Shown: piece after piece, positions 1 through 64,000 of the stretch
Layout: every line of letters begins with the position of its first letter
How positions within the stretch are numbered: position 1 is the first letter of the stretch
Assembly: GCA_030765455.1 (NCBI GenBank)
Contig: JAVCCM010000161.1
Span: 1 to 64,000 of the forward strand
Length of the DNA: 64,000 bases
Direction of reading: 5' to 3'
Origin: Candidatus Electryonea clarkiae
GTDB taxonomy: Bacteria; Electryoneota; Electryoneia; Electryoneales; Electryoneaceae
Notes under the pieces: model-generated
What the model was told of the DNA's origin: nothing
Databases searched by the model: none
What the model saw: only the letters and a program-made list of their open reading frames with translations
Made by a program: the position numbers and the translations under genes

Positions 1-107
1 GAAAAATGGATAGTGTTAGTGCTACAATCTGTCACGACGGAGTTCCTCCTTTTGGTTGGTCTAACTATTAACAATATAAGGAGTTTACAGAGCTCCGTCG
101 TACTCTC

Positions 108-692
108 TTATGAAATATCCGGGCTAGGACATCCTAAATCACTATCCAGAATTAATAGTAAAGCTTGTAATGATAATGGAAGTCCCTCTAGTTGTATTGC
201 CAACTCTTCAAACTTTTTTGCTATTTCAATCCTTTTATCATGTTCATTTATAGCGCCGAGATACTGCTCAAGTATTCCATGTTGTGGTATATGTTCAGTT
301 AGTATTGATCGTCTATTTGGTATATCTCTCAATAGATCATATAGTGTTGATAGTTCGAGAAATGCTGTCGTCCAAGATAACGGACTCATTTGCCTTATTG
401 CACTTTGCTCAATTTTCATTTGATTTCGATTGGAAATTCTCACAAGGGTCGTTGGTGGTCGTGGTGGCATAAATGAATTGTAAATTTCCCAACCAATTGC
501 TGTAGGTTCGCCAAACTCATCAACAATCTGATACCAGCGGTCTTTTTCGTACCGATAGATTGCATTGCTTCTCGTCACTTTTCCCCAAGGTGTTTTAACT
601 TGTGAAATATCGCGCCAAATCTGTGTATTGTTTATAGATTTTAGTGCAATTTCAACTTGATCACGATGTTCAGAAAGTCTAGGGACACTCAC
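108..692 (-). CDS. Hypothetical protein, family not recognised
   Basis: A protein of about 194 residues that I do not recognise. The N-terminal third is mixed and carries several Trp and Tyr residues; the C-terminal half is rich in Leu, Ile and Glu and is probably helical. There is no signal peptide and no membrane segment, so it should be cytoplasmic. I place the start at the GTG at 692 because a G-rich Shine-Dalgarno-like stretch (GGGGGGTG) lies six bases before it. The frame stays open to another GTG at 701, but that codon overlaps the G-rich stretch. It is the last gene of a leftward group, 80 bases after the symporter gene, and may be co-transcribed with it. Nothing visible links it functionally to the transporter. 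Confidence 0.55.
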   Translation of the reverse strand: MSVPRLSEHRDQVEIALKSINNTQIWRDISQVKTPWGKVTRSNAIYRYEKDRWYQIVDEFGEPTAIGWEIYNSFMPPRPPTTLVRISNRNQMKIEQSAIRQMSPLSWTTAFLELSTLYDLLRDIPNRRSILTEHIPQHGILEQYLGAINEHDKRIEIAKKFEELAIQLEGLPLSLQALLLILDSDLGCPSPDIS

Positions 693-780
693 AATTATCA
701 CCCCCCGTTTATTTCTTTGTAGATCATTTGCTTCTTGGAATAAAACGATGAATTATAAGCATCCAATTGATATTCTGAAT

Positions 781-2241
781 CTACGCATGGTCATTAATTG
801 AGGAAAAGTCAAATCTTTCCTTGCTCATCAAGGTTCCAACTGTACACACGATAAATCCAATAGCGACACTTAATATTGCAGCTAAAACTACCAGATCGAT
901 ATTTCCAGTTACGTTGGCATAGATTGATAAGGGTGTCCCAATTAGAAGCGAGAGAACAAGAGACCAAAATATTGCCCAAGAAGGCACTCGGGTTGAGAAT
1001 AAACTAAATACTGTTGGAAAAAGCGTAGCAGATGCAAGTGCACCATAGATTAAAAATACCCATAACAACTGTGGTCTGAGAAGAGCGATTCCTGTGCCAA
1101 TGATAGCAAAGAAAACCATCGCCAATCTCGCGGATTTCAATATGTTTGCAGGTTTAGGAGCTTTGTTTACGTATTTTTTATATACATCCACACTGCCGAG
1201 TGAACTTAGTGCACATAACGCCGAATCTAATGTTGAAGTAAGTCCAGCAAATGCCATTAAACTAAAAGCCATTAATGCCCATGTTGGCAAAAAATGTGCG
1301 ATAACTATTGGACCAATCATTTGGGGATCTGTTACATTAATTTGTTGATTAACTGATGGTGCAGCACCTATAAAACCTAACAATGAAAGAATAATTGGCA
1401 CCACACCAAATATCAAACCTCCAAAAATAAACACCTTCACAATTGATTTCTTTTTAACAGCAAAAGCTCTTTGAAAAAACATTTGATCTGCGATAGGTCC
1501 CGATATCAATCCTATTGTTGTAGCAATTCCAAACGAGTATGCTACATATGGATTTAGAATATTGCGATAATCTCCTGAGACGCCTCCAAGACCATCAATA
1601 AGTACGGAGGGACCACCGGCCTTAAACAATACCCATGGTACAAGTACAAAGGCTACTAAAAGTATCATACTCATTTGGAGTACATCGGTCAGGACTGATG
1701 CCCTTAAACCACTGATTAGAGAATATGTCAAAGCAGTGAGAGTCATTAACAAGACTGACACAAAAAAAGGCATGCCTGTGAGCATATGTAATAGAGTACC
1801 ACCGGCTAAACAGTTGATAATTATTGCACCAAGTTGGTAACCGAAATACACCAGAAGTGAGGCAATATGAACCTTTGGATCACCGTTAAATCTGGCAAAC
1901 TGAAAATCTGGAAGAGTATATCCACTAGGAAAAATCTTTCTTGCTCTAATAGCTAAAGGTGCAAAAGTAAAGAAACAGATGATGTTAGGTATAGTGAACC
2001 AAAAGATTCCTGGGAGGCCTTGAGTATATGATTGAAGTGAGCAAATAAATACTGCTGGAGCCCAAATCCATGAAACAGCAATGCTAAGAGAACCTGGTAT
2101 CGTACTCAGCCTGCGACCCATTACAAGAAAGTCATCCACAGTTCTCTCTGAACGTCCAAGATGCCGAGCAAGAAAAACTATTATAACCATGGCTAAGCCA
2201 TAGCCTAACAAGAGTACAATACCTTGAGTTGTTGTCAACAT
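781..2241 (-). CDS. Sodium:solute symporter family (SSS) transporter
   Basis: A 486-residue polytopic inner-membrane protein with about 13 hydrophobic segments from residue 5 to the C-terminus, the size and layout of the SSS family (PutP, PanF, DUR3). Family-like features are the first helix followed by a short basic loop and the segment DDFLVMGRR near residue 37, the STIPGSLSIAVSW stretch in the second helix region, and a conserved region around GLTSTLDSALCALSS near residue 335 that matches the helix carrying the sodium-site Ser/Thr residues. By family it would couple sodium entry to uptake of a small organic solute. The substrate cannot be read from the sequence; the overall look is closest to urea/DUR3-like members, which is only an impression. 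It follows the SUMF1-domain gene by 24 bases and precedes the unknown gene at 108-692, all leftward. Confidence 0.85.
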   Translation of the reverse strand: MLTTTQGIVLLLGYGLAMVIIVFLARHLGRSERTVDDFLVMGRRLSTIPGSLSIAVSWIWAPAVFICSLQSYTQGLPGIFWFTIPNIICFFTFAPLAIRARKIFPSGYTLPDFQFARFNGDPKVHIASLLVYFGYQLGAIIINCLAGGTLLHMLTGMPFFVSVLLMTLTALTYSLISGLRASVLTDVLQMSMILLVAFVLVPWVLFKAGGPSVLIDGLGGVSGDYRNILNPYVAYSFGIATTIGLISGPIADQMFFQRAFAVKKKSIVKVFIFGGLIFGVVPIILSLLGFIGAAPSVNQQINVTDPQMIGPIVIAHFLPTWALMAFSLMAFAGLTSTLDSALCALSSLGSVDVYKKYVNKAPKPANILKSARLAMVFFAIIGTGIALLRPQLLWVFLIYGALASATLFPTVFSLFSTRVPSWAIFWSLVLSLLIGTPLSIYANVTGNIDLVVLAAILSVAIGFIVCTVGTLMSKERFDFSSINDHA

Positions 2242-2265
2242 GTTTTTAACTTCCTATGCTTAATG

Positions 2266-3771
2266 TTAATCTTTTTTTGTTTGAAATGTCCGGACCATTC
2301 TTACACAACGAAAACCTGCATCAGGATTTACATTTGCTGGACGCATTGGCGCTCTGTAATGGCATGTGCAATCTTCTGCTGGTTTATGAAAACTTCCACC
2401 TCTTAGAATTCTATATTCACCTAATTCATCTTTTCGCACCCACTTCTTTCGCTTGGGTTCGAACTTAAATCCCGTATTCAAATATCTTGTTATACTATCA
2501 TTGGAAAACTCACATGGATAGTGATCATCCCAATGATCAGAAACCCATTCACGAACTAAGCCAACCATGTGAATAGGAACCTCTTGATCTAATTGCTTAC
2601 GCCAAACAACAAAGTCTTCTGGCTCATCGTAAACAGTCTTAGTTGGAAACAAATTAGTTGTTTCTGCAGGTTCAGCGGTTAGATAATATGCCCACCTTTC
2701 ATTTATGATATTGCCCCATGGTTGGGGTTGCAAATCTTCATTTTGAACTAATCTAGCAGCAATTTCCCACTCCACCTCAGAAGGAAGCCGCAATCCAGCA
2801 GCTGAAGCGTATGCTTCAGCTGCAAACCAATTTACATATACTACTGGCATGGAAAGCCAATTTTCATCATTAAGACGCTCATCACTCTTGTTTTCTGGCC
2901 ATCCACGTAAATAATAGTCATTCTTATATTTTTTTCTTACTTCAGCTGGTTCCCACTGCGGGAATTCGCGTATGAAATTCAAAAACTGCTTGTTAGTTAC
3001 GGGATATCTATGGATCAAAAAACTTGGAACAATGACCTTGATAAAACTTGTATTGTTAGCACCATTGTATTGTGTAGTGATATGGTAATATCCTGTTGGA
3101 ACAGGAATAAAATCTTCCTTTTTTGATGAAAAACGGTCTGGAGAAAATAGTTGGTGTTTCTGGCAATATTTAGTTATTGTCGTTATATATTTTTGCCGAT
3201 ATGCGTTTTTTTTGATGGAGTTAATGTTGAATTTTAATGCTCCACTAACACTCGAAACATCTATTGAGTTTGGTAAGTAACTCAGTTCCAAATTCGCATG
3301 CCGCAATGAATATCTTATATCTTTATCAGCCAATAAATCCACTAATTCCAAACTTGCCAGATACGCCCCTGATAGATCAATCTCAAGAGGTAGGACACTC
3401 TTGTTTCGCTTAGCTGCTGCAAGTAAAACAGAAACATTTGGTATCAGATATTGATAATATCCCGAACCAAAGGGTGGACCTGGCCGATCAATATTCTTAA
3501 GTGGTGAATCATCATCTTGCCATGTCCAGTGCAACAAGCGTTTCAGCAAATCAGAAAAATACGTATCGGGATTCAAACCAATACTACATTCAAGGTGATC
3601 AAGTAAGAAATAGCGAAGTAACGGTTGAGTTTTTGATAGGGCATATTCACCTAACCCCATGAAGGTGCCAAGATCTATTTGTTTTGCGAAAAACCTTCCT
3701 AGGAAAAAGGAATTAAGAGCTTGATGGGAGAATCGAAAACTATTTGTTTGTGAATCACGCACTAAGAACAT
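2266..3771 (-). CDS. SUMF1 (formylglycine-generating-enzyme-like) domain protein, 5' end truncated
   Basis: The C-terminal part (residues about 223-500) is a SUMF1/FGE-sulfatase domain: HRYPVTNKQFLNFI, PVVYVNWFAAEAYA, LRLPSEVEWEIAA, LVREWVSD, RILRGGSF and GFRCVRM are the usual blocks. The Cys arrangement of true sulfatase activators is not clearly present, so the domain is more likely a binding module. The N-terminal 120 residues contain a FRFSHQALNSFFLGRFFAK segment that resembles the helical region following the ATPase in NACHT-type STAND proteins. The frame stays open 24 codons upstream of the ATG at 3771 with plausible coding sense, then hits a stop at 3844, exactly where the GGGGGACAG repeat begins. 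I read this as the 3' end of a longer NTPase-SUMF1 gene that lost its front half. Whether the remainder is still translated is unknown. Confidence 0.7.
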   Translation of the reverse strand: MFLVRDSQTNSFRFSHQALNSFFLGRFFAKQIDLGTFMGLGEYALSKTQPLLRYFLLDHLECSIGLNPDTYFSDLLKRLLHWTWQDDDSPLKNIDRPGPPFGSGYYQYLIPNVSVLLAAAKRNKSVLPLEIDLSGAYLASLELVDLLADKDIRYSLRHANLELSYLPNSIDVSSVSGALKFNINSIKKNAYRQKYITTITKYCQKHQLFSPDRFSSKKEDFIPVPTGYYHITTQYNGANNTSFIKVIVPSFLIHRYPVTNKQFLNFIREFPQWEPAEVRKKYKNDYYLRGWPENKSDERLNDENWLSMPVVYVNWFAAEAYASAAGLRLPSEVEWEIAARLVQNEDLQPQPWGNIINERWAYYLTAEPAETTNLFPTKTVYDEPEDFVVWRKQLDQEVPIHMVGLVREWVSDHWDDHYPCEFSNDSITRYLNTGFKFEPKRKKWVRKDELGEYRILRGGSFHKPAEDCTCHYRAPMRPANVNPDAGFRCVRMVRTFQTKKD

Positions 3772-3839
3772 TGCAACACGTGCCTCAGTTACGAATGCTT
3801 CAAAACTTTTCAGTTCAAGTTTTTCTTGAGCACACTCTT

Positions 3840-3975
3840 GGAATTAGGGGGACAGTATATCTATTATGATGTGTATAAGCAGATATCAATACCATTCAAT
3901 AATATAATAGATATCCTGTCCCCCTAATCCTGTCTAATAGATATCCTGTCCCCCTAATCCTGTCCCCCTAATCAC
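3840..3975. repeat. Palindromic and tandem GGGGGACAG repeat cluster
   Basis: The segment starting GAATTAGGGGGACAG at 3841, followed by TATATCTATTAT, returns in inverted orientation at about 3903-3930, giving a long imperfect hairpin. The inverted copy is then partly repeated head to tail at about 3932-3960, and a third CTGTCCCCCTAATC occurs at about 3960-3973. Related copies in direct orientation lie at 6867-6910. Short repeats with this GGGGACAG core are common around REP-associated transposases (RAYTs) in other bacteria; no RAYT gene is present here. The cluster marks the point where the SUMF1 gene frame breaks off. The rest of the gap up to the TTG at 4133 holds no gene I can support. Confidence 0.8.
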
Positions 3976-4132
3976 TCCTAATCAGTAATGCCGAGGAAGT
4001 ACTCACTGCTCAAAAGTTCTGTTAGATTTTGTTTGGAATTTATTTTATGGGATTATAATGATTGAAGAAAGGAATCCAAATCACTACATTGACATAAAAG
4101 CATTAATTATTGCATTAATCAGGAGTTGACAA

Positions 4133-6319
4133 TTGGCAACATTCTATTATTCCAGGCGTTCAAAGTTGAGCCATCGAGAACAGTGGTTGAACTTCCTTCA
4201 GCAAGATAGCTTTACTGGTGACATTACAAGAGCAACAAGGACACAGACAGAAGCAGTCACTGAAGCAATTGATAAGCAAATTGTCTCAGCCACTGAAGCA
4301 ATTGATAAGCAAATTGTCTCAGCTCAACAAAATGCTTTAGCGATTACTGGTGCGATTGGTCAAATGAGTGGTGAAATATCGAGTGCTGTTCGTAATGCTG
4401 GAAACCAAGTAACCGGAGCCATTGAAGATCTACAATCGGCATTTGATTGGCGGATGTCACAAGTCGTAGGGTTGTTGGAAATATCAAATATGCTTGCAAT
4501 AATCCCTGATTTTCAGAAGGAGCGACGCTATTACATTGAACAAGGGATCAAATTTTGTGAAAGAGCACTTCGCAATCCGGATCTTTTTGAAGATGCCTTG
4601 GAAAATTTTCTTGAAGCTGAAAAACGCGAAAAGACGGATTATGCCGTTTTGTACCGCATCGGATTGATTTACCTTTATCAGCAAAAGCAATTGGATTTGG
4701 AAAAAGGGGAAGATTATCTTCGCCGAGCGGGTAAATATGCTTCTGTGGAAGAGGATGGAAAAGCGATAAAAGCTGGTGCTGAAGCCTATTTTCAAGTAGG
4801 AATCGCTTGTTATACACAAGGGAAGTTTGCAGAGGCTGCTGAGTTGTCACAACGAGCGTTTGAATTGAATCCTTCATTATTAGAGGCGGGATTCAATCAA
4901 GCAAAATTTTTGGCAGCTGATGGCAATGTGGGTCGCGCGATACCTGTGCTGCGTAATGTCATAGAAACGGAGCGGACGTATGCTCCAAAGACAGCACAAG
5001 ATGGAGATTTGGTTTCCCAGCCGGAAGTACAAGTGTTGTTGGAAGCATTGCGTGTTGAGACAGTCACTAAGGCAACTGGTATAGTTAAGCGATGCAAGAA
5101 AGGAATAATAGCTGACAGCCAAGCAATTCTTATTTTGCGAGAAATTGAACAACTAATTGAGAATAATAATTATCTTGATGCTTTGGTGGCATTGAATGAG
5201 TTGGGAAAGGAAAGGCAATGGAATAATTTTAGCAAGATAGCAGATTTTGATGATTATATCCATTTAGTTTGCATTAGTCAAGATGGTTCAATGTTGGCTA
5301 GTACAGATACTGATGCCGATTTCACAATCAAACTGTGGAGGGTAAGCGATAGTTGTCAATTACGCTCTCTATGGGGACACAGAGGTAGTGTCGATTCTAT
5401 TTCCTTTAGTCCCGACGGTACAATGTTGGCAAGTACAAGCAGTAAAAGAGATGAATTTAATGAAATAAAGTTATGGCAAATTAGTGATGGAAAGGAAATA
5501 GATACTATAAATGGACACCTTGGTGAGGTCAATTCAGTTTGCTTTAGTCAAGATGGTTCCATGCTAGCTAGTGCAAGCTATGATAATACAGTCAAATTGT
5601 GGAGGGTCAGTGACCGAAGTGAAAAGGTAACACTTTTAGGGCATTCAGATAGTGTCGATTCGGTTTGCTTTAGTCCAGATGGATCCTTATTGGCAACCGG
5701 GAGCCGCGACAATACAATAAAACTCTGGCAGGCAAATAGTGGGAAGGAAATAAATACTTTGAAAGACCATTATGGTTCGGTAAGATCAGTTTGTTTTAGT
5801 CCCGATAGTTCTATATTGGCGAGTGCTAGCCAAGACACAACGATTAAGCTGTGGAGAGTGTCAGATGGTGATTTGATATTAACTCTGAAGGGTCACTCTC
5901 ATATTGTCAATTCAGTATGTTTTAATCGAGACGGTAACATAGCAAGTTCAAGTAATGATGGTGTTTTTAAGCTGTGGAATGTATTCGATGGAAGTCTGAA
6001 ATTTACATATGACGCTTGCAGATTAACTCCTAATTCGCTTTGCCTCAGTCAAGTAGGTCTTATGTTTGCCGATAGCGGTGAACTATATAAAATCTTAGAG
6101 ATGGAAATCGACGAGTTTATTTCTTTCGAACGAAAACACATGCAAAAGAATCTAAACAATTTAGTGGAACGAGGTCTGATTGCTGAATCCGAACAAGATC
6201 AGAAGAGCTTCTTCAGAAGGAAAAATTATAGCGAAGCTATACTTTTTTACGAGCAAGCTGCCGCATTAGGCAGCAAAGAAGCACGTGTTAAAGCCAAGGA
6301 ATTAAAAGCACGAAAGTAG
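4133..6319 (+). CDS. Coiled-coil, TPR and WD40 repeat protein
   Basis: A 728-residue protein assembled from protein-binding repeats. Residues about 38-115 are an alanine-rich amphipathic, probably coiled-coil region with an 11-residue unit (TEAIDKQIVSA) present twice in tandem. Residues about 120-300 read as TPR-like helices (for example GIACYTQGKFAEAAELSQRAFELNP). Residues about 370-640 hold at least six WD40 blades, each with the IKLWRVSD-type ending. The C-terminus returns to a short TPR-like helix pair. The start is a TTG at 4133 with AGGAG seven bases upstream; no ATG fits as well. No enzymatic motif, signal peptide or membrane segment is visible. It looks like a scaffold or sensor of the kind found next to STAND-type NTPases, and it sits between GGGGGACAG repeats beside a truncated NTPase-type gene. 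Function is unknown. Confidence 0.8.
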   Translation: MATFYYSRRSKLSHREQWLNFLQQDSFTGDITRATRTQTEAVTEAIDKQIVSATEAIDKQIVSAQQNALAITGAIGQMSGEISSAVRNAGNQVTGAIEDLQSAFDWRMSQVVGLLEISNMLAIIPDFQKERRYYIEQGIKFCERALRNPDLFEDALENFLEAEKREKTDYAVLYRIGLIYLYQQKQLDLEKGEDYLRRAGKYASVEEDGKAIKAGAEAYFQVGIACYTQGKFAEAAELSQRAFELNPSLLEAGFNQAKFLAADGNVGRAIPVLRNVIETERTYAPKTAQDGDLVSQPEVQVLLEALRVETVTKATGIVKRCKKGIIADSQAILILREIEQLIENNNYLDALVALNELGKERQWNNFSKIADFDDYIHLVCISQDGSMLASTDTDADFTIKLWRVSDSCQLRSLWGHRGSVDSISFSPDGTMLASTSSKRDEFNEIKLWQISDGKEIDTINGHLGEVNSVCFSQDGSMLASASYDNTVKLWRVSDRSEKVTLLGHSDSVDSVCFSPDGSLLATGSRDNTIKLWQANSGKEINTLKDHYGSVRSVCFSPDSSILASASQDTTIKLWRVSDGDLILTLKGHSHIVNSVCFNRDGNIASSSNDGVFKLWNVFDGSLKFTYDACRLTPNSLCLSQVGLMFADSGELYKILEMEIDEFISFERKHMQKNLNNLVERGLIAESEQDQKSFFRRKNYSEAILFYEQAAALGSKEARVKAKELKARK
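4259..4324 (+). repeat. Tandem duplication of a 33-base unit inside the WD40 gene
   Basis: Two consecutive 33-base units (4259-4291 and 4292-4324) differ only at the last base. They add exactly 11 codons, so the frame and the coiled-coil heptad character are retained. The near identity at DNA level points to a recent duplication or slippage. Confidence 0.9.
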
Positions 6320-6334
6320 ATCGCTTTCGTGCTT
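6306..6334 (+). terminator. Hairpin overlapping the end of the WD40 gene
   Basis: AAGCACGAAAG (6306-6316) pairs perfectly with CTTTCGTGCTT (6324-6334). The TAG stop of the WD40 gene lies in the seven-base loop. There is no immediate T-run, so it is either a weak intrinsic terminator or an mRNA 3' end stabiliser. Confidence 0.5.
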
Positions 6335-6472
6335 GATACCGTGTTTTTCACAGATATACTCGGCGCACATCTTAAATGCGTTATCCAGAGTGTTCGGGAT
6401 GATAGTCTTGAAGCTGTGTTTTCCCTTCCTGAAGTTCTGCGCATGCCGCAAGCAGATCATCCCAAGTCCTGA

Positions 6473-6652
6473 TTGGAGTCTGAAAAACATTCAGATGGTT
6501 ATCCGTTGCGACGGATTGTAGTCTGGGATCCGATCAAGCAGAAAGAAATCGTCTTGTTGACAAATTGTACGTCTTCAAAACCTTTTGGACAGCTTCTGGC
6601 TATAACTAAGGTGTACTTTTCCGATTTAAGAATCGGTTTTCTTCAGACATAG
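6473..6652 (+). pseudogene. Remnant of an IS4-type transposase
   Basis: Read in the frame of 6473, the segment encodes YPLRRIVVWDPIKQKEIVLLTN, then FGQLLAITKVYFSDLRIGFLQT. This matches the common IS4-family pattern in which a strand of the form LRRI-x-V-x-DP-x-x-x-K-E-x-V-x-LTN is followed by LxALTIAxIYxxRW and later by a DLRI-type stretch. The sequence between the two blocks is degenerate, the RW motif is missing, and stops flank the piece at 6470 and 6650. No full-length ORF, terminal repeats or target duplication could be defined. It is a small decayed fragment inside the repeat-bounded island at 3.8-6.9 kb. A chance match is possible, but the first block is specific. Confidence 0.5.
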
Positions 6653-6866
6653 GCAATCTATCATTCGATGTAGGATAAATAGGGATAAATATGTCCAACG
6701 TCAACTATTATTTCCCTCCAACGACAATTAGAGTTCCCGTTTTTGTTTTGCAGCATTCCCCATGGGGAATGCTGAACATTTGTTTAGTTGGTTCTTGCCT
6801 GTTTCTTCCCTTTCGATTCCTCTAACCGGTAGCTGCTAACATTCAGTTCTAGGATCACGCTGGGCC
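6653..6866. other. Intergenic stretch with a 24-base perfect palindrome
   Basis: No gene is supported here. Positions 6751-6774 form a perfect palindrome with no loop, centred on CCCCATGGGG. It could be an operator, a hairpin terminator between converging genes, or a leftover terminal repeat from the decayed transposon next to it. No T-run follows on either strand. Confidence 0.6.
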
Positions 6867-6910
6867 GAATTAGGGGGACAGCAGGAATTAGGGGGAATTA
6901 GGGGGACAGG
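6867..6910. repeat. Direct GGGGGACAG repeats next to the gingipain-like gene stop
   Basis: GAATTAGGGGGACAG occurs at 6867-6881 and GGAATTAGGGGGAATTAGGGGGACAGG-type sequence runs on to 6910, so the core is present two and a half times. The last copy ends six bases before the stop codon of the leftward gene. The same core bounds the island on its left side at 3841. Confidence 0.8.
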
Positions 6911-6915
6911 TGTCC

Positions 6916-9900
6916 TTATTTCATCAAAATAAGTTTCTTTATCTCCATCATTGGGCCAGCCTCAAACCTGAGGAAATACATTCCGCTTGAAAGATTAGCT
7001 CCATCGAAAGTTAAGGCTTGATGTCCGGCAGCCATCTTGTAATCTGCGAGTACAGCAACCTGCTGACCGAGCATGTTGTACACCCGTGCATTTACCGATA
7101 CAGCTTCCTTCAAAGAAAAGCTGACTGTAACAGTTGGATTGAACGGATTAGGATATGCTCCCTTGAATGCCCATTCCAGCGGTTGAACTTCGGGATTGCT
7201 ATTCTCTTCAATGGTATCCGGAATGGAAATAGTCATTTCGAGAAAATCATTTTCCACATAACAGGAGTTGTTGTCGAATCCAACATAGAAAGGGTAATCA
7301 CCGATAGGCAGGTTCGAGCCTCTGAATACAAGGTCGAGATCCAGCTCTTCGCCGCCTTCCAGTCTTCCACTTGGATGGGTGATTTCGAAGAACGACATGT
7401 TTTCACCGGCAATCCATGCTTTGACGCCATCCTGTGCACCGTTATCCAACACAGCAGCGAATGTCCAGATCAATGGATGCCAGAAGCCGGAAAGATCAGC
7501 GCATGACACCATGTAGCCGCCTTCGGGCGTATCGAATTCGAACATCACTTCAGTTTCACCGGAAATCTGGTTCATCCGAATAATCTGTGTTAATGTTTCA
7601 GCAGTAGGACGCGCGAAGAAATAGAGATTATAATCTGAATCATCGTTGGGATTCCATGCTGCTCCCCTGGGGGCGAATTCCTGCTCGATCTCTTCCAAAA
7701 TCTGACCGGAACGATCTACAGTATAAATAGGTGATGTAAGATCACCCATCCAGAAAACGTCATTATCGGGATCATAGGCAAGATAACGGCTGTCTTCGAC
7801 TTCAATCTCCCAGGAATCAACAGTGTATATGCTGTCTTCTTCGGTACCTGTACCAAGGTCGAATACCATCTTGAACATGCGGTTACCATCAACACCATAA
7901 ACATAATCGCCATCATACGCCATACCGTAAATACCCTGCGATGTTCTGTACTCGGGCGCAACGGGCTGATCATAGGTTCCAAGCAGCTCGCCTTCAAATC
8001 TGCTGTACTTGTAAAATTTGTTCGGTCCAACCGGATCGAAGTTGTCTGAGCCGCTGACAAAGAAATACTTGTCCACGAATACTATGCCTCTGTTCCGGGA
8101 TTCAGCCGAATCAAGATCGAATGAATATGCCAGGTCCCACAGGTTAATGAGGTTATCCAGCTCACGGTCACCATTAGCGGCAACCTCTTCATCCTCTCGA
8201 GGATCGGCAATGTAAATCCGCCCGGAATAAGTAAGGGGACCATTTCCTAAATTTGTGAGTGTCAACGGATGATGAATGACTTCATCCGGTTGAAGTTCTT
8301 GAAAAATGGAGTCCTGATCCAAGGCAAATTCAGGATGGATCATTCCCATATTCACAGTTGTAGTTTCATCTTCCGCAATAGTGATTTGTGTTACAAACGT
8401 ATCGGTGAAACAGTCAAATGTAAAGTTTACACCATGTTCGCCGGTTACCATCTCTTCAAATATGAAGTGACCATTTTCATCTGTTTCAGCTTCATACATT
8501 GGATTGAAAGCCTGGACATGGACTCCTGCCATCGGATCACCGGTAGCTGCATCGGTTACCGTTCCTTCAAGGGTTCCGATAATCAGAGCTACGTTTGTTG
8601 TCCACAGGATAGCAAGACCATCATCGAAATCATTCTGCGAAACAGCGCCCGGAGAAGGATCACGCCAGTAAATGTATTGGAGGCCGTCGGTATAGGTGCC
8701 GTCCGTAATCCCGGTTGTCCACCACGGATTTGTACGACCGTAACCGAGGTGCTGGTTAACTTCTTCATACTGGAACAATATTTCATTATCACCGGTCCAG
8801 GTGATATGTTCCTCGAACTGTCCGAAGATAATTATTTGATATGTACAGGGGAAACCATACGAACCGGTTCCTGTTCTGCCCTTGCTGTCATGCCATTCAA
8901 TGATGTACCTGTGATTATCTTCATCATAATAATGCCAGATACTTCCCTGGGCTCTTTCATCCCACAGTGCAGCAAGCATATAAGGGGGACCGTAAGGACC
9001 AGGAATAGGAGCATTCCTCAGAGCACCATAGAAAGCAGGCCATGAGCCTAACGCTGCCCAACCATTACTGCTGATCGTGATCGAATCGAAAGTTTCTCCG
9101 TAATATTGAACCTCAAAGGGTAATTCGAAGACTAAACACTCATCCTGGTTGTTGTTGTTATCATCAATACCGGTATCTTCACCCTCGTAATCGTAATCGT
9201 TTACATCAGGATTAATTTCAACCCAATCAAATTCGGGATGCAGATCGAAATCTTCATCAGTCATGTCAAATGCGTAGTAACCATATTTATCCGGACCACT
9301 TGGATCAGTGGAGCTTCTTGTTCCAAGGGGAATTGAGAACCAGGCAGTATCCACCTGGCCGTCTTCACTAGTAACAATCAATTGCGCCGGAGCGCTGAAA
9401 CCGTTGAAAGATTCCGGGTGCGCTTCAATTGTGAAATCTGCACTCGCTTCCTCGCCGATCTCCATAGCGTCAAATTCGCCTGCCTCCTCGGAGGCGTTGG
9501 CAAATGGATGAAGCATTACAAGGCGACCTTCAGATGCCGATGCATCACTGCCGCCAATATTTACTATTGTTATTGTAACCGAACCATCTTCACCCGGTTC
9601 AATATCTTCGTTGTCTTCAACTTCCACAAAAATAAAGTTGGGTGCGCTGACGGTTATTGGAAATTCATCAACAAAAGTGCTTTGGTCAGTGTCAAACTCC
9701 AGTCCGATATGAAGCAACCATTCCTGCTGAGCCTCAGGATCGATTTCGATAAGAATTAGGCCGTCACCAGTACTTTCTTCGCCACCGGCAAGACCGTCAA
9801 TTGTAATTTCACCGGAAACGTTTTCGATCCAATTGTCGTCAGATTCCCCGGTAATGGAAATATTTGTCTGGTTACTGTTGCCAAAATTCTTGGCATCTAT

Positions 9901-12015
9901 CACTAATCCAACGGTTTCACCAGCTTCCGGGATACCATTTTCATTTCCATCTGTTCCGTTATTTCCGTCGTCCTGAAAAGTAATGTCAACCCATCCAATA
10001 CGAGCATTTGGCTGTGAAACAGTAATCTCAGTCTGGTTTGGGATGAAGTTGCGCTTTGTGATAGTGAGTAATGCTTCGCCTTCGTACCTGTAAGGAGCAT
10101 TAAGTGTCACGCTACCTTCAGAATTTGATTTGCCACGTGCAATAACGTCTTCATTGTCATCGACTTTGTATAGAGTTACCCACGCATCTTCAAGGGGATT
10201 ACCGGCTGTATCGGCAATTGTCACGCTATAACTATTCTGTCCAAGCTGAATTGTTTCGTCAACGTCTGCCACTATTTCCTGGGGAATTCCTGTCCACAGC
10301 CAGCAGAGTGGGTCTCCCATCAAATTACATTGTTCAGCAAAATTCCGGAAGGTATAAGTACCTGTTGCATAATCGGGATGGAAGGAATTATAGATAAAAG
10401 CCTGTCCGCCCCAGAGCATTTGACCGATTTCAGGATTCAACATAGTTAATGCTGAATAAGAAACTCCAACGGCGAGTCCATTATTCAAGCCGCAATGTGT
10501 GCTATGCGTTGCGAGTCCAAATCCTGCAATTGCTGCTTTAGGACTGTTAATCCCATTGTTTCCACGCATCCAGGCTTCGCTGATACTCTCAACTTCCGCT
10601 GACCATTTTCCGGTTCCGCAGGTCAGCTCACATGCGACAAAAAGTTTCCTGACATTGTTCAAATTGTGTATCTGGTTAACTGTGTATCCATCAGCAATCC
10701 CACCTCGAAAAGCGTAAAAACTGACGCCGGCATTCAAATATTGAATTAATTGAGAGCGTGCCGGCTCAGGTCCCGTAATACCTACCCTGGTATCAAAGTC
10801 TGTATATCCAAGCCGGAATGCTTCCGTTGCGGCGTAATTTACTGTTGATGTTGTAGAAATACCGGCATAATCCGCTACTGATAGTCCGGCACCCCGAAGA
10901 TACCAACTGGTGTCCTCCATATAAGGCGTTTTTTCATAAAGGAGTACCTTACGGACATAAGCGTTCAGTTCGTTAGTATTGCGAACGCTGATACGACCAA
11001 CTATAATATCCTGGTATATATCGTCATCGTCCATCATCTGGTAATAATAATCACCAAATATTCCGTAATTTGTATTTGTTATGTTTATCCCTGAAGGAGT
11101 ACCAAAAGCTCCGTCAACATCGCCAATGATTACTACATAATCAAATTTCTCTTCTTCATACCTGTCTCGCAGCTCAGCCCGGATGTTTAGAGCAGTCCAT
11201 GAGTTGACATCATCATCGGTTAATTCATCGAATTCCCAACCCTTTTGCCGTTTCCATTCCAGCCAGGGCGCTAATGCATTCCTCAAAACATCGTCTTCAG
11301 GCATAACAAGAACTACATCGCCACGATACAATGAATATTCATCCAGCTCATTTTCATTCCAGTCAAGGAACTGGCGATACCAGGGTAAAAAGGTTTCGCT
11401 GATGGCTGAGGGCCAGGCATCAAGCGCTGAACGGTCATCTACTCCTTCAAAACGAATATCAATTTCTATTTCACTGTAAACGCGTACTTCACGGCGTGCG
11501 GTATTAACCTGTACCGGGTATGTTACAATGTTAGATGTACGGAAATCATGCATAATCGCCGGTGAGGTAGCTTCTGCAAGAACGCCGGGATACCATGAAT
11601 CTTCGCCCTTACTGATCCTTTGCATTCCCTCAGGTATTTCACTGCCGAAAAATGCGCCATATTCAACATCAGTAAAAGTTTCATACTCGGCGCTCAATAC
11701 CTCCACCACGACTCCGCTTCTTGGGGGGATACGAATCATTCTACTGGTCACGGGAACAGCAGGATAACCTTCTACCTCAAGTTGACCGGCATAATCACCG
11801 AGAGAAGCAATGGTTAAATCTTCATCATTGATCCCGGCAGCCTTCCATTCAGGTTCTTCCAGTTCTATGGCAACATTATAACCATTAGCTGTTTTTGTTA
11901 TATTTTGTACTTTCATCGGCATAAGCCGGTCGGCTGCTCTGTTTGAAACAACAGCGGTAAATGCCTGCAAAGCAAATGCGAGCGAAAGTATAATAGTGTA
12001 AATCCAACTTTTCAT
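6916..12015 (-). CDS. Gingipain-fold (peptidase C25) secreted protein with T9SS sorting domain
   Basis: A protein of 1699 residues. I use the ATG at 12015, which has GAGGAG ten bases upstream and a clean signal peptide (MKSWIYTIILSLAFALQAF); the frame also extends 18 codons further up. Residues about 215-600 follow the C25 caspase-like fold: FDYVVIIGDVDG, a GRISV block, LFVACELTCGTGKW at about 460 carrying the presumed nucleophile Cys, and NLMGDP near the domain end. At the catalytic His position (GHG in gingipains) the sequence reads AFRGG at about 435, so activity is doubtful. Later parts are Ig-like and CARDB-type repeats, a carboxypeptidase-regulatory-like domain at about 1150-1225, a beta-propeller-like stretch, and a C-terminal sorting domain with YPNPFNP and SSGMYFLRF. 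By family it would cross the outer membrane through T9SS and be anchored or released. Confidence 0.85.
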   Translation of the reverse strand: MKSWIYTIILSLAFALQAFTAVVSNRAADRLMPMKVQNITKTANGYNVAIELEEPEWKAAGINDEDLTIASLGDYAGQLEVEGYPAVPVTSRMIRIPPRSGVVVEVLSAEYETFTDVEYGAFFGSEIPEGMQRISKGEDSWYPGVLAEATSPAIMHDFRTSNIVTYPVQVNTARREVRVYSEIEIDIRFEGVDDRSALDAWPSAISETFLPWYRQFLDWNENELDEYSLYRGDVVLVMPEDDVLRNALAPWLEWKRQKGWEFDELTDDDVNSWTALNIRAELRDRYEEEKFDYVVIIGDVDGAFGTPSGINITNTNYGIFGDYYYQMMDDDDIYQDIIVGRISVRNTNELNAYVRKVLLYEKTPYMEDTSWYLRGAGLSVADYAGISTTSTVNYAATEAFRLGYTDFDTRVGITGPEPARSQLIQYLNAGVSFYAFRGGIADGYTVNQIHNLNNVRKLFVACELTCGTGKWSAEVESISEAWMRGNNGINSPKAAIAGFGLATHSTHCGLNNGLAVGVSYSALTMLNPEIGQMLWGGQAFIYNSFHPDYATGTYTFRNFAEQCNLMGDPLCWLWTGIPQEIVADVDETIQLGQNSYSVTIADTAGNPLEDAWVTLYKVDDNEDVIARGKSNSEGSVTLNAPYRYEGEALLTITKRNFIPNQTEITVSQPNARIGWVDITFQDDGNNGTDGNENGIPEAGETVGLVIDAKNFGNSNQTNISITGESDDNWIENVSGEITIDGLAGGEESTGDGLILIEIDPEAQQEWLLHIGLEFDTDQSTFVDEFPITVSAPNFIFVEVEDNEDIEPGEDGSVTITIVNIGGSDASASEGRLVMLHPFANASEEAGEFDAMEIGEEASADFTIEAHPESFNGFSAPAQLIVTSEDGQVDTAWFSIPLGTRSSTDPSGPDKYGYYAFDMTDEDFDLHPEFDWVEINPDVNDYDYEGEDTGIDDNNNNQDECLVFELPFEVQYYGETFDSITISSNGWAALGSWPAFYGALRNAPIPGPYGPPYMLAALWDERAQGSIWHYYDEDNHRYIIEWHDSKGRTGTGSYGFPCTYQIIIFGQFEEHITWTGDNEILFQYEEVNQHLGYGRTNPWWTTGITDGTYTDGLQYIYWRDPSPGAVSQNDFDDGLAILWTTNVALIIGTLEGTVTDAATGDPMAGVHVQAFNPMYEAETDENGHFIFEEMVTGEHGVNFTFDCFTDTFVTQITIAEDETTTVNMGMIHPEFALDQDSIFQELQPDEVIHHPLTLTNLGNGPLTYSGRIYIADPREDEEVAANGDRELDNLINLWDLAYSFDLDSAESRNRGIVFVDKYFFVSGSDNFDPVGPNKFYKYSRFEGELLGTYDQPVAPEYRTSQGIYGMAYDGDYVYGVDGNRMFKMVFDLGTGTEEDSIYTVDSWEIEVEDSRYLAYDPDNDVFWMGDLTSPIYTVDRSGQILEEIEQEFAPRGAAWNPNDDSDYNLYFFARPTAETLTQIIRMNQISGETEVMFEFDTPEGGYMVSCADLSGFWHPLIWTFAAVLDNGAQDGVKAWIAGENMSFFEITHPSGRLEGGEELDLDLVFRGSNLPIGDYPFYVGFDNNSCYVENDFLEMTISIPDTIEENSNPEVQPLEWAFKGAYPNPFNPTVTVSFSLKEAVSVNARVYNMLGQQVAVLADYKMAAGHQALTFDGANLSSGMYFLRFEAGPMMEIKKLILMK

Positions 12016-13018
12016 CTTTATGGTCTCCTCAATCTCAGTTTGTTTTGTTCTTCTAAAAAACTTCTTCAAAATTATATGTAATTACTATCAGTAGTTGTGC
12101 ATAACAATATCCAGTAGTGTTCCGTTAGGAACGCCTAATATACCCATGTCATGCATCTTTTGCATGTAAAAAAAGAAATATATCAAATTTTCGGAGCGGA
12201 TAAACGCTTAGCAGCAGGAAGACTACTACTTCCAACATAAAGTTGACAGGCTTGAAAGCGACAGCCTTCTGATCAAAGTGTGCAGTGTGTGCAATTTGTG
12301 CGCTTGAAAATCATTGACAGTGCTATTAATTGCACTATAAATCGGGAGAAAGGTTTTTCAGTATTACCGCCTGATATGTTGCTGCTGATACCAGCAAAAT
12401 CCTTCAATACAATGTAATTACAATAAATAGCCTTGATACTATCTGCTGCTTTATGTATAGTATTCTAAAATCCTCAAACTCTTCATTTGCTCGTCTTGAG
12501 TATTTGCCGACTCAAAAAACATTATCTGCACACTTATTGTGCAAGAAAAAGGCCAGATTCAATCTTCCTCGGTCACATGACGATTTTATCCGGAGCCATC
12601 TCAAGAAATAATTCCGGGTTTAAGGCCCGCAGCCTGCCAGATACTTTGTGTTCTCTGCGAAATCTTTATGCGCTCTGCGGCCAATCTTTCAGATAATGAC
12701 TTTTGCACTGACTTTACCTTAAATATCACAAAAACCTCAATATCGCTCTCGGAGACATTTGCAACAAAACAACCATTTAAAACCGTACAACTCTTGATTT
12801 TGCAAAAAAAAAAAGACTTATGTTTAGTTAGAAAACCTATAGAATAAAATTACTGTCGTGAACATGATACGATGGAGGGAAGTAATTGGACACTGACTTT
12901 GTCCGAAACTCTACTTCTACTCTCATCATTTTCTTCAAAAAGTTTATCAAGATTGAAAGATTTTCAATTCAGATCATTCAGGGGAATGATCAAATAAACA
13001 CACATAAGGAGTGGTATT
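12016..13018. other. Long intergenic region between divergent secreted-protein genes
   Basis: About one kilobase with no convincing gene: the open frames are short, lack ribosome sites and have no recognisable product. It must hold the promoters for the leftward gingipain-like gene and the rightward T9SS cargo gene. I saw no tRNA, no clear repeat and no strong hairpin. The A-run at about 12805-12818 and AT-rich sequence after it fit a promoter region for the rightward gene. Confidence 0.5.
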
Positions 13019-15757
13019 ATGTTTTCAAAGAAAGTAGGGATAATGACGGTAAGTATCATTATTGCCGTAATTTTTGTTTTGTTTCAACCTTTTGATGGAC
13101 AGGCATGCGATCTATTCGGAGTAGTCTGTGATTCAGAAGGAGGGGAGGAAACTGATCTTCATGCGCTTGGGTATAATTTCTCATGTGGTCAGTTTCGAAC
13201 AGCAGCACAAACTCCAGATCAAGGAGATATAGCTTGTAATCAGGGCTGGGGAGTAATCGCTTTTGCCTATGATCAAGATTCGTATTTAGAATATCGGACT
13301 AATGATGGCAATCCAGAAGCAAATCCCCCCTCAGATGGAAATAATAATACTCAAAATGTTTGGCATAGTTATAACAATGGAGGTATACATATTGATTATA
13401 CCGATGAGGACTTCAATATAGATCATGCGAACGAAGGGCATGATGACCTCTACCTCTTCTTAGCACACGCCAGGTATTCTCCAAATTTCAACTGGGTGGA
13501 TGACCCTCATCCTTTTATCTATCAATGGGATAATAATAGCGCCCGCGCTATGGCACATAATGGTGGAATCGAAGGTAGTAGAGTTTGGTTGACATTCAAT
13601 CATGATCTAATCAATGGCATTAACTGGGATTGGACCAGATTTGATGATTGTGAATATGCTGGTACAAGCGATGCAAATGAAGATTTTATAGATTCAGAGC
13701 TATACGGAATGCTACTTATGTTCAATTTGTGTATAGGGGAGCACTATTATATAGGTGAAGAATATAGAGACACTCCCGAACTCTGGGCAATACAGAGAAC
13801 AATATCACAGATAGTTGCACAAGATGAAAGGTTTGATGAAGCATCATTCGATTATACCAGCCTTAATATTCTTTTCACAGATGGTGAAAAACTGGTCGGA
13901 GTAAGACAGGTAAAGGAAGAAGAAGAAGAAGATACACATAGGTTATGGTATAACGAAAACTCTGATGGAGATAATTGGTATATTTTAAGCAGAGATAGAG
14001 AAACTGGTCCCAGCTATAGTCAAAATCAAGCCGATGGTATTACAACAAGTTGGACAGAACTTGAGATGACATATGAGGAGAATGAACCTCCGGTTGGAGA
14101 ATATATATGGTTCGATAAGAATGGGAATACCAGCGATGGTGCTGTTACGCTTGAAGAAGTAAATGATCCGGTCAGGAGGCACCCCCGGCTCCGTCCATTT
14201 TATGGCGATGAAGGCCCGTTTGGACGCAGAAGGTACGTTCCAAACCTCAGTGTTGGTCCGAACAGCAATTATGCACTCGTATGGGAATCATTTGGAACTT
14301 CATTGCTGGACCCGGAAGATTACAACCTTCACGGAAGAATTCTGGATAATCTTGGCTTTTGTTATGACCCCCCCTTCGACATTCTCATTGACAGTAGCCG
14401 GGTTATTCAAAACGCAGATGTGTGTTTTGACCAGGAGACAAATGATTTTTACGTCGTCTATGAAGCTCTTAATCCTGATAGTAATACAAGCACAATTGAG
14501 ATGTTTATCTACGAATATGATGATGAGGATGATATATGGGAGACCACCGCTTCACCTACTGTGATTCACGAAGATACTGCACATACGGTATCCCATCCCT
14601 CAATTGCTGTCGATGACGGCACGTATATGGTAGCATGGATGCAGGAGTATCACAGCACAGGCGAGACAATAGTACGGGCGTATGCCGACTGGGACGGAGG
14701 AAGCATGTCTGAACGGACGGTAGGTACTCCTGCAGCCGTTGAAGATCAATTTTACCCGGATGTGATTTATACAACCGACGACGAAAGTAATCCTCTCTTC
14801 ATCGTCTCATTCACACAATTCGACCGTACTACCGGGCAAGCTACGGACGGAGTTTACGTCTCGTCGGTATCGCCTAAAACCGCTGGGGCATTATCGGCAG
14901 AAAAACTGGCGGGTGTCTCATATAAGACTGATTTCCCGAAATCGCAGTTAACCGTTGCAGATGATCATTTTATATGCGCTTACGCCGATGATATCAGCGT
15001 TACCAATATGAATGTTGTCAGCCAACGTTCTGTATATCCTACAACAAAATCTCCATCGTCAGGCTGGTCAACTCCTATAGCAACTAAAACACTAAGTTTC
15101 CTGAAGAGCAGTTATGAAATCGAACAGGATATTTCTGTAGCTGGCAGGGAAACCGGCGGGTATGACCTCGTTTACATGCGGTTAGACAAATCAAAGTCCC
15201 CCGATGAAACCTGGCCCTTTCTCGCTGAGTATCCCGACTATGGCGGCTCCGATCCGACTCCGGAAATGGTCTCTGAAAATCCGTCATACGAAAATACTCA
15301 TCCCTATGTTTGCGTATCCCCGGACATTGATCCCCAGGGTTCTACCGAACGGCGTCTGATAGTCTGGTTTGCCGACTCGACGGGAACGTCGAATGAATTC
15401 AATGGGATTCTTGGAGACTATGATCCTCCTCACTTCACCACATCTTCATCGAAGCGTGGTCATGAAATCACACAGGAACAGGAGGTTCTACCTGGAATCT
15501 TTGAATTTGATTCCGTGTACCCCAATCCGTTCAATTCGACGACTCGAGTACAGTTCGAATTGTTCAAATCATCGCATGTGAAAGTTGGGTTGTACAATAT
15601 AAACGGACAGCTAATTACTGGCTTGCTTGATCGTAAACTTGAATCGGGTAATCACAGCATTCTGTTGCATAACGGCGACCTCGCCAGCGGAATGTATTTC
15701 ATACAGATGACAGCAGATCGCTCTTCACAGGTTAGAAAAGTGATTTTATTGAGATAA
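13019..15757 (+). CDS. Secreted protein with T9SS C-terminal sorting domain, catalytic function unknown
   Basis: A 912-residue exported protein. AAGGAG lies about seven bases before the ATG at 13019. The N-terminus is a signal peptide (basic start, then an Ile/Val-rich core ending near residue 28), followed by a Cys-containing mature region. The middle is rich in Asp, Asn, Trp and Tyr and looks like beta-strand repeats; a calcium-loop-like DKNGNTSDG segment occurs near residue 367. Residues about 400-800 contain sequences such as VALVWESFGTS-like and VAWMQEYHSTG that suggest beta-propeller blades. The last 80 residues are a T9SS type-A sorting domain with VYPNPFNSTTR and DLASGMYFIQM, ending KVILLR. 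I do not recognise an enzyme family. It is the first of two same-strand cargo genes and is followed by a strong hairpin. Confidence 0.8.
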   Translation: MFSKKVGIMTVSIIIAVIFVLFQPFDGQACDLFGVVCDSEGGEETDLHALGYNFSCGQFRTAAQTPDQGDIACNQGWGVIAFAYDQDSYLEYRTNDGNPEANPPSDGNNNTQNVWHSYNNGGIHIDYTDEDFNIDHANEGHDDLYLFLAHARYSPNFNWVDDPHPFIYQWDNNSARAMAHNGGIEGSRVWLTFNHDLINGINWDWTRFDDCEYAGTSDANEDFIDSELYGMLLMFNLCIGEHYYIGEEYRDTPELWAIQRTISQIVAQDERFDEASFDYTSLNILFTDGEKLVGVRQVKEEEEEDTHRLWYNENSDGDNWYILSRDRETGPSYSQNQADGITTSWTELEMTYEENEPPVGEYIWFDKNGNTSDGAVTLEEVNDPVRRHPRLRPFYGDEGPFGRRRYVPNLSVGPNSNYALVWESFGTSLLDPEDYNLHGRILDNLGFCYDPPFDILIDSSRVIQNADVCFDQETNDFYVVYEALNPDSNTSTIEMFIYEYDDEDDIWETTASPTVIHEDTAHTVSHPSIAVDDGTYMVAWMQEYHSTGETIVRAYADWDGGSMSERTVGTPAAVEDQFYPDVIYTTDDESNPLFIVSFTQFDRTTGQATDGVYVSSVSPKTAGALSAEKLAGVSYKTDFPKSQLTVADDHFICAYADDISVTNMNVVSQRSVYPTTKSPSSGWSTPIATKTLSFLKSSYEIEQDISVAGRETGGYDLVYMRLDKSKSPDETWPFLAEYPDYGGSDPTPEMVSENPSYENTHPYVCVSPDIDPQGSTERRLIVWFADSTGTSNEFNGILGDYDPPHFTTSSSKRGHEITQEQEVLPGIFEFDSVYPNPFNSTTRVQFELFKSSHVKVGLYNINGQLITGLLDRKLESGNHSILLHNGDLASGMYFIQMTADRSSQVRKVILLR

Positions 15758-15794
15758 TTCAATTTGTTGATTCTACTTTTATGTTATATTATAT

Positions 15795-15825
15795 CTGTGA
15801 CTTAATCGTCGAGATTAAGTCACAG
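15795..15825 (+). terminator. Perfect 13-base stem-loop after the T9SS cargo gene
   Basis: CTGTGACTTAATC (15795-15807) pairs perfectly with GATTAAGTCACAG (15813-15825) around a five-base loop. It lies 38 bases after the stop at 15757 and 28 bases before the next start. A true T-run is missing, so it may terminate weakly or protect mRNA ends. Confidence 0.6.
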
Positions 15826-15853
15826 AAGTGTTTCTAATAGGACTGGTGAAATT

Positions 15854-17683
15854 ATGTCTGAAAATAAGCGAAATTGTTTGTTAATTAAATTCCATTATTT
15901 GGCGGCAGTGTTAATTTTTGTTGTCATCTCAATTCCAACTAGTATGGCAAGTCCGTGGTTCCATAAAAATTCCTTGATAGATTCTTTGCACAGACCGACT
16001 TATGCAGTGGTTATTGACTTTGATGCAGATATGGATTTGGATATAATCGTCAGTAGCTGGCAGGAAAATAGTATAAACTGGTTTGAAAACTCCGGCACAG
16101 GTCAGTTTGATGAACGCGCATTAACTGGTCTTCCAGATTCTGTATATCTTTTTAATTTTAAAGATTTAGATGATGATGATGATCTGGACTTGGTTCTTTC
16201 GGCTGAAGATGATAATGCGGTAAATGTTCTTGAGAATATTGGGAACAATTCGTTTAGACAGATATTTAATCTCCATTTCAACTATTGTGTGGATATTCAG
16301 GTTGAAGATATGGATAATGACGATGACATTGATATATTGTTAAGTGGAAGGACATATATTGATTACAATTACTACAGTGTTGTTTGGCTTGAAAACATGA
16401 ATATGGAATTCGATTCTGTACATGCAGTTATCTCAGAAGGTGAAAATGGAGTTATCTATAACATTTATCCTGTAGATCTGGATGAAGACGGCGATTTGGA
16501 TTTATTCGGAAGCGTATCCTACAGCGGAATGGGCTATCTGAAGTATTATGAAAATATTGGAGAAGGTAGTTTCGTTGATGATCTGGTATACTGGAGAATA
16601 GGCACTGCTTTTGATTCAGGCGATATCGACAGGGATGGAGATATCGACTTCATTAAATATGGGATTAATGATGATGATGACAACATTTTTTCCTGGTGGG
16701 AAAACGATGGAAATCAAAACTTCGAAGAAAATACAATAATAAATTTTGATTCCTTTGCAGGACCTGATGAATCAATCCTGGTTGATGTCGATTCTGATAG
16801 CGACTTAGACATTATGGGTCAAGTAATTGAAATAATTGATGGTATTAATGTGTATTTGGTTTGGCACGAAAATGATGGATTACAAGATTTTACATATCAT
16901 ATAATTGATACTGTAGATCATTATTCTAGTTATATTACCAATGGTGACATTAACAATGATGGTTACAATGATCTTGTGAACTATTGTTTTATTATGGATT
17001 ATGTTAACTATTATTTGTGTAGCCCCAATGATCACCAGCCTTCAGAATTTTCTCTGATTGAACCTCACAACAAGGAATCTTATAACTTGGAACAACTCTT
17101 GGAAGTGCCTTTTAGCTGGGAGGAGTCGTCCGACGATGATTCGCTGGCGGAAGTGATGTATTACCTGTTCGAACTCGAATTATATGCACAGGAAAATGAC
17201 ACATTGATCGAACATGCGCAATTAGTTTTAGATTCTAATGGTTGGCAGGGTGATATAACAGAGTTTTTCAGTTTCAACGACTGGGAGGATAATTTTCTTC
17301 GAATAAGCTGGAAAGTCAGTGCCATCTCCGAAGGTGATACAGTCGAATGTGAACGCCCGTTCTCTATATTTATTCCGGAGGACATGACTGTTAATGAAAG
17401 TCGTCTTGTTAACATCCCGTTGAATTGGGAAATTTCTTCGATATATCCTAATCCATTCAATCCAGTGGTTCGCCTTGTTGTCGGTGTTCCAAAAACAGGA
17501 AAAGTCAGAGCAGAGATTTTCGATATTCTTGGCAGGAGGGTTTTTGTTCTTACCAACGAGGAATTCGAGCCAGGCTATCATAACCTGAACTGGTGGGCGA
17601 AGGGTTCTTCAGGCATATATTTCCTGCGGATTTCTTCCGACTCAGGTTGGAATGATACTCGGAAACTATTGTTTATACAGTGA
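15854..17683 (+). CDS. VCBS/FG-GAP-like repeat secreted protein with T9SS sorting domain
   Basis: A 609-residue exported protein. The N-terminus is a signal peptide with hydrophobic core LAAVLIFVVISIPTSMA. Residues about 45-390 are at least six repeats with the VCBS/FG-GAP signature, each a short strand followed by an acidic calcium-loop such as DFDADMDLDIIVS, DLDDDDDLDLVLS, DMDNDDDIDILLS, DLDEDGDLDLFGS and DIDRDGDIDFIKY. Such repeats fold as a calcium-binding beta-propeller, often in adhesion or carbohydrate-binding proteins. After an Ig-like stretch the C-terminus is a T9SS sorting domain (IYPNPFNPVVR, SSGIYFLRIS). The ATG at 15854 is preceded only by a weak GGTGA. It follows the other cargo gene on the same strand behind a hairpin, and converges on purC. 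Confidence 0.85.
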   Translation: MSENKRNCLLIKFHYLAAVLIFVVISIPTSMASPWFHKNSLIDSLHRPTYAVVIDFDADMDLDIIVSSWQENSINWFENSGTGQFDERALTGLPDSVYLFNFKDLDDDDDLDLVLSAEDDNAVNVLENIGNNSFRQIFNLHFNYCVDIQVEDMDNDDDIDILLSGRTYIDYNYYSVVWLENMNMEFDSVHAVISEGENGVIYNIYPVDLDEDGDLDLFGSVSYSGMGYLKYYENIGEGSFVDDLVYWRIGTAFDSGDIDRDGDIDFIKYGINDDDDNIFSWWENDGNQNFEENTIINFDSFAGPDESILVDVDSDSDLDIMGQVIEIIDGINVYLVWHENDGLQDFTYHIIDTVDHYSSYITNGDINNDGYNDLVNYCFIMDYVNYYLCSPNDHQPSEFSLIEPHNKESYNLEQLLEVPFSWEESSDDDSLAEVMYYLFELELYAQENDTLIEHAQLVLDSNGWQGDITEFFSFNDWEDNFLRISWKVSAISEGDTVECERPFSIFIPEDMTVNESRLVNIPLNWEISSIYPNPFNPVVRLVVGVPKTGKVRAEIFDILGRRVFVLTNEEFEPGYHNLNWWAKGSSGIYFLRISSDSGWNDTRKLLFIQ

Positions 17684-17741
17684 TATAATTAGCCGAATAA
17701 GAAGATTGATTCGTGCCTCGCAATGAAAGTTCAAAAAAATG

Positions 17742-17760
17742 CCGGGTTCGGAGAACCCGG
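17742..17760 (-). terminator. Intrinsic terminator of purC
   Basis: Read leftward, a perfect 8-base G+C-rich stem (17753-17760 with 17742-17749, loop of three bases) is followed directly by a run of seven T (the A-run at 17733-17739 on the plus strand). It lies 25 bases after the purC stop, the classic layout of a Rho-independent terminator. Confidence 0.85.
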
Positions 17761-17784
17761 TATACAAATAATGCTTATCTATCC

Positions 17785-18684
17785 CTATTCCACTTCTTTA
17801 CCAGTCAATTTTACAAAAATCTCCCGGTATGCCTCAGCGGTCTTATTCAGAACATCCTTCGGGAGTTCAGGAGCAGGTGGTGTTTTTCCCCAGCCGCTAT
17901 CTTCGAGCCAGTTCCTGACGATCTGCTTGTCATAACTTGGCGGCTCTTCGCCGGGAACTACTTTATCCAGTGGCCAGAAACGGCTTGAATCCGGTGTTAA
18001 AACCTCATCAATAAGCACGATCTCGCCATCAAGCAGCCCAAATTCGAATTTTGTGTCGGCAATGATTATACCTTTTTGAAGGGCATATTCGGCAGCTTCA
18101 CTGTAAATCATCAACGATAATTCTTCCAATTTCTTTGCATTATCTTCGCCAATAATTTTGCCAGCCTCTTCAACAGAAATATTTTCATCATGCCCTTCTG
18201 TCGCCTTGGTGGATGGGGTGAATATCGGTTTGGGAAGCTGTTCTGCTTTTCTTAAACCTTCAGGAAGCTGATGTCCGCAAATTGCACCGGTTCTCATATA
18301 ATCTTTATAACCTGATCCCGCAAGATATCCACGAACAATACATTCTACAGGAAAAACCTCAACCTGTTTCATCAATACACTTCTACCCTGGAGTAGTGAT
18401 AAAACCTCATCTGCCAAGGGTTCATTCCAGGAAAGATCTCTGATCTCTTTTGATACCAAAGCATTCCTGACTTTGTCTTCAAAAAATTTAAACCAGAAAA
18501 GCGACATCTGGTTCAGTACCTTTCCCTTATATGGAATCGGGTCTGGGAGTATAACGTCAAAAGCACTGAGACGATCTGTAGTAATCAGCAAGATCAGGTT
18601 GTTATCGAACTCGTAAATCTCTCGCACCTTTCCTGATGAGATATGTTTCCCTGGAAGATCAATGGAATGAAGGGTATTGAGCAT
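17785..18684 (-). CDS. purC: Phosphoribosylaminoimidazole-succinocarboxamide synthase (SAICAR synthetase)
   Basis: A 299-residue cytoplasmic enzyme of purine biosynthesis that joins aspartate to CAIR using ATP to give SAICAR. The family blocks are clear: SGKVREIYEF (nucleotide-binding strand-loop), TDRLSAFDVILPDPIPYKG, VECIVRGYLAGSGYKDY, FTPSTKATEGHDENIS, IIIADTKFEFG, IDEVLTPDSSRFW and PPSYDKQIVRNWL. The length matches the roughly 300-residue form of PurC. The gene is a single leftward unit with its own terminator and is not next to other pur genes in this window. A palindromic repeat element lies in its upstream region. Confidence 0.97.
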   Translation of the reverse strand: MLNTLHSIDLPGKHISSGKVREIYEFDNNLILLITTDRLSAFDVILPDPIPYKGKVLNQMSLFWFKFFEDKVRNALVSKEIRDLSWNEPLADEVLSLLQGRSVLMKQVEVFPVECIVRGYLAGSGYKDYMRTGAICGHQLPEGLRKAEQLPKPIFTPSTKATEGHDENISVEEAGKIIGEDNAKKLEELSLMIYSEAAEYALQKGIIIADTKFEFGLLDGEIVLIDEVLTPDSSRFWPLDKVVPGEEPPSYDKQIVRNWLEDSGWGKTPPAPELPKDVLNKTAEAYREIFVKLTGKEVE

Positions 18685-18723
18685 TGGAAACTCCTGTTTG
18701 AAACTGTATAGTTTGTTTTATTT

Positions 18724-18823
18724 GTAGGGGCAGGATTTATCCGCCCGTTCTATAGTATTCAAGTATAATTGCATAGATATCATTGTCTTATCAAACCAAC
18801 GGGCGGATAAATCCTGCCCCTAC
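18724..18823. repeat. 100-base palindromic element with 26-base perfect inverted ends
   Basis: Positions 18724-18749 (beginning GTAGGGGCAGGATTTATCC) are the exact reverse complement of 18798-18823, separated by 48 bases. Similar GTAGGGGCAGG...CCGCCCG palindromes are widespread intergenic repeats in many bacterial genomes and behave as REP or MITE-like elements. No transposase is next to it. The remaining sequence from 18685 to 19075 contains no gene and must hold the divergent promoters of purC and thrS. Confidence 0.9.
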
Positions 18824-19075
18824 GAACACTGTTACATTTAAGAGGTAATGTGAGTAAAGCGAAAAATCTATGATCTTTGATTACTTGAAAATTGAAAGTA
18901 ATTTATACAAATCATTCAGGCAAGGTACTTTTATTGAGAGACTGTTCTAGCCAGGCAGTTCAACAGCTATATCCTCTCCATGGTCAAACTATTCTCAGTT
19001 GCTGTCGCATTCTCTGCATACTACTTTCTATTACTTATTGTCTTGTATTAATATTTTGGATTGAAAGGTAAAATA

Positions 19076-21019
19076 ATGTCTATAAATATCGAGCTGGAAA
19101 ACGGTCAAGTCGCCGAGGTAAAGGCTGGAATAACCCCATTGGATTTGACGGATGATGCCGGAGTTTCAAAAAATAAAGTTGTTGCCGCAAAACTGGACAA
19201 TGAAATTATCGAGTTGAATCGTCCGCTTGAATTGGGAGGAAAGCTCGAATTTATCCTCAAGGGCAGCAGTAAAGATGCGCTTCACGTACTGCGTCATACA
19301 ACAGCTCATGTTATGGCACAAGCGGTCATGCGCCTTTTTAAAGATGTTGAATTTGCGATCGGACCTACAATTGAGGACGGTTTCTACTACGATTTTGACC
19401 TTGAGCATACTCTTTCTCCGGAAGATTTTGAAGCCATAGAAGCAGAGATGCAAAATATTATCAAGACTGATTACCCGATAATTCGTATGGAGACTGATGG
19501 GGAAGGAGCTGAAAAAATCTTTGGTGAGCAGAGGTCGGAATTCAAACGAGAACTTCTCGCTGGTTTAAAAGGAGAACCGGTCAGCTTTTATACCCAGGAT
19601 GATTTCACCGATCTCTGCCGTGGTCCTCATCTTACATCTACCGGACAGATAGGAGCTTTCAAGCTGCTTTCGGTCGCTGGAGCTTACTGGCGCGGAAATG
19701 AAGTCAATCCGATGCTGCAAAGAATCTACGGAACAGCTTTCTTTGACAGGAAAGAACTCAAGGTTTACCTTCGTCAACTCGAGGAAGCAAAAAAGCGGGA
19801 TCATCGCAAAATTGGGGCGAAACTTGATCTGTTCAGTTTTCAGCCCGAAGCTCCGGGCTCCGCTTTTTGGCATCCGAACGGCTCAGTGGTATTTGAGCAG
19901 GTTTTGAGTTACATGCGTGAGAAACTTTTTGAGTACGATTATGATGAAATCAAAACGCCATTGATACTGAACGAACAGCTATGGCGTGACAGCGGTCATT
20001 GGGATCATTACCGCAACAATATGTTTTTTACAAAAATTGATGAAAAAGACTTTGCAGTACGTCCCATGAACTGCCCCAGCGGAACTCGTGTCTTCAAAAA
20101 TGGATATTATTCATATCGTGACCTGCCCATCAGGATGGCTGAATTTGGAATTGTTCACCGTCATGAAAAATCGGGTGTGTTAAACGGACTCTTCAGGGTG
20201 CGCAGCTTCACAATGGATGATGCACACATTTACTGTACCCCCGACCAGGCGCAGGATGAGGTTACCCTTTGTATAAAACTGTTGCAGGAGGTTTACGAGG
20301 CTTTTGGATTTACCGACTACCAGTATGAGCTTTCCACCCGTCCCGAAAAATCAATCGGTACCGATGAAATGTGGGAACAGGCTGAGAGTGTCCTTGAAAA
20401 AGCGTTAGAAGCCAATGGAATTGAATACCAGGTAAATCATGGAGACGGAGCTTTTTACGGTCCTAAGATAGATGTCCACATCTCGGATGCAATAAAACGA
20501 TCCTGGCAGTGCGCAACTGTCCAGATCGATTTTTCCATGCCGGAACGTTTTGAACTAAGCTTCGTTGATGCTGAAGGTAAGAAACTTCCCCCGGTTATGC
20601 TTCATCGTGCAATCCTTGGTAGTATGGAACGGTTTATCGGTATCCTGATCGAACATTACGCCGGCAAATTCCCAACATGGCTCGCACCGTTGCAGGCTGT
20701 AGTATTACCTATCAGCCCAGAAAAGTTCGGCGATTATGCAAATGGGATTGTCTCTGATCTCCGGCGTATAGGTTTACGAGTAAAAGCTGATATGAGAAAT
20801 GAGAGCCTTAACAAACGTATCCGCGATAATCAGAAACAGTACGTGCCTTATATGCTGGTCGTAGGGGAGCGCGAAATAGCCGAGGGAACTGTAAACGTGC
20901 GCCGTAGGGACGGAGTGCAGGTGTCGGAGCCAATGAAAGTGGAAGTTTTCGCCGCCGAATTGATCGAGGAGATTGGTAACAGGTCATTGGAATTAACAAT
21001 TGGATCAGAAAATCAATAA
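19076..21019 (+). CDS. thrS: Threonyl-tRNA synthetase
   Basis: A 647-residue class II aminoacyl-tRNA synthetase that charges tRNA-Thr. The ATG at 19076 follows GAAAGGT at a good distance; a TTG five codons earlier is in frame but less likely. Domains in order: TGS (residues about 1-62), the HxxxH editing domain (HVLRHTTAHVMAQA, DLCRGPHLTSTG), the catalytic core with motif 1 around GSVVFEQVLSY, motif 2 (FGIVHRHEKSG, VRSFTMDDAHIYC) and motif 3 (VMLHRAILGSMERFIGILIEH), then the anticodon-binding domain. The zinc-ligand Cys is kept in RPMNCPSG, where most bacteria have NCPGH. It stands alone, without infC or ribosomal genes behind it. I saw no T-box-like leader. Confidence 0.97.
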   Translation: MSINIELENGQVAEVKAGITPLDLTDDAGVSKNKVVAAKLDNEIIELNRPLELGGKLEFILKGSSKDALHVLRHTTAHVMAQAVMRLFKDVEFAIGPTIEDGFYYDFDLEHTLSPEDFEAIEAEMQNIIKTDYPIIRMETDGEGAEKIFGEQRSEFKRELLAGLKGEPVSFYTQDDFTDLCRGPHLTSTGQIGAFKLLSVAGAYWRGNEVNPMLQRIYGTAFFDRKELKVYLRQLEEAKKRDHRKIGAKLDLFSFQPEAPGSAFWHPNGSVVFEQVLSYMREKLFEYDYDEIKTPLILNEQLWRDSGHWDHYRNNMFFTKIDEKDFAVRPMNCPSGTRVFKNGYYSYRDLPIRMAEFGIVHRHEKSGVLNGLFRVRSFTMDDAHIYCTPDQAQDEVTLCIKLLQEVYEAFGFTDYQYELSTRPEKSIGTDEMWEQAESVLEKALEANGIEYQVNHGDGAFYGPKIDVHISDAIKRSWQCATVQIDFSMPERFELSFVDAEGKKLPPVMLHRAILGSMERFIGILIEHYAGKFPTWLAPLQAVVLPISPEKFGDYANGIVSDLRRIGLRVKADMRNESLNKRIRDNQKQYVPYMLVVGEREIAEGTVNVRRRDGVQVSEPMKVEVFAAELIEEIGNRSLELTIGSENQ

Positions 21020-21220
21020 ACCGGTTTTGTTGTTCAGCATCACAACTTGAATCAGGAGATGAAATTAAATTCATTAGACGACTGAATCGGAATAATGTTC
21101 AAGTGAAATTTTGGAATGTCCTAACACTTCATATTGGTAGTTTTCACTTAATTTGAAACTTATCTGGTTTTACTGCGTCATATAGTTATAAAATTACATA
21201 AATGGCCACAGAAGTAAAAA

Positions 21221-22729
21221 ATGACAGGGAAAACACAGAATTCTGAAATGGAATATAAATTCTTGAATCTGAGACATCTTGTTGTATTATTTTTCTTTCT
21301 TGGTCTTCCCTTTTTCACTTCTGTAGCAACGACAGAAGATAGCCTTGACGCGGCTGAAGCCACTCTACTCGCTTTGAAGGAAGATCGCACTGCATTACTC
21401 TCGCCGAAAAATATTGCCAAAGCGGAGAAATTCTTCAAACGCGCGAGAGAAGGTCAATTCCAGAATAAAAAGATTGAATCGATTGAATCTGATTTACAGA
21501 AAGCGAACGATGCATTGTCCGATGCATTGAGAGTTATAGAAACAGGTAAGCCAATATTTGAATCTGTTTTGATCGCTCGCGAGGACTGTGATACCGCAGA
21601 AGCTTCGATATACTCACCCGAAATTCTTGAAAAAGCTGAAATAGAACTTAATGATGCCATATCAGCATTGGAATCAGGTAAAATCGAAAAAGCTGAACAG
21701 AAAGTACAGGAATCTGATCTGCTTTTTCGAGAAGCTGAACTGAAAGCCATCAAAGTTACAGTTACAGGTAGCGCGCGTGCCGCAATTGATCAAGCCATAG
21801 TGGAAGAGGCAATGACATTTGCACCTCTCACTATGCAGTTGGCAATTAATAAGACGGATGAAGCTGATAAAATTCTTGAGGCTGATCGCGACGCCAAATC
21901 CGAAGCCACTAAAAAGGTTGAGGAAGCGCTCTTTGAGGTCAGACATGCTCTTTATATAACCGGTAAAGCAAAAGAATTTGGTTCCCTGGATGATGGTTAT
22001 GAAAAATTGTTTCTTGAGACCGAGGGTTATGTTGACAGGATCGCATTGATATTGAATTACGAGCCTCGTTATGATCACGGGCTTGGCGATCCGATAATCG
22101 AAATCGGAAAGACCTTCTCGGCTACGCTTGATAATCTCCGGTCTGATAATCGCAGGTTGAGCCAGGTAATTTCTGAGAGAGACCAGGAAATAGTTGAGTT
22201 GCAGAAACAGTTGAAAAGAAAACGTCAGGAACTTGCAGCGTTAAAAGGAACTATCGATGCGGAAAAGGATCAGAAAAAGCGTGAAGAAGAAATAAAACAG
22301 CTTGAAACCGAAAAGTTCGAAAGAATTTATAGTGCTTTTGATGAAGAAGACGCAATGGTTCTGTTGCAGGACAATAATTTGATACTTCGCTTATCAAGCC
22401 TTCAGTTTCACTCTGGAAAATCAACAATTCAGCCTGAATCATTCGAAATACTCGGGAAAGTCATCAGTATTTTACAGGAATTCCCGGATCATGTAGTTGT
22501 GATCGAAGGACATACCGATTCGTTCGGAGGAGGCGCTACAAATCAGGCTCTGTCGGAAGAGAGGGCAAAAGCTGTTTTAGAATATATATTATCTACAAAT
22601 CCGGCTATAAACCAGGCAAAGATAAACTCTAAAGGTTATGGAGAATCAGCGCCTATAGCATCGAACGAAACAAAAGAAGGCAGAGCCGCTAACCGGAGAA
22701 TCGAAGTAGTAATAAAAAATGTAAAGTAG
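21221..22729 (+). CDS. OmpA-family protein with long helical periplasmic region
   Basis: A 502-residue exported protein. The signal peptide core is LVVLFFFLGLPFFTSVA around residue 27. Residues about 40-240 are Ala/Glu/Lys-rich helices with repeated pattern (DAAEATLLALKED, KAEKFFKRA, KAEIELNDAISALE) reminiscent of DUF4398/lipoprotein-type helical domains. Residues about 300-370 form a strongly charged coiled coil (VISERDQEIVELQKQLKRK). The C-terminal 120 residues are an OmpA peptidoglycan-binding domain: FHSGKSTIQPESFEILGKV, VVIEGHTDSFGGGATNQ, LSEERAKAVLEYI, SKGYGESAPIASNETKEGRAANRRIEV. It should link the outer membrane or periplasmic proteins to the cell wall. The start could also be the ATG nine codons further in. 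It follows thrS after 200 bases with no clear terminator between. Confidence 0.88.
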   Translation: MTGKTQNSEMEYKFLNLRHLVVLFFFLGLPFFTSVATTEDSLDAAEATLLALKEDRTALLSPKNIAKAEKFFKRAREGQFQNKKIESIESDLQKANDALSDALRVIETGKPIFESVLIAREDCDTAEASIYSPEILEKAEIELNDAISALESGKIEKAEQKVQESDLLFREAELKAIKVTVTGSARAAIDQAIVEEAMTFAPLTMQLAINKTDEADKILEADRDAKSEATKKVEEALFEVRHALYITGKAKEFGSLDDGYEKLFLETEGYVDRIALILNYEPRYDHGLGDPIIEIGKTFSATLDNLRSDNRRLSQVISERDQEIVELQKQLKRKRQELAALKGTIDAEKDQKKREEEIKQLETEKFERIYSAFDEEDAMVLLQDNNLILRLSSLQFHSGKSTIQPESFEILGKVISILQEFPDHVVVIEGHTDSFGGGATNQALSEERAKAVLEYILSTNPAINQAKINSKGYGESAPIASNETKEGRAANRRIEVVIKNVK

Positions 22730-22846
22730 CTTCACATATGAACCGTAATAAAATACAGTCCTTCCCGCCACGTGCCAGAAATATAATCAGATTATCGAAA
22801 AACATATCACTCTAAACAGTATTTTACTTTCCGTAAATATTAATAT

Positions 22847-23299
22847 TTACTGGTGATTCTTCTCCTTCTCAGCAAAGACTTTGAATTGATTAAGCCATTT
22901 TTGGGTTTGTTTTTTGAATACTCCCGGCATTAATAATGCCATCATTTTGGGCAGGAATCCATTGAACCTGGTGTACTCAATTTCTGCATCATATCTTGAT
23001 CGATTTTCACCGAGAGCGGTGAACCGATTGCTCATCGTATTCACCATACTTGTAGCTTCGTAAGTCCCGATGAATTCTTGAGGCAAATTCTTTACTTTAA
23101 TTGTTTCAATTAGTTCGATTACATTTCTGCCCGCTTTGTATATAAATATGGATTTTGCGCCGGATTCACCCGGAGTTCCGCTGAGATGTTCGTGACTGAC
23201 AAATCCATCCTGCCATTCTTTCAAGTTTTCAACGTTGTCATACAGCCCAATGACTTCATCAATAGGCAAATCTATCTCTACAAAGCAAGTAAATTTCAT
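22847..23299 (-). CDS. SRPBCC (START/Bet v1-like) family protein
   Basis: A 150-residue soluble protein of the SRPBCC fold. The opening FTCFVEIDLPIDEVIGLYDNVENLKEWQDGF is the typical first strand and helix pair of polyketide-cyclase-like and START-like domains, followed by alternating strands (FIYKAGRNVIELIETI, FIGTYEATSMVNTMSNRF) and a long C-terminal helix (KKQTQKWLNQFKVFAEKEK). Such proteins bind a hydrophobic ligand in a deep cavity or change bound small molecules; the ligand here is unknown. No signal peptide. It is leftward, 90 bases after the PepSY-like gene, with a small CCCG/CGGG stem between them at about 23324-23344, so co-transcription is uncertain. Confidence 0.8.
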   Translation of the reverse strand: MKFTCFVEIDLPIDEVIGLYDNVENLKEWQDGFVSHEHLSGTPGESGAKSIFIYKAGRNVIELIETIKVKNLPQEFIGTYEATSMVNTMSNRFTALGENRSRYDAEIEYTRFNGFLPKMMALLMPGVFKKQTQKWLNQFKVFAEKEKNHQ

Positions 23300-23386
23300 C
23301 TTAATACCTTGAGGAAGTTACTCGCCCGAAATTAAATTCCGGGCATATTTTGGATCCTATGTTCTTCTGACTTTAATTAGTTTTCA

Positions 23387-23974
23387 TCAATCATCATCAT
23401 CATCTTCTTCTTCTTCGTCATCGTGATCATCGTCATGGTCGTGATCGTCGTCATGATCGTCGTCATGATCCTCGTCGTCATCATCATCTTCATCTGTCTG
23501 ATCAGCGTTTGATATTTTACCATCTGATGATATCAGGATTTCGTACTCGATCTCTTTTTCTCCATCCTCGATCTCGATTTCCACTTCATATTCGATTTGT
23601 GAGCCTCGGGTAATTTTCTCCGCTTCTTCAATTTCCGCTTGAGGATATGCCTTTTTTATGGAAGCAATGACACCTTCAGGAAGGGATTTAACAGCAATCT
23701 CCTCCTCAATTGCATAAAGGTTTCCATCTTCCAGGAAAATCAAATCTTTTTCGAGTTTGCCGTCCATGATTTCTATCTCAAAATACGTTTTCCCATCAAT
23801 TACTTCTTTCTCACATCCTGATATTTTTGCATCAGGATAAGCCTGCTTAAATGCAGAGTGGATTTTTTCTGGGATGTTTTTCATTTTGCATTCAGGCTTT
23901 TCTCCTGCTTGAGTCATGATACAGGTTGTCAGCAACGCAATAACCATAAGTACGAGTGTTCGCCTCGTAAACAT
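23387..23974 (-). CDS. Periplasmic PepSY-like protein with Asp/His-rich C-terminal tail
   Basis: I use the ATG at 23974, preceded by GAGGAGG; the frame extends 27 codons further up without a ribosome site. The product is about 195 residues: a signal peptide (FTRRTLVLMVIALLTTCIMT), then two copies of a roughly 65-residue PepSY-like (DUF2874-type) unit, each a helix ending in AYPDAKI or AYPQAEI followed by strands (TYFEIEIMDGKLEKDLIFLEDG and IEYEVEIEIEDGEKEIEYEILISSDG). The last 37 residues are almost only Asp, His and Glu, a likely metal-binding or calcium-buffering tail. Such proteins are thought to be periplasmic inhibitors or sensors. The tail is encoded by a low-complexity GTC/ATC-rich stretch that is prone to slippage. 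Confidence 0.78.
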   Translation of the reverse strand: MFTRRTLVLMVIALLTTCIMTQAGEKPECKMKNIPEKIHSAFKQAYPDAKISGCEKEVIDGKTYFEIEIMDGKLEKDLIFLEDGNLYAIEEEIAVKSLPEGVIASIKKAYPQAEIEEAEKITRGSQIEYEVEIEIEDGEKEIEYEILISSDGKISNADQTDEDDDDDEDHDDDHDDDHDHDDDHDDEEEEDDDDD

Positions 23975-24091
23975 TTCCGCCTCCTCAAAAGGATGATTGA
24001 TCTGAAAATACTCTTCTATATGAAAACAACAATTAATAGCAATATTCTTTTCCATGAATTATATTTATTTATGAACTCTAAATTTTGAACA

Positions 24092-25210
24092 TTACCCCGT
24101 ATATATTGCTCCAGGTTCGATCATTTTTCCTTCTGACAGGTACTCAAGGCAATGCGCCATCCAACCGGTTTGATTAGCGAGTGCAAATATTATTGGAAAT
24201 GATCCGACCGGAATCTCCAGGGCATGGTATATTAATCCTGTTACACCATAAACAGTAATAAATATTTCTTTTTCTCCAAGTTTTGATTCTATGCCGTCAC
24301 GAACAGTTTGGTAGATATCCCATAGCAATTCTTCACCTTTATTCTCAAGCAGCTTTTTCGCGTAAGGCTCAAGGATTTTGGTACGTGGATCGTGTGTCTT
24401 ATATATGGGGTGACCGAATCCCGGAAACCTGTACCCCTCGTTCAGTTTAACATTTACCCACGCTTTTGCTTCATCGACAGATTTAAGTTCCAACAGGTTA
24501 AGAAATGCTTTTTTTATAGCCCCGCCGTGGAGATTCCCGGAGACTGCACCCATTCCAGCAAGCACAGCGCTGCCAAGGTCTGCACCAGTCGAAATAACCG
24601 TCAGTGCAGCCAGGGCTGAAGCTTGAAGCCCATGCTCAGCCTGCACTATCATACAGACATCGAATGCCTTTATTTCATACTCCGTTGGCTCCCTTCCCAG
24701 CGCCTGGGTAAGAAAATTGGCTGAAAATGATTGTCCGGGATTAAAAGGATTGAATTCTTTACCGAGTATGTGACATATAGTGGCGGCTGCCAACGTGGAA
24801 CACCATCCCAGGATACCTGCAGGACGACGCCATTGAGCATCCAGCCTTGTATTCTCACCCTGGGGTATGTGACATGCAGCCACCGAAAGCATTGTCCGGT
24901 AGAGCATCAAGGCATGGGTATCATCGGGAAGCGTTTTGATTACAGCCATAGCTTCTTCAGGCGGTTCATGCCAGTTCTCCATATCTTTCCGCCATCGTTC
25001 GTATTGCGAAGCTGTGGGTAATTCACCATGAATTAGAAGGTATGAAACTTCATCAAAAGAACCATGCTCGGCCAAATCCTCAATAGTGTAACCACGATAC
25101 CAGAGTTTTCCATTATCTCCATCAATTTTTGAAATACCTGTTTCGCCTGCAATAAGGTTTTCGAGCCCACGGTCATAAGTTTGTTCCATCATCTCTCTGA
25201 TAGGTCTCAT
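24092..25210 (-). CDS. Citrate-synthase family protein, paralogue B (catalytic Asp replaced by Tyr)
   Basis: A 372-residue protein that aligns over its whole length with type II citrate synthases. Kept: EHGLQAS (first active-site His), GNLHGGA (His at residue 228), GFGHPIYKTHDPR (His and Arg). Changed: the catalytic Asp of the NVDFYS motif is Tyr at residue 321 (ITVYGVTG, a gapless 22-residue match on both sides), the Arg of AVSRMSGW is Asn (ALANQTGW), and the RPR of the C-terminal RPR-x-x-YTG motif is EPG. In citrate synthases that last Arg reaches into the partner subunit's active site. The start overlaps the stop of the upstream paralogue by four bases (ATGA), so the two are translationally coupled. 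It may be one half of a heteromeric enzyme, or may have a different reaction. Confidence 0.85.
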   Translation of the reverse strand: MRPIREMMEQTYDRGLENLIAGETGISKIDGDNGKLWYRGYTIEDLAEHGSFDEVSYLLIHGELPTASQYERWRKDMENWHEPPEEAMAVIKTLPDDTHALMLYRTMLSVAACHIPQGENTRLDAQWRRPAGILGWCSTLAAATICHILGKEFNPFNPGQSFSANFLTQALGREPTEYEIKAFDVCMIVQAEHGLQASALAALTVISTGADLGSAVLAGMGAVSGNLHGGAIKKAFLNLLELKSVDEAKAWVNVKLNEGYRFPGFGHPIYKTHDPRTKILEPYAKKLLENKGEELLWDIYQTVRDGIESKLGEKEIFITVYGVTGLIYHALEIPVGSFPIIFALANQTGWMAHCLEYLSEGKMIEPGAIYTG

Positions 25211-26412
25211 CTTTCTTCCATAGTGATATAGGTTCGGTCGGTTTTTCCGGTGTACTTCTCCCTGGGTCGGTAAAGACGATTGTTCTTTAGATATTCACGG
25301 ACACGCGCGATCAATCCAGCCATTCTTCCCACCGCATAAAAACATGGAATCATTTCAGGTTCAGCACCCAGAAAGTGGAAAAGTACGGCTGAATAGAAAT
25401 TAATATTGACATATATCCCTTTCGGATTGAGATAAAATGAAGCGGTATCCTCAATACTTGTTGCGACCTCTAACAATAATCTTTGTTCAGGGTCTTTAGC
25501 GAATTCTGGAAGGTATTTACGCATGATTTCAACCCTGGGATCAGGTTGACGGAATACTCGATGCCCGAATCCGGGAATTATATATCCCTTGGCAAGCATT
25601 CCCTCAGTCCATGCTCTCGCAACGTTTGCATCACGCAGCCTGATAAACATCCGGATTACTCTCTCCGCGGCACCTCCAATTAATGGTCCTCTCAAAGCGC
25701 CTAACCCTGCAACGATATTGTAGTATGGATCTGCTTTTGTGCTTCCAACCACCAACCCTGTGAAAGTTGGTGCATCGAGTCCGTGATCTGCATAAAGTAT
25801 CCATAATAAATTGAGCAGTTTTACTTGTTCTTTGGTTGGTCTGGTATTCAATATCATGTAGAGCAAATCTTTAGCAAGCGACTGGCGGAAATCGGAGATG
25901 AGTGGTTTAAGACCTTTTCGATAGCGTGCGATATGACCTACAAGCGCCTCCACCTGGCTGATAATCCATACATCTTCCCAATGGTGATGAGCCTTTAGAT
26001 TGTCATGTGGAATAATATCGAAACATCCAAGTGCGGATACAGCCGCGCGAAGCAGCCTGGTTGGATGAGTATCAGCCGGCTGTGCGGCAATTAGATTCAG
26101 AATCTCAACCGGCATTTGTCTGACACGGTGTAGTCTGAAGCAGAAGGACTGGAATTCTTCAGGATATTTGGTCCAGTGTTTCCCTTCTACGAGTAAATAT
26201 GCTACCTCTTCAAAAGTAGCACTATCTGCCAGTTCCTGGACAGGTATTCCGCGGTAGAAAAGCTCGCCCGTATTGGGATTAGCCCATGCTACTTTCGTCT
26301 CTGAGGCGATAACACCTGATAATCCCTGCGATGTTGGTGTAGTAACAGGCCACTCAACCTGCTTGGAACGCCAGTCAAAATCCTTGTCAAATAAATCGAA
26401 TTTTGATGCCAT
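25207..26412 (-). CDS. Citrate-synthase family protein, paralogue A (catalytic His and Asp replaced)
   Basis: A 401-residue protein with full-length similarity to type II citrate synthases and a short extra N-terminus. Kept: ADHGLDAPTF (His), GFGHRVFRQPDPR (His and Arg), AVGRMAG (citrate-binding Arg) and LYRPREKYTG (the Arg that serves the neighbouring subunit). Changed: the His of the GPLHGGA motif is Ile at residue 245 (GPLIGGA) and the catalytic Asp of NVDFYSA is Asn at residue 338 (NINFYSA). On its own this protein should not make citrate by the known mechanism. It is the first gene of a two-gene leftward operon, overlapping the second by four bases. The set of residues kept is partly complementary to the partner's, which fits a heterodimer with at most one working site per pair. 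Confidence 0.85.
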   Translation of the reverse strand: MASKFDLFDKDFDWRSKQVEWPVTTPTSQGLSGVIASETKVAWANPNTGELFYRGIPVQELADSATFEEVAYLLVEGKHWTKYPEEFQSFCFRLHRVRQMPVEILNLIAAQPADTHPTRLLRAAVSALGCFDIIPHDNLKAHHHWEDVWIISQVEALVGHIARYRKGLKPLISDFRQSLAKDLLYMILNTRPTKEQVKLLNLLWILYADHGLDAPTFTGLVVGSTKADPYYNIVAGLGALRGPLIGGAAERVIRMFIRLRDANVARAWTEGMLAKGYIIPGFGHRVFRQPDPRVEIMRKYLPEFAKDPEQRLLLEVATSIEDTASFYLNPKGIYVNINFYSAVLFHFLGAEPEMIPCFYAVGRMAGLIARVREYLKNNRLYRPREKYTGKTDRTYITMEER

Positions 26413-26745
26413 AAATAACCTTTAGTTCGTTTTTCCTGTAAAGTACGCCTTGCAATCTTATTTGTAATCTGAAAGACAAAATCCTTTAACAAGTTTTGAA
26501 ACAAGAGATGTCAATATATTCTATGTACATCATCAAAGTAATTTGAAAATTCCTGAAGAATGATTCATATATCACAGTGTAGTAACTTTTCTCTCTTGAG
26601 TTCAAGTTTTGTTGCATTCTTTTTATATAATTATCTACCGGAAATACATGTTGTTTCATCGCTTCCCAACCTCATATAGATATTTGTAATATTTGGATTC
26701 CTGAAGCATGACTTGCATGTGAAGTCATACCATCAGAGGTTCAGA
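26413..26745. other. Intergenic region between citrate-synthase pair and glycerol-kinase remnant
   Basis: AT-rich sequence without a supportable gene, repeat or strong hairpin. It should contain the promoter of the leftward citrate-synthase pair. Confidence 0.5.
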
Positions 26746-27038
26746 ATGAAGAAATACATCTATGCAATTGACCAGGAAACCACCAGTTCGCGTGCACTAT
26801 TGATCGACAACAAAGGCACGATACATTCCTCCGCACGAGTGAATTCACCCAGCATTTTCCCCGTCCTGGTGTGTAGAGCATGATTCGGAAGAATTCTGGA
26901 AAACACAGCCTGCGGTCATGGAAAGAGCGATGGCTGATGATGATAAAATGTAACCCATCAAGCGAGTCGGTCAACACCCGGGACAGCATTGCCAAATGGC
27001 ACAAAGCGGTCGAGAGGGCAAAAAACTGGGCAGATTAG
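26746..27038 (+). pseudogene. glpK: Glycerol kinase remnant with internal deletion and frameshifts
   Basis: The ATG at 26746 opens MKKYIYAIDQETTSSRALL, the unmistakable start of glycerol kinase (normally KKYILAIDQGTTSSRA). The match continues to QIFP-like SIFP, then the frame is lost; after a one-base shift it resumes as EHDSEEFWKTQPAVME, the expected EHDPxEIW block, and stops at about 26952. From about 26982 another frame gives RDSIAKWHKAVERAKNWAD and a stop at 27036-27038, which is the family's C-terminal WKKAVERSxGW ending. So the first 70 and last 20 residues survive while about 400 central residues are gone. The ATP-site Gly of DQGTT is also Glu. The gene cannot make a functional kinase. 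Confidence 0.8.
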
Positions 27039-27210
27039 TACGATGATATCTGTCAGTTATAATAATTTTGCCGGATTAGGATAAACAAGTCCACTTGGCT
27101 TAAAAGACAGATCATACTTATAACCGCCAATAAAAATCTTAACAGTTATTGCGCTTGTGATAATTCTTTCTTATATTATATTAACTTTTCATTAAATTTT
27201 GGAGAAAATC

Positions 27211-27662
27211 ATGAAAACGTCATTAAGCCCCCCCCCCTTAGACTGCTAACTTTAACCGTTTTGTTCTTCGTATTGTTATCATCTTCGCTTATGAGTACAG
27301 CCATCCATCGGACTCACCCTGCATCACCGACTGATGAAGGTGAAGATGATACATGGACCAGTGGTGGATTCTATCCAAGTCAAGGAGTAGGAGCTCGCTG
27401 CACTTCAAGCATTGACATGAGTACTTGTATTGGTGATTGGAATGATCTATTAGGAAGAATCCGTCTATTTACTGGCTCAGTTCTGCACGAAGAAAGACAT
27501 CTCTTTAGGCCACCAAACGAGGAGGTTTCACATGATTTTATGGGCGATGAAGCGTGGGGTGATATTGACTGGTATTCAGGTAATAACATCACGGTCATTT
27601 TCGAATCAGCAAATAATGGCGTGAATGGTGACGAAGCTGAATTTGATTTTAATACAATATAA
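27211..27662 (+). CDS. Small secreted protein whose frame is broken at a C10 run
   Basis: An ATG at 27211 with GGAG seven bases upstream starts MKTSLSPPPLDC and stops at once. Ten consecutive C (27228-27237) lie at codons 6-9. With eleven or eight C the frame would continue as LRLLTLTVLFFVLLSSSLMSTA, a perfect signal-peptide core, into the open frame that ends at 27660. The mature part is about 115 residues, rich in Asp, Trp, Gly and Ser, with paired Cys (ARCTSSIDMSTC); I do not recognise it, and it has no T9SS sorting domain. The frame could be switched by slippage of the C-run in the population, or the base count could be an assembly error. It stands upstream of the beta-helix cargo gene, 124 bases away. 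Confidence 0.65.
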
Positions 27663-27786
27663 TTCCTAAAGTAAGTATTTTTATATTTAATCGGGAATTA
27701 TTTGTTATATTGATTTTAACCGTTTCCCTGATTTTTGTAATCAAGGAAAGAGGGAAGGTATGCTCTCACTTTAAAAGGGAAGATAC

Positions 27787-30081
27787 ATGAAATTCATTGG
27801 GAAAATATATTTACCGGTTATCTTATTTGGATCATGTTTTTTCTGTGTCTTATCCTTCGCCGACATTATCCGAATCCCCGAAGACAACAATTCCATACAA
27901 GATGCAATTGACGATTCCGAATCGGGCGATACCATACTCATCGCACCGGGAGAATATGAAGTCAGCCTGGAAATCGAGGATCATGGTTTAACTCTCGCCA
28001 GTGAATACTTATTTGATGAAGATACTACCATTATACAGGAGACGATTCTCTCCGGAAGTAATAATTTCAGGGTTATTAGAATTGATTCCCTCGGTGAAGA
28101 TTCAGTGAGTATTATCGGGCTGACTATAGCGAATGGCATGAATCTCCACCCTACAGACACAGGAGCAGGAATAATATGTAATGGTACACGAATCAATCTA
28201 ATCAGCAATATCATTCGTAATAATTATGCGCTTTACGACGCAGGAGGACAATTAGAGAACTGCAGTGGAAATATTAGAAATAACCTTATCATTGAAAATA
28301 TTGCCGAATCCTCAACTGGTGGATTTCAATTTGTCAATTGTCAAATGCTCATTGAAGCGAACCGGTTTATAAACAATCATTCTAATTCCCTGTCAGGCGG
28401 ATTGAAAGGACATTCAGGAAACCTTTGTATCAGAAACAACTTGTTTGAAGGAAACATAGCAAGGGTAGGTGGTGGTTTAGAACTATCCTTTGGAAGCCAT
28501 ATCATAGTAAATAACGTATTCAGAGGGAATACAGCTCATACTGATGCAGGTAATGGTGGTGGTTTATATCTGTATGGCACGAATCACGATGACGACCCAC
28601 AAGGCTTAGTACTAATTCGGGATAATGTATTTGTCGAAAACACAGCCGGAAGTATGGGCGGTGGATTAAGTGTTGAGGCTTTTTTCGCAGAAGTTGAAAT
28701 TTCCGGTAACAAATTTGAAGAAAACCGGTCGCCACAGGGAGGAGCTTTACTTATCACGACAAGTTGTGATCTCTTCGATAACACTTTCAAGAACAATAAC
28801 TCACAAAGAGGTTCTATTTTTTCAACCAGCTCTGTAAATGGAACGAATCCGGTAATTTACTGCTATAATAATATTTTCCTGAATAATCTTCCTGAGGATG
28901 ATTTTATTCCTTTCATCTCTGCAGCTCATACATTTAGTCGTGGTCAAATTTATATTTCCAATTGCGATTTTTCAGGTAATCTTCCGGCCGCTGTTGGCTA
29001 TAGCAGGGAAACTAATCAAGGCACAATCACTGCGTTAAATTGTTACTGGGGCGATCCTTCGGGTCCGTTTCATGCAATTGAGAATCCTGATGGATTAGGC
29101 GATTCAGTTGATTGTGATATGGATGAAGAGGATTTTATGCCTTTTTCCAGGCAGCCGATTTCAGCAGTTTACAAACTGGCAACACCCGATAATTGCGCTG
29201 AGGTTAATGAGTCACCGGTACTTTTCACCTGGAATCCGCCTGTCGATTATCTGACTGGCGACAGCGTATTCCAATACTCGCTTGAAATATTCAATTCTTA
29301 CAACGATCTTGACTCCCTGGGTTTTGATGATGCCGTGCAATATGACGCTGGAGCAGATACGTTTATTTCAATCGAAATAGAAGATTTTGAAAACTTCTAT
29401 TACTGGCGGGTAATAGCCGAAGGTGATAACATGCCGCCGGTAATTTCAGAGGACACGTTAAAATTCATCTTCAGCGATGGAATCGCTCCTGACTCTTTCG
29501 ATCTTGGCGAGCCGGATGATTTCGAAGTGCGTAATGAACTTCCGGTGCTTTTCACCTGGCAGAGCGCCGAAGACCCGACACCCGGCGATACCGTAAATTA
29601 TACCCTTGAGATAGCGATGGACGATACTTTTGACAGCAGTCGGGTATTCCACACCGGACTCGATACTTATCTTGTAGTGGAAGATTTCGACTTTGAGAAT
29701 GCATATTTCTGGCGTGTTTATGCCGAGGATCATGTCTATCACCGTACATATTCCACTGAAACTCGTGAATTCCATTTCACTGCAATAAAAGGTCATGGAA
29801 GCGATGAGATACCCAACGAATGGGAATTTATCGGAGCATATCCCAATCCATTCAATTCAAAGTTGACCATAATTGTCGGACTACCAGAGCGAACTGATCT
29901 GTGGATAAGTATTTATGACCTGTTAGGACGAGAGACGGCGATTATACTTGATCGAACTGTCGAAAGTGGCTACAGACAGTTTGATTTCAGCGCTGAAGGA
30001 TTTGCAAGCGGAATCTTTTTCCTGCGTGTTTATGCTCCTGGGAAAATGAATGAAATGCGGAAAATAGTTTTTGTGAAATAG
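27787..30081 (+). CDS. Right-handed beta-helix secreted protein with T9SS sorting domain
   Basis: A 764-residue exported protein. Signal peptide: YLPVILFGSCFFCVLSFA. Residues about 25-460 are right-handed parallel beta-helix repeats of the NosD/pectate-lyase/polymorphic-outer-membrane type: PEDNNSIQDAIDDSESGDTILIAPGEY opens the fold as in many such proteins, and rungs such as NIIRNNYALYDAGG, NLIIENIAESSTGG, NVFRGNTAHTDAGNGGG and NVFVENTAGSMGGG follow. Two fibronectin-like domains (LFTWNPPVDYLTGDSVFQYSLEI and LFTWQSAEDPTPGDTVNYTLEI) come next. The end is a T9SS sorting domain (AYPNPFNSKLT, ASGIFFLRVY, KIVFVK). By family it is a cell-surface binding or polysaccharide-acting protein; no catalytic motif was identified. 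Confidence 0.87.
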   Translation: MKFIGKIYLPVILFGSCFFCVLSFADIIRIPEDNNSIQDAIDDSESGDTILIAPGEYEVSLEIEDHGLTLASEYLFDEDTTIIQETILSGSNNFRVIRIDSLGEDSVSIIGLTIANGMNLHPTDTGAGIICNGTRINLISNIIRNNYALYDAGGQLENCSGNIRNNLIIENIAESSTGGFQFVNCQMLIEANRFINNHSNSLSGGLKGHSGNLCIRNNLFEGNIARVGGGLELSFGSHIIVNNVFRGNTAHTDAGNGGGLYLYGTNHDDDPQGLVLIRDNVFVENTAGSMGGGLSVEAFFAEVEISGNKFEENRSPQGGALLITTSCDLFDNTFKNNNSQRGSIFSTSSVNGTNPVIYCYNNIFLNNLPEDDFIPFISAAHTFSRGQIYISNCDFSGNLPAAVGYSRETNQGTITALNCYWGDPSGPFHAIENPDGLGDSVDCDMDEEDFMPFSRQPISAVYKLATPDNCAEVNESPVLFTWNPPVDYLTGDSVFQYSLEIFNSYNDLDSLGFDDAVQYDAGADTFISIEIEDFENFYYWRVIAEGDNMPPVISEDTLKFIFSDGIAPDSFDLGEPDDFEVRNELPVLFTWQSAEDPTPGDTVNYTLEIAMDDTFDSSRVFHTGLDTYLVVEDFDFENAYFWRVYAEDHVYHRTYSTETREFHFTAIKGHGSDEIPNEWEFIGAYPNPFNSKLTIIVGLPERTDLWISIYDLLGRETAIILDRTVESGYRQFDFSAEGFASGIFFLRVYAPGKMNEMRKIVFVK

Positions 30082-30223
30082 GGATGCGTATTGAATATAT
30101 AAGCGCCCAGCCAGGGATTGAAAGTATCTGTTGCCTTGAATCTTGATTACAGAAATATCATGCAAATAGGAAGATTTGTAATAATCCTGCTTAACATCGT
30201 AATTTATTAGTACACTCCATCTT

Positions 30224-30245
30224 TTCCGGATTCAAGAATCCGGAA
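30224..30245. terminator. Perfect 10-base stem with two-base loop after the beta-helix gene
   Basis: TTCCGGATTC (30224-30233) pairs perfectly with GAATCCGGAA (30236-30245). No T-run follows on either strand. It lies 143 bases after the cargo gene stop and about 50 bases before the GrpB gene, so it may be a weak terminator or an operator. Confidence 0.4.
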
Positions 30246-30296
30246 TACATTGACTGAATGAGTTCAAGATAGCAGGCTATAGAAGGAGATAAGAGG

Positions 30297-30884
30297 CTGG
30301 AAAAGAGTCTGGAACAGCGTATAGATGAGATTATTCGAGAGGAGATATCAATTGTCCCATATAATCCTGAATGGCAAAATATGTTTGATAATGAGGCAGA
30401 ATTTCTTCTTTGTACATTACCAGGATCAATTGTTCTCAGGATTGAACACTTTGGAAGTACAGCTATACCGGGATTATCAGCCAAACCAATTATTGATATT
30501 CTCGTAGAGGTCAGTAGCCTCGAGGAGACAAAAGAGCAGATCGTACCATTACTCGAGTCAGAAGGATATGAATATTTCTGGCGTCCACCGTTTAATGAAA
30601 CTTCCAAACCTGAAGAGTATTATGCCTGGTTCATAAAGCGCAATACCAGGGGAAAACGTACTCATCATATACACATGGTTGAAGCAGATTCAAAGCTATG
30701 GGACAGGCTCTATTTCAGGGATTATCTGAAAGAGTTTCCTGAAAAAACCGGACGTTACCAGGAATTAAAGCATTCTCTTTCCAAAAAATACCCAAATAAC
30801 AGGATCGCATATACTGAAGGCAAAGCTGATTTCATCGTTCCTCTTACAGAAAAAGCCAGGCAATATTACGACTCTAAAGAGTGA
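30297..30884 (+). CDS. GrpB family protein (UPF0157, nucleotidyltransferase fold)
   Basis: The family blocks are EISIVPYNPEW, RIEHFGSTAIPGLSAKPIIDILVEV (the GS...D-x-D nucleotidyltransferase-like motif), YFWRPPFNE, YAWFIKRNTRGKRTHHIHMV and RDYL. The reaction of most GrpB proteins is not known. The first ATG in frame (30381) would cut off the conserved IVPYNPEW block, so the true start lies upstream. The best candidate is a CTG at 30297, eight bases after AAGGAG, giving LEKSLEQRIDEIIREEISIVPY, which resembles the N-terminus of other members; an ATT at 30351 behind GAGAGGAG is the alternative. The frame closes at 30270 upstream. The product is about 195 residues, the usual family length. No link with neighbours is apparent. 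Confidence 0.85.
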   Translation: MEKSLEQRIDEIIREEISIVPYNPEWQNMFDNEAEFLLCTLPGSIVLRIEHFGSTAIPGLSAKPIIDILVEVSSLEETKEQIVPLLESEGYEYFWRPPFNETSKPEEYYAWFIKRNTRGKRTHHIHMVEADSKLWDRLYFRDYLKEFPEKTGRYQELKHSLSKKYPNNRIAYTEGKADFIVPLTEKARQYYDSKE

Positions 30885-31016
30885 TTTTGGGCTTCTTCAA
30901 TATCCAACAATAATCTGACCAAATAATCCGAAATTTTGACTTTCAAAATGGGCAGGAATTGTTTAAATTGACTGGTCAAAGAAATTCCATTTATCATGCA
31001 AAAGAGTTTATATATC

Positions 31017-31511
31017 ATGCCTACTGATACCCACAAAATCACATTTACTATTAACGGCAGAAAGATGGAGCGGACTATATCTCCTTCTTTACTACTGATT
31101 GACCTGATACGTGAAGAACTCTCCCTTAAAGGAACTAAGCCCGGCTGTCTTGAGGGTGAGTGTGGCGCATGTACTGTTCTGATCAACGGTGATGCTATCA
31201 GTTCATGTTTGTATCTCGCTGTAAATGTAAACGGTAAAGAAATAACAACTATTGAAGGATTATCAACGGATGATCGGAACGCGCCTTTTGATCCGGTTCA
31301 GGAAGCAATGATCCAGCATGGCGGCGTTCAATGTGGATACTGCACGCCGGGAATGGTCATGTCGATCAAAGCATTTCAAGAACATTGTGAGGCGAACCGG
31401 TTTGTACCCGGCAGGGAGGAAATAAAAAAGGCGATAGAAGGAAACCTTTGTCGTTGTACGGGTTACACGAAAATTATCGATGCGGTTGAGTCATTGTTCG
31501 AGGGGGAATAA
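31017..31511 (+). CDS. Xanthine-dehydrogenase-type [2Fe-2S] subunit
   Basis: A protein of about 164 residues (171 if the ATG at 30996 is used). Two iron-sulfur sites are visible: the plant-ferredoxin type GCLEGECGACTVLING near residue 40 and the helical domain GGVQCGYCTPGMVMS plus GNLCRCTGYTKI near residues 100 and 137. It transfers electrons from the molybdenum site to FAD in molybdenum hydroxylases (xanthine dehydrogenase, CO dehydrogenase, aldehyde oxidase families). It is the first gene of a rightward operon: its TAA at 31509 is followed immediately by the ATG of the molybdopterin subunit. The next gene but one is the FAD subunit, completing the heterotrimer. Confidence 0.95.
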   Translation: MPTDTHKITFTINGRKMERTISPSLLLIDLIREELSLKGTKPGCLEGECGACTVLINGDAISSCLYLAVNVNGKEITTIEGLSTDDRNAPFDPVQEAMIQHGGVQCGYCTPGMVMSIKAFQEHCEANRFVPGREEIKKAIEGNLCRCTGYTKIIDAVESLFEGE

Positions 31512-33797
31512 ATGCAAAAAGAACTTAAAGTAATCGGCAAACCGATGCCGAAATTAGATGCGGGAATAAAAGTTTCCGGTAAAGCTGTCTATGGTCAGGA
31601 TGTTGTGTTGCCGGACATGTTGTACGGCGCTATACTACGTACTGAATATCCGGTTGCGGAGTTGGTGTCAATTGACACTTCAAAAGCGGAGCAACTTGCA
31701 GGCGTTGTTAGTATCATTACTGCTGATGACGTGGATGTCAATAACATCAGCTACCGCCGGGATCATCCCGCCCTGAAAAAAGGCAGGGTCAATTGTATCC
31801 GTGATGAGATCGCTGCCGTAGCTGCCGAAACCCCGGCAATCGCCCGGGAAGCGTTGAAACTGATAGAGGTTAAGTATAATGTGCAAGAGGGTGTCTTTGA
31901 TCCGTTTGAAGCGTTGAAAGATGATGCTCCGCAGATCAATGAATTCTCTTCTCATGAGAAAAATAAAAACATCTCTCACCCGTTTCACTATGAACATGGC
32001 GACCTCCAGCAGCAGAAGGATAAGAGTGCTCACATTGTAACCAGCCGTTACTTCCTGCCGCGTATGACTCACGCATGCCTCGCACCTTGTGCCATTACCG
32101 CAGATTATTCAAATATTGACAACCGTCTGACACTGTACAGCGTCACACAAGTGCCTTTCCTTTACCAGCGGGATATGGCTCACGTCCTCAAGATGGAGCC
32201 GTCCAGAATCAGGGTCATCCAGACAGTTATTGGCGGCGGATTCGGAAGTAAACTAGATATGTATCCTTACGAACCGATCTGCGCCCTGCTTGCGATGAAA
32301 AGTGGACGTCCGGTTCAGATAACATTCGATAGAGAAGAGGAATTCATAGCTTCTCCAACCAGGCAGAAGATGGTGATCGATCTGACCAGCGGGGTGGATG
32401 AGAAAGGCAAGTTCACCTTCAGGGTAGCAAAAATCATCATGGATAACGGGGCATATACTTCCTGGGGAGCGACTACTCCATTTGTGATGATGCAGACCTT
32501 TTCGTCAATGTACCAAATGCCTGCCTGTGTTTTTGACGCTGACGCTGTATATACCAACAACGTATATGCCGGATCATTTCGAGGATACGGCAACCCCCAG
32601 GCAACGTTTGCGGTTGAGAGAAACATTGATCTTTTAGCGGAAAAACTGGGAATGGATAAAGCGGAGATACGTCTGCTCAATGCCAATTTCAGGGGAGAAT
32701 TCACCGGACAGGAACTGGAATTTAATACATGCGGACATAAAGATGCACTGGAGATGGTCATTGATGGTGTTGGTAAGACGCGAAAAGAGAATGATAAAGA
32801 TCAAAAAAGGTATAAAAAGGGTATCGGATTCGCTTCAATGTTACATGTTGGTGGAGGAGCTAAAATCTATCCATCAGACGGTTGCGGCACTATCCTGAAG
32901 ATGGACGATTACGGTTATCTGACCATTATCACAGGTTCAAGCGAGATCGGGCAGGGTTCGGAAACGGTACTTGGCATGATGGCTGCGGAGGAATTGGGGA
33001 TTGGTATCGAAAAGATCCGCGTGATCAACACTGATACGGATATCAAACCGTGGGATGTTGGAGTGCATGCATCCAGAACGAGTTTTGTCGCGGGAAATTC
33101 CCTGTTAGGAGCTATAAAAGAGTTAAAGACCAAGCTGTCTCCCAAAGCTGCTGAAATGCTGAAAACAGATGAAGATGACCTGGAATATGACGGTGGAACG
33201 GTTAAGTCTATTAAAACCGGTGAATCCATCAAGATTGACAAAGTAGCCAGGCAGATTCATTTCAAAGGACCTAATGATTTATTAACCGTGTCACACTATT
33301 ATGAGCCGGGCAGCAAGTTCGCAGATAAGAATTTCAAAGGCAATATTTCCGGAGCCTATGCATTTGCGGCGCAGGCGATTGAGGTTGAAGTGGATACTTA
33401 CACCGGAAATGTCAGGGTTCTGAATATTCATATGGCTCAGGATGTTGGTAAGGTCTTGAATCCATTGGGATTGGGTGGACAAATAGAGGGTGGTGTCGTA
33501 ATGGGAATGGGCTATGCACTGACCGAAGAGTTGAAAGTGGATAATGGATATATATTGAATCCAAGTTTCCATGAATACAAATTGCCCACTGCCTGTGATA
33601 TTCCCGAGATACATTTTTATCCTATCGAGACAATTGATGAAGCGGGACCTTATGGAGCCAAAGGAGTAGGCGAAGCGCCGCTTATTCCTACCGCCGCAGC
33701 GATAGCAAACGCTGTCTCGAATGCTATTGGCGTTGAGATAGATTCTCTTCCAATAACACCGGAAAAGGTATTACAGGCCTTAAGTAATAAAAGCTGA
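31512..33797 (+). CDS. Xanthine-dehydrogenase-type molybdopterin-binding subunit
   Basis: A 761-residue large subunit of a molybdenum hydroxylase. Visible features: the N-terminal a/b-hammerhead domain (VSGKAVYGQDVVLPDMLYGAILR), TQVPFLYQRDMAHVLKMEPSRIRV, IGGGFGSKLDMYPYEP (cofactor loop), NVYAGSFRGYGNPQATFAVE, SSEIGQGSETVLGMMAAEELG, and GAKGVGEAPLIPTAAAIANAV with the conserved active-site Glu. The FRGYG loop lacks the AYxCSFR signature of form I CO dehydrogenase, so the substrate is more likely a purine, aldehyde or other N-heterocycle. The ATG abuts the stop of the iron-sulfur gene behind a G-rich ribosome site. No XdhC/CoxF-type maturation gene lies in this window. The exact substrate cannot be read. 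Confidence 0.95.
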   Translation: MQKELKVIGKPMPKLDAGIKVSGKAVYGQDVVLPDMLYGAILRTEYPVAELVSIDTSKAEQLAGVVSIITADDVDVNNISYRRDHPALKKGRVNCIRDEIAAVAAETPAIAREALKLIEVKYNVQEGVFDPFEALKDDAPQINEFSSHEKNKNISHPFHYEHGDLQQQKDKSAHIVTSRYFLPRMTHACLAPCAITADYSNIDNRLTLYSVTQVPFLYQRDMAHVLKMEPSRIRVIQTVIGGGFGSKLDMYPYEPICALLAMKSGRPVQITFDREEEFIASPTRQKMVIDLTSGVDEKGKFTFRVAKIIMDNGAYTSWGATTPFVMMQTFSSMYQMPACVFDADAVYTNNVYAGSFRGYGNPQATFAVERNIDLLAEKLGMDKAEIRLLNANFRGEFTGQELEFNTCGHKDALEMVIDGVGKTRKENDKDQKRYKKGIGFASMLHVGGGAKIYPSDGCGTILKMDDYGYLTIITGSSEIGQGSETVLGMMAAEELGIGIEKIRVINTDTDIKPWDVGVHASRTSFVAGNSLLGAIKELKTKLSPKAAEMLKTDEDDLEYDGGTVKSIKTGESIKIDKVARQIHFKGPNDLLTVSHYYEPGSKFADKNFKGNISGAYAFAAQAIEVEVDTYTGNVRVLNIHMAQDVGKVLNPLGLGGQIEGGVVMGMGYALTEELKVDNGYILNPSFHEYKLPTACDIPEIHFYPIETIDEAGPYGAKGVGEAPLIPTAAAIANAVSNAIGVEIDSLPITPEKVLQALSNKS

Positions 33798-33875
33798 GAG
33801 ACATGGTTTGGCTAAAGAATTTGCAGGTATTTACTTTGTGTTTATACGTTTTGTGTGAGAAAAAGAGCTGATATT

Positions 33876-34742
33876 ATGAATTTCAATGTAGCAAGTCCCG
33901 AAACAAACGAAGAACTATTTGAGGTAATCGCTGCAAATCAGGGCAGGAACTTCAGGTTTGGCGCCGGTTGCACCGATTTACTGATAGAGCTGAAGAAGCA
34001 GCCTGAAAAAGATTTGACAGTAATAAATCTGGGATACCTGAATGATCCGCAATTTAATTCTATAGAGAATAACGATGGTTCAGTCAGGATAGGTGCGCTC
34101 GTTACCGCAAACAGAATTACTTCAGACCTAACCATACAGGAGCGGCTTCCGGTTTTATACGAAGCGGCAAATCAGCTTGCTTCAGGGCAAATACGGCAAG
34201 TGGCAACAATAGGCGGAAACCTCTGTACTGCATCACCCGCGGGTGATATGGCTTGTGCATTAGTCGCCCTGAAAGCCGAATGCGAAATTCTATCAGCAAA
34301 TGGAAAAGTCAGGGTTGTACCAATAGAAGATTTTTTCACAGGTGTCCGAAAAACCGATCTCAAGGAAAATGAAATTTTGCGTTCAGTTCAGATCCCGGTA
34401 AACAATAGCGGCGAGAAAGTACACTCGGGTTTCATAAAGGTAGGTGTCAGACGGTCAATGGAATGTTCAGTGGTTTCCCTGGCATATCATATTCAAATCA
34501 CTGCCGATGATATAATTACCCTCGCTGGTATCGCAATCGGGTCTGTCGCGCCAACGATAAAATTTGCCAGTTCAGCATGTGAATATTTAACAGGCAAAAG
34601 ATTTTCAGAAATTGGCTCATCAGAATCAGAAGAATTTGCTACGAAAATACTGGAATATGCCTCGCCAATTTCCGATATTCGTGCTTCTGCTTGGTATCGT
34701 GAAGAGGTGCTTTTCAATATAAGTAAGAGTATATTCGAATAA
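33876..34742 (+). CDS. Xanthine-dehydrogenase-type FAD-binding subunit
   Basis: A 288-residue FAD subunit (CoxM/XdhB type). I use the ATG at 33876; a GTG seven codons earlier is in frame but has no better ribosome site. FAD motifs: FRFGAGCTDLLIELK (first pyrophosphate loop, usually AGGTDL) and VATIGGNLCTASPAGDMACALVALKAE (second loop). The C-terminal domain (GFIKVGVRRSMECSVVSLAYHI, AGIAIGSVAPTIKFASSACEYL) is the CO-dehydrogenase flavoprotein C-terminal domain. It lies 79 bases after the molybdopterin subunit and completes the order FeS, Mo, FAD. The aminotransferase gene follows 24 bases later with an AGAGG ribosome site, so all four genes are probably one transcript. Confidence 0.94.
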   Translation: MNFNVASPETNEELFEVIAANQGRNFRFGAGCTDLLIELKKQPEKDLTVINLGYLNDPQFNSIENNDGSVRIGALVTANRITSDLTIQERLPVLYEAANQLASGQIRQVATIGGNLCTASPAGDMACALVALKAECEILSANGKVRVVPIEDFFTGVRKTDLKENEILRSVQIPVNNSGEKVHSGFIKVGVRRSMECSVVSLAYHIQITADDIITLAGIAIGSVAPTIKFASSACEYLTGKRFSEIGSSESEEFATKILEYASPISDIRASAWYREEVLFNISKSIFE

Positions 34743-34766
34743 CTAATAAAAGAGGCAGTATTATTC

Positions 34767-35807
34767 ATGTTCGAGATTGTGAATGGTGAATCAGAGAAGT
34801 TTGCAAAAATAATAAAACTATCACAAAACGAAAATGCCCTTGGAGCATCTCCGCTTGCATTAGAAGCTGTTAAAGAAAACATCCTTTCCATTTTTCGTTA
34901 TCCTGACGTCCTTCATACAGAATTAAAACACAAGTTAGCTGAGAAATACAGCGTCTCATTTGATAATATCGTTATTTCGGCAGGTTCGGTAGCATTAATG
35001 GACATGTCAGTAAAAGCTTTTGTTGGATTTGATGAAAATATCGTTACAGCGGAGGTAACATTTCCGGGTTATAAAATAATTGCCGGAACTAATAGAAGAA
35101 GTATTAAATTCTCCAAAATGGTCGATTATAAAATAAGCCTGGATAATTTGCTTTCTACCTGTGATGAAAAGACTAAAGTAGTATTTATTGCCAATCCAAA
35201 TAATCCTACCAGCACAATGGTAACACATGATGAAATGAAAAAATTTCTTCAATCTGTGCCGTCTGATATGTATGTAGTTTGCGATGAAGCTTATGCCGAG
35301 TATATTACTGATACCGACTATCCGGATTCATTTGAGTTATTAAAAGAATTTCCAAACCTGATAATCTTTCGCACTTTCTCAAAGATCTACGGCCTTGCTG
35401 GTCTCCGTATCGGCTATGCAATAGCCCATCCGGATGTCATTCAATCACTGATGAAGCACCGGACACCATTCTCGATCAGCGATCTCGCCTCGGTTGCCGC
35501 ATTGGCAGCGTTGGATGATACTGAATATTTAGAGAAATGTGTTGCAGTCAATTCCAGGGAGCGCGCTATTCTGTATAACGGGCTTATTGATATGGGTATA
35601 AACGCCGTTTTCCCTCATGGAAACTTTGTTTTCATGGAATTCAGTAAGCAAGGCGAAAGCGAAAAAATGTTCGATGAGTTGATAAAAAAAGGGATAATAG
35701 CCAGACCCCTGGGACCCTTCGGAAATGAAAAGGGATTGCGTATCAGCGTAGGTCGTCCTGAAGAAAATCAACGTCTGCTTAAATCTCTAAAGCAGATTTT
35801 TGCTTAG
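34767..35807 (+). CDS. Histidinol-phosphate-aminotransferase-like PLP enzyme
   Basis: A 346-residue fold-type I aminotransferase of the HisC branch. Visible: LSQNENALGASPLALEAVKENI (N-terminal substrate loop), VISAGSVALMDMSVKAF, VFIANPNNPTSTMVTHDEM (the NPNNPTG-type block), VVCDEAYAEYI (Asp for the pyridine nitrogen), and FRTFSKIYGLAGLRIGYA (Schiff-base Lys in SK). The C-terminus carries GPFGNEKGLRISVGRPEEN with the carboxylate-binding Arg. HisC, threonine-phosphate decarboxylase and other amino-acid aminotransferases share this pattern, so I do not assign a substrate. It is 24 bases behind the FAD subunit of the molybdoenzyme and no his genes are nearby, which argues for a role connected to that operon rather than histidine synthesis. 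Confidence 0.88.
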   Translation: MFEIVNGESEKFAKIIKLSQNENALGASPLALEAVKENILSIFRYPDVLHTELKHKLAEKYSVSFDNIVISAGSVALMDMSVKAFVGFDENIVTAEVTFPGYKIIAGTNRRSIKFSKMVDYKISLDNLLSTCDEKTKVVFIANPNNPTSTMVTHDEMKKFLQSVPSDMYVVCDEAYAEYITDTDYPDSFELLKEFPNLIIFRTFSKIYGLAGLRIGYAIAHPDVIQSLMKHRTPFSISDLASVAALAALDDTEYLEKCVAVNSRERAILYNGLIDMGINAVFPHGNFVFMEFSKQGESEKMFDELIKKGIIARPLGPFGNEKGLRISVGRPEENQRLLKSLKQIFA

Positions 35808-35925
35808 AGCCTGAAATTAAATGATTTTGCGCTAAAATAGTTTATAACAATAAGAGAAGCACACTCCACCCAAAAAGCAAACATACTAATCGAGGAATTG
35901 AGTATTGTTGTCAGAGGTGAGCAAA

Positions 35926-36489
35926 ATGGAAATTTCACAGAGAAAATTAACCACCTGGACACAATTTGAGTTCGAGGATGAAAAACTCAAATACACAATG
36001 AAGGATAGCGCCGGCAAGCGTACATTCTCGGTGCCCTACACTTCTATCTCGACTGAAAAAAGCGAGTTGGAAGAGCGGAGCAACTGGTTCAGGAATGTTG
36101 GTATCTTCTGGGTCTTGATTGGAGTCGTTCAGATTGTTTACAGGCTCATTGAAGGTGGTTCATTTGGAGGTTCGCTCTGGTTAACCCTTGGAGTAATCTG
36201 TTTCATTATTTATGGTTTTTCAGGGACAAAATTCACCATTCTCGAATCTGAAAAGGGAGGAATATTTGTTCTCAATAATAAAGAACATGACAATATAATC
36301 GACACTATTTTCAGCCGGCGTAAAGAACAATTAAAATTGATGCTCGGTGACATAGACTTCTCGAATGATCCTCGAAAAGAAGTACGTAAGTTCCAGTTTC
36401 TTCATAACGAAAAAGTTATTACTGACGAAGAATACGATCAGATTATTAATAAGCTGCAAGCTTCCAGCATGAAGTTAAACCCAAATTAA
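35926..36489 (+). CDS. Small membrane protein of unknown function
   Basis: A 187-residue protein (ATG at 35926 behind AGAGGTGAG; a TTG seven codons earlier is less likely). Residues about 1-55 are a charged soluble strand-rich part (KYTMKDSAGKRTFSVPYTSIS), followed by two membrane segments (VGIFWVLIGVVQIVY and LWLTLGVICFIIYGF) separated by a short Gly/Ser loop, then a soluble C-terminal part with ITDEEYDQIINKL, a short-linker motif often seen as a SHOCT-like end of bacterial membrane proteins. Function is not known. It converges with the glycosyltransferase gene, the two stop codons being only four bases apart. Confidence 0.7.
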   Translation: MEISQRKLTTWTQFEFEDEKLKYTMKDSAGKRTFSVPYTSISTEKSELEERSNWFRNVGIFWVLIGVVQIVYRLIEGGSFGGSLWLTLGVICFIIYGFSGTKFTILESEKGGIFVLNNKEHDNIIDTIFSRRKEQLKLMLGDIDFSNDPRKEVRKFQFLHNEKVITDEEYDQIINKLQASSMKLNPN

Positions 36490-36493
36490 CGAG

Positions 36494-38029
36494 TTACCTT
36501 TTTCCTGCTGTGAAATAACTGCCATACTCTGTTAAAAACTCAGCTTTCTTCACAAAGCCCGGAAAATCCTCTTGAAACTGTGAAAGTTTACATTCCCCAA
36601 AAATAATTAGCTGCTCAATATTTTCCTGAAACGATACTAATCCTTCTTGAGCGTTTATTGGGACAAGGTCACGTTCCTTTCGGTTTACTCCCAATACTAC
36701 AGCCCGTTTTTCTCCTACTGACCAGACTTGGTACACCGGTATTTCAGGGAAATCAAGCATTGCTGCACGCCACAGGTATGTCGTTCCATCATAAAAAATC
36801 AAAGCAGTAGTAAAATTTGAGATATGCTCCTGTACCTGCTGCCGGATGCTGAATAAGTGATTGTCATTTTGTTGAATCCGACTCGCTGTATAGGGGATCC
36901 TCTGCAACAGGTTATTTCCTGCTACAACAGGAACAATAAAATATAATATTGATAATACAATAATCACCGGCAATCCTTTACGAACACTTAATAGTCCGGA
37001 TTGTGCTTTAATCAAGATCGCTGCAATAACCAGGGAGAGTGCTGGTTGGATTATCATCAGGTATCCTGCACGTGGGTGTCCGGCAAGCACAATCACAATT
37101 ACCGGCACTACCCACCAAAGGATTATCTGTTTGAATCTTGCAGGGAGTGTTTTCAATGTTACTATCGTTGTGCCTGATCGAAAAACTATTAGAAGAATTC
37201 CCGCTCCGGTCGCCAGGACAATCCAGTAAAACATTCTAAGTAAGCTCTTTAAGAGGAAGAGAACCGTGCCGCCTTGTTCATTGATTACTTTCTGGCGAAT
37301 TTCCGATAAGGTGTAAAATCCTCTTTCCAGCCATATTTCCCATGATCCCGCTAAAATCGCAGTTGGTACAATCCACAAGGAAATTCCGGCAACAGCTGCT
37401 ATAACTGAAAACAACCAGAAGCGTATAGGAAGTCGGTGCCTTATTGCCTCACGAAACCAAAGGAAAATCAGGAAAACTGCCTCAAGTCGGATACCTGAAA
37501 GGAATGCGATCAATCCTGCTGAAAAAACCCATTTCCACATTGTTCGCTTTTCAGAGAGTATTGCCCACACAGCCACGATTCCCGCTGCAGCGCCATTGAT
37601 ATACAACAGCGATATTTCTCCAAAGAACCACGTAAAAGGGTTGAAGGTAGTCAATAATGCCGCCGCAAAAGCAAAATTTGAGGCGTCACCGTGCCCCAAT
37701 CCCAATAGGGGTGCAATTTTGGATCTGGCAAAGTAGTACAGCAGCAATACAACAATAACGCTCATCAGTAATGTATAAAGCAATAATGACTTATGAGGAT
37801 TATTTACGAAAATATTTAACGCCTTAACAGCCATGACCGGATAGAAGTATCCCGGGAAATGAGGCATATCTTCCAATGGTCTGTAAGATTCAATAGCGAG
37901 GATATAGTTACAGGAATCCCAACCGAATGGTTCTTGAGATTGAAATGGAAGCCGACTGAGAATAACAATAAACAGGAGAATGGGTAAGGATAGTCGGTGG
38001 ATAAAAGTTCTTAGGTTTGAAGTGGACAT
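36494..38029 (-). CDS. Polytopic GT-C-type glycosyltransferase (GT39-like)
   Basis: A 511-residue integral membrane protein with about 11 hydrophobic segments and a small C-terminal domain. The first extracytoplasmic loop carries EPFGWDSCNYILAIESY, where the Asp matches the catalytic acidic residue of GT-C glycosyltransferases (ArnT/PMT/GT39-like) that use a polyprenyl-phosphate sugar as donor. Fold-level assignment is reasonable; donor and acceptor are unknown. It is the last gene of the leftward operon WbqC, PIG-L, WecA-like, this gene, 26 bases after the WecA-like gene, so it probably adds a sugar to a lipid-linked surface glycan or protein. Confidence 0.72.
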   Translation of the reverse strand: MSTSNLRTFIHRLSLPILLFIVILSRLPFQSQEPFGWDSCNYILAIESYRPLEDMPHFPGYFYPVMAVKALNIFVNNPHKSLLLYTLLMSVIVVLLLYYFARSKIAPLLGLGHGDASNFAFAAALLTTFNPFTWFFGEISLLYINGAAAGIVAVWAILSEKRTMWKWVFSAGLIAFLSGIRLEAVFLIFLWFREAIRHRLPIRFWLFSVIAAVAGISLWIVPTAILAGSWEIWLERGFYTLSEIRQKVINEQGGTVLFLLKSLLRMFYWIVLATGAGILLIVFRSGTTIVTLKTLPARFKQIILWWVVPVIVIVLAGHPRAGYLMIIQPALSLVIAAILIKAQSGLLSVRKGLPVIIVLSILYFIVPVVAGNNLLQRIPYTASRIQQNDNHLFSIRQQVQEHISNFTTALIFYDGTTYLWRAAMLDFPEIPVYQVWSVGEKRAVVLGVNRKERDLVPINAQEGLVSFQENIEQLIIFGECKLSQFQEDFPGFVKKAEFLTEYGSYFTAGKR

Positions 38030-38055
38030 GATGTGCCTGGTAAGTTTGCCGAGTG

Positions 38056-39354
38056 TTAATCCACTTCGCTATCAACCGGTTTGTCTGTGGTTGTTAACGC
38101 ACGTTCCAAATCATCAGCGTTAAGCGCTTTCGTTTCGCTACCGCTGTTTTGTGTCTCTATGAAGATTTTTATTTGATTGGAACGAACATAAATCATAAAA
38201 AATGAAATCATTAGAAAAATCAACAATTCCTGTAAAAGGAGTAGTAATGCGTCGAATCCACGCGCTTGCTTGAGTACGACTGCTGAAATTCCCAGAGTAA
38301 AAGTAATTCCCCAAATCATGAGAACTGCCAAGTATCTGCCAATTCCAAGTGCAGCAAGACGGTGATGAAAATGATCTCGTCCGGCATAAGCCAGCCATTC
38401 GCCGAAGGTTTTTACCTGGCCGTGATAAAACCGCATAACAGTTGTCAACGTCATGTCAAAAATGGGAACGCCCATCAAGAGTAATGGAACTACAAGTGAG
38501 GCAGTATTGCTTTCCGCCCAGTCTCCCATAACAACGGTTGCTGCTAAAGTGAATCCAAGAAAGGTGGCACCATTGTCGCCAAGAAATATTGCTGCACTCC
38601 TGGTTTTTCTAAAGTTGTATGGGAGAAATGCCAGACAAGAGGCGAAAAGAGCGATTGCGACATAAGAAAAATAGATTTGATTTGTCTGGACAGCTACTAT
38701 GGCGACAAATATTGCGATCAGGGCGCTCATTCCAGTTGCGAGACCATCCATACCGTCTAAAAAGTTTACAGCGTTCGTAATCCCAAGTACCCAAAAAGCT
38801 GTAATTAAATACTCTCCTATCGTGCCCCACCAAACGTCCGGCAAGAATGAAACATGTACCTCGGCATATAAAAGAATCCCGACCGCGATCAGCTGGACAA
38901 ACAATTTTAGGGAAGCTCGTAATTCATATTTATCATCCACAACGCCTACCAGCCAAATCAATAAGCCGCCAATCCCTACACCTTTCATCTGCAGGGAGAA
39001 ATCAAATGTCAGCAGAAGTGCGATCCCGAAAGCACCTATTATCGCAAAACCGCCAAGGATTGGAGTGGGACGGACATGAGCTTTTCGTCCTGCCGGAATA
39101 TCAAGCCAGCCAAGCCAGAAGGATAGTTGTATTGCCAATGGTGTGAGGATGCTCCCGATTGACCAGGCATATATTAATGGATAAACCCATTTAAGGTGGA
39201 GTTGAGTTAGTTTTTCGTGTACAGGGAGAAACAGCGCACATAAAAGCAATATGGACGGAAATATTATCCAGAAAATATGTGGTTTCTCACCTTTCCACTG
39301 AAAAGATGAGTTCTTGTTTTCGCTTTGATTATTTTCAGCGCTCGTTTCCAACAT
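38056..39354 (-). CDS. WecA/TagO/MraY-type undecaprenyl-phosphate sugar-1-phosphate transferase
   Basis: A 432-residue inner-membrane enzyme with about 11 membrane segments. Family motifs: DIPAGRKAHVRPTPILGG (cytoplasmic loop), VVDDKYELRASLKL (metal-binding Asp-Asp), TNAVNFLDGMDGLATG (catalytic Asp), FLGDNGATFLGF and GRDHFHHRLAALGIG (the C-terminal His-rich loop of the WecA branch, rather than the HHH loop of MraY proper). It moves a HexNAc-1-phosphate from a UDP-sugar onto undecaprenyl phosphate and so starts a lipid-linked glycan. The N-terminus has an extra 30 polar residues. It sits 12 bases after the deacetylase gene in the surface-polysaccharide operon. Confidence 0.92.
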   Translation of the reverse strand: MLETSAENNQSENKNSSFQWKGEKPHIFWIIFPSILLLCALFLPVHEKLTQLHLKWVYPLIYAWSIGSILTPLAIQLSFWLGWLDIPAGRKAHVRPTPILGGFAIIGAFGIALLLTFDFSLQMKGVGIGGLLIWLVGVVDDKYELRASLKLFVQLIAVGILLYAEVHVSFLPDVWWGTIGEYLITAFWVLGITNAVNFLDGMDGLATGMSALIAIFVAIVAVQTNQIYFSYVAIALFASCLAFLPYNFRKTRSAAIFLGDNGATFLGFTLAATVVMGDWAESNTASLVVPLLLMGVPIFDMTLTTVMRFYHGQVKTFGEWLAYAGRDHFHHRLAALGIGRYLAVLMIWGITFTLGISAVVLKQARGFDALLLLLQELLIFLMISFFMIYVRSNQIKIFIETQNSGSETKALNADDLERALTTTDKPVDSEVD

Positions 39355-39366
39355 CCTCTCCAGGGA

Positions 39367-39996
39367 CTATAAGAGTAAAAACCGGGTTGTTTTGAATCCT
39401 TCTGCATATCGCTTATGAATTTCCATACCACGTCTCATTGCAGAAGAACGAGCGATATCCATTATGGGCAGCCCTTCGATATTTGTACGTGCTACTTGAG
39501 AAAAATGACATTCAAGCAGCTCAACTTTCTTAGTTATTGTCGGTTGAATGTCACAATAGACTGTGGGAATGAATTCCTGGGTTGTCGGACTTTCATAGAA
39601 AAGAAAATCCGGAACTCGTCGCGCCGCTGATTGTGCAGCCATTGCAACTCCACGATGATCCTGATGAGTATCATTAGAATAATGAACAAAAACCATATCC
39701 GGATCAAATCGTTTTACTGCTTTTTCAATATTCTGGATAAGCAGCAATCCCCAGGGAATTTCACAATCTATGAAACCTCCCCATATAACATCATTGGCAC
39801 CCATTCTGTCGGCAGAACGTTCAGCCTCTCGTGCCCGCACCATAGGATCTCCACCTTTTTCGCCTTTGGTAGCAATATAAAGATATACCTCTGATCCTAA
39901 ATCTGCATAACGCATCAACGTACCGCCGCATCCGATCTCAATATCATCGGGATGTGCTCCCAGGGCAAGAATTCTCCGGGGAATATTTTTGCTCAC
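39367..39996 (-). CDS. PIG-L family N-acetylglucosaminyl deacetylase
   Basis: A 209-residue zinc deacetylase of the LmbE/PIG-L/BshB family. Metal-site motifs are GAHPDDIEIGCGG near residue 12 and HQDHRGVAMAA near residue 112. The GGDPMVRAREAERSADRMGA helix is standard for the family. It removes the N-acetyl group of a GlcNAc-type sugar; here the context points to a lipid-linked or nucleotide-linked sugar of a surface glycan rather than bacillithiol, because it lies between WbqC and a WecA-like gene. Its start codon overlaps the stop of wbqC by four bases, so translation is coupled. Confidence 0.92.
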   Translation of the reverse strand: MSKNIPRRILALGAHPDDIEIGCGGTLMRYADLGSEVYLYIATKGEKGGDPMVRAREAERSADRMGANDVIWGGFIDCEIPWGLLLIQNIEKAVKRFDPDMVFVHYSNDTHQDHRGVAMAAQSAARRVPDFLFYESPTTQEFIPTVYCDIQPTITKKVELLECHFSQVARTNIEGLPIMDIARSSAMRRGMEIHKRYAEGFKTTRFLLL

Positions 39997-40700
39997 GATT
40001 TTGCTCCCTGAATTTCAGAATTTTCGTTATTAATGTTTTTCATAAATCCATCAGGACCTGCACACAACAACAGGTCAATAGATCCCAGGTTTGGTACGAA
40101 ATCACCATGGAATTGCGTATAGGGGAAAGCTTCATATTCTTGAAATATCACTTCAATACCGGCACGCTCAAATTCCCCAATATCCATATAATTCCGCCCT
40201 CCTGCACCGGAAAGGTATGCGTCAGCTCCCAACCGTTTACCGATTTCGATAATACGCTTATTTGGATCCTCCGGCAGATCAGCGAAACTTGCCTGGTTCT
40301 TCAACGTAGTTTCAATACCGAATTGCTGTAAAAAGAATTTTGTTGTACTTATTGTTAAATCTGATAAGGCTTTGTATTCATGTTCAATGATTTTCGCAAA
40401 TAATTCAAGTTCATGCAGGAATGAAGACCGGGAATAAAATCTATGCAGGGTATTGATATGCTTTTCCTGCCACGAAACGCTGTAATCGATCTGCATTTCG
40501 CTAATTCGCGCTTTGTATTCACCCTTCACCGGAACAGTCAACCACTGCAAACCATCAGGTCCCTTGATGCGGTTTCTGTTCTGCCATTCCCGCCGCACGT
40601 ACTGAACATTCTCAAGAAACACAAAAGTATCCGCAGCATCTACCTTGGAAAGATATCCCGGATAAGGCAAGTAATGAGGTTGATGGACAGCATAGATCAC
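39993..40700 (-). CDS. WbqC-like family protein
   Basis: A 235-residue protein of the WbqC family, found in O-antigen and surface glycan clusters. Typical blocks: the N-terminal AVHQPHYLPYPGYLSKVDAADTFVFLENVQY, RREWQNRNRIKGPDGLQWLTVPV, and near the end YLSGAGGRNYMDIGEFERAGIEVIFQEYEAFPY. Members have been proposed to act in acylation or amino-acid decoration of sugars, but the reaction is poorly defined. It is the first gene of the four-gene leftward operon; the 215 bases before it, back to the histidine kinase stop, should hold its promoter. Confidence 0.88.
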   Translation of the reverse strand: MIYAVHQPHYLPYPGYLSKVDAADTFVFLENVQYVRREWQNRNRIKGPDGLQWLTVPVKGEYKARISEMQIDYSVSWQEKHINTLHRFYSRSSFLHELELFAKIIEHEYKALSDLTISTTKFFLQQFGIETTLKNQASFADLPEDPNKRIIEIGKRLGADAYLSGAGGRNYMDIGEFERAGIEVIFQEYEAFPYTQFHGDFVPNLGSIDLLLCAGPDGFMKNINNENSEIQGAKS

Positions 40701-40915
40701 TTTGATATGGTCCTGAACGTTGATAATATGAATTTTAATAGTTAATAAGAACTTTGCAAGCTGTCTCGGTTAATTGAAATCAAACGTAGGCTATTTGTCT
40801 TATACCTACAAGCATAATTTGGGATTTTTGGGATTTTCCAGAGAATGCTTGAATATCAGGCATGGGAAATATTATTCGCTTTCATTAAAACATATTTAAA
40901 AAGACTTAAGCGAAT

Positions 40916-43900
40916 TTATAAATAACCGGATTCTTCAATTACATTTTTCAGCTTTTCCATTTCTTCTTCGAGATTATGAAACATTGATTCCACTTGCTCT
41001 AGATTGTCAGCCTTGCCTGCCAACTCCACGTGTAATGATGCTTCCTGAACTGCAAATCCGCCTATATTTCCGGCAGCGCCTTTTATGGTGTGAGCGTGAT
41101 GGATTATCTGTTTTGTATTTACCTCAGTTATTGCTTTCTGCAATTCACTTATATGTTCAGGCATGTCATCAAAAAATATTGCTAAAATCTCTTTGAAAAC
41201 TTCCTCGTTTCCTCCAAGATTATTCAGTAAACTGTCTTTGTTAAAAATCACCGGCTCTATCTGCTTTTCATTGTCCAGCTTTGGTTCTATATCACTGATT
41301 TCGATTTCTTCTTCCGGTCTCCATTTCATTATTGCTTCCGCAAGTTTTTCCGGTTGGATTGGTTTTGACAGGTAATCGTTCATTCCCGCTTCAAGGCATT
41401 TTTCCCTGTCTCCCTCCATCGCATGAGCTGTCATGGCTATAATAGGAATATCGTGATCAATAACATCTGATTTGCCATCCCTGATTGTTCCGGTAGCCTC
41501 AATTCCATCCATTTCCGGCATTTGAACGTCCATTAATACCAGGTCATACGGAACAAATTCAAGCGCTTTCACTGCTTCAAGACCATTTGCAACCACATCA
41601 GCCTTGTACCCGAGTTTGTCGAGATAGGCAATAGCAACTTTCTGATTGGTAATGTTATCCTCAGCAAGAAGAATACGGGTATCATGTTTTATCTTTTCAG
41701 AGAGGGTATGTTTTGTGATCAGTTTATCCTGCGATTGTTCCCCTGACTCCGTTTGCATCAGCACTGATTTCAGGCAATTATATAACTGTTCTTGTCTCAC
41801 GGGTTTAGTCATATAAGCTGAAAAACCGATTTTCTTGAAGTGTTCTGCATCGCCCCTTTTCCCGGCAGAAGTCAGCATCACCAATTTAGTGTCTTTCAAT
41901 AATGAATCTTCCTTTATCATTTTGCCTAATGTCTCACCATCAGTTCCCGGCATTAACATATCAAGAATGGCTATTCGGAAAGGATCATTCTCCTCAACCG
42001 CCTCTCGAAGTTTTCGAATGGCGTTCTCGGCATCAACTGCTTCATCATGACGGCATCCCCAGGTGGACAACAACACTTCGAGCACCCGCCTGTTCGTTGC
42101 GTTATCATCTACTGCAAGAATTCGAATATCCTTGAGGGTTGATTCAGACTCAGATGTTTCCCTGAAACCTTTTTCAACCGTATCGGCTTGTAATGTGAAA
42201 CGTGCTGTAAACCAGAATTTTGTCCATTTCCCGAATTCACTTTCAACTCCAATTTTTCCACCCATCATTTCAACAAGTTTCTTAGAAATTGAAAGCCCAA
42301 GACCTGTGCCGCCAAATTTCCTGGTGGTGGATCCATCAGCCTGTGTAAAGGCATCAAAAAGTACATCAAGTTTATCCTCAGGGATTCCAATACCCGTATC
42401 TTTAATAGAAAAACGTAAAACTACTTCATCACTATCCTTTTCTTCTAATTCTGATATATGTAATACGACTTCACCTTCCTGCGTGAATTTTATGGAATTT
42501 CCAATCAAATTCGTGATGATTTGACGGATTCGTCCAGGATCACCTCTGAGTCTTGAGGGGACATCAGGTTCAAACAACGATATCAACTCCAAACCTTTTG
42601 CTTGAGATTGAACAGCCAGCAGATCATTCAAATCTTCAATAGTAGTACGTAAATCAAAATCCAGTATTTCCAGATCCATTTTCCCAGCTTCAATTTTAGA
42701 AAAATCAAGGATGTCGTTTATGATGGCTAATAGCGCATTACCACTGTTCTTGATAATCTCTGCAAATTCACGTTGTTCCGAAGATAAATTTGTGTCAAGA
42801 ATTAAGCCGGTCATCCCAAGAACTCCATTCATGGGTGTTCGAATCTCGTGGCTCATGTTTGCCAGGAATTCACTCTTTGACGCATTCGCATCTACGGCTT
42901 CCTTCGCCCATTGATTTGCCTCGTTGATTGCTTCCTGGAGATGTCGATTAGTTAATTCGGTCTGCTGCCGAGCATCATCTGCATCCTCAAGCAAATTCAG
43001 CGTCATTTTTTCGCTGTTTTGTACTTCCTCCGTCCGCTTGGCTACCCTTATTTCCAGTTTTTCTTTCTGTTCCTGAACTTCTTCCTTCGTAAATACCATG
43101 TTTATCAGGTTCTCATTTATTAACTGTTCGATATACCCAATTTCTCCAGAACTTTTCTGCTCTATCATATTCAGTCTTTCGCCGCTGATAAAATCAACAA
43201 GGTGTGAAATAATCTCCGACAGCCGTTGTTTTAATGGTTTGCTAAGCTCGTAATGATCAAGTGTTTCCGGTTCTTCACGGTATGCGCAGAAAGGTTGTTT
43301 CAACATAAATGAAAAAGGATCATTACCGGCAAAGGAGATAAATTCATCCACTTTCGGCTCTGTCATACTTTTGAAACCAATTTTTTCAGCCAGATCAAAT
43401 GTCTCACTTTGCATGGTATTGTTTACAGTATTCTTGTAGTCAATTTCTCCCGCAAGCTGTCCCCATCTTTGCATTTGTGACAACATCCATATTCCAAAAT
43501 CTTCACGAGGATATGGTTCAAATTTTACATAGTCAGGGATAGTATGCTCCTCTTCCTGACCATCGTGGAAGTGTCCTGAAAGTGCCTGTTCAACTGGAGT
43601 TGTATCTTCGCGGTTTAAGTATTCCGGAGTTGATATTTCTCTGGCTATTAATTTTTTCTCTTCGGAAGATGCCGAGTTTATATTTTTTTCTGCAAGAAGA
43701 ACACTCTCTAGCATAGCATTGTATGTATTTGGATATAGGTCGATGAATTCCTTTTTTACAGCCAAACTGCAACAAGGATGACCGTTCCAGATATCCTTGG
43801 AGAGAACAAAAATAAACCCTGTGCCCTCATTAACAGGGATCAGATTAAAGGGCTCAGGGGCAAATATGCCATCCACCCATCCTTTTTCAAGATAGTAAGG

Positions 43901-46132
43901 CATTCTTGGGGGAGCGACTTCTATAATTCTCACATCATTTAACGGATCCACTCCATTTTCCGCCAGGAAGTGATTCAGCAGGTAATATTGCATGGAAAAA
44001 CGATAGGGAACACCAAATGTCAAGCCCTTCATCTCTTTAACATCGGATATTTCCGAAAGTCTTTTTGACAGAGTTAAAGCTTGCCCATTAACATTCTGGA
44101 TGGCTGCCAGGCGAATATCTGTCTGTTTACCATCTATCCCCAGGCTGCAGGCAAACGGCATCGGTGCGAGCATATGTGCTGCATCTACCCTTCCATGTAC
44201 CATCAATTCTTTTAATCCACTCCATCCAAGTGCAGATTTTAAATTTACATCTATTCCATTCTCCGCAAAATAACCGTGGCTATGAGCATATAGCAGCGGC
44301 GCAGTACAGATGGTTGGGATAAAACTGATATCCAGTATTGTTTTTTCAAGACCCGCTTCTTCGGCGGCTAAAATATTTATCGTGGCAGGAGATCGATGTT
44401 TGATTATATGCTTCTCTTGCTTGGGTTGTTGTAAAATATCAGATAGATCATATGCCATTATTTCATCAGGTGTATCAATTGGCGCACCATATTTTATATC
44501 ACGACCAAATTCTTTAAGCAAGTTGTTAATTTCGCTTTTTAGCTTCATAACCCGTTCTTCACGGCCTGTCATCAGTCTATTGTGTCGCTGTAGCTGATCG
44601 AGCGTATCGTTAAGTTTTTGTTCCGCCTGTTTTCGCTCAGTGATATCCTGCAACGTTCCGATCATTCTGCTCAAATTGCCGGAATCATCGAAAAACGATT
44701 CGTTTTTTGCCTGGATAAAACGAATCTCTTCATTATCAAGATAAATTCTATATTCAAATGCTTCCGGTGCAGCACCGGCAAAACCTCTTCTGATAGCATC
44801 ATCAAAAATCTTTACATCATCAGGGTGTATTCTCTTCTTTAAAGTTTTAAAGGATGGTTTTTCATCTTCAGGGATTCCATGAATCCTGTACATCTCTTTT
44901 GACCAGATAGATTTATTGTCTTTAACTGATAATTCCCAATTACCTATATGCGCAATTTCCTGTGCTTTGGTGAGACTTGTCTCGCTTTCGATAAGTTTTA
45001 ATTCAGCTATTTTACGATTCGAGATATCCACAACACCTATGATTACGTTCACGTCTTCATCTATCTCAAGAGGACTCAAGCTGACTTCAACCGGAAATTC
45101 AGTTCCATCCTTGCGTAGTGCATATAAATCCAGGTTCTTTCCCATGGGACGGAATTCTGGATTTGCCAGATACTTTTCTCTGAATTCGGAATGATTTTCA
45201 AAACGCCGGGGAATCAAGCATTCGATATGCTTGCCAATCAATTCTTCAGGATCATAATTGAAGAAATTTCTGGTTTGATCATTCACCATCTGAATCTTAC
45301 CGGCTGAATCCATGATCAAAATTCCCAATGGAGCTGATTCCAGAATTCCTCGGAACTTTCTTTCACTTTTGATGACTGCTTCTTCTGACTTTTCCCTTTC
45401 CGTAAATCTCTGCTTTAGATATCTTGCACCAATTATTAATCCAAATATACCAAGTAGCCACGCCAGGAAATGTCCAATTGTTATGGAATACATTTGCGAT
45501 TGACTGGCCTCCTGGAATGGAACTAGAGGAACTGAAACACTGATCCCACCTCGCACATCACCGACCTCGTATCCCTGAATGCTGTGACAGGTCAAGCACT
45601 TTTCTTCCGTAATGAGTGGAATCATTAACCGCAGATACTGCGATCCATCCATATCCTCAACAGAACTATATTCATCAACACCTTCCTCAAATGCAGTTAA
45701 TGCTTCTGTCTCCCACACATCCGGAGCGTTAGCCGGACGAATTGGATCAAGGCTTGTAATATGTCCATGCAAATTGAATTTTTCTCCGCCTATCTCGTGA
45801 ATCTGTCGCGTCATATAGGAAGGATTCATCAGTGTTAACTTTTTTCCGTTGGGAGTGGTTATATCCCGTTCCTCAATAAAATCGAGGTAGGGATTTGGAG
45901 GAGTTTGTTCAGTAACCGGTACATATATGCCGCCCTGCATGGTATTCCAATATCTGTAAAGTATGTCTTTTTTAATTGATGTGTGTGCTTCGATTCGAGC
46001 CACATTCTGGATTTCCTCATTGTGTATGTAATAGTTCCAGAATAAAGATACTCCAACGACGATAGTCCATAATGAAAGTATCGATATTAGATATCCGGTA
46101 ATCTTGAAACGTTTCAAATGTCTTTCTTTCAT
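40916..46132 (-). CDS. Hybrid histidine kinase: haem sensor, PAS, NrtA-like binding domain, kinase, two receivers, HPt
   Basis: A protein of about 1738 residues (ATG at 46132 behind CGGAG). Order of parts: membrane segment at about 10-35; an extracytoplasmic Tll0287/DUF3365-like domain with one CLTCH haem c motif at about 180; second membrane segment at about 215-238; two PAS domains (about 260-385 and 390-505, the first followed by a short PAC region); a NMT1/NrtA/SsuA-type solute-binding domain at about 595-920 ([62 protein letters not shown]); HisKA with [11 protein letters not shown] at about 1090 and HATPase with DTGIGIPED; receivers starting [12 protein letters not shown] (about 1335) and [12 protein letters not shown] (about 1485); and an HPt with [12 protein letters not shown] at about 1680. 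The binding domain should lie in the cytoplasm. Its partner response regulator is not in the window. Confidence 0.9.
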
Positions 46133-46353
46133 CTGACACTCCGACTGCAAAGTAAAGAATGAAATAGTATTACTAATGTAGACAATATTGATGATCTAAA
46201 AATTGCCATATTGGGAATTAGTGCATGAAATATTTTTATCCCTGTGGTTATTAACCGTAGACGTGCAAAGAGCCGTTTTGCTACCTGAATTTGAGAGAAT
46301 AACTCCATACATTATAATGAGCTGAACAAATAACATAACGTTTAAAGATATTA

Positions 46354-46718
46354 TCATTTCTTTTTCTTTTTCGGATTAGGGGGTTCTGCCATTACAAAGC
46401 TTCGAGCCATTTCAATGAGGTCCCACTCTGCTTCATATTCTTCCGGTTCAGGCATGCTCCAGACTACCCATGTTGCCATAGGCTTACGATCTCTCATGGG
46501 CTGGAATGGAACAACATCTCCTCTATCAAGAACACTTTCATATCTGTCAGGTGGTAATTTAAGGCTGATTCCATCTTCATAGATGAACAAAAAAAATTAC
46601 CGTTACTGATTGTTTTGAAACCCGGGTGTCCCATCATTTTTCCGGAACCCACTTCCGGATCAGATGCGAATCTTCTTTCAAATAGTTCAACGAGGTCATC
46701 CCGGTAAGACGAGGACAT
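46354..46718 (-). pseudogene. TfoX-N/YjbR-like small protein, frame broken at a T8 run
   Basis: From the ATG at 46718 (AAGGAAA upstream) the frame encodes MSSSYRDDLVELFERRF, GSGKMMGHPGFKTISNGNFF and then loses sense. At that point there are eight T (46588-46595 on the minus strand). With nine T the frame would run on as LFIYEDGISLKLPPDRYESVL and on to WVVWSMPEPEEYEAEWDLIEMA and a lysine tail, making one protein of about 122 residues that looks like the TfoX N-terminal/MmcQ-type domain (KMMG or KMFG followed by a strand and then an LKLP block). So two fragments belong to one gene. The break could be an assembly indel in the homopolymer, a real mutation, or a slippage switch. Confidence 0.65.
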
Positions 46719-47132
46719 TACTGATTTCCTTCCGAATAATAAAAATCTGCGATTAAGCAATTTTCTTGTGATTTCAGAATATACTCAATTGGATTCTACA
46801 TGAAAGGACGATTGAGTATTAAAATAAAAAATCGTGGAGTTACACAGGTATCTATCCGAGGAGTACAATATAAAAATCAGCTCTTGCCTAATGCACTATG
46901 CGAGACAAATAACCTTTTAGAACACTGTTCAGAGCAAGGAGCTATATAGAAGATTTTATATAATTCGGAACGGCATCGGGAAGTTGAATATCATACTACT
47001 TTGTTATATATTTCCCAAAATCTATCTTTTGTTGATATTTTTCATCTTGTGAATTTCCCTGAATGACCGGGATATTTACCAGAGATGGAATTAAGCTTTA
47101 AATCCTCATCAATATTAATCTGGAGGAATCAG
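46719..47132. other. Intergenic region upstream of the QmoC gene
   Basis: No supported gene. A 49-codon open frame (46800-46949) has no ribosome site and no recognisable product. ATACTCAAT (46781-46789) and ATTGAGTAT (46811-46819) form a 9-base inverted repeat with a 21-base spacing that could be an operator. The promoter of the QmoC gene must lie between here and 47133. Confidence 0.4.
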
Positions 47133-48404
47133 ATGGCTGAACGGTTAGTAGTAGAGCCAGATCTTGCTTTCATTCGTCGAATACAGGAAGTCGGCGGTGA
47201 TGACCTGAACAAATGTTATCAATGCGCTACGTGCAGTGTGGTTTGTGATCTGTCACCTGATGACAACCCATTCCCAAGGAAAGAGATGCTCTGGGCGCAA
47301 TGGGGCATGAAAGACAAGTTGATGCAGGATCCGGATGTATGGCTTTGTCATCAGTGCAATGATTGTACAACTCACTGTCCCAGAGGTGCGCGTCCGGGTG
47401 ATGTCCTGGCAGCTGTGAGATCATACATTTATGAATGCTTTACTTTCCCACGATTTATGGGAAAAGCAGTATCAAACCCAGCAGCTCTTCCAGTGTTGTT
47501 TTTAATTCCAGTCCTTATTATTGCCGTATTGATCGGGGTCAACATGCAGGTAAACGATCTTGATTTTGAATATTTCCTCTCTTCTGAAACAGCCTTATTG
47601 ACTCAGTTCATTCCCGCTGGCTATACGGAAATGTTTTTTATTTTAGGTAATATTCTCATTTTCATTATCGCCTTTTCCGGATTAAAAAAGTTTTGGGATG
47701 GATTAACTCATGATGCTGCAACAGAAAAGAAAATGAGCTTTGTTGACGCACTATGGGAAACAGTAAAAGAGATAATGCTGCACAAACATTTTGGAACATG
47801 TCAACAGAATAAACCAAGACAGTTAGCGCATCTGCTCGTTTTTTACGGTTTCGTCGCAACATTAATAACTACCGCACTGAGCTTTACCTTTGGCGTGATT
47901 TTTCACCATTGGTTTCCAATGCCGTTTGGAATAGCAACTCCCATTGATCCATGGACATATACTAACACTTTCCATATTTTTGTCGGAATTACAACTAAAG
48001 TGATGGGTACCGCCGGGGGCAGCATGATTTTTGTTGGCGGGATTATGATGGCTTCACGCAGGAATAATAACCTTGACGATGTTGGTGCCAATGCATATCC
48101 CGATCAATTATTCCTTCATATCGTTTTTTGGACGGGACTTACCGGAATGTTGAGCTGGGGCTTAAGACTCTACAGTATGGGAATTGGTGGAGGGGCGGCG
48201 ATAAATATAATCGCATACCTGGTATATTATGCTCACATTTCGCTTGTTTTCGTCCTGTTGTGGTACATGCCATACACAAAATTTGCGCATATGTTATATC
48301 GAACAATGGCAATGGTTTGGGCAAAGCAGAGGGGACGTGATATTGCCAGTGTCGCTAAACCGAAAGTCGAGATATTGCAGATTGACTCCAAAGGAGCGGC
48401 TTGA
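47133..48404 (+). CDS. qmoC: QmoC-like / HdrC-type iron-sulfur and cytochrome b membrane subunit
   Basis: A 423-residue protein (ATG at 47133 behind GGAGGA; an in-frame start 16 codons up is weaker). The N-terminal 110 residues hold two 4Fe-4S motifs of HdrC type: CYQCATCSVVC and CHQCNDCTTHCPRGARPGDV. The rest has about six membrane segments with His residues (LAHLLVFYGFVA, TNTFHIFVGITTK, LFLHIVFWTG, YAHISLVF) like the NarI/QmoC cytochrome b domain. QmoC is the membrane part of the quinone-interacting QmoABC complex that exchanges electrons between quinones and APS reductase. Here it has no qmoA, qmoB or apr genes in the window and is a single transcription unit with its own terminator. It may pair with HdrA/B-like proteins encoded elsewhere. 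Confidence 0.85.
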   Translation: MAERLVVEPDLAFIRRIQEVGGDDLNKCYQCATCSVVCDLSPDDNPFPRKEMLWAQWGMKDKLMQDPDVWLCHQCNDCTTHCPRGARPGDVLAAVRSYIYECFTFPRFMGKAVSNPAALPVLFLIPVLIIAVLIGVNMQVNDLDFEYFLSSETALLTQFIPAGYTEMFFILGNILIFIIAFSGLKKFWDGLTHDAATEKKMSFVDALWETVKEIMLHKHFGTCQQNKPRQLAHLLVFYGFVATLITTALSFTFGVIFHHWFPMPFGIATPIDPWTYTNTFHIFVGITTKVMGTAGGSMIFVGGIMMASRRNNNLDDVGANAYPDQLFLHIVFWTGLTGMLSWGLRLYSMGIGGGAAINIIAYLVYYAHISLVFVLLWYMPYTKFAHMLYRTMAMVWAKQRGRDIASVAKPKVEILQIDSKGAA

Positions 48405-48522
48405 CAGAAAAAATTGTAATAATCATCAATAAGTGGAACTTTTCATTTTTTTTTCAGTATATTCAGGTAGATCGGGATCGCTGAAATTGTAAAATGAAAC
48501 GAGTTTATTGCGACCGATAAAA

Positions 48523-48553
48523 AAACCCCCGTCTGCATCCCCCGCGGGGGTTT
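48523..48553 (+). terminator. Intrinsic terminator after the QmoC gene
   Basis: AAACCCCC (48523-48530) pairs with GGGGGTTT (48546-48553), followed by CTTTT and preceded by an A-run, so it could work on both strands. It lies 119 bases after the QmoC stop, and the leftward side has no gene to serve. Confidence 0.75.
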
Positions 48554-48677
48554 CTTTTATGATAAATGTTCTAATACTCTGTTGCTCTTGAATAAAGAAA
48601 TAGAAGTAACTCCCCTTTGGCAAAATGTTGTTACTTTCCAGTTGATAAAAATTCCAATACACAAACCACTTGATTTT

Positions 48678-49502
48678 ATGAAGAAAGAATCAAATTCCAC
48701 AATGACTAATCAATCCAAAGAATTTTCAGAAATCCAAATCAGCCTGAAGACTCTGCGCAAGTTGGGTAAGAAGAAGTTTCGCCAGCAGGCAGGTTGTTAC
48801 CTTCTCGAAGGCGTCTCAGCCGTGGTTGATGCTGTAAAAATGGGTGCTCCTGTTCAACTCGTTGTATATGACCACCGGGGGAAGGATAAGAAATCTTTCA
48901 ATGAGGCATTGGATAATATCACAGGTAATAATATCCCGACCAGGACTGTCGAACCTGATGATTTAAAAATGATGAGTGGACTGGATACGACACCGTCAAT
49001 GATTGCTGTCGTAAGTAAACCGGAGGATTCTCGCCCGGATTTACCATTACCTCCAGGATTAGTTCTGGCGCTTGACCGGGTGAATAATCCCGGGAATGTC
49101 GGCAGCTTAATCCGGTCAGCGGCTTACTTTGGCGCATTAGAGGTATGGTTGGGCAGGGAGACTGCTGAACTATTTAACCCCAAGACCCTGAGAGCTGCAA
49201 TGACTGCTCAGCTGGTAATAAAAGTATGTCCGGATGTTGATCTTGGCGCTATACTCCCTGTGGCTAAAGAATCCGGATCGAGAATTATTGCTGCTGTTAT
49301 TGAGGACGGTTCAGAGCCTGAATTCTTGAAGGAGCCTCATAAGAGTACAATCCTGATACTGGGTAATGAGGCGCATGGTTTGTCTTCAGGGTTACTTCAA
49401 CTTGCTGATAAAAGAGTTGCAATTCCCGGTATCGGCCGGATAGATTCACTGAATGTTGCAATGGCTGGAACAGTGTTGCTTGATCGTATGTTACGTCAAT
49501 GA
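48678..49502 (+). CDS. TrmH/SpoU family RNA 2'-O-methyltransferase
   Basis: About 274 residues if the ATG at 48678 is used; the frame reaches back to 48582 but that part has no family similarity. An N-terminal L30e-like substrate-binding part (FRQQAGCYLLEGVSAVVDAVKMGAPVQLVVYD) precedes the SPOUT catalytic domain with the three motifs: VNNPGNVGSLIRSAAYFGA, ILILGNEAHGLSSGLL and AIPGIGRIDSLNVAMAGTVLL. The enzyme transfers methyl from SAM to a ribose 2'-OH in rRNA or tRNA (RlmB/TsnR-like). Which RNA is modified cannot be told. The upstream terminator separates it from QmoC and a palindromic repeat follows it. Confidence 0.9.
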   Translation: MKKESNSTMTNQSKEFSEIQISLKTLRKLGKKKFRQQAGCYLLEGVSAVVDAVKMGAPVQLVVYDHRGKDKKSFNEALDNITGNNIPTRTVEPDDLKMMSGLDTTPSMIAVVSKPEDSRPDLPLPPGLVLALDRVNNPGNVGSLIRSAAYFGALEVWLGRETAELFNPKTLRAAMTAQLVIKVCPDVDLGAILPVAKESGSRIIAAVIEDGSEPEFLKEPHKSTILILGNEAHGLSSGLLQLADKRVAIPGIGRIDSLNVAMAGTVLLDRMLRQ

Positions 49503-49532
49503 TTTAATAACTTTGTGCGCGTATAATTTGCT

Positions 49533-49609
49533 GTCATTCTGAACGAAGTGAAGAATCTCAAGTGATGAATTTACAATAAACCCAGATTCTTCACTTCGTT
49601 CAGAATGAC
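49533..49609. repeat. Palindromic element with 26-base perfect inverted ends
   Basis: Positions 49533-49558 (beginning GTCATTCTGAACGAAGTG) are the exact reverse complement of 49584-49609 with a 25-base spacer. Closely similar GTCATTCTGAACGAAGTGAAG palindromes are frequent intergenic repeats in many bacterial phyla. It may double as a terminator for the methyltransferase gene. It is a different family from the elements at 3.8 kb and 18.7 kb. Confidence 0.9.
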
Positions 49610-49658
49610 CGATTATCATGTGCCTGTAAAGTAAACTTAACAGTTACAAAAGCCTGAG

Positions 49659-50609
49659 ATGAACAACTCGAACGATTTGGAAATAACCCCTCCCGGAATC
49701 GAAGAAATTTCGGGCAGAGCTGTTTTCTGGGTCCTGGTGCTCACACTCCTGGTGATGATATTTGGTTTTTCCTTACCTTATAGCATTAATCTTGCAGAGC
49801 GGATGAGCACGGAGGGTATCCCGGATGAAGCAACTCTTGCCGAATGGATTAATGATCTGCTTCTTAATCCTCCGGCTTCAATTAAATTGATGTTGATGAT
49901 TACGCAGGCAGCCCTGATTCTTCCAGCCTGGTTATATCTTAGAAGAAAGAAATACGCCACTTTTATTCATCTGAGAATTCGAAGTGTTCCTTCACAATTA
50001 TTCCCTTATGCAATACTCATAGGATTGTGTATTGCCGTTGTGGGTGATGAACTCGCTCGCCTGATGGATATGATTGTCCCTATCCCCGCGGAACAGCTTG
50101 AAGCAATCAGGATTGCGCTATCCATAAGAAGCGTTTTTGATGTGATGACAATTGGATTGACAGTATTAATAATTGCTCCGTTTGTGGAAGAAGCTGTATT
50201 CAGGGGATTTACACAGAGATGGTTCGAGCGAAAAAGAGGAGTCACCTCGGGAGTTCTTGCCGCTTCTGCAATATTTGCTTTTTATCACTCCAATCTCTAC
50301 CTGCTTATTCCTATCCTGTTAATGGCAACGATTCTTGGAGCCATAGCCTGGCGTACTGAATCGATTATACCTTCAGTCATCGTTCATGGTACTAATAATG
50401 GACTTGCCCTGATTGCAGCCAACATAAATGAGGGGCATGATCCTGAGTGGTACATAACGGGAACCCATGTTGCTCCCTGGTGGATTATTTTGTCTCTTGC
50501 CGGTTTGTTTTACGGGTTGAGAAAACTGTTTATATTGTCTGAAGAATTTGGTTTGGGGGGGCATGGTCCTAGTGGAGACAGCGGCACCAGGGTAGATTTA
50601 ACCGTATAA
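49659..50609 (+). CDS. CPBP family intramembrane metalloprotease
   Basis: A 316-residue membrane protein with about eight membrane segments. The CPBP (Abi/CAAX protease) motifs are APFVEEAVFRGFTQRWF (the EExxxR motif), FAFYHSN (His in the second motif) and VIVHGTNNGLAL (third motif His and Asn). Family members cleave prenylated or other membrane peptides, or serve as scaffolds in signalling and bacteriocin immunity. The N-terminus before the first membrane helix is short and acidic. It is followed after 22 bases by the SpoIID-like gene and then PlsC, all rightward and closely spaced, which suggests one transcript connected with the envelope. Confidence 0.9.
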   Translation: MNNSNDLEITPPGIEEISGRAVFWVLVLTLLVMIFGFSLPYSINLAERMSTEGIPDEATLAEWINDLLLNPPASIKLMLMITQAALILPAWLYLRRKKYATFIHLRIRSVPSQLFPYAILIGLCIAVVGDELARLMDMIVPIPAEQLEAIRIALSIRSVFDVMTIGLTVLIIAPFVEEAVFRGFTQRWFERKRGVTSGVLAASAIFAFYHSNLYLLIPILLMATILGAIAWRTESIIPSVIVHGTNNGLALIAANINEGHDPEWYITGTHVAPWWIILSLAGLFYGLRKLFILSEEFGLGGHGPSGDSGTRVDLTV

Positions 50610-50631
50610 CATTATTCGGAAAAGACTGAAA

Positions 50632-52212
50632 GTGAATGACATTCAAGAGACTGTTCGAGTAGGATTAGCCGTCCGCAGTAAAAATATTAATTTCCGTATT
50701 AATTCTTCATACAAAATTAATGATTCTTCCGGATCAGTTGTCTCGAATCTTTTGCCTGGCGAATACAAAGCGAATGTAATTGAAGAAGGCTCTCGACCAC
50801 TCTGGAGTTCACGGGTCATCTCCTTTAAAACTTCGGCAATGGCACAAAAATTTATCGGCGTCTTCCGAAAATTTGGATTTAATCCTGAATTACGGCAGAT
50901 GGGAAGTGAAGTTGAGTGGCTTGGCAGAAAACTTGACGCTCGAACATGGGCTGTGACACTCGGGGGAGGATATGACCCTGAAACCAATAATGCCGGTGTG
51001 GTTGCTGAAATCACCCCATTAATGACAAAACTTGGTTTCATCAAATATCCTGACCAGCTTTTCAAGGTAAATTCTATCCGGTCAGCACCTCCTGAAGGGG
51101 GTGTGCTGGAGATTGTCAACGATAATGGAGAAGCTTGGAAAATCTCTTCCACGGTGCGGCTGATTCCTGAAAATCCGGAAGATTGTTTTGAGCTGCCGGA
51201 AGTACGTCTTGGTATCGATTTCCATTGGGATCATGTTGAATCATTGAGTTTTAAGGGAATATTGGAAATAACTGTTGACGGAGACTGTCTCACAGTAATT
51301 AATGAAGTTACTCTTGCTGACTATTTAGCCAGCCTTCTTGGGAGCGAGATGAGACAGGACTGGCATATCAATGCGCTCGCAGCACAGGCGGTTGCGGCAC
51401 GTTCAACCGTTCTCGCTACACGAGGAAGACATCATTTCGGCGAAGCTTTTGATTTATGTCATGATGACCACTGCCAGTGTTACCAGGGGGTGACCCGGGA
51501 AAGCGAAGTATCAAGGAATGCTCTCGACCTCACACGGAATGCCATCCTTGAATATGACGGACACGTAGCTGATACAAGATATTCAAAAAGCTGTGGCGGT
51601 CTGTCTGAGGATTACAATACTGCCTGGGACGATTGGAATATACCGTATCTGAAAACAATCCAGTGTGTTTACTCCGATTCAAAAGATGAGAAGGTATCAC
51701 TGAATATCGATTGGTCTGAAAACGACTCATTCGAGCGGGCACTTGTTGATCAACCAATTAAGGCGGCGTGTAATCCTGCATTGTATCCTTATCCTCAGTC
51801 TTCAAAGGAAATGGAGAAATTGTTTCGGTGGAAAATGGTGATTCCCGGAGCGGAGCTTGCGGAGTTGATTGAGCTACGAACTGGTCGTTCATTAGGTTAT
51901 ATTAACAGCTTGGAAATTTTGGAGCGAGGCAAATCCGGACGGATACGTTACCTGCGCGTTATAGGAGAAAATGGTAGCGTCACGGTCGGAAAAGAATTAC
52001 AGATTCGCAGGCTTTTATCACACAGCCATTTTCCTTCGTCAGCTTTCACTATTGAGCGTCAGGACGATGGCGTCTTTATGTTTGAAGGTCTTGGATGGGG
52101 ACACGGCGTCGGGATGTGCCAGCTTGGTTCCGCTGCGTTGGCGGCAAAAGGCTGGAAATGGGAAAAACTGTTAAGCCATTATTATCCCGGGACAGAACTT
52201 ATAAAAAAATAG
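50632..52212 (+). CDS. SpoIID/LytB domain protein
   Basis: A 526-residue protein starting at a GTG (50632). Residues 1-170 are strand-rich and unassigned; residues about 195-440 are the SpoIID domain: EVTLADYLASLLGSEMRQDWHINALAAQAVAARST, then CHDDHCQCYQGV, AILEYDGHVADTRYSKSCGGLSEDY and PYLKTIQC; the end has FEGLGWGHGVGMCQLGSAALAAKGWKWEKLLSHYYPGTEL. In SpoIID the domain is a lytic transglycosylase that cuts denuded peptidoglycan; in other phyla its role is less clear. There is no evident signal peptide at this start, which is odd for a wall enzyme. Upstream and downstream genes are membrane and lipid proteins in the same direction. Confidence 0.9.
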   Translation: MNDIQETVRVGLAVRSKNINFRINSSYKINDSSGSVVSNLLPGEYKANVIEEGSRPLWSSRVISFKTSAMAQKFIGVFRKFGFNPELRQMGSEVEWLGRKLDARTWAVTLGGGYDPETNNAGVVAEITPLMTKLGFIKYPDQLFKVNSIRSAPPEGGVLEIVNDNGEAWKISSTVRLIPENPEDCFELPEVRLGIDFHWDHVESLSFKGILEITVDGDCLTVINEVTLADYLASLLGSEMRQDWHINALAAQAVAARSTVLATRGRHHFGEAFDLCHDDHCQCYQGVTRESEVSRNALDLTRNAILEYDGHVADTRYSKSCGGLSEDYNTAWDDWNIPYLKTIQCVYSDSKDEKVSLNIDWSENDSFERALVDQPIKAACNPALYPYPQSSKEMEKLFRWKMVIPGAELAELIELRTGRSLGYINSLEILERGKSGRIRYLRVIGENGSVTVGKELQIRRLLSHSHFPSSAFTIERQDDGVFMFEGLGWGHGVGMCQLGSAALAAKGWKWEKLLSHYYPGTELIKK

Positions 52213-52221
52213 TAGTGTCAG

Positions 52222-53091
52222 TTGTTACACAACACTTTAAATAAACAGCAGTTAAATATTTTTGAGGTTAAGACAATTAAAGGTAAAAACATAAAAAGGG
52301 CTTCTATTCAAACAGCAGAAGAAGCACAGAAGCGCCTTAAAGAGATGCGGTCGTGGACGAGTGGTCCTTTTAATACCATATTTTCATGGATTCTGCAGAC
52401 ATCATCAGCCATTTTGGGAGTCATATTTCTAAGAGTACTTAATAAGGTCAAGGTGATAGACAGACATAAGGTGGAGTCAATCAAACCTCCTTATATTTTT
52501 ATTTCAAATCATCTTACAATGATTGATGACTTCTTGCTCGGCGGTCTTGTTTTTCTTCCTTCTGCTTTCCGGAAGATGAAATATTTCCCCTGGCATGCGC
52601 CGGAGGAGCAGAATTTTTTCCTGGGACCAATCCTAACCTGGGCGATGAAAAGACTGCGTTGTGTTCCACTCACAAGAGGCAAGGGTGTGTTTCAGCCAGG
52701 AATGATGCGATTGAAGGAATTGCTGAATGGCGAAAATATTATTCATATCTATCCTGAAGGAACCCGTTCCCGTAACGGTGAAATTGGCAAAGGAAAAGTG
52801 GGTGTTGCCAGGCTTGCCTACCAGACAAAAGCAAATATAGTACCCTGCTACCATGAGGGCACCCAGGCAATATTACCTATTGGAAAAAATCAACTTCGTA
52901 CCGGTAAGGCTATGACAGTAATTGTCGGGGATCCTATCGATATGAAGGACTTGTATGAACAAGAGGAAGGGCGCAGTACTTTCAACGCTATTGCTGACCG
53001 GATGATCTCAACGATAAGCAATCTGCGGACCGAAATTCATGATCGGGGATTCGGGGTTGTTCCTATTCCTGATAATTCAAAAGAGAACTGA
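52222..53091 (+). CDS. 1-acyl-sn-glycerol-3-phosphate acyltransferase (PlsC family)
   Basis: Up to 289 residues. The catalytic HX4D motif is in SNHLTMIDDFLLGG near residue 94, and the second motif IYPEGTRSRNGEIGKGKVGVARLA near residue 175; PCYHEGTQAI is the usual later block. A hydrophobic helix at about residues 50-72 (FSWILQTSSAILGVIFLRVL) would hold it on the membrane. It esterifies the 2-position of lysophosphatidic acid to give phosphatidic acid, or acylates another lipid. The start is uncertain: the frame opens with a TTG at 52222 right after the SpoIID stop, with no clear ribosome site, while the first ATG (52345) lies just before the membrane helix. Confidence 0.88.
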   Translation: MLHNTLNKQQLNIFEVKTIKGKNIKRASIQTAEEAQKRLKEMRSWTSGPFNTIFSWILQTSSAILGVIFLRVLNKVKVIDRHKVESIKPPYIFISNHLTMIDDFLLGGLVFLPSAFRKMKYFPWHAPEEQNFFLGPILTWAMKRLRCVPLTRGKGVFQPGMMRLKELLNGENIIHIYPEGTRSRNGEIGKGKVGVARLAYQTKANIVPCYHEGTQAILPIGKNQLRTGKAMTVIVGDPIDMKDLYEQEEGRSTFNAIADRMISTISNLRTEIHDRGFGVVPIPDNSKEN

Positions 53092-53172
53092 TTATTTTTT
53101 AACCTTCTATTAATCAAAGTGTTCGAGGCCGGTTAATTACGTGACAACCGTTTCTGAATAGACGCCGCTCAT

Positions 53173-53736
53173 TTACTCTACAGTAAAAGAACTCAAATAT
53201 TTCCAGAAATCATCCTCGATATCGCTGTTGAAAAGGTCTGCCTCGACATTCATATTCATCGCTATCCACTTATCCCCGCTAATAACGGTGAATTGCAACA
53301 CGATTATCCTGATCCCTCTTCCAGCCATTTCAAACTTCAGCCAACCGGATTTGTTTCCGTTAATAGTCTGGGGACCTGAATCCAGGATAACCAATTCGGC
53401 AACACCGTCCCGCAGATCATCAATATTGCTTTCCATCAGTTCCTTCAGGGTCATACTGTGAAGATCACGCCAGCGGTTGATGACCATATTGTAATGGCTA
53501 TCAATAAAGTAAGCTCCATCGATTGACTGTCCCATGAAGGCGGCGCTTACCCGTCTGGAATGAACATCCTCCCACCCACGAGGTACCTTTATGGAGTAAT
53601 TATCTGTAAGGTTGTGATACGTCCCGTCCTCGTCCATCCTCGAGCGTGCTGATCTGTAAATAAACAGACGGTACGCAACAAGCAATAATACAACAACAAC
53701 AATTACAGTTATGGTTTTTTTTGAAAGAACGTCCAT
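53173..53736 (-). CDS. Membrane-anchored protein of unknown function
   Basis: A 187-residue protein with a single N-terminal membrane anchor (VIVVVVLLLVAYRLFIY) and a soluble domain that should face the periplasm. The ATG at 53736 has GGGAGGTG just upstream; a GTG two codons earlier overlaps that site. The soluble part reads as a PsbP/DcrB-like alpha-beta domain: YSIKVPRGWEDVHSRRVSAAFMG, GWLKFEMAGRGIRIIVLQFTVISGDKWIAMNMNV and a last helix DIEDDFWKYLSSF. That assignment is an inference from the strand pattern. It faces the CPBP-SpoIID-PlsC group head to tail (convergent) and is preceded by the CoA-transferase gene on the other side of a 110-base gap. Confidence 0.65.
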   Translation of the reverse strand: MDVLSKKTITVIVVVVLLLVAYRLFIYRSARSRMDEDGTYHNLTDNYSIKVPRGWEDVHSRRVSAAFMGQSIDGAYFIDSHYNMVINRWRDLHSMTLKELMESNIDDLRDGVAELVILDSGPQTINGNKSGWLKFEMAGRGIRIIVLQFTVISGDKWIAMNMNVEADLFNSDIEDDFWKYLSSFTVE

Positions 53737-53846
53737 TATCACCTCCCAACATTATTACAACAAGTTTAGCAGATCAGAATACATTGCTATTTTTGCGAGT
53801 TTAGAAATCCTGTAATTATTATCCACACTCAACAGACACTTAAATA

Positions 53847-55160
53847 TTATGCAAGATGCTGATCCTTGACATACTTCTCAAGCTCATCCTTGAATTTAGG
53901 ATGTGCTATTGAAATTAATAATTTTGCTCGTTCGCGGAATGTCTTTCCATGCAAATTAACTGCTCCGTATTCTGTAACTACCCAGTGAACATCCGCGCGA
54001 CTCGTAACCACGCCGGCACCCGGTTTTAATTGCGGTACTATTCGGCTGAAAGAATCGTTTTTTACTGTTGAGGGTAACGCAATAATAGGTACGCCACCTT
54101 TGCTTCTTGCCGCCCCTCGAATAAAATCCACCTGACCACCAAAACCACTGAAAAGCCTTGTCCCGATACTATCGGCACAAACCTGCCCTGTCAGATCGAC
54201 TTCAATGGCTGAATTAATCGCCACCATTTTATCATGCCGGGCAATCACCAGGACGTCGTTGACATATTCCGTAGGTCTGAACTCTATAACTGGATTATTA
54301 TCAATAAAATCATAAGTCTTTTTAGTCCCCAGTACAAACCCTGCTACCATTTTTCCAGTGTGAATTGTCTTTTTCTCATTGGTTATTACACCGTCTTCAA
54401 CAAGATCGACCACACCATCCGAAAACATCTCAGTATGAATTCCAAGATCCTTTTTATCCTGGAGGTGGTACAAAATTGCGTCAGGAATAGTGCCGATGCC
54501 CATTTGCAGGGTAGAACCATCTCCGATCAAATCTGCCGTATGTTCACCGATTTGAAGAGGTACACGGGTCGCCGGATCACCGGGATCGAAAGTAAATTGG
54601 GGCATTTCAAGAATGTCCGCTTCATGCTCGACAACGTGCGTGATCTTGTTAACATGGATAAAACTGTCGCCCAGCGCTCTCGGCATTTTTGGATTAATCT
54701 GGGCAATCACGATCTTGGCGGATTCCGCCGCCGCTTTTGTCACATCTATGCCAACCCCATAACTACAAAAGCCATGTTCATCCGGGGGACCGACATGGAT
54801 CAAAGCGACATCAATTGGGATAATTCTTTCCTTGAACAAGCCAGGGATATCGTACAAGAAGATAGGCATGGCGTCAGCTCTGCCCTCGTTAACCGCCTGA
54901 CGTGTATTATGTCCAATAAACAATGCAGTATGTCTGAAAATGCCTTCATATTTCGAATCGGTATATGGCGCATCTCCCATTGTAAGTACGTGTATTACAT
55001 CAACATCCTGCAATTCGGTTGACCTGCCAACCATTGCTTCAATCAGGAAAATAGGGCTGGCGCATCCGGGGTGAATATAAACCCGGTTACCGCTATTTAT
55101 TGCTTTTACTGCTTCATCTGCAGAAATGCGTTTTCCGTGGTAATTGTCCAGCCATCTCAT
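53847..55160 (-). CDS. Acetyl-CoA hydrolase/transferase family CoA-transferase (4-hydroxybutyrate-type)
   Basis: A 437-residue family I-type CoA-transferase. The blocks are GNRVYIHPGCASPIFLIEAM, IRHTALFIGHNTRQAVNEGRADAMPIFL-like text near residue 80, VALIHVGPPDEHGFCSYGVGIDVTKAAAESA, GIGTIPDAILYHL, LGIHTEMFSDGVVDL with the catalytic Glu at about 243, and FSGFGGQVDFIRGAARSKGGVPIIALPS. Members move CoA between acyl-CoA and acetate or 4-hydroxybutyrate, as in butyrate, propionate and amino-acid fermentations. Its ATG overlaps the stop of the alanine-dehydrogenase-like gene by four bases, so the two proteins are made together and probably work in one pathway. Confidence 0.93.
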   Translation of the reverse strand: MRWLDNYHGKRISADEAVKAINSGNRVYIHPGCASPIFLIEAMVGRSTELQDVDVIHVLTMGDAPYTDSKYEGIFRHTALFIGHNTRQAVNEGRADAMPIFLYDIPGLFKERIIPIDVALIHVGPPDEHGFCSYGVGIDVTKAAAESAKIVIAQINPKMPRALGDSFIHVNKITHVVEHEADILEMPQFTFDPGDPATRVPLQIGEHTADLIGDGSTLQMGIGTIPDAILYHLQDKKDLGIHTEMFSDGVVDLVEDGVITNEKKTIHTGKMVAGFVLGTKKTYDFIDNNPVIEFRPTEYVNDVLVIARHDKMVAINSAIEVDLTGQVCADSIGTRLFSGFGGQVDFIRGAARSKGGVPIIALPSTVKNDSFSRIVPQLKPGAGVVTSRADVHWVVTEYGAVNLHGKTFRERAKLLISIAHPKFKDELEKYVKDQHLA

Positions 55161-56272
55161 CTCAGCACCTCCTCAATAGGAGTCCAGTCAACGTCAAATT
55201 CATGCCCTACCTGCTTGCGGGTGACTGTTCCGTCGAAGAGGTTCAAACCTGTCGCCATATAGGGATGAGATTTTAATGCGTCTTTTATGCCGAGGTTCAT
55301 TATCTGTTTTATAAATGGGAGAACCTGTGCCTGGAATGCCCGGGTGGAGGTGCGGGGAACCTGTGCAGGCATATTGGGAACAGTAAAATGTATCACACCT
55401 TCATCTTTATACACAGGATTGGAGATAGTGCTGGGTCTGCTGGTCTCTGAAATCCCTCCCTGATCAATTGATACATCAACAAAAACGGCTCGATGTTTCA
55501 TGGAGCGGATTGTTTCCCTGGAGATCATGTGCGGTGCGGGATTGTCCTCAAGGAGAACAGCGCCAATCAGTACGTCAACAAAACCGCAGAGTTTCTCAAG
55601 ATAGTGCTCACTGAAAACAGCGGTTTGCAGTCTGTTCCCAAATCGTTGCAGGGCGGAACGCAATGGATAAATCCATTGATCCACAAGGATCACATGAGCA
55701 CCCATATTCAGCGCCGCCTCCGCTGCCGCCGTACCCACAACACCGGCGCCAATAATTCCTACACTCGCCGGCGGAACACCGGGAGCGCCGCACATCAGGA
55801 TGCCCCGTCCTCCTTTCTCAGCAAGCATGTATTGAACTGCATTATGCACCGCAAGTGTCCCGGCGATCTCGCTCATGGCTTTTCGCACCGGATGCCCACT
55901 CTCATTTTCGATGTTCTCAAGACCAATCGCAGTAACTCGCTGCTTTACCATGCTATCGAAAATCTCACGCCTTGCCAGTGGAAGTTGCAGATAACTCATT
56001 ACTATCTGTTCCTCCCTGAACATTTCTCTCTCTTCAAAACATGGAGGCAGCACTTTCAGCAGGAGATCCGCACGTTGAAAAGCCTCTCCCTCGTTATATG
56101 CTATAACTGCCCCGTCTTGCTCATATTCTGAATCTTTCCAGCCTGCTTCAAATCCGGCATCATTTTCCACATAAACTGTCGCACCGGATTCCACCAATGT
56201 CCTGACACCAGCAGGACTTAACGCCACACGACGTTCATCGACAAATCTTTCCCTGGGTATTCCTATTATCAT
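55157..56272 (-). CDS. Alanine-dehydrogenase-like NAD-dependent enzyme with His96 replaced by Gln
   Basis: A 371-residue protein aligned over its length with alanine dehydrogenase and the N-terminal part of proton-translocating transhydrogenase. I use the ATG at 56272 (CGGAG upstream). Kept: MIIGIPRERFVDERRVALSP (Arg15 region), LLLKVLPP (Lys), GIIGAGVVGTAAAEAALNMGA (Rossmann loop), VFVDVSIDQGGISETSRP (catalytic Asp) and NMPAQVPRTST. Changed: residue 96, which is the catalytic His in the usual TYLHLA block, is Gln (MSYLQLP), and PMSEVAGR is AMSEIAGT. So the substrate may not be alanine. It is coupled by a four-base overlap to a CoA-transferase gene, which suggests oxidative deamination or reduction of an amino or keto acid that is then activated with CoA. 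Confidence 0.82.
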   Translation of the reverse strand: MIIGIPRERFVDERRVALSPAGVRTLVESGATVYVENDAGFEAGWKDSEYEQDGAVIAYNEGEAFQRADLLLKVLPPCFEEREMFREEQIVMSYLQLPLARREIFDSMVKQRVTAIGLENIENESGHPVRKAMSEIAGTLAVHNAVQYMLAEKGGRGILMCGAPGVPPASVGIIGAGVVGTAAAEAALNMGAHVILVDQWIYPLRSALQRFGNRLQTAVFSEHYLEKLCGFVDVLIGAVLLEDNPAPHMISRETIRSMKHRAVFVDVSIDQGGISETSRPSTISNPVYKDEGVIHFTVPNMPAQVPRTSTRAFQAQVLPFIKQIMNLGIKDALKSHPYMATGLNLFDGTVTRKQVGHEFDVDWTPIEEVLR

Positions 56273-56730
56273 CTTAACTCCGTTGAGAGTATCTTTAGCA
56301 GTAATAATCAAGCCAAATTCATTATATATGAATTATAGTGCTCTATGTTGTGTGAAGGTAAGCAAAAGAATTCTAAATGGAAAATAACAATAAGTTGCTC
56401 GATTTCAGCTATCCAACTGTCGAAGAGAAGAATTCTCATGTTATGATTTGAAATCCATTTCTACCATTTGAGATTATCTACGATCTTTTGTAACCACTCT
56501 ATTTATGAGGAATTATAAATGCTTATCCGGTGATAAATTCAATAGCCTTCTCGCTAAATTGCTTTTGGAACTTTGGAGACTCTTGACCTGTTCCATAGAT
56601 AATACGATATTAGTAAATAATTATTTAACGGGCATAAAAGTTGCAAAACGATTAAAGCCGAAGACGATTTACTCATCACTTTCACGCTTAATAGTGTGTA
56701 TTTAAAGATTTACGGTTAAGGATGGCTTAA
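56273..56730. other. Intergenic region between divergent ald-like and SPOR genes
   Basis: AT-rich and without a supportable gene, repeat or strong hairpin. It should contain the promoters of both flanking transcription units. Confidence 0.45.
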
Positions 56731-57639
56731 TTGAATAGCAGGCTCAGAGAAAGATTTTTCCCGGTGGTTATACTGGTTTTGTGCTTTTTCCTGCTACAGT
56801 CAGTAGCATTTTCGCAGCAGGAAGTAGAGCAGAAGAGGCAGGAAGAAGAGACCTCTGTCACCTCGAATGAAGCTCCTGACAGGGGTTTAGCGCCTTTCGA
56901 GTTGATCAAGGGATGGCGCATTCAACTGGTTTCAGTCAGCAATGAGGCTGCTGCCATGCGTTTTGCGGACAGCCTTCAAACGCTCATGAAATCTGAAATC
57001 CAGACTCTCTTCCGTGACAACAGCTATAAAATTCAAATTGGCAATTTTGTTAAGCGCCAGGATGCGGAGAAATACAGGGACAGGCTGCGCAAGATGGGCT
57101 TTCCTGATGCATGGGTTGTTGCTGCTCGAGTGCGTTCAGGAGCAAGGGATGCGAGCAAAATAGAGCTTAGGTCGCCGCAAATAGTGTCACCAACGATGGT
57201 TGATGCATTGATTGAGACAGTTTTCGTAGGCAGTGCGGTTCCTGAGACCGTTTATGTAGCTTCAAAATCTGATAATTTGGCAGAACCTGTCAAGGTAGTG
57301 CAGAAGCAAGAGAAAAAGCCCGATACCCCTGCTCCAAAATCTTATCCGAAAGTTGCAGCTACATCATACGACCCGACTAAAGCGCCTGGAAACGGTTGGC
57401 GTATTCAGATAATGTCTCTATATTATCAGCCGGTAGAAGATGCCGAGGCAGTTGCAAAAAACGCTCAGGCACAATTAGGACTTGCAACCTATGTCTCCAG
57501 TGGCGTAAAATCACATAAAATCAGGATGGGTGATTTCGAAGCAAGAGAAGATGCCGAAAATGCGCTTAAACAGGTACGTAGAGCAGGCTTTCGAGACGCC
57601 TTCCTAATAAAGAGTTACATCAACAAACCCGATGAGTAA
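56731..57639 (+). CDS. Exported protein with two SPOR-type domains (first of a tandem pair)
   Basis: A 302-residue protein that starts at a TTG (56731) with AAGGA about ten bases upstream. The signal peptide core is VVILVLCFFLLQSVAFS. Two SPOR-type repeats follow, each opening with GWRIQ: KGWRIQLVSVSNEAAAMRFADSLQ...YKIQIGNFVKRQDAEKYRDRLRKMGFPDAWVV (about 60-135) and GWRIQIMSLYYQPVEDAEAVAKNAQ...HKIRMGDFEAREDAENALKQVRRAGFRDAFLI (about 225-300), joined by a Lys/Pro-rich linker. SPOR domains bind peptidoglycan lacking stem peptides. The next gene is a same-strand paralogue six bases after the stop. Confidence 0.85.
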   Translation: MNSRLRERFFPVVILVLCFFLLQSVAFSQQEVEQKRQEEETSVTSNEAPDRGLAPFELIKGWRIQLVSVSNEAAAMRFADSLQTLMKSEIQTLFRDNSYKIQIGNFVKRQDAEKYRDRLRKMGFPDAWVVAARVRSGARDASKIELRSPQIVSPTMVDALIETVFVGSAVPETVYVASKSDNLAEPVKVVQKQEKKPDTPAPKSYPKVAATSYDPTKAPGNGWRIQIMSLYYQPVEDAEAVAKNAQAQLGLATYVSSGVKSHKIRMGDFEAREDAENALKQVRRAGFRDAFLIKSYINKPDE

Positions 57640-57645
57640 TTTATC

Positions 57646-58593
57646 GTGGCAGTCTTTCTGCGAAAGAACACGAAAAAATTCAATCCGCTTCCGTTAACGG
57701 TTTCTCCTGTTTATAGAGGTCGGAGCCGGTCCAATCCGTTCCCCCTTACCTGTAATAAGATATCTCAAAATAATTCCAATCACTTGAACCTGGATTATTC
57801 TACTATTGTCCAGGAAAAATCCCGGTCACGCAAAACATCTTACAGGTCGAAATTTATTCCGGGTTTATTTTTTCTGGTTGGGCTTGCAGGTTTCATAATG
57901 CTTGGAAGTATAAGCCTTGCCTCAAAATCGAAATCCAGTACAGCATCACTTTCCGGTGCCAGTCTGGATGTTGATTTTATGGAACAGTGCCGAGGATGGC
58001 GTGTGGAGCTTAATTCGTTCGATGAAGAACTTAAAGCGGACGCCTATGTCGATAGTCTGCGGAATATGATGAATGTAGAGATTTCCACATTATACCGGGG
58101 CGGGAACTACAAGGTGCAGGTAGGCAGCTTTGAGGAACAGTTTGATGCTGCCAAATTCAGAGATTTCCTCAGACAGATCGGATTTGAAAATGCCTGGATC
58201 GTCGAATGCAGGATATTGACCGATGAATCTGAAGAAAGAATAATTGAAAAAGTGGCTCCTGAATTGGATTTCCCCGAACCGGAATTAGAGCATTTCGCAG
58301 AAATAACACCACACCGAACCATCACCAAAATACGCATCGGCAATGGGCGTAATGGATTCCGTATCCAGATTATGGCGTTGTTCGACAGCCCAATTTCATC
58401 CGCCAACGATATTGCAAAAAACGCACAGGCGTCGTTGGGTATGGGTGCGCAGGTATTTCAAAGCACAAAAGCATATAAAGTTCGCGTGGGCGAATTTTCT
58501 ATGGAAGAGGAAGCAACAGGTGTATTGAAGGAAGTTAGATATGCCGGTTACTGGGATGCGTATATTGTCGATAATGATATAATAAATGAATAA
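57646..58593 (+). CDS. Membrane-anchored protein with two SPOR-type domains (second of the pair)
   Basis: A 315-residue protein starting with GTG at 57646. Unlike its upstream paralogue it begins with about 70 basic cytoplasmic residues and then one membrane segment (FIPGLFFLVGLAGFIMLGSI), so it is a type II anchored protein rather than fully exported. The two SPOR units are CRGWRVELNSFDEELKADAYVDSL...YKVQVGSFEEQFDAAKFRDFLRQIGFENAWIV and GFRIQIMALFDSPISSANDIAKNAQ...YKVRVGEFSMEEEATGVLKEVRYAGYWDAYIV. The pair arose by duplication and diverged in targeting. Both are likely divisome or septal-wall proteins. The DsbD gene follows 99 bases later. Confidence 0.82.
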   Translation: MAVFLRKNTKKFNPLPLTVSPVYRGRSRSNPFPLTCNKISQNNSNHLNLDYSTIVQEKSRSRKTSYRSKFIPGLFFLVGLAGFIMLGSISLASKSKSSTASLSGASLDVDFMEQCRGWRVELNSFDEELKADAYVDSLRNMMNVEISTLYRGGNYKVQVGSFEEQFDAAKFRDFLRQIGFENAWIVECRILTDESEERIIEKVAPELDFPEPELEHFAEITPHRTITKIRIGNGRNGFRIQIMALFDSPISSANDIAKNAQASLGMGAQVFQSTKAYKVRVGEFSMEEEATGVLKEVRYAGYWDAYIVDNDIINE

Positions 58594-58692
58594 TATAATA
58601 CTTTACATCTTTCGGAATTGAATCTCCGACATATAAATTCTTCCGGTGTTGCAATTTTATTCCTTTCAAAGTACCAAAACCAGGGAAAAACA

Positions 58693-60552
58693 GTGAAAAA
58701 AACAGATCTATCTTTATTAATTGTTCTGACAATTTTAATATCAATTGTTCTCTTCAGTCCATTGAAGGTATTTGCGCAGGGATCAAGTGAGCCGCCTGTT
58801 CTGTTTGAGCCTGTTTTTTCGCTGTCAGGTATTGCCCCAGGGGGTGAAATAACATTAGCAGCATTATTCAAAGTTCCTGAAGACCATCATATCACTGATC
58901 ATTCCCACGGATTGTATGGATTTGATATTAAATTTCCGGATGGAATTACTGTCAGTGACACTGCCTGGCCACACGGTGAAATTGAAAACGAAGAGGAAGT
59001 TTACCGGGGAGACGCCGCAATACGATACACATTGCGTGCATCAAGCGAAATAGTACCCGGAATACATGAATTATCATTTTCCTATTATTACCAGATTTGC
59101 AGGGACATCGATCCCAAAACCTGTTATATGCCGAATGGCGGTGAAGGAAAGCTAAAACTTATCGTTCTTGATCCAGGCGCTACTCCACTTCCTTCCGGGC
59201 ATCCCTTATTTGCCGGGGCTGCTGAGGCAACTGATAATATCCCAATGAAAGCTGAAGCAATTGCAGACCAAACGCTGGAAGATCGATTGACAAGCGCTTT
59301 GGAACGGGGGAGTATTATCGCTTTTCTTCTCGTTTTCGTGGCAGGTATCCTTGTCTCATTCACACCATGTGTTTACCCGATGATCCCTATCATTATCGGT
59401 TTTGTTGGTTCCAGTGCCGGCGGTAGTAAAACAAAGGGATTTTTTCTTTCCATATTTTTTGTTACAGGGCTTGCATTAACATACGCAATCCTTGGTGTCG
59501 TAGCAGGAGCAACCGGTGCATTGTTTGGAGCATTATTGTCAAATCCGATAGTCCTTTGGGGCATTGTTGCCATATTTATTACGCTTGGAATATCAATGCT
59601 TGGTGCCTTCGATATTGCTCTCCCGGCTTCGGTTCAGGGCAAATTGATGTCTGGTCAGAGAAAGGGTGTAATTGGTGCTATATTGATGGGTGGCGTCACA
59701 GGTATTATTGCCGCACCATGTGCCGGACCACCATTGATCGTTCTTCTTGGCTGGATCGGGAAAACAGGAAACCTTGTACTTGGATTCTTCCTGATGGGAG
59801 TATTTGCCCTCGGCATAGGTGTATTGTTTATCTTTATAGGAACTTTTGCCGGAGCTATGACAGCGTTGCCTCAAGCCGGAGCCTGGATGGATAAAATCAA
59901 GAAGGGCTTGGGGATTTTAATTTTTATAGTAGCTCTTTATTATTTGAACATGCTTATTCCTCAAGTCCTGCATACAATAATCATGGGATCTTTTATTCTG
60001 CTTGTTGGAATGTTTCTCGGAGCTTTAGCGAAATGGGATGATTTATCTACAGGCGGAAAATACTGGAAAGGGATTGGCATCATTATTATGCTGGCTGGTT
60101 CATTTTACATACTTCTCGGTCTTGCAAAGATGCACGAATTACCCGTTGTGACGAGGGGGAGTGGATTTGTTGCAACAATGACTGATGAAAAAGGTGTGAT
60201 TGAAGAACATGTCCCATGGAGAGTTAATGATTATGATGCGGTCATGGCGGATGCCGCTGAAAGCGGTAAGCCGGTTCTTATCGATTTTTATGCAGACTGG
60301 TGCGGAGTATGTGTCGAACTGGACCATAAAGTGTGGAACAAACCGGATGTAATATCAGCGAGTAATGACTATATAGCATTAAAACTCGACTTCACCCGTT
60401 CCAATAGGGAGCTGGAAAAACTACGTGAAAAACATGGAATTGCCGGATTACCGACCGTATTGATCCTCGGGTCGGATGGAACAGAAAAATCAAGATTCTC
60501 GTCCTTTAAAAAGCCTGAAGAAGTTACATCCTGGTTGAATAATTACAAGTGA
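58693..60552 (+). CDS. dsbD: Thiol:disulfide interchange protein DsbD
   Basis: A 619-residue protein starting at the GTG at 58693 (CAGGGA upstream); the frame opens earlier without sense. After a signal peptide (LLIVLTILISIVLFSPLKVFA) comes the periplasmic alpha domain with its Cys pair in YYYQICRDIDPKTCYMPNGG, then eight membrane segments of the CcdA/DsbD type with the two redox Cys in VSFTPCVYPMIPIIIG and IAAPCAGPPLIVLLG, and a C-terminal thioredoxin domain with FYADWCGVCVELDHKVW. It carries electrons from cytoplasmic thioredoxin to periplasmic substrates such as disulfide isomerases and cytochrome c maturation. That suits a genome with a haem c sensor kinase and many Cys-containing exported proteins. 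It follows the SPOR pair. Confidence 0.95.
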   Translation: MKKTDLSLLIVLTILISIVLFSPLKVFAQGSSEPPVLFEPVFSLSGIAPGGEITLAALFKVPEDHHITDHSHGLYGFDIKFPDGITVSDTAWPHGEIENEEEVYRGDAAIRYTLRASSEIVPGIHELSFSYYYQICRDIDPKTCYMPNGGEGKLKLIVLDPGATPLPSGHPLFAGAAEATDNIPMKAEAIADQTLEDRLTSALERGSIIAFLLVFVAGILVSFTPCVYPMIPIIIGFVGSSAGGSKTKGFFLSIFFVTGLALTYAILGVVAGATGALFGALLSNPIVLWGIVAIFITLGISMLGAFDIALPASVQGKLMSGQRKGVIGAILMGGVTGIIAAPCAGPPLIVLLGWIGKTGNLVLGFFLMGVFALGIGVLFIFIGTFAGAMTALPQAGAWMDKIKKGLGILIFIVALYYLNMLIPQVLHTIIMGSFILLVGMFLGALAKWDDLSTGGKYWKGIGIIIMLAGSFYILLGLAKMHELPVVTRGSGFVATMTDEKGVIEEHVPWRVNDYDAVMADAAESGKPVLIDFYADWCGVCVELDHKVWNKPDVISASNDYIALKLDFTRSNRELEKLREKHGIAGLPTVLILGSDGTEKSRFSSFKKPEEVTSWLNNYK

Positions 60553-60850
60553 TGTCTTAACAGATGAAATTTGTGTGTGGAGTCGAGAAACAGCCTGTAA
60601 ATAATTCCTTCTTGATGCAGTCAATAATTGGCTCCAGGGAGAGATAAACACGACTTCCGAAAGAAAACCTCAATTTAAATCAGTGCTTAATATTGTTAGT
60701 TAATTACGCTTAGATGCCTCTCTATGGCCTGGTTCCTTATTTAGGAATCTCTGTATATGCTATTTTTCTGCCTGCAATTGTATTGATTGTGTTTCATTAA
60801 ATTAATATCTTAATCTTTTATTCCATTAATGAAAAATGAGAGGATTCAAG

Positions 60851-61729
60851 ATGGCGCCCAATGATTCCGATAATACCGAATTTCTTCAAAACCTGATAAA
60901 TGTAGAAGATTTACCAACATTGCCTGCAATAGCTCAGCAGATAATTCAAATGACAATGGATCCTGACGCGGATTACAAAAAATTCAGCAAGCTGATTCAG
61001 TCTGATCCACCTATCGCTGCCAAGGTGCTGAAAACCGCAAATTCTGCTTACTATGGCAAAGCGCATCCTGCAAAGACCATTGAAGATGCAATTTTCACCA
61101 TTGGTCTTAATCATCTCGCCGGCATTTGCACCAGCATCAGTATTATTCAAAGTTTCAGTCATTGGGAGGAGAGCAACCTTGAATTGGAAATGCTTTGGAA
61201 GCATTCCATCAGCACTGCTTACCTGGCAGACAGGATAGCAAAGCGCGAAAAAATATATGGAGCGGTTAACTTTTTCCTTGCCGGTTTGTTTCATGATATT
61301 GGCTGGATGGTACTGGATCATGTAGCTCCGGAATTAATTTCGGTTGCTTTAATGATAGTTGAAGAGGATGGAATTTGGTCCAGATATCTTGAGCAAGACT
61401 TGATAGGTGTCGATCATGCGGAAGTAGGAGCATTCGTTTTGGATAACTGGAATATTGCGAGGGAACTTTCCGAATTGACAAGGTTTCATAATGACCCGGA
61501 AAAAGCGGGCGGGCTTGCTTCTCATGCTTGTATTATCCAATTTGCAAGTGCATTATCTCCCTTCCCATTGCCCTTCACTACTCCAATCGGAGAAAATTTG
61601 AGCCCGTTTAATCCAATCGATTTAGAAGCATCAACTGGTGAGGGAGCACACAAAGAAATGCAAAAGAGATACGCCAAGGATATTAAGAGCACAAAAGATT
61701 TCACTGGCCTCTCCCTCTCAATGGTGTAA
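60851..61729 (+). CDS. HDOD domain signalling protein
   Basis: A 292-residue protein; the ATG at 60851 has GAGGA six bases upstream, better than the ATG five codons before. The HDOD domain spans residues about 18-225: LINVEDLPTLPAIAQQIIQM, LIQSDPPIAAKVLKTANSAYYG, IEDAIFTIGLNHLAGICTSI, LWKHSISTAYLADRIAKRE and FFLAGLFHDIGWMVLDH (the degenerate HD motif of this family), then GVDHAEVGAFVLDNWNI. HDOD proteins lack phosphohydrolase activity and act as regulatory partners of response regulators or diguanylate cyclases. The last 60 residues are a Pro/Ser-rich tail. It stands alone, with about 300 bases upstream that hold no gene. Confidence 0.9.
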   Translation: MAPNDSDNTEFLQNLINVEDLPTLPAIAQQIIQMTMDPDADYKKFSKLIQSDPPIAAKVLKTANSAYYGKAHPAKTIEDAIFTIGLNHLAGICTSISIIQSFSHWEESNLELEMLWKHSISTAYLADRIAKREKIYGAVNFFLAGLFHDIGWMVLDHVAPELISVALMIVEEDGIWSRYLEQDLIGVDHAEVGAFVLDNWNIARELSELTRFHNDPEKAGGLASHACIIQFASALSPFPLPFTTPIGENLSPFNPIDLEASTGEGAHKEMQKRYAKDIKSTKDFTGLSLSMV

Positions 61730-62089
61730 GGCTTATTTTCGGGATTCAAATTTATAACTATAATAATCATTGTCGTTAGTATTTGTTATTATTGGTCTTA
61801 ACATTTGATTATTTGTGAAATGTTTAAATATCTGGTGAGAGACTAACCTGCCTCGCAAAACATTAAATAAAAAAAATCACTCTTGAGCCATTTGATTCGA
61901 GCATAATTTTATTCTAAATTATATAATCGCCGAGTTTTAGCCCGTAAATACTATTTGATAGTACTGATCGATAGTAGTGATAAAATTTCTTTAACAGTCT
62001 CAGAATGTGAAATGCATAGGTTTTTGTCAGTAGACTGAAAGTCAGAAAAAAGTTTAAAAAAAATAGAATGACTAACAGGAGACATACTT
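61730..62089. other. Intergenic region upstream of the last secreted-protein gene
   Basis: No gene supported. The sequence is AT-rich with several A-runs and T-runs. It should contain the promoter of the gene at 62090. Confidence 0.4.
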
Positions 62090-64000
62090 ATGCGTAAAAT
62101 TGCATTGTTATTGATGTTGGGATTGCTTCTCACCCTAAATGCCTCAATTGCACAGGACGTCCTGGTTTTGGACACTTATGATGTGAATACTACCTACATG
62201 GATGATTTAATGAGGTCACTCGATGTAGAGTATGACTTTGCATGGAATTACAACCAGAACCAGTGGAATTATGATGATTTGTCCAATTATAGTACTGTTA
62301 TTGTAGCTATGTATTTCGGTTATACCGATGCCGGCGTGATGGAAGACTTATATGAGTTTGCATCGGCAGGAGGCAAAATCATCTGGCTCGGAGGTACTGG
62401 TAATGACCAGACATGGATTCAGTCGTTGCAAGATGACTTCGAAATAGACTGCAATTACCAATACGCTTACACTGGTGGTTTCGAATTGGTGGATGACACA
62501 CATGTACTGGCAGAAGGGCTTCCGGAAGATCACAATATGTACCAGTACAATGGACGTATCTGGCTTAATATAGATGACGAAGAGTTTGAAACCGTTGCTA
62601 TAAATAGCATGAGCATGCCCATGTTCGGTGTACATCAGGTTGGCACCGGCGAGTTTGTTTTCATAGGTGTACAAACCTATCAGGGTTACTGGGCACAGTA
62701 TCCAGCCGATGTTGAAGTGTTAGAACAGATGATGACTAACGCTTTAAGCTATGTCCGTGGCTCTTTGCTTTATGGTACGATTACCAACGCTACTACACAC
62801 CAGCCGGTTTATGATGTTTCAATCTGCCTTTATGATGCCGTTGCTGAAACCCTTGCGAGCGAAGATTTTTCAGATTCCATGGGTTATTATGGATGCAGCC
62901 ACTACCTCCTTGAAGGTATGCAGTATTATGCAACCTACAACAAACCGTTATATGTCGGACAAATGGTTGATGAACTTGAAGGTATTCCACCCGATAACAT
63001 TGAACACAATGTGACTTTCGTGCCTTTCCTTCAAACAGACCTTGAAGCAATTCAAACTGAAGTGCCCAGAAATACTTGGGTTGACGTTACAGGTATAATT
63101 ACTGTACCGACTAATACCACAGATTTGGAGCACGCCTCTTTCTACATTCAGGATGAAACGCAGTATGGTGTCCATATCTATTCTGATGATCCCTGGGATG
63201 CTGAAGCTCACGGTGATTTGAATCGCGGAGATGAAGTACGAATTGTAGGAAGACTTGATGAATATGAAGGTATTACAGAGATTAACGATCTTTATTTATG
63301 GGAAGTACTTTCGACAGATAATGCCGTTTATGATCCTTTAACAATGAATAGCGGCACGATGTCCAATATGCAGGAGATGGAAGGGACATGGGCGCATATA
63401 GTTGGTTACCTGCAGAATGATCCTGCTCAAATGGGTAGTTATTCGATTATTCTCAACGACGGTTCCGGCGATTGCAATGTTCGCATCCAGGCTGCTACCA
63501 ATATTGATTTGACTGATTGGGAACAAGGTGACTGGTTGATGGTCAATGGTATAATCAGCCTCTTTGAAAATGAAGTGCAGCTTCTTCCTTCCCTTGAGAT
63601 AGACGTTTACCGGACACCGATGATTGTTCCTGACTATGGTCGTTCAACACTCGAGGACTCCACTGGCGTTGTATCCCTTCGATGGGATCACACTACGTAT
63701 GGTACACTTGACAAGCTTGGTTATGATCATGGTCCACCTTCAGGCTATTATTCATGGCCCGGCAACAAGATGGCTACAAGAGTGAGTCCGAAAGAATCCT
63801 GTCGGCTGATCGCGATTAGATATTATGTCTGGACAGAAGAACCGGGCAGTTTTAATGCTCAAATATTCCAGTTCAATACTGAATTGGGAGCGCCTGAAGC
63901 AGAACCATTCAGAGATATAGAAGTCGAACTGAACCAATTCCAGGGTTGGCATGAAATCATTCTTTCTGACGAAGATATTGTCCTTGAAGGCGATTTCGTT
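62090..64000 (+). CDS. Secreted multidomain protein, amidotransferase-like and OB-fold parts, 3' end outside window
   Basis: An open frame from the ATG at 62090 (AGGAG eight bases upstream) to the window end without a stop, 637 codons so far. The signal peptide is KIALLLMLGLLLTLNASIAQ. Residues about 23-225 resemble a class I glutamine-amidotransferase-like (ThuA-type) flavodoxin fold, with DVLVLDTYDVN, YSTVIVAMYFGY, GGKIIWLGGTGN and FVFIGVQTYQG, but no catalytic Cys was seen. A carboxypeptidase-regulatory-like strand region follows (LLYGTITNATTHQPVYDVSI). Residues about 330-510 carry two YhcR/OB-fold-like units (WVDVTGIITVPTNTT, ASFYIQDETQYGVHIYS, GDEVRIVGRLDEYEG, and WLMVNGIISLFENEVQLLP). 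It is very likely a further surface or T9SS cargo protein; the sorting domain, if any, would lie beyond 64000. Confidence 0.75.
   Translation, partial: MRKIALLLMLGLLLTLNASIAQDVLVLDTYDVNTTYMDDLMRSLDVEYDFAWNYNQNQWNYDDLSNYSTVIVAMYFGYTDAGVMEDLYEFASAGGKIIWLGGTGNDQTWIQSLQDDFEIDCNYQYAYTGGFELVDDTHVLAEGLPEDHNMYQYNGRIWLNIDDEEFETVAINSMSMPMFGVHQVGTGEFVFIGVQTYQGYWAQYPADVEVLEQMMTNALSYVRGSLLYGTITNATTHQPVYDVSICLYDAVAETLASEDFSDSMGYYGCSHYLLEGMQYYATYNKPLYVGQMVDELEGIPPDNIEHNVTFVPFLQTDLEAIQTEVPRNTWVDVTGIITVPTNTTDLEHASFYIQDETQYGVHIYSDDPWDAEAHGDLNRGDEVRIVGRLDEYEGITEINDLYLWEVLSTDNAVYDPLTMNSGTMSNMQEMEGTWAHIVGYLQNDPAQMGSYSIILNDGSGDCNVRIQAATNIDLTDWEQGDWLMVNGIISLFENEVQLLPSLEIDVYRTPMIVPDYGRSTLEDSTGVVSLRWDHTTYGTLDKLGYDHGPPSGYYSWPGNKMATRVSPKESCRLIAIRYYVWTEEPGSFNAQIFQFNTELGAPEAEPFRDIEVELNQFQGWHEIILSDEDIVLEGDFV

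Follow-up and report, generated by a model that had tools for sequence, protein, structure and literature searches.

The window analysed here, a stretch of 64,000 nucleotides that represents contig 98 of a metagenome-assembled genome of 5.76 Mb in total, raises the question of what two adjacent paralogues of citrate synthase might accomplish together when neither of them carries a complete set of active-site residues. Citrate synthase is the textbook example of a symmetric dimer whose subunits share the active site, and its active-site residues are cited below in the established numbering of the pig enzyme, in which Asp375 is the catalytic base. The first-pass annotation of the window had described two overlapping open reading frames, both lacking the catalytic Asp and each lacking different other active-site residues, and had proposed that their products form an obligate heteromer.

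Two overlapping citrate synthase paralogues

Both reading frames are present and full-length on the minus strand, and they overlap as described, in an ATGA (25207-25210, minus strand) where the start codon of the downstream gene overlaps the stop codon of the upstream gene. The upstream gene, A (25207-26412, minus strand), encodes a paralogue of 401 amino acids without His274 and Asp375, the candidate Arg-donating, pseudo-active partner. The downstream gene, B (24092-25210, minus strand), encodes a His-bearing paralogue of 372 amino acids without Arg401 and Arg421, the candidate catalytic subunit. The two proteins are 29% identical to each other. Each is matched end to end by PF00285 (A, E = 8e-95 and 318 bits; B, E = 1e-90 and 305 bits; curated cut-off, 27), which places both in the superfamily. 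The AlphaFold model of the A monomer (pLDDT 75.5) has the citrate synthase fold with 1vgp as its best PDB match, the best match of the B monomer (pLDDT 77.8, pTM 0.82) is 1o7x, and the top Foldseek matches of both models are citrate synthases (probability 1.00). Both proteins score under every citrate synthase cut-off of NCBIfam: the best model for each is TIGR01800, with 309 bits (A) and 302 bits (B) versus the 421 required, and the citryl-CoA lyase models give at most 95 bits versus the 193-409 required, placing neither protein among the citryl-CoA lyases. B ends a few residues past a Glu-Pro motif, where canonical proteins continue; A retains the C-terminal tail and carries an additional, conserved stretch at its N terminus. 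A possible 'knob-in-hole' helix after the conserved Ala-Asp (PYYN in A, LGSA in B) was considered and rejected, because PYY is also found in canonical long-type citrate synthases.

The window also contains, directly 3' of B, a gene for a PepSY-like protein (PF11396) with a very long C-terminal tail rich in Asp, Glu and His (23387-24055, minus strand), and, farther away, two genes resembling the iron-sulfur and molybdopterin subunits of a xanthine-dehydrogenase-type molybdenum hydroxylase (30996-33797, plus strand).

The first-pass annotation had left the question whether the genome also encodes a canonical citrate synthase. It does, at C139:45482-46621. All 15 of the pair-bearing genome records that were searched, among which are some duplicates, likewise have a canonical gene, and the possibility that A and B replace an absent enzyme of the TCA cycle was rejected on this ground. 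Because the canonical enzyme is present, the reaction of the pair would not simply be that of a second TCA cycle citrate synthase.

A division of active-site residues between the paralogues

Pig numbering was mapped onto A and B through Thermus 1IOM and Sulfolobus 1VGP. The mapping agrees, after a one-residue offset, with the published set of six residues that bind substrate in 1VGP: His180, His215, His254, Arg263, Arg335 and Arg354', the prime denoting the other subunit (PMC5021468). At the positions of His238, His274 and His320, window A has His210, Ile245 (ATT, 25678-25680) and His284, and window B has His193, His228 (CAC, 24527-24529) and His267. At Arg329, Asp375, Arg401 and Arg421, window A has Arg293, Asn338 (AAT, 25399-25401), Arg363 and Arg382 (CGA, 25267-25269), the last at the cross-subunit position and proposed to complete the site of B; window B has Arg276, Tyr321 (TAT, 24248-24250; a lineage-specific loss of the base), Asn346 (24173-24175) and Glu365 (GAA, 24116-24118). 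All of these codons are on the minus strand, and the alignment around the substitutions is without gaps. Residue by residue, then, the substitutions first noted in A and B are correct for the window. The His274-His320-Asp375 triad is complete neither in A nor in window B. Of the three substrate arginines (329, 401 and 421'), B is without 401 and 421, and most A proteins have all three.

The same positions were tabulated in 12 A proteins and 14 B proteins. No A protein has His at position 274 (Ile, Leu, Val, Gln or Thr is found instead) or Asp at position 375 (Asn, except for His in G011), and all 12 have Arg401 and Arg329; Arg421 is present in 11 of the 12, G011 having Tyr. The B proteins, without exception, have His238, His274, His320 and Arg329, and without exception they lack Arg401, usually replaced by Ile and otherwise by Val or Asn, and have Glu at the position of Arg421. 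Asp375 is kept in 12 of the 14, the exceptions being the window (Tyr) and G033 (Gly), which belong to one subclade where the catalytic Asp is gone from two of four B proteins. Most B proteins other than that of the window have the complete His274-His320-Asp375 triad, and outside the window's subclade it is intact in all of them.

The substitutions in A and in B thus co-occur across relatives as anticipated, and the losses are complementary, with exceptions in G011 A (Arg421) and in the B proteins of the window and G033 (Asp375). The description of both paralogues as lacking the catalytic Asp does not hold as a general rule, since B has kept it in 12 of 14 cases, so it is not the family but just the window and a single relative that call for an alternative base. 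As judged from these alignments, the rule of the family is a clean split of active-site roles, to which the absence of Asp from both proteins is a local exception. Of the 30 columns that are invariant in canonical enzymes (15 rows), those wholly lost in A are S189, H219 and D312 and those wholly lost in B are P217, R337 and R357 (1IOM numbering); they include pig His274 and Asp375 for A and pig Arg401 and Arg421 for B. Losses distributed in this way among invariant columns are evidently not due to chance.

Two relatives deviate further. In G033 (locus L008), A has Arg in place of His320 and B has Gly in place of Asp375, and more of the catalytic set is missing. In G011 (L006/L044), A has Tyr at the position of Arg421 and His at that of Asp375, B keeps Asp, and the cross-subunit Arg is present in neither protein.

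Conservation and evolution of the pair

The nearest named relatives at the A-B locus have been labelled candidate division LCP-89 or Calditrichaeota by different depositors. Among 39 genomes of the window's phylum, 10 encode A and the identical 10 encode B; among 37 genomes from an order of acidobacteria, five encode A and the identical five encode B. The odds of such a match between two sets by coincidence are 1.6e-9 for the phylum and 2.3e-6 for the acidobacterial order, values that ignore relatedness and are therefore inflated. No solo A or solo B was found among these 76 genomes. B directly follows A, in constant gene order, wherever one contig covers both, and the start of B overlaps the stop of A in all relatives checked that have both ends on one contig; in G028, G046 and G651, A and B are on separate contigs, each B fragment beginning at a contig edge. 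Conservation of A and B as adjacent genes, on which the first-pass annotation had staked its reading, is thereby borne out. A further copy in a bin labelled Thermodesulfobacteriota is nested in the tree among the window's relatives and has possibly been transferred or misbinned. The pair recurs as a unit under two to three phylum labels. The survey covered two phyla and one pattern scan over 84,980 species, which detects close relatives only. Samples drawn from the two other phyla (396 and 198 genomes) yielded no second A-B copy beyond the starting genome, so the pair is rare.

The perfect linkage of A and B across the 76 genomes bears on the explanation that each forms a homodimer of its own with a new and different function, the two being merely co-transcribed. 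In favour of this explanation, citrate synthases are usually homodimers or homohexamers (PMC5021468); besides the linkage and the failure to find either gene alone, it has to contend with a B-B dimer that would have Glu and neither Arg401 nor Arg421 at each site, and with an A-A dimer that would be without His274 and Asp375 at both sites. We consider it highly improbable.

In a phylogenetic tree, A forms one clade (100/100) and B forms another (100/100), both among the type II citrate synthases. The distance matrices of A and B are correlated (r = 0.91), with 0 of 5000 permutations equal to or exceeding this value. Mirror trees and co-occurrence are equally expected of any tightly linked two-gene operon. 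In the A tree and the B tree alike, the acidobacterial pairs cluster with the pairs of the window's family, which is consistent with transfer as a unit. An AU test of acquisition of the window pair from another family gave p values of 0.23 and 0.34.

For both A and B, comparisons inside the window's subclade give pN/pS values of about 0.16-0.26, those with the Asp-less B of the window included, and by this measure both genes are under purifying selection. A pseudogene or a sequencing error was rejected as the source of the window's substitutions, the frames being intact and selection purifying, with several residues near Y321 also differing. The broader idea that A and B are degenerating duplicates on their way to becoming pseudogenes might draw on the two of four B proteins in the window's subclade that are without the catalytic Asp. 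It is countered by open, full-length frames with pN/pS of about 0.2, by conservation of the pair between genomes of different phylum labels, and by the identity of the residues lost in all members of each family, which is not the mark of random decay, and it can be given almost no credence.

The genes around the pair do not indicate a substrate pathway, because no neighbour is common to all A-B loci. A class I/II aminotransferase gene is located 3' of A-B in four loci (L036, L037, L039 and L042), in some of which it is followed by a gene for a DUF1858-DUF438-hemerythrin protein, and a gene resembling 2-oxoglutarate dehydrogenase E1 is found downstream in L036 and L039. Assignment of a pathway from these neighbours was rejected, neither the aminotransferase (four loci) nor the E1-like gene (two) being general.

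Some A-B loci adjoin apparent histidine kinases or response regulators (judged by eye), as might be expected if A and B formed a heteromer that is not an enzyme, at least in the window's lineage, and instead served as a sensor or regulator, binding oxaloacetate or a thioester of CoA and acting on some other target. Such a role would accommodate the drift of the window's subclade under purifying selection (Asp to Tyr or Gly in B; His320 to Arg and Arg421 to Tyr in A), and there is a precedent in the catalytically dead CitA of Caulobacter, which still controls the cell cycle (PMC7083601). The kinase neighbours, however, are not common to all loci, and the triad of B, intact everywhere outside the window's subclade, would be hard to explain without catalysis. 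A purely regulatory pair is thus rather unlikely, though it is the rival explanation that we take most seriously.

The proposed heteromer and comparison with known systems

Considering residues and conservation together, A and B are probably the two kinds of subunit, B catalytic and A donating Arg, of an obligate heteromer within the citrate synthase superfamily. We have good confidence that A and B form a heteromer at all; that the site of B is catalytic in most family members also seems probable, with somewhat less assurance. In homodimeric citrate synthase, the last Arg of each site comes from the other subunit, and a C-terminal loop embraces the partner (PMC5021468). The residue pattern fits the arrangement first suggested for the window, a heteromer in which A would give the cross-subunit Arg to the His-bearing site of B. 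The two proteins would pair through the usual dimer interface of the family. B would carry the chemistry, with His238, His274, His320 and Arg329, plus Asp375 in most lineages; A would be a pseudo-subunit that supplies Arg421 across the interface together with the C-terminal arm that B does not have. Each heterodimer would then possess one working site, located on B and completed by the Arg of A, and a second site on A, without His274 or Asp375 and opposite the Glu of B, that is presumably dead. A homodimer of B would have Glu in place of the cross-subunit Arg and no Arg401, a homodimer of A would have neither His274 nor Asp375, and in most lineages only the A-B dimer would rebuild His274, His320, Asp375, Arg329 and Arg421' together. 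A strict exchange of residues is contradicted by G011, where A has Tyr in place of the Arg to be donated, and by G033, where A is without His320.

The reaction of this heteromer may be a Claisen condensation of an acyl-CoA with a 2-oxo acid, or the reverse. The A-B dimer would restore position 421' at the site of B but not position 401, and since Arg401 is always missing from B, a modified 2-oxo acid acceptor or weak binding of oxaloacetate is to be expected; the steadiness of the loss points away from oxaloacetate, at least in its customary pose, as the acceptor. Where the base is missing, in the window and G033, the rate may be slow, another residue may act as the base, or the role may be non-catalytic. 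Because the base of window B is replaced by Tyr, we regard it as improbable that the pair of the window carries out normal citrate formation. An Asp base is thought to be necessary in characterised members of the superfamily. The fullest version of the proposal, an asymmetric two-gene branch in which a dead subunit lends Arg, a 2-oxo acid other than oxaloacetate is condensed and one lineage has dispensed with the Asp base, is offered tentatively, as a possibility that we favour less than its simpler core. If the heteromer is real, it would illustrate cleanly how an active site shared across a subunit interface can convert a homomer into an obligate heteromer, in which the His/Asp chemistry and the Arg substrate clamp could be studied on separate chains, and A-B may reveal a new reaction of CoA esters in poorly studied bacteria.

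No published description of such a heteromeric or paired citrate synthase was found in the open-access literature. In fold, length and motifs, A and B are like the homodimeric type II or archaeal citrate synthases (Sulfolobus tokodaii 1VGP, Thermus 1IOM, Metallosphaera 6ABV), with which they share about 30-36% identity in structural alignments. The active site of those enzymes also uses an Arg of the partner subunit (PMC5021468), but there one gene provides two identical, complete sites, whereas A-B consists of two genes with incomplete sets of residues. The 2-methylcitrate synthase PrpC shares the fold and PF00285 with A and B, which match TIGR01800 (2-methylcitrate synthase/citrate synthase II) below its cut-off; PrpC retains the full His-His-Asp triad (PMC9765439), unlike A, which is without His274 and Asp375, and B, which is without two arginines. 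Citryl-CoA lyase and the citryl-CoA module of ATP-citrate lyase contain a homologous catalytic module and are weakly matched by A and B, which differ from citryl-CoA lyase in being full-length, synthase-type proteins far under the curated cut-offs.

Two divergent citrate synthase paralogues are likewise found side by side in Caulobacter (citB/citC), Streptomyces (SCO5831/SCO5832), Agrobacterium and Embleya. Caulobacter CitC alone does not complement E. coli gltA (PMC7083601). The pairs of the Agrobacterium vitis plasmid pAt (L100:2683-5059) and of an Embleya plasmid (L102:2509-5140) are divergently transcribed and belong to neither the A clade nor the B clade; in each, one partner has Glu in place of Asp375, and the other tabulated residues, including His274, Arg401 and Arg421, are kept. 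Homology of A-B to these two pairs was ruled out by the tree and the residues. These two, the adjacent pairs covered by the residue and tree comparison, may be similar in type to Streptomyces SCO5831/SCO5832 (PMC12323332) and Caulobacter citB/citC (PMC7083601). A parallel to the proposed working of A-B comes from a eukaryotic and unrelated family, as an analogy only: in the deoxyhypusine synthase of trypanosomatids, two paralogues assemble into an active heteromer, each heterodimer interface of which has one site that is live and one that is dead (PMC10820115).
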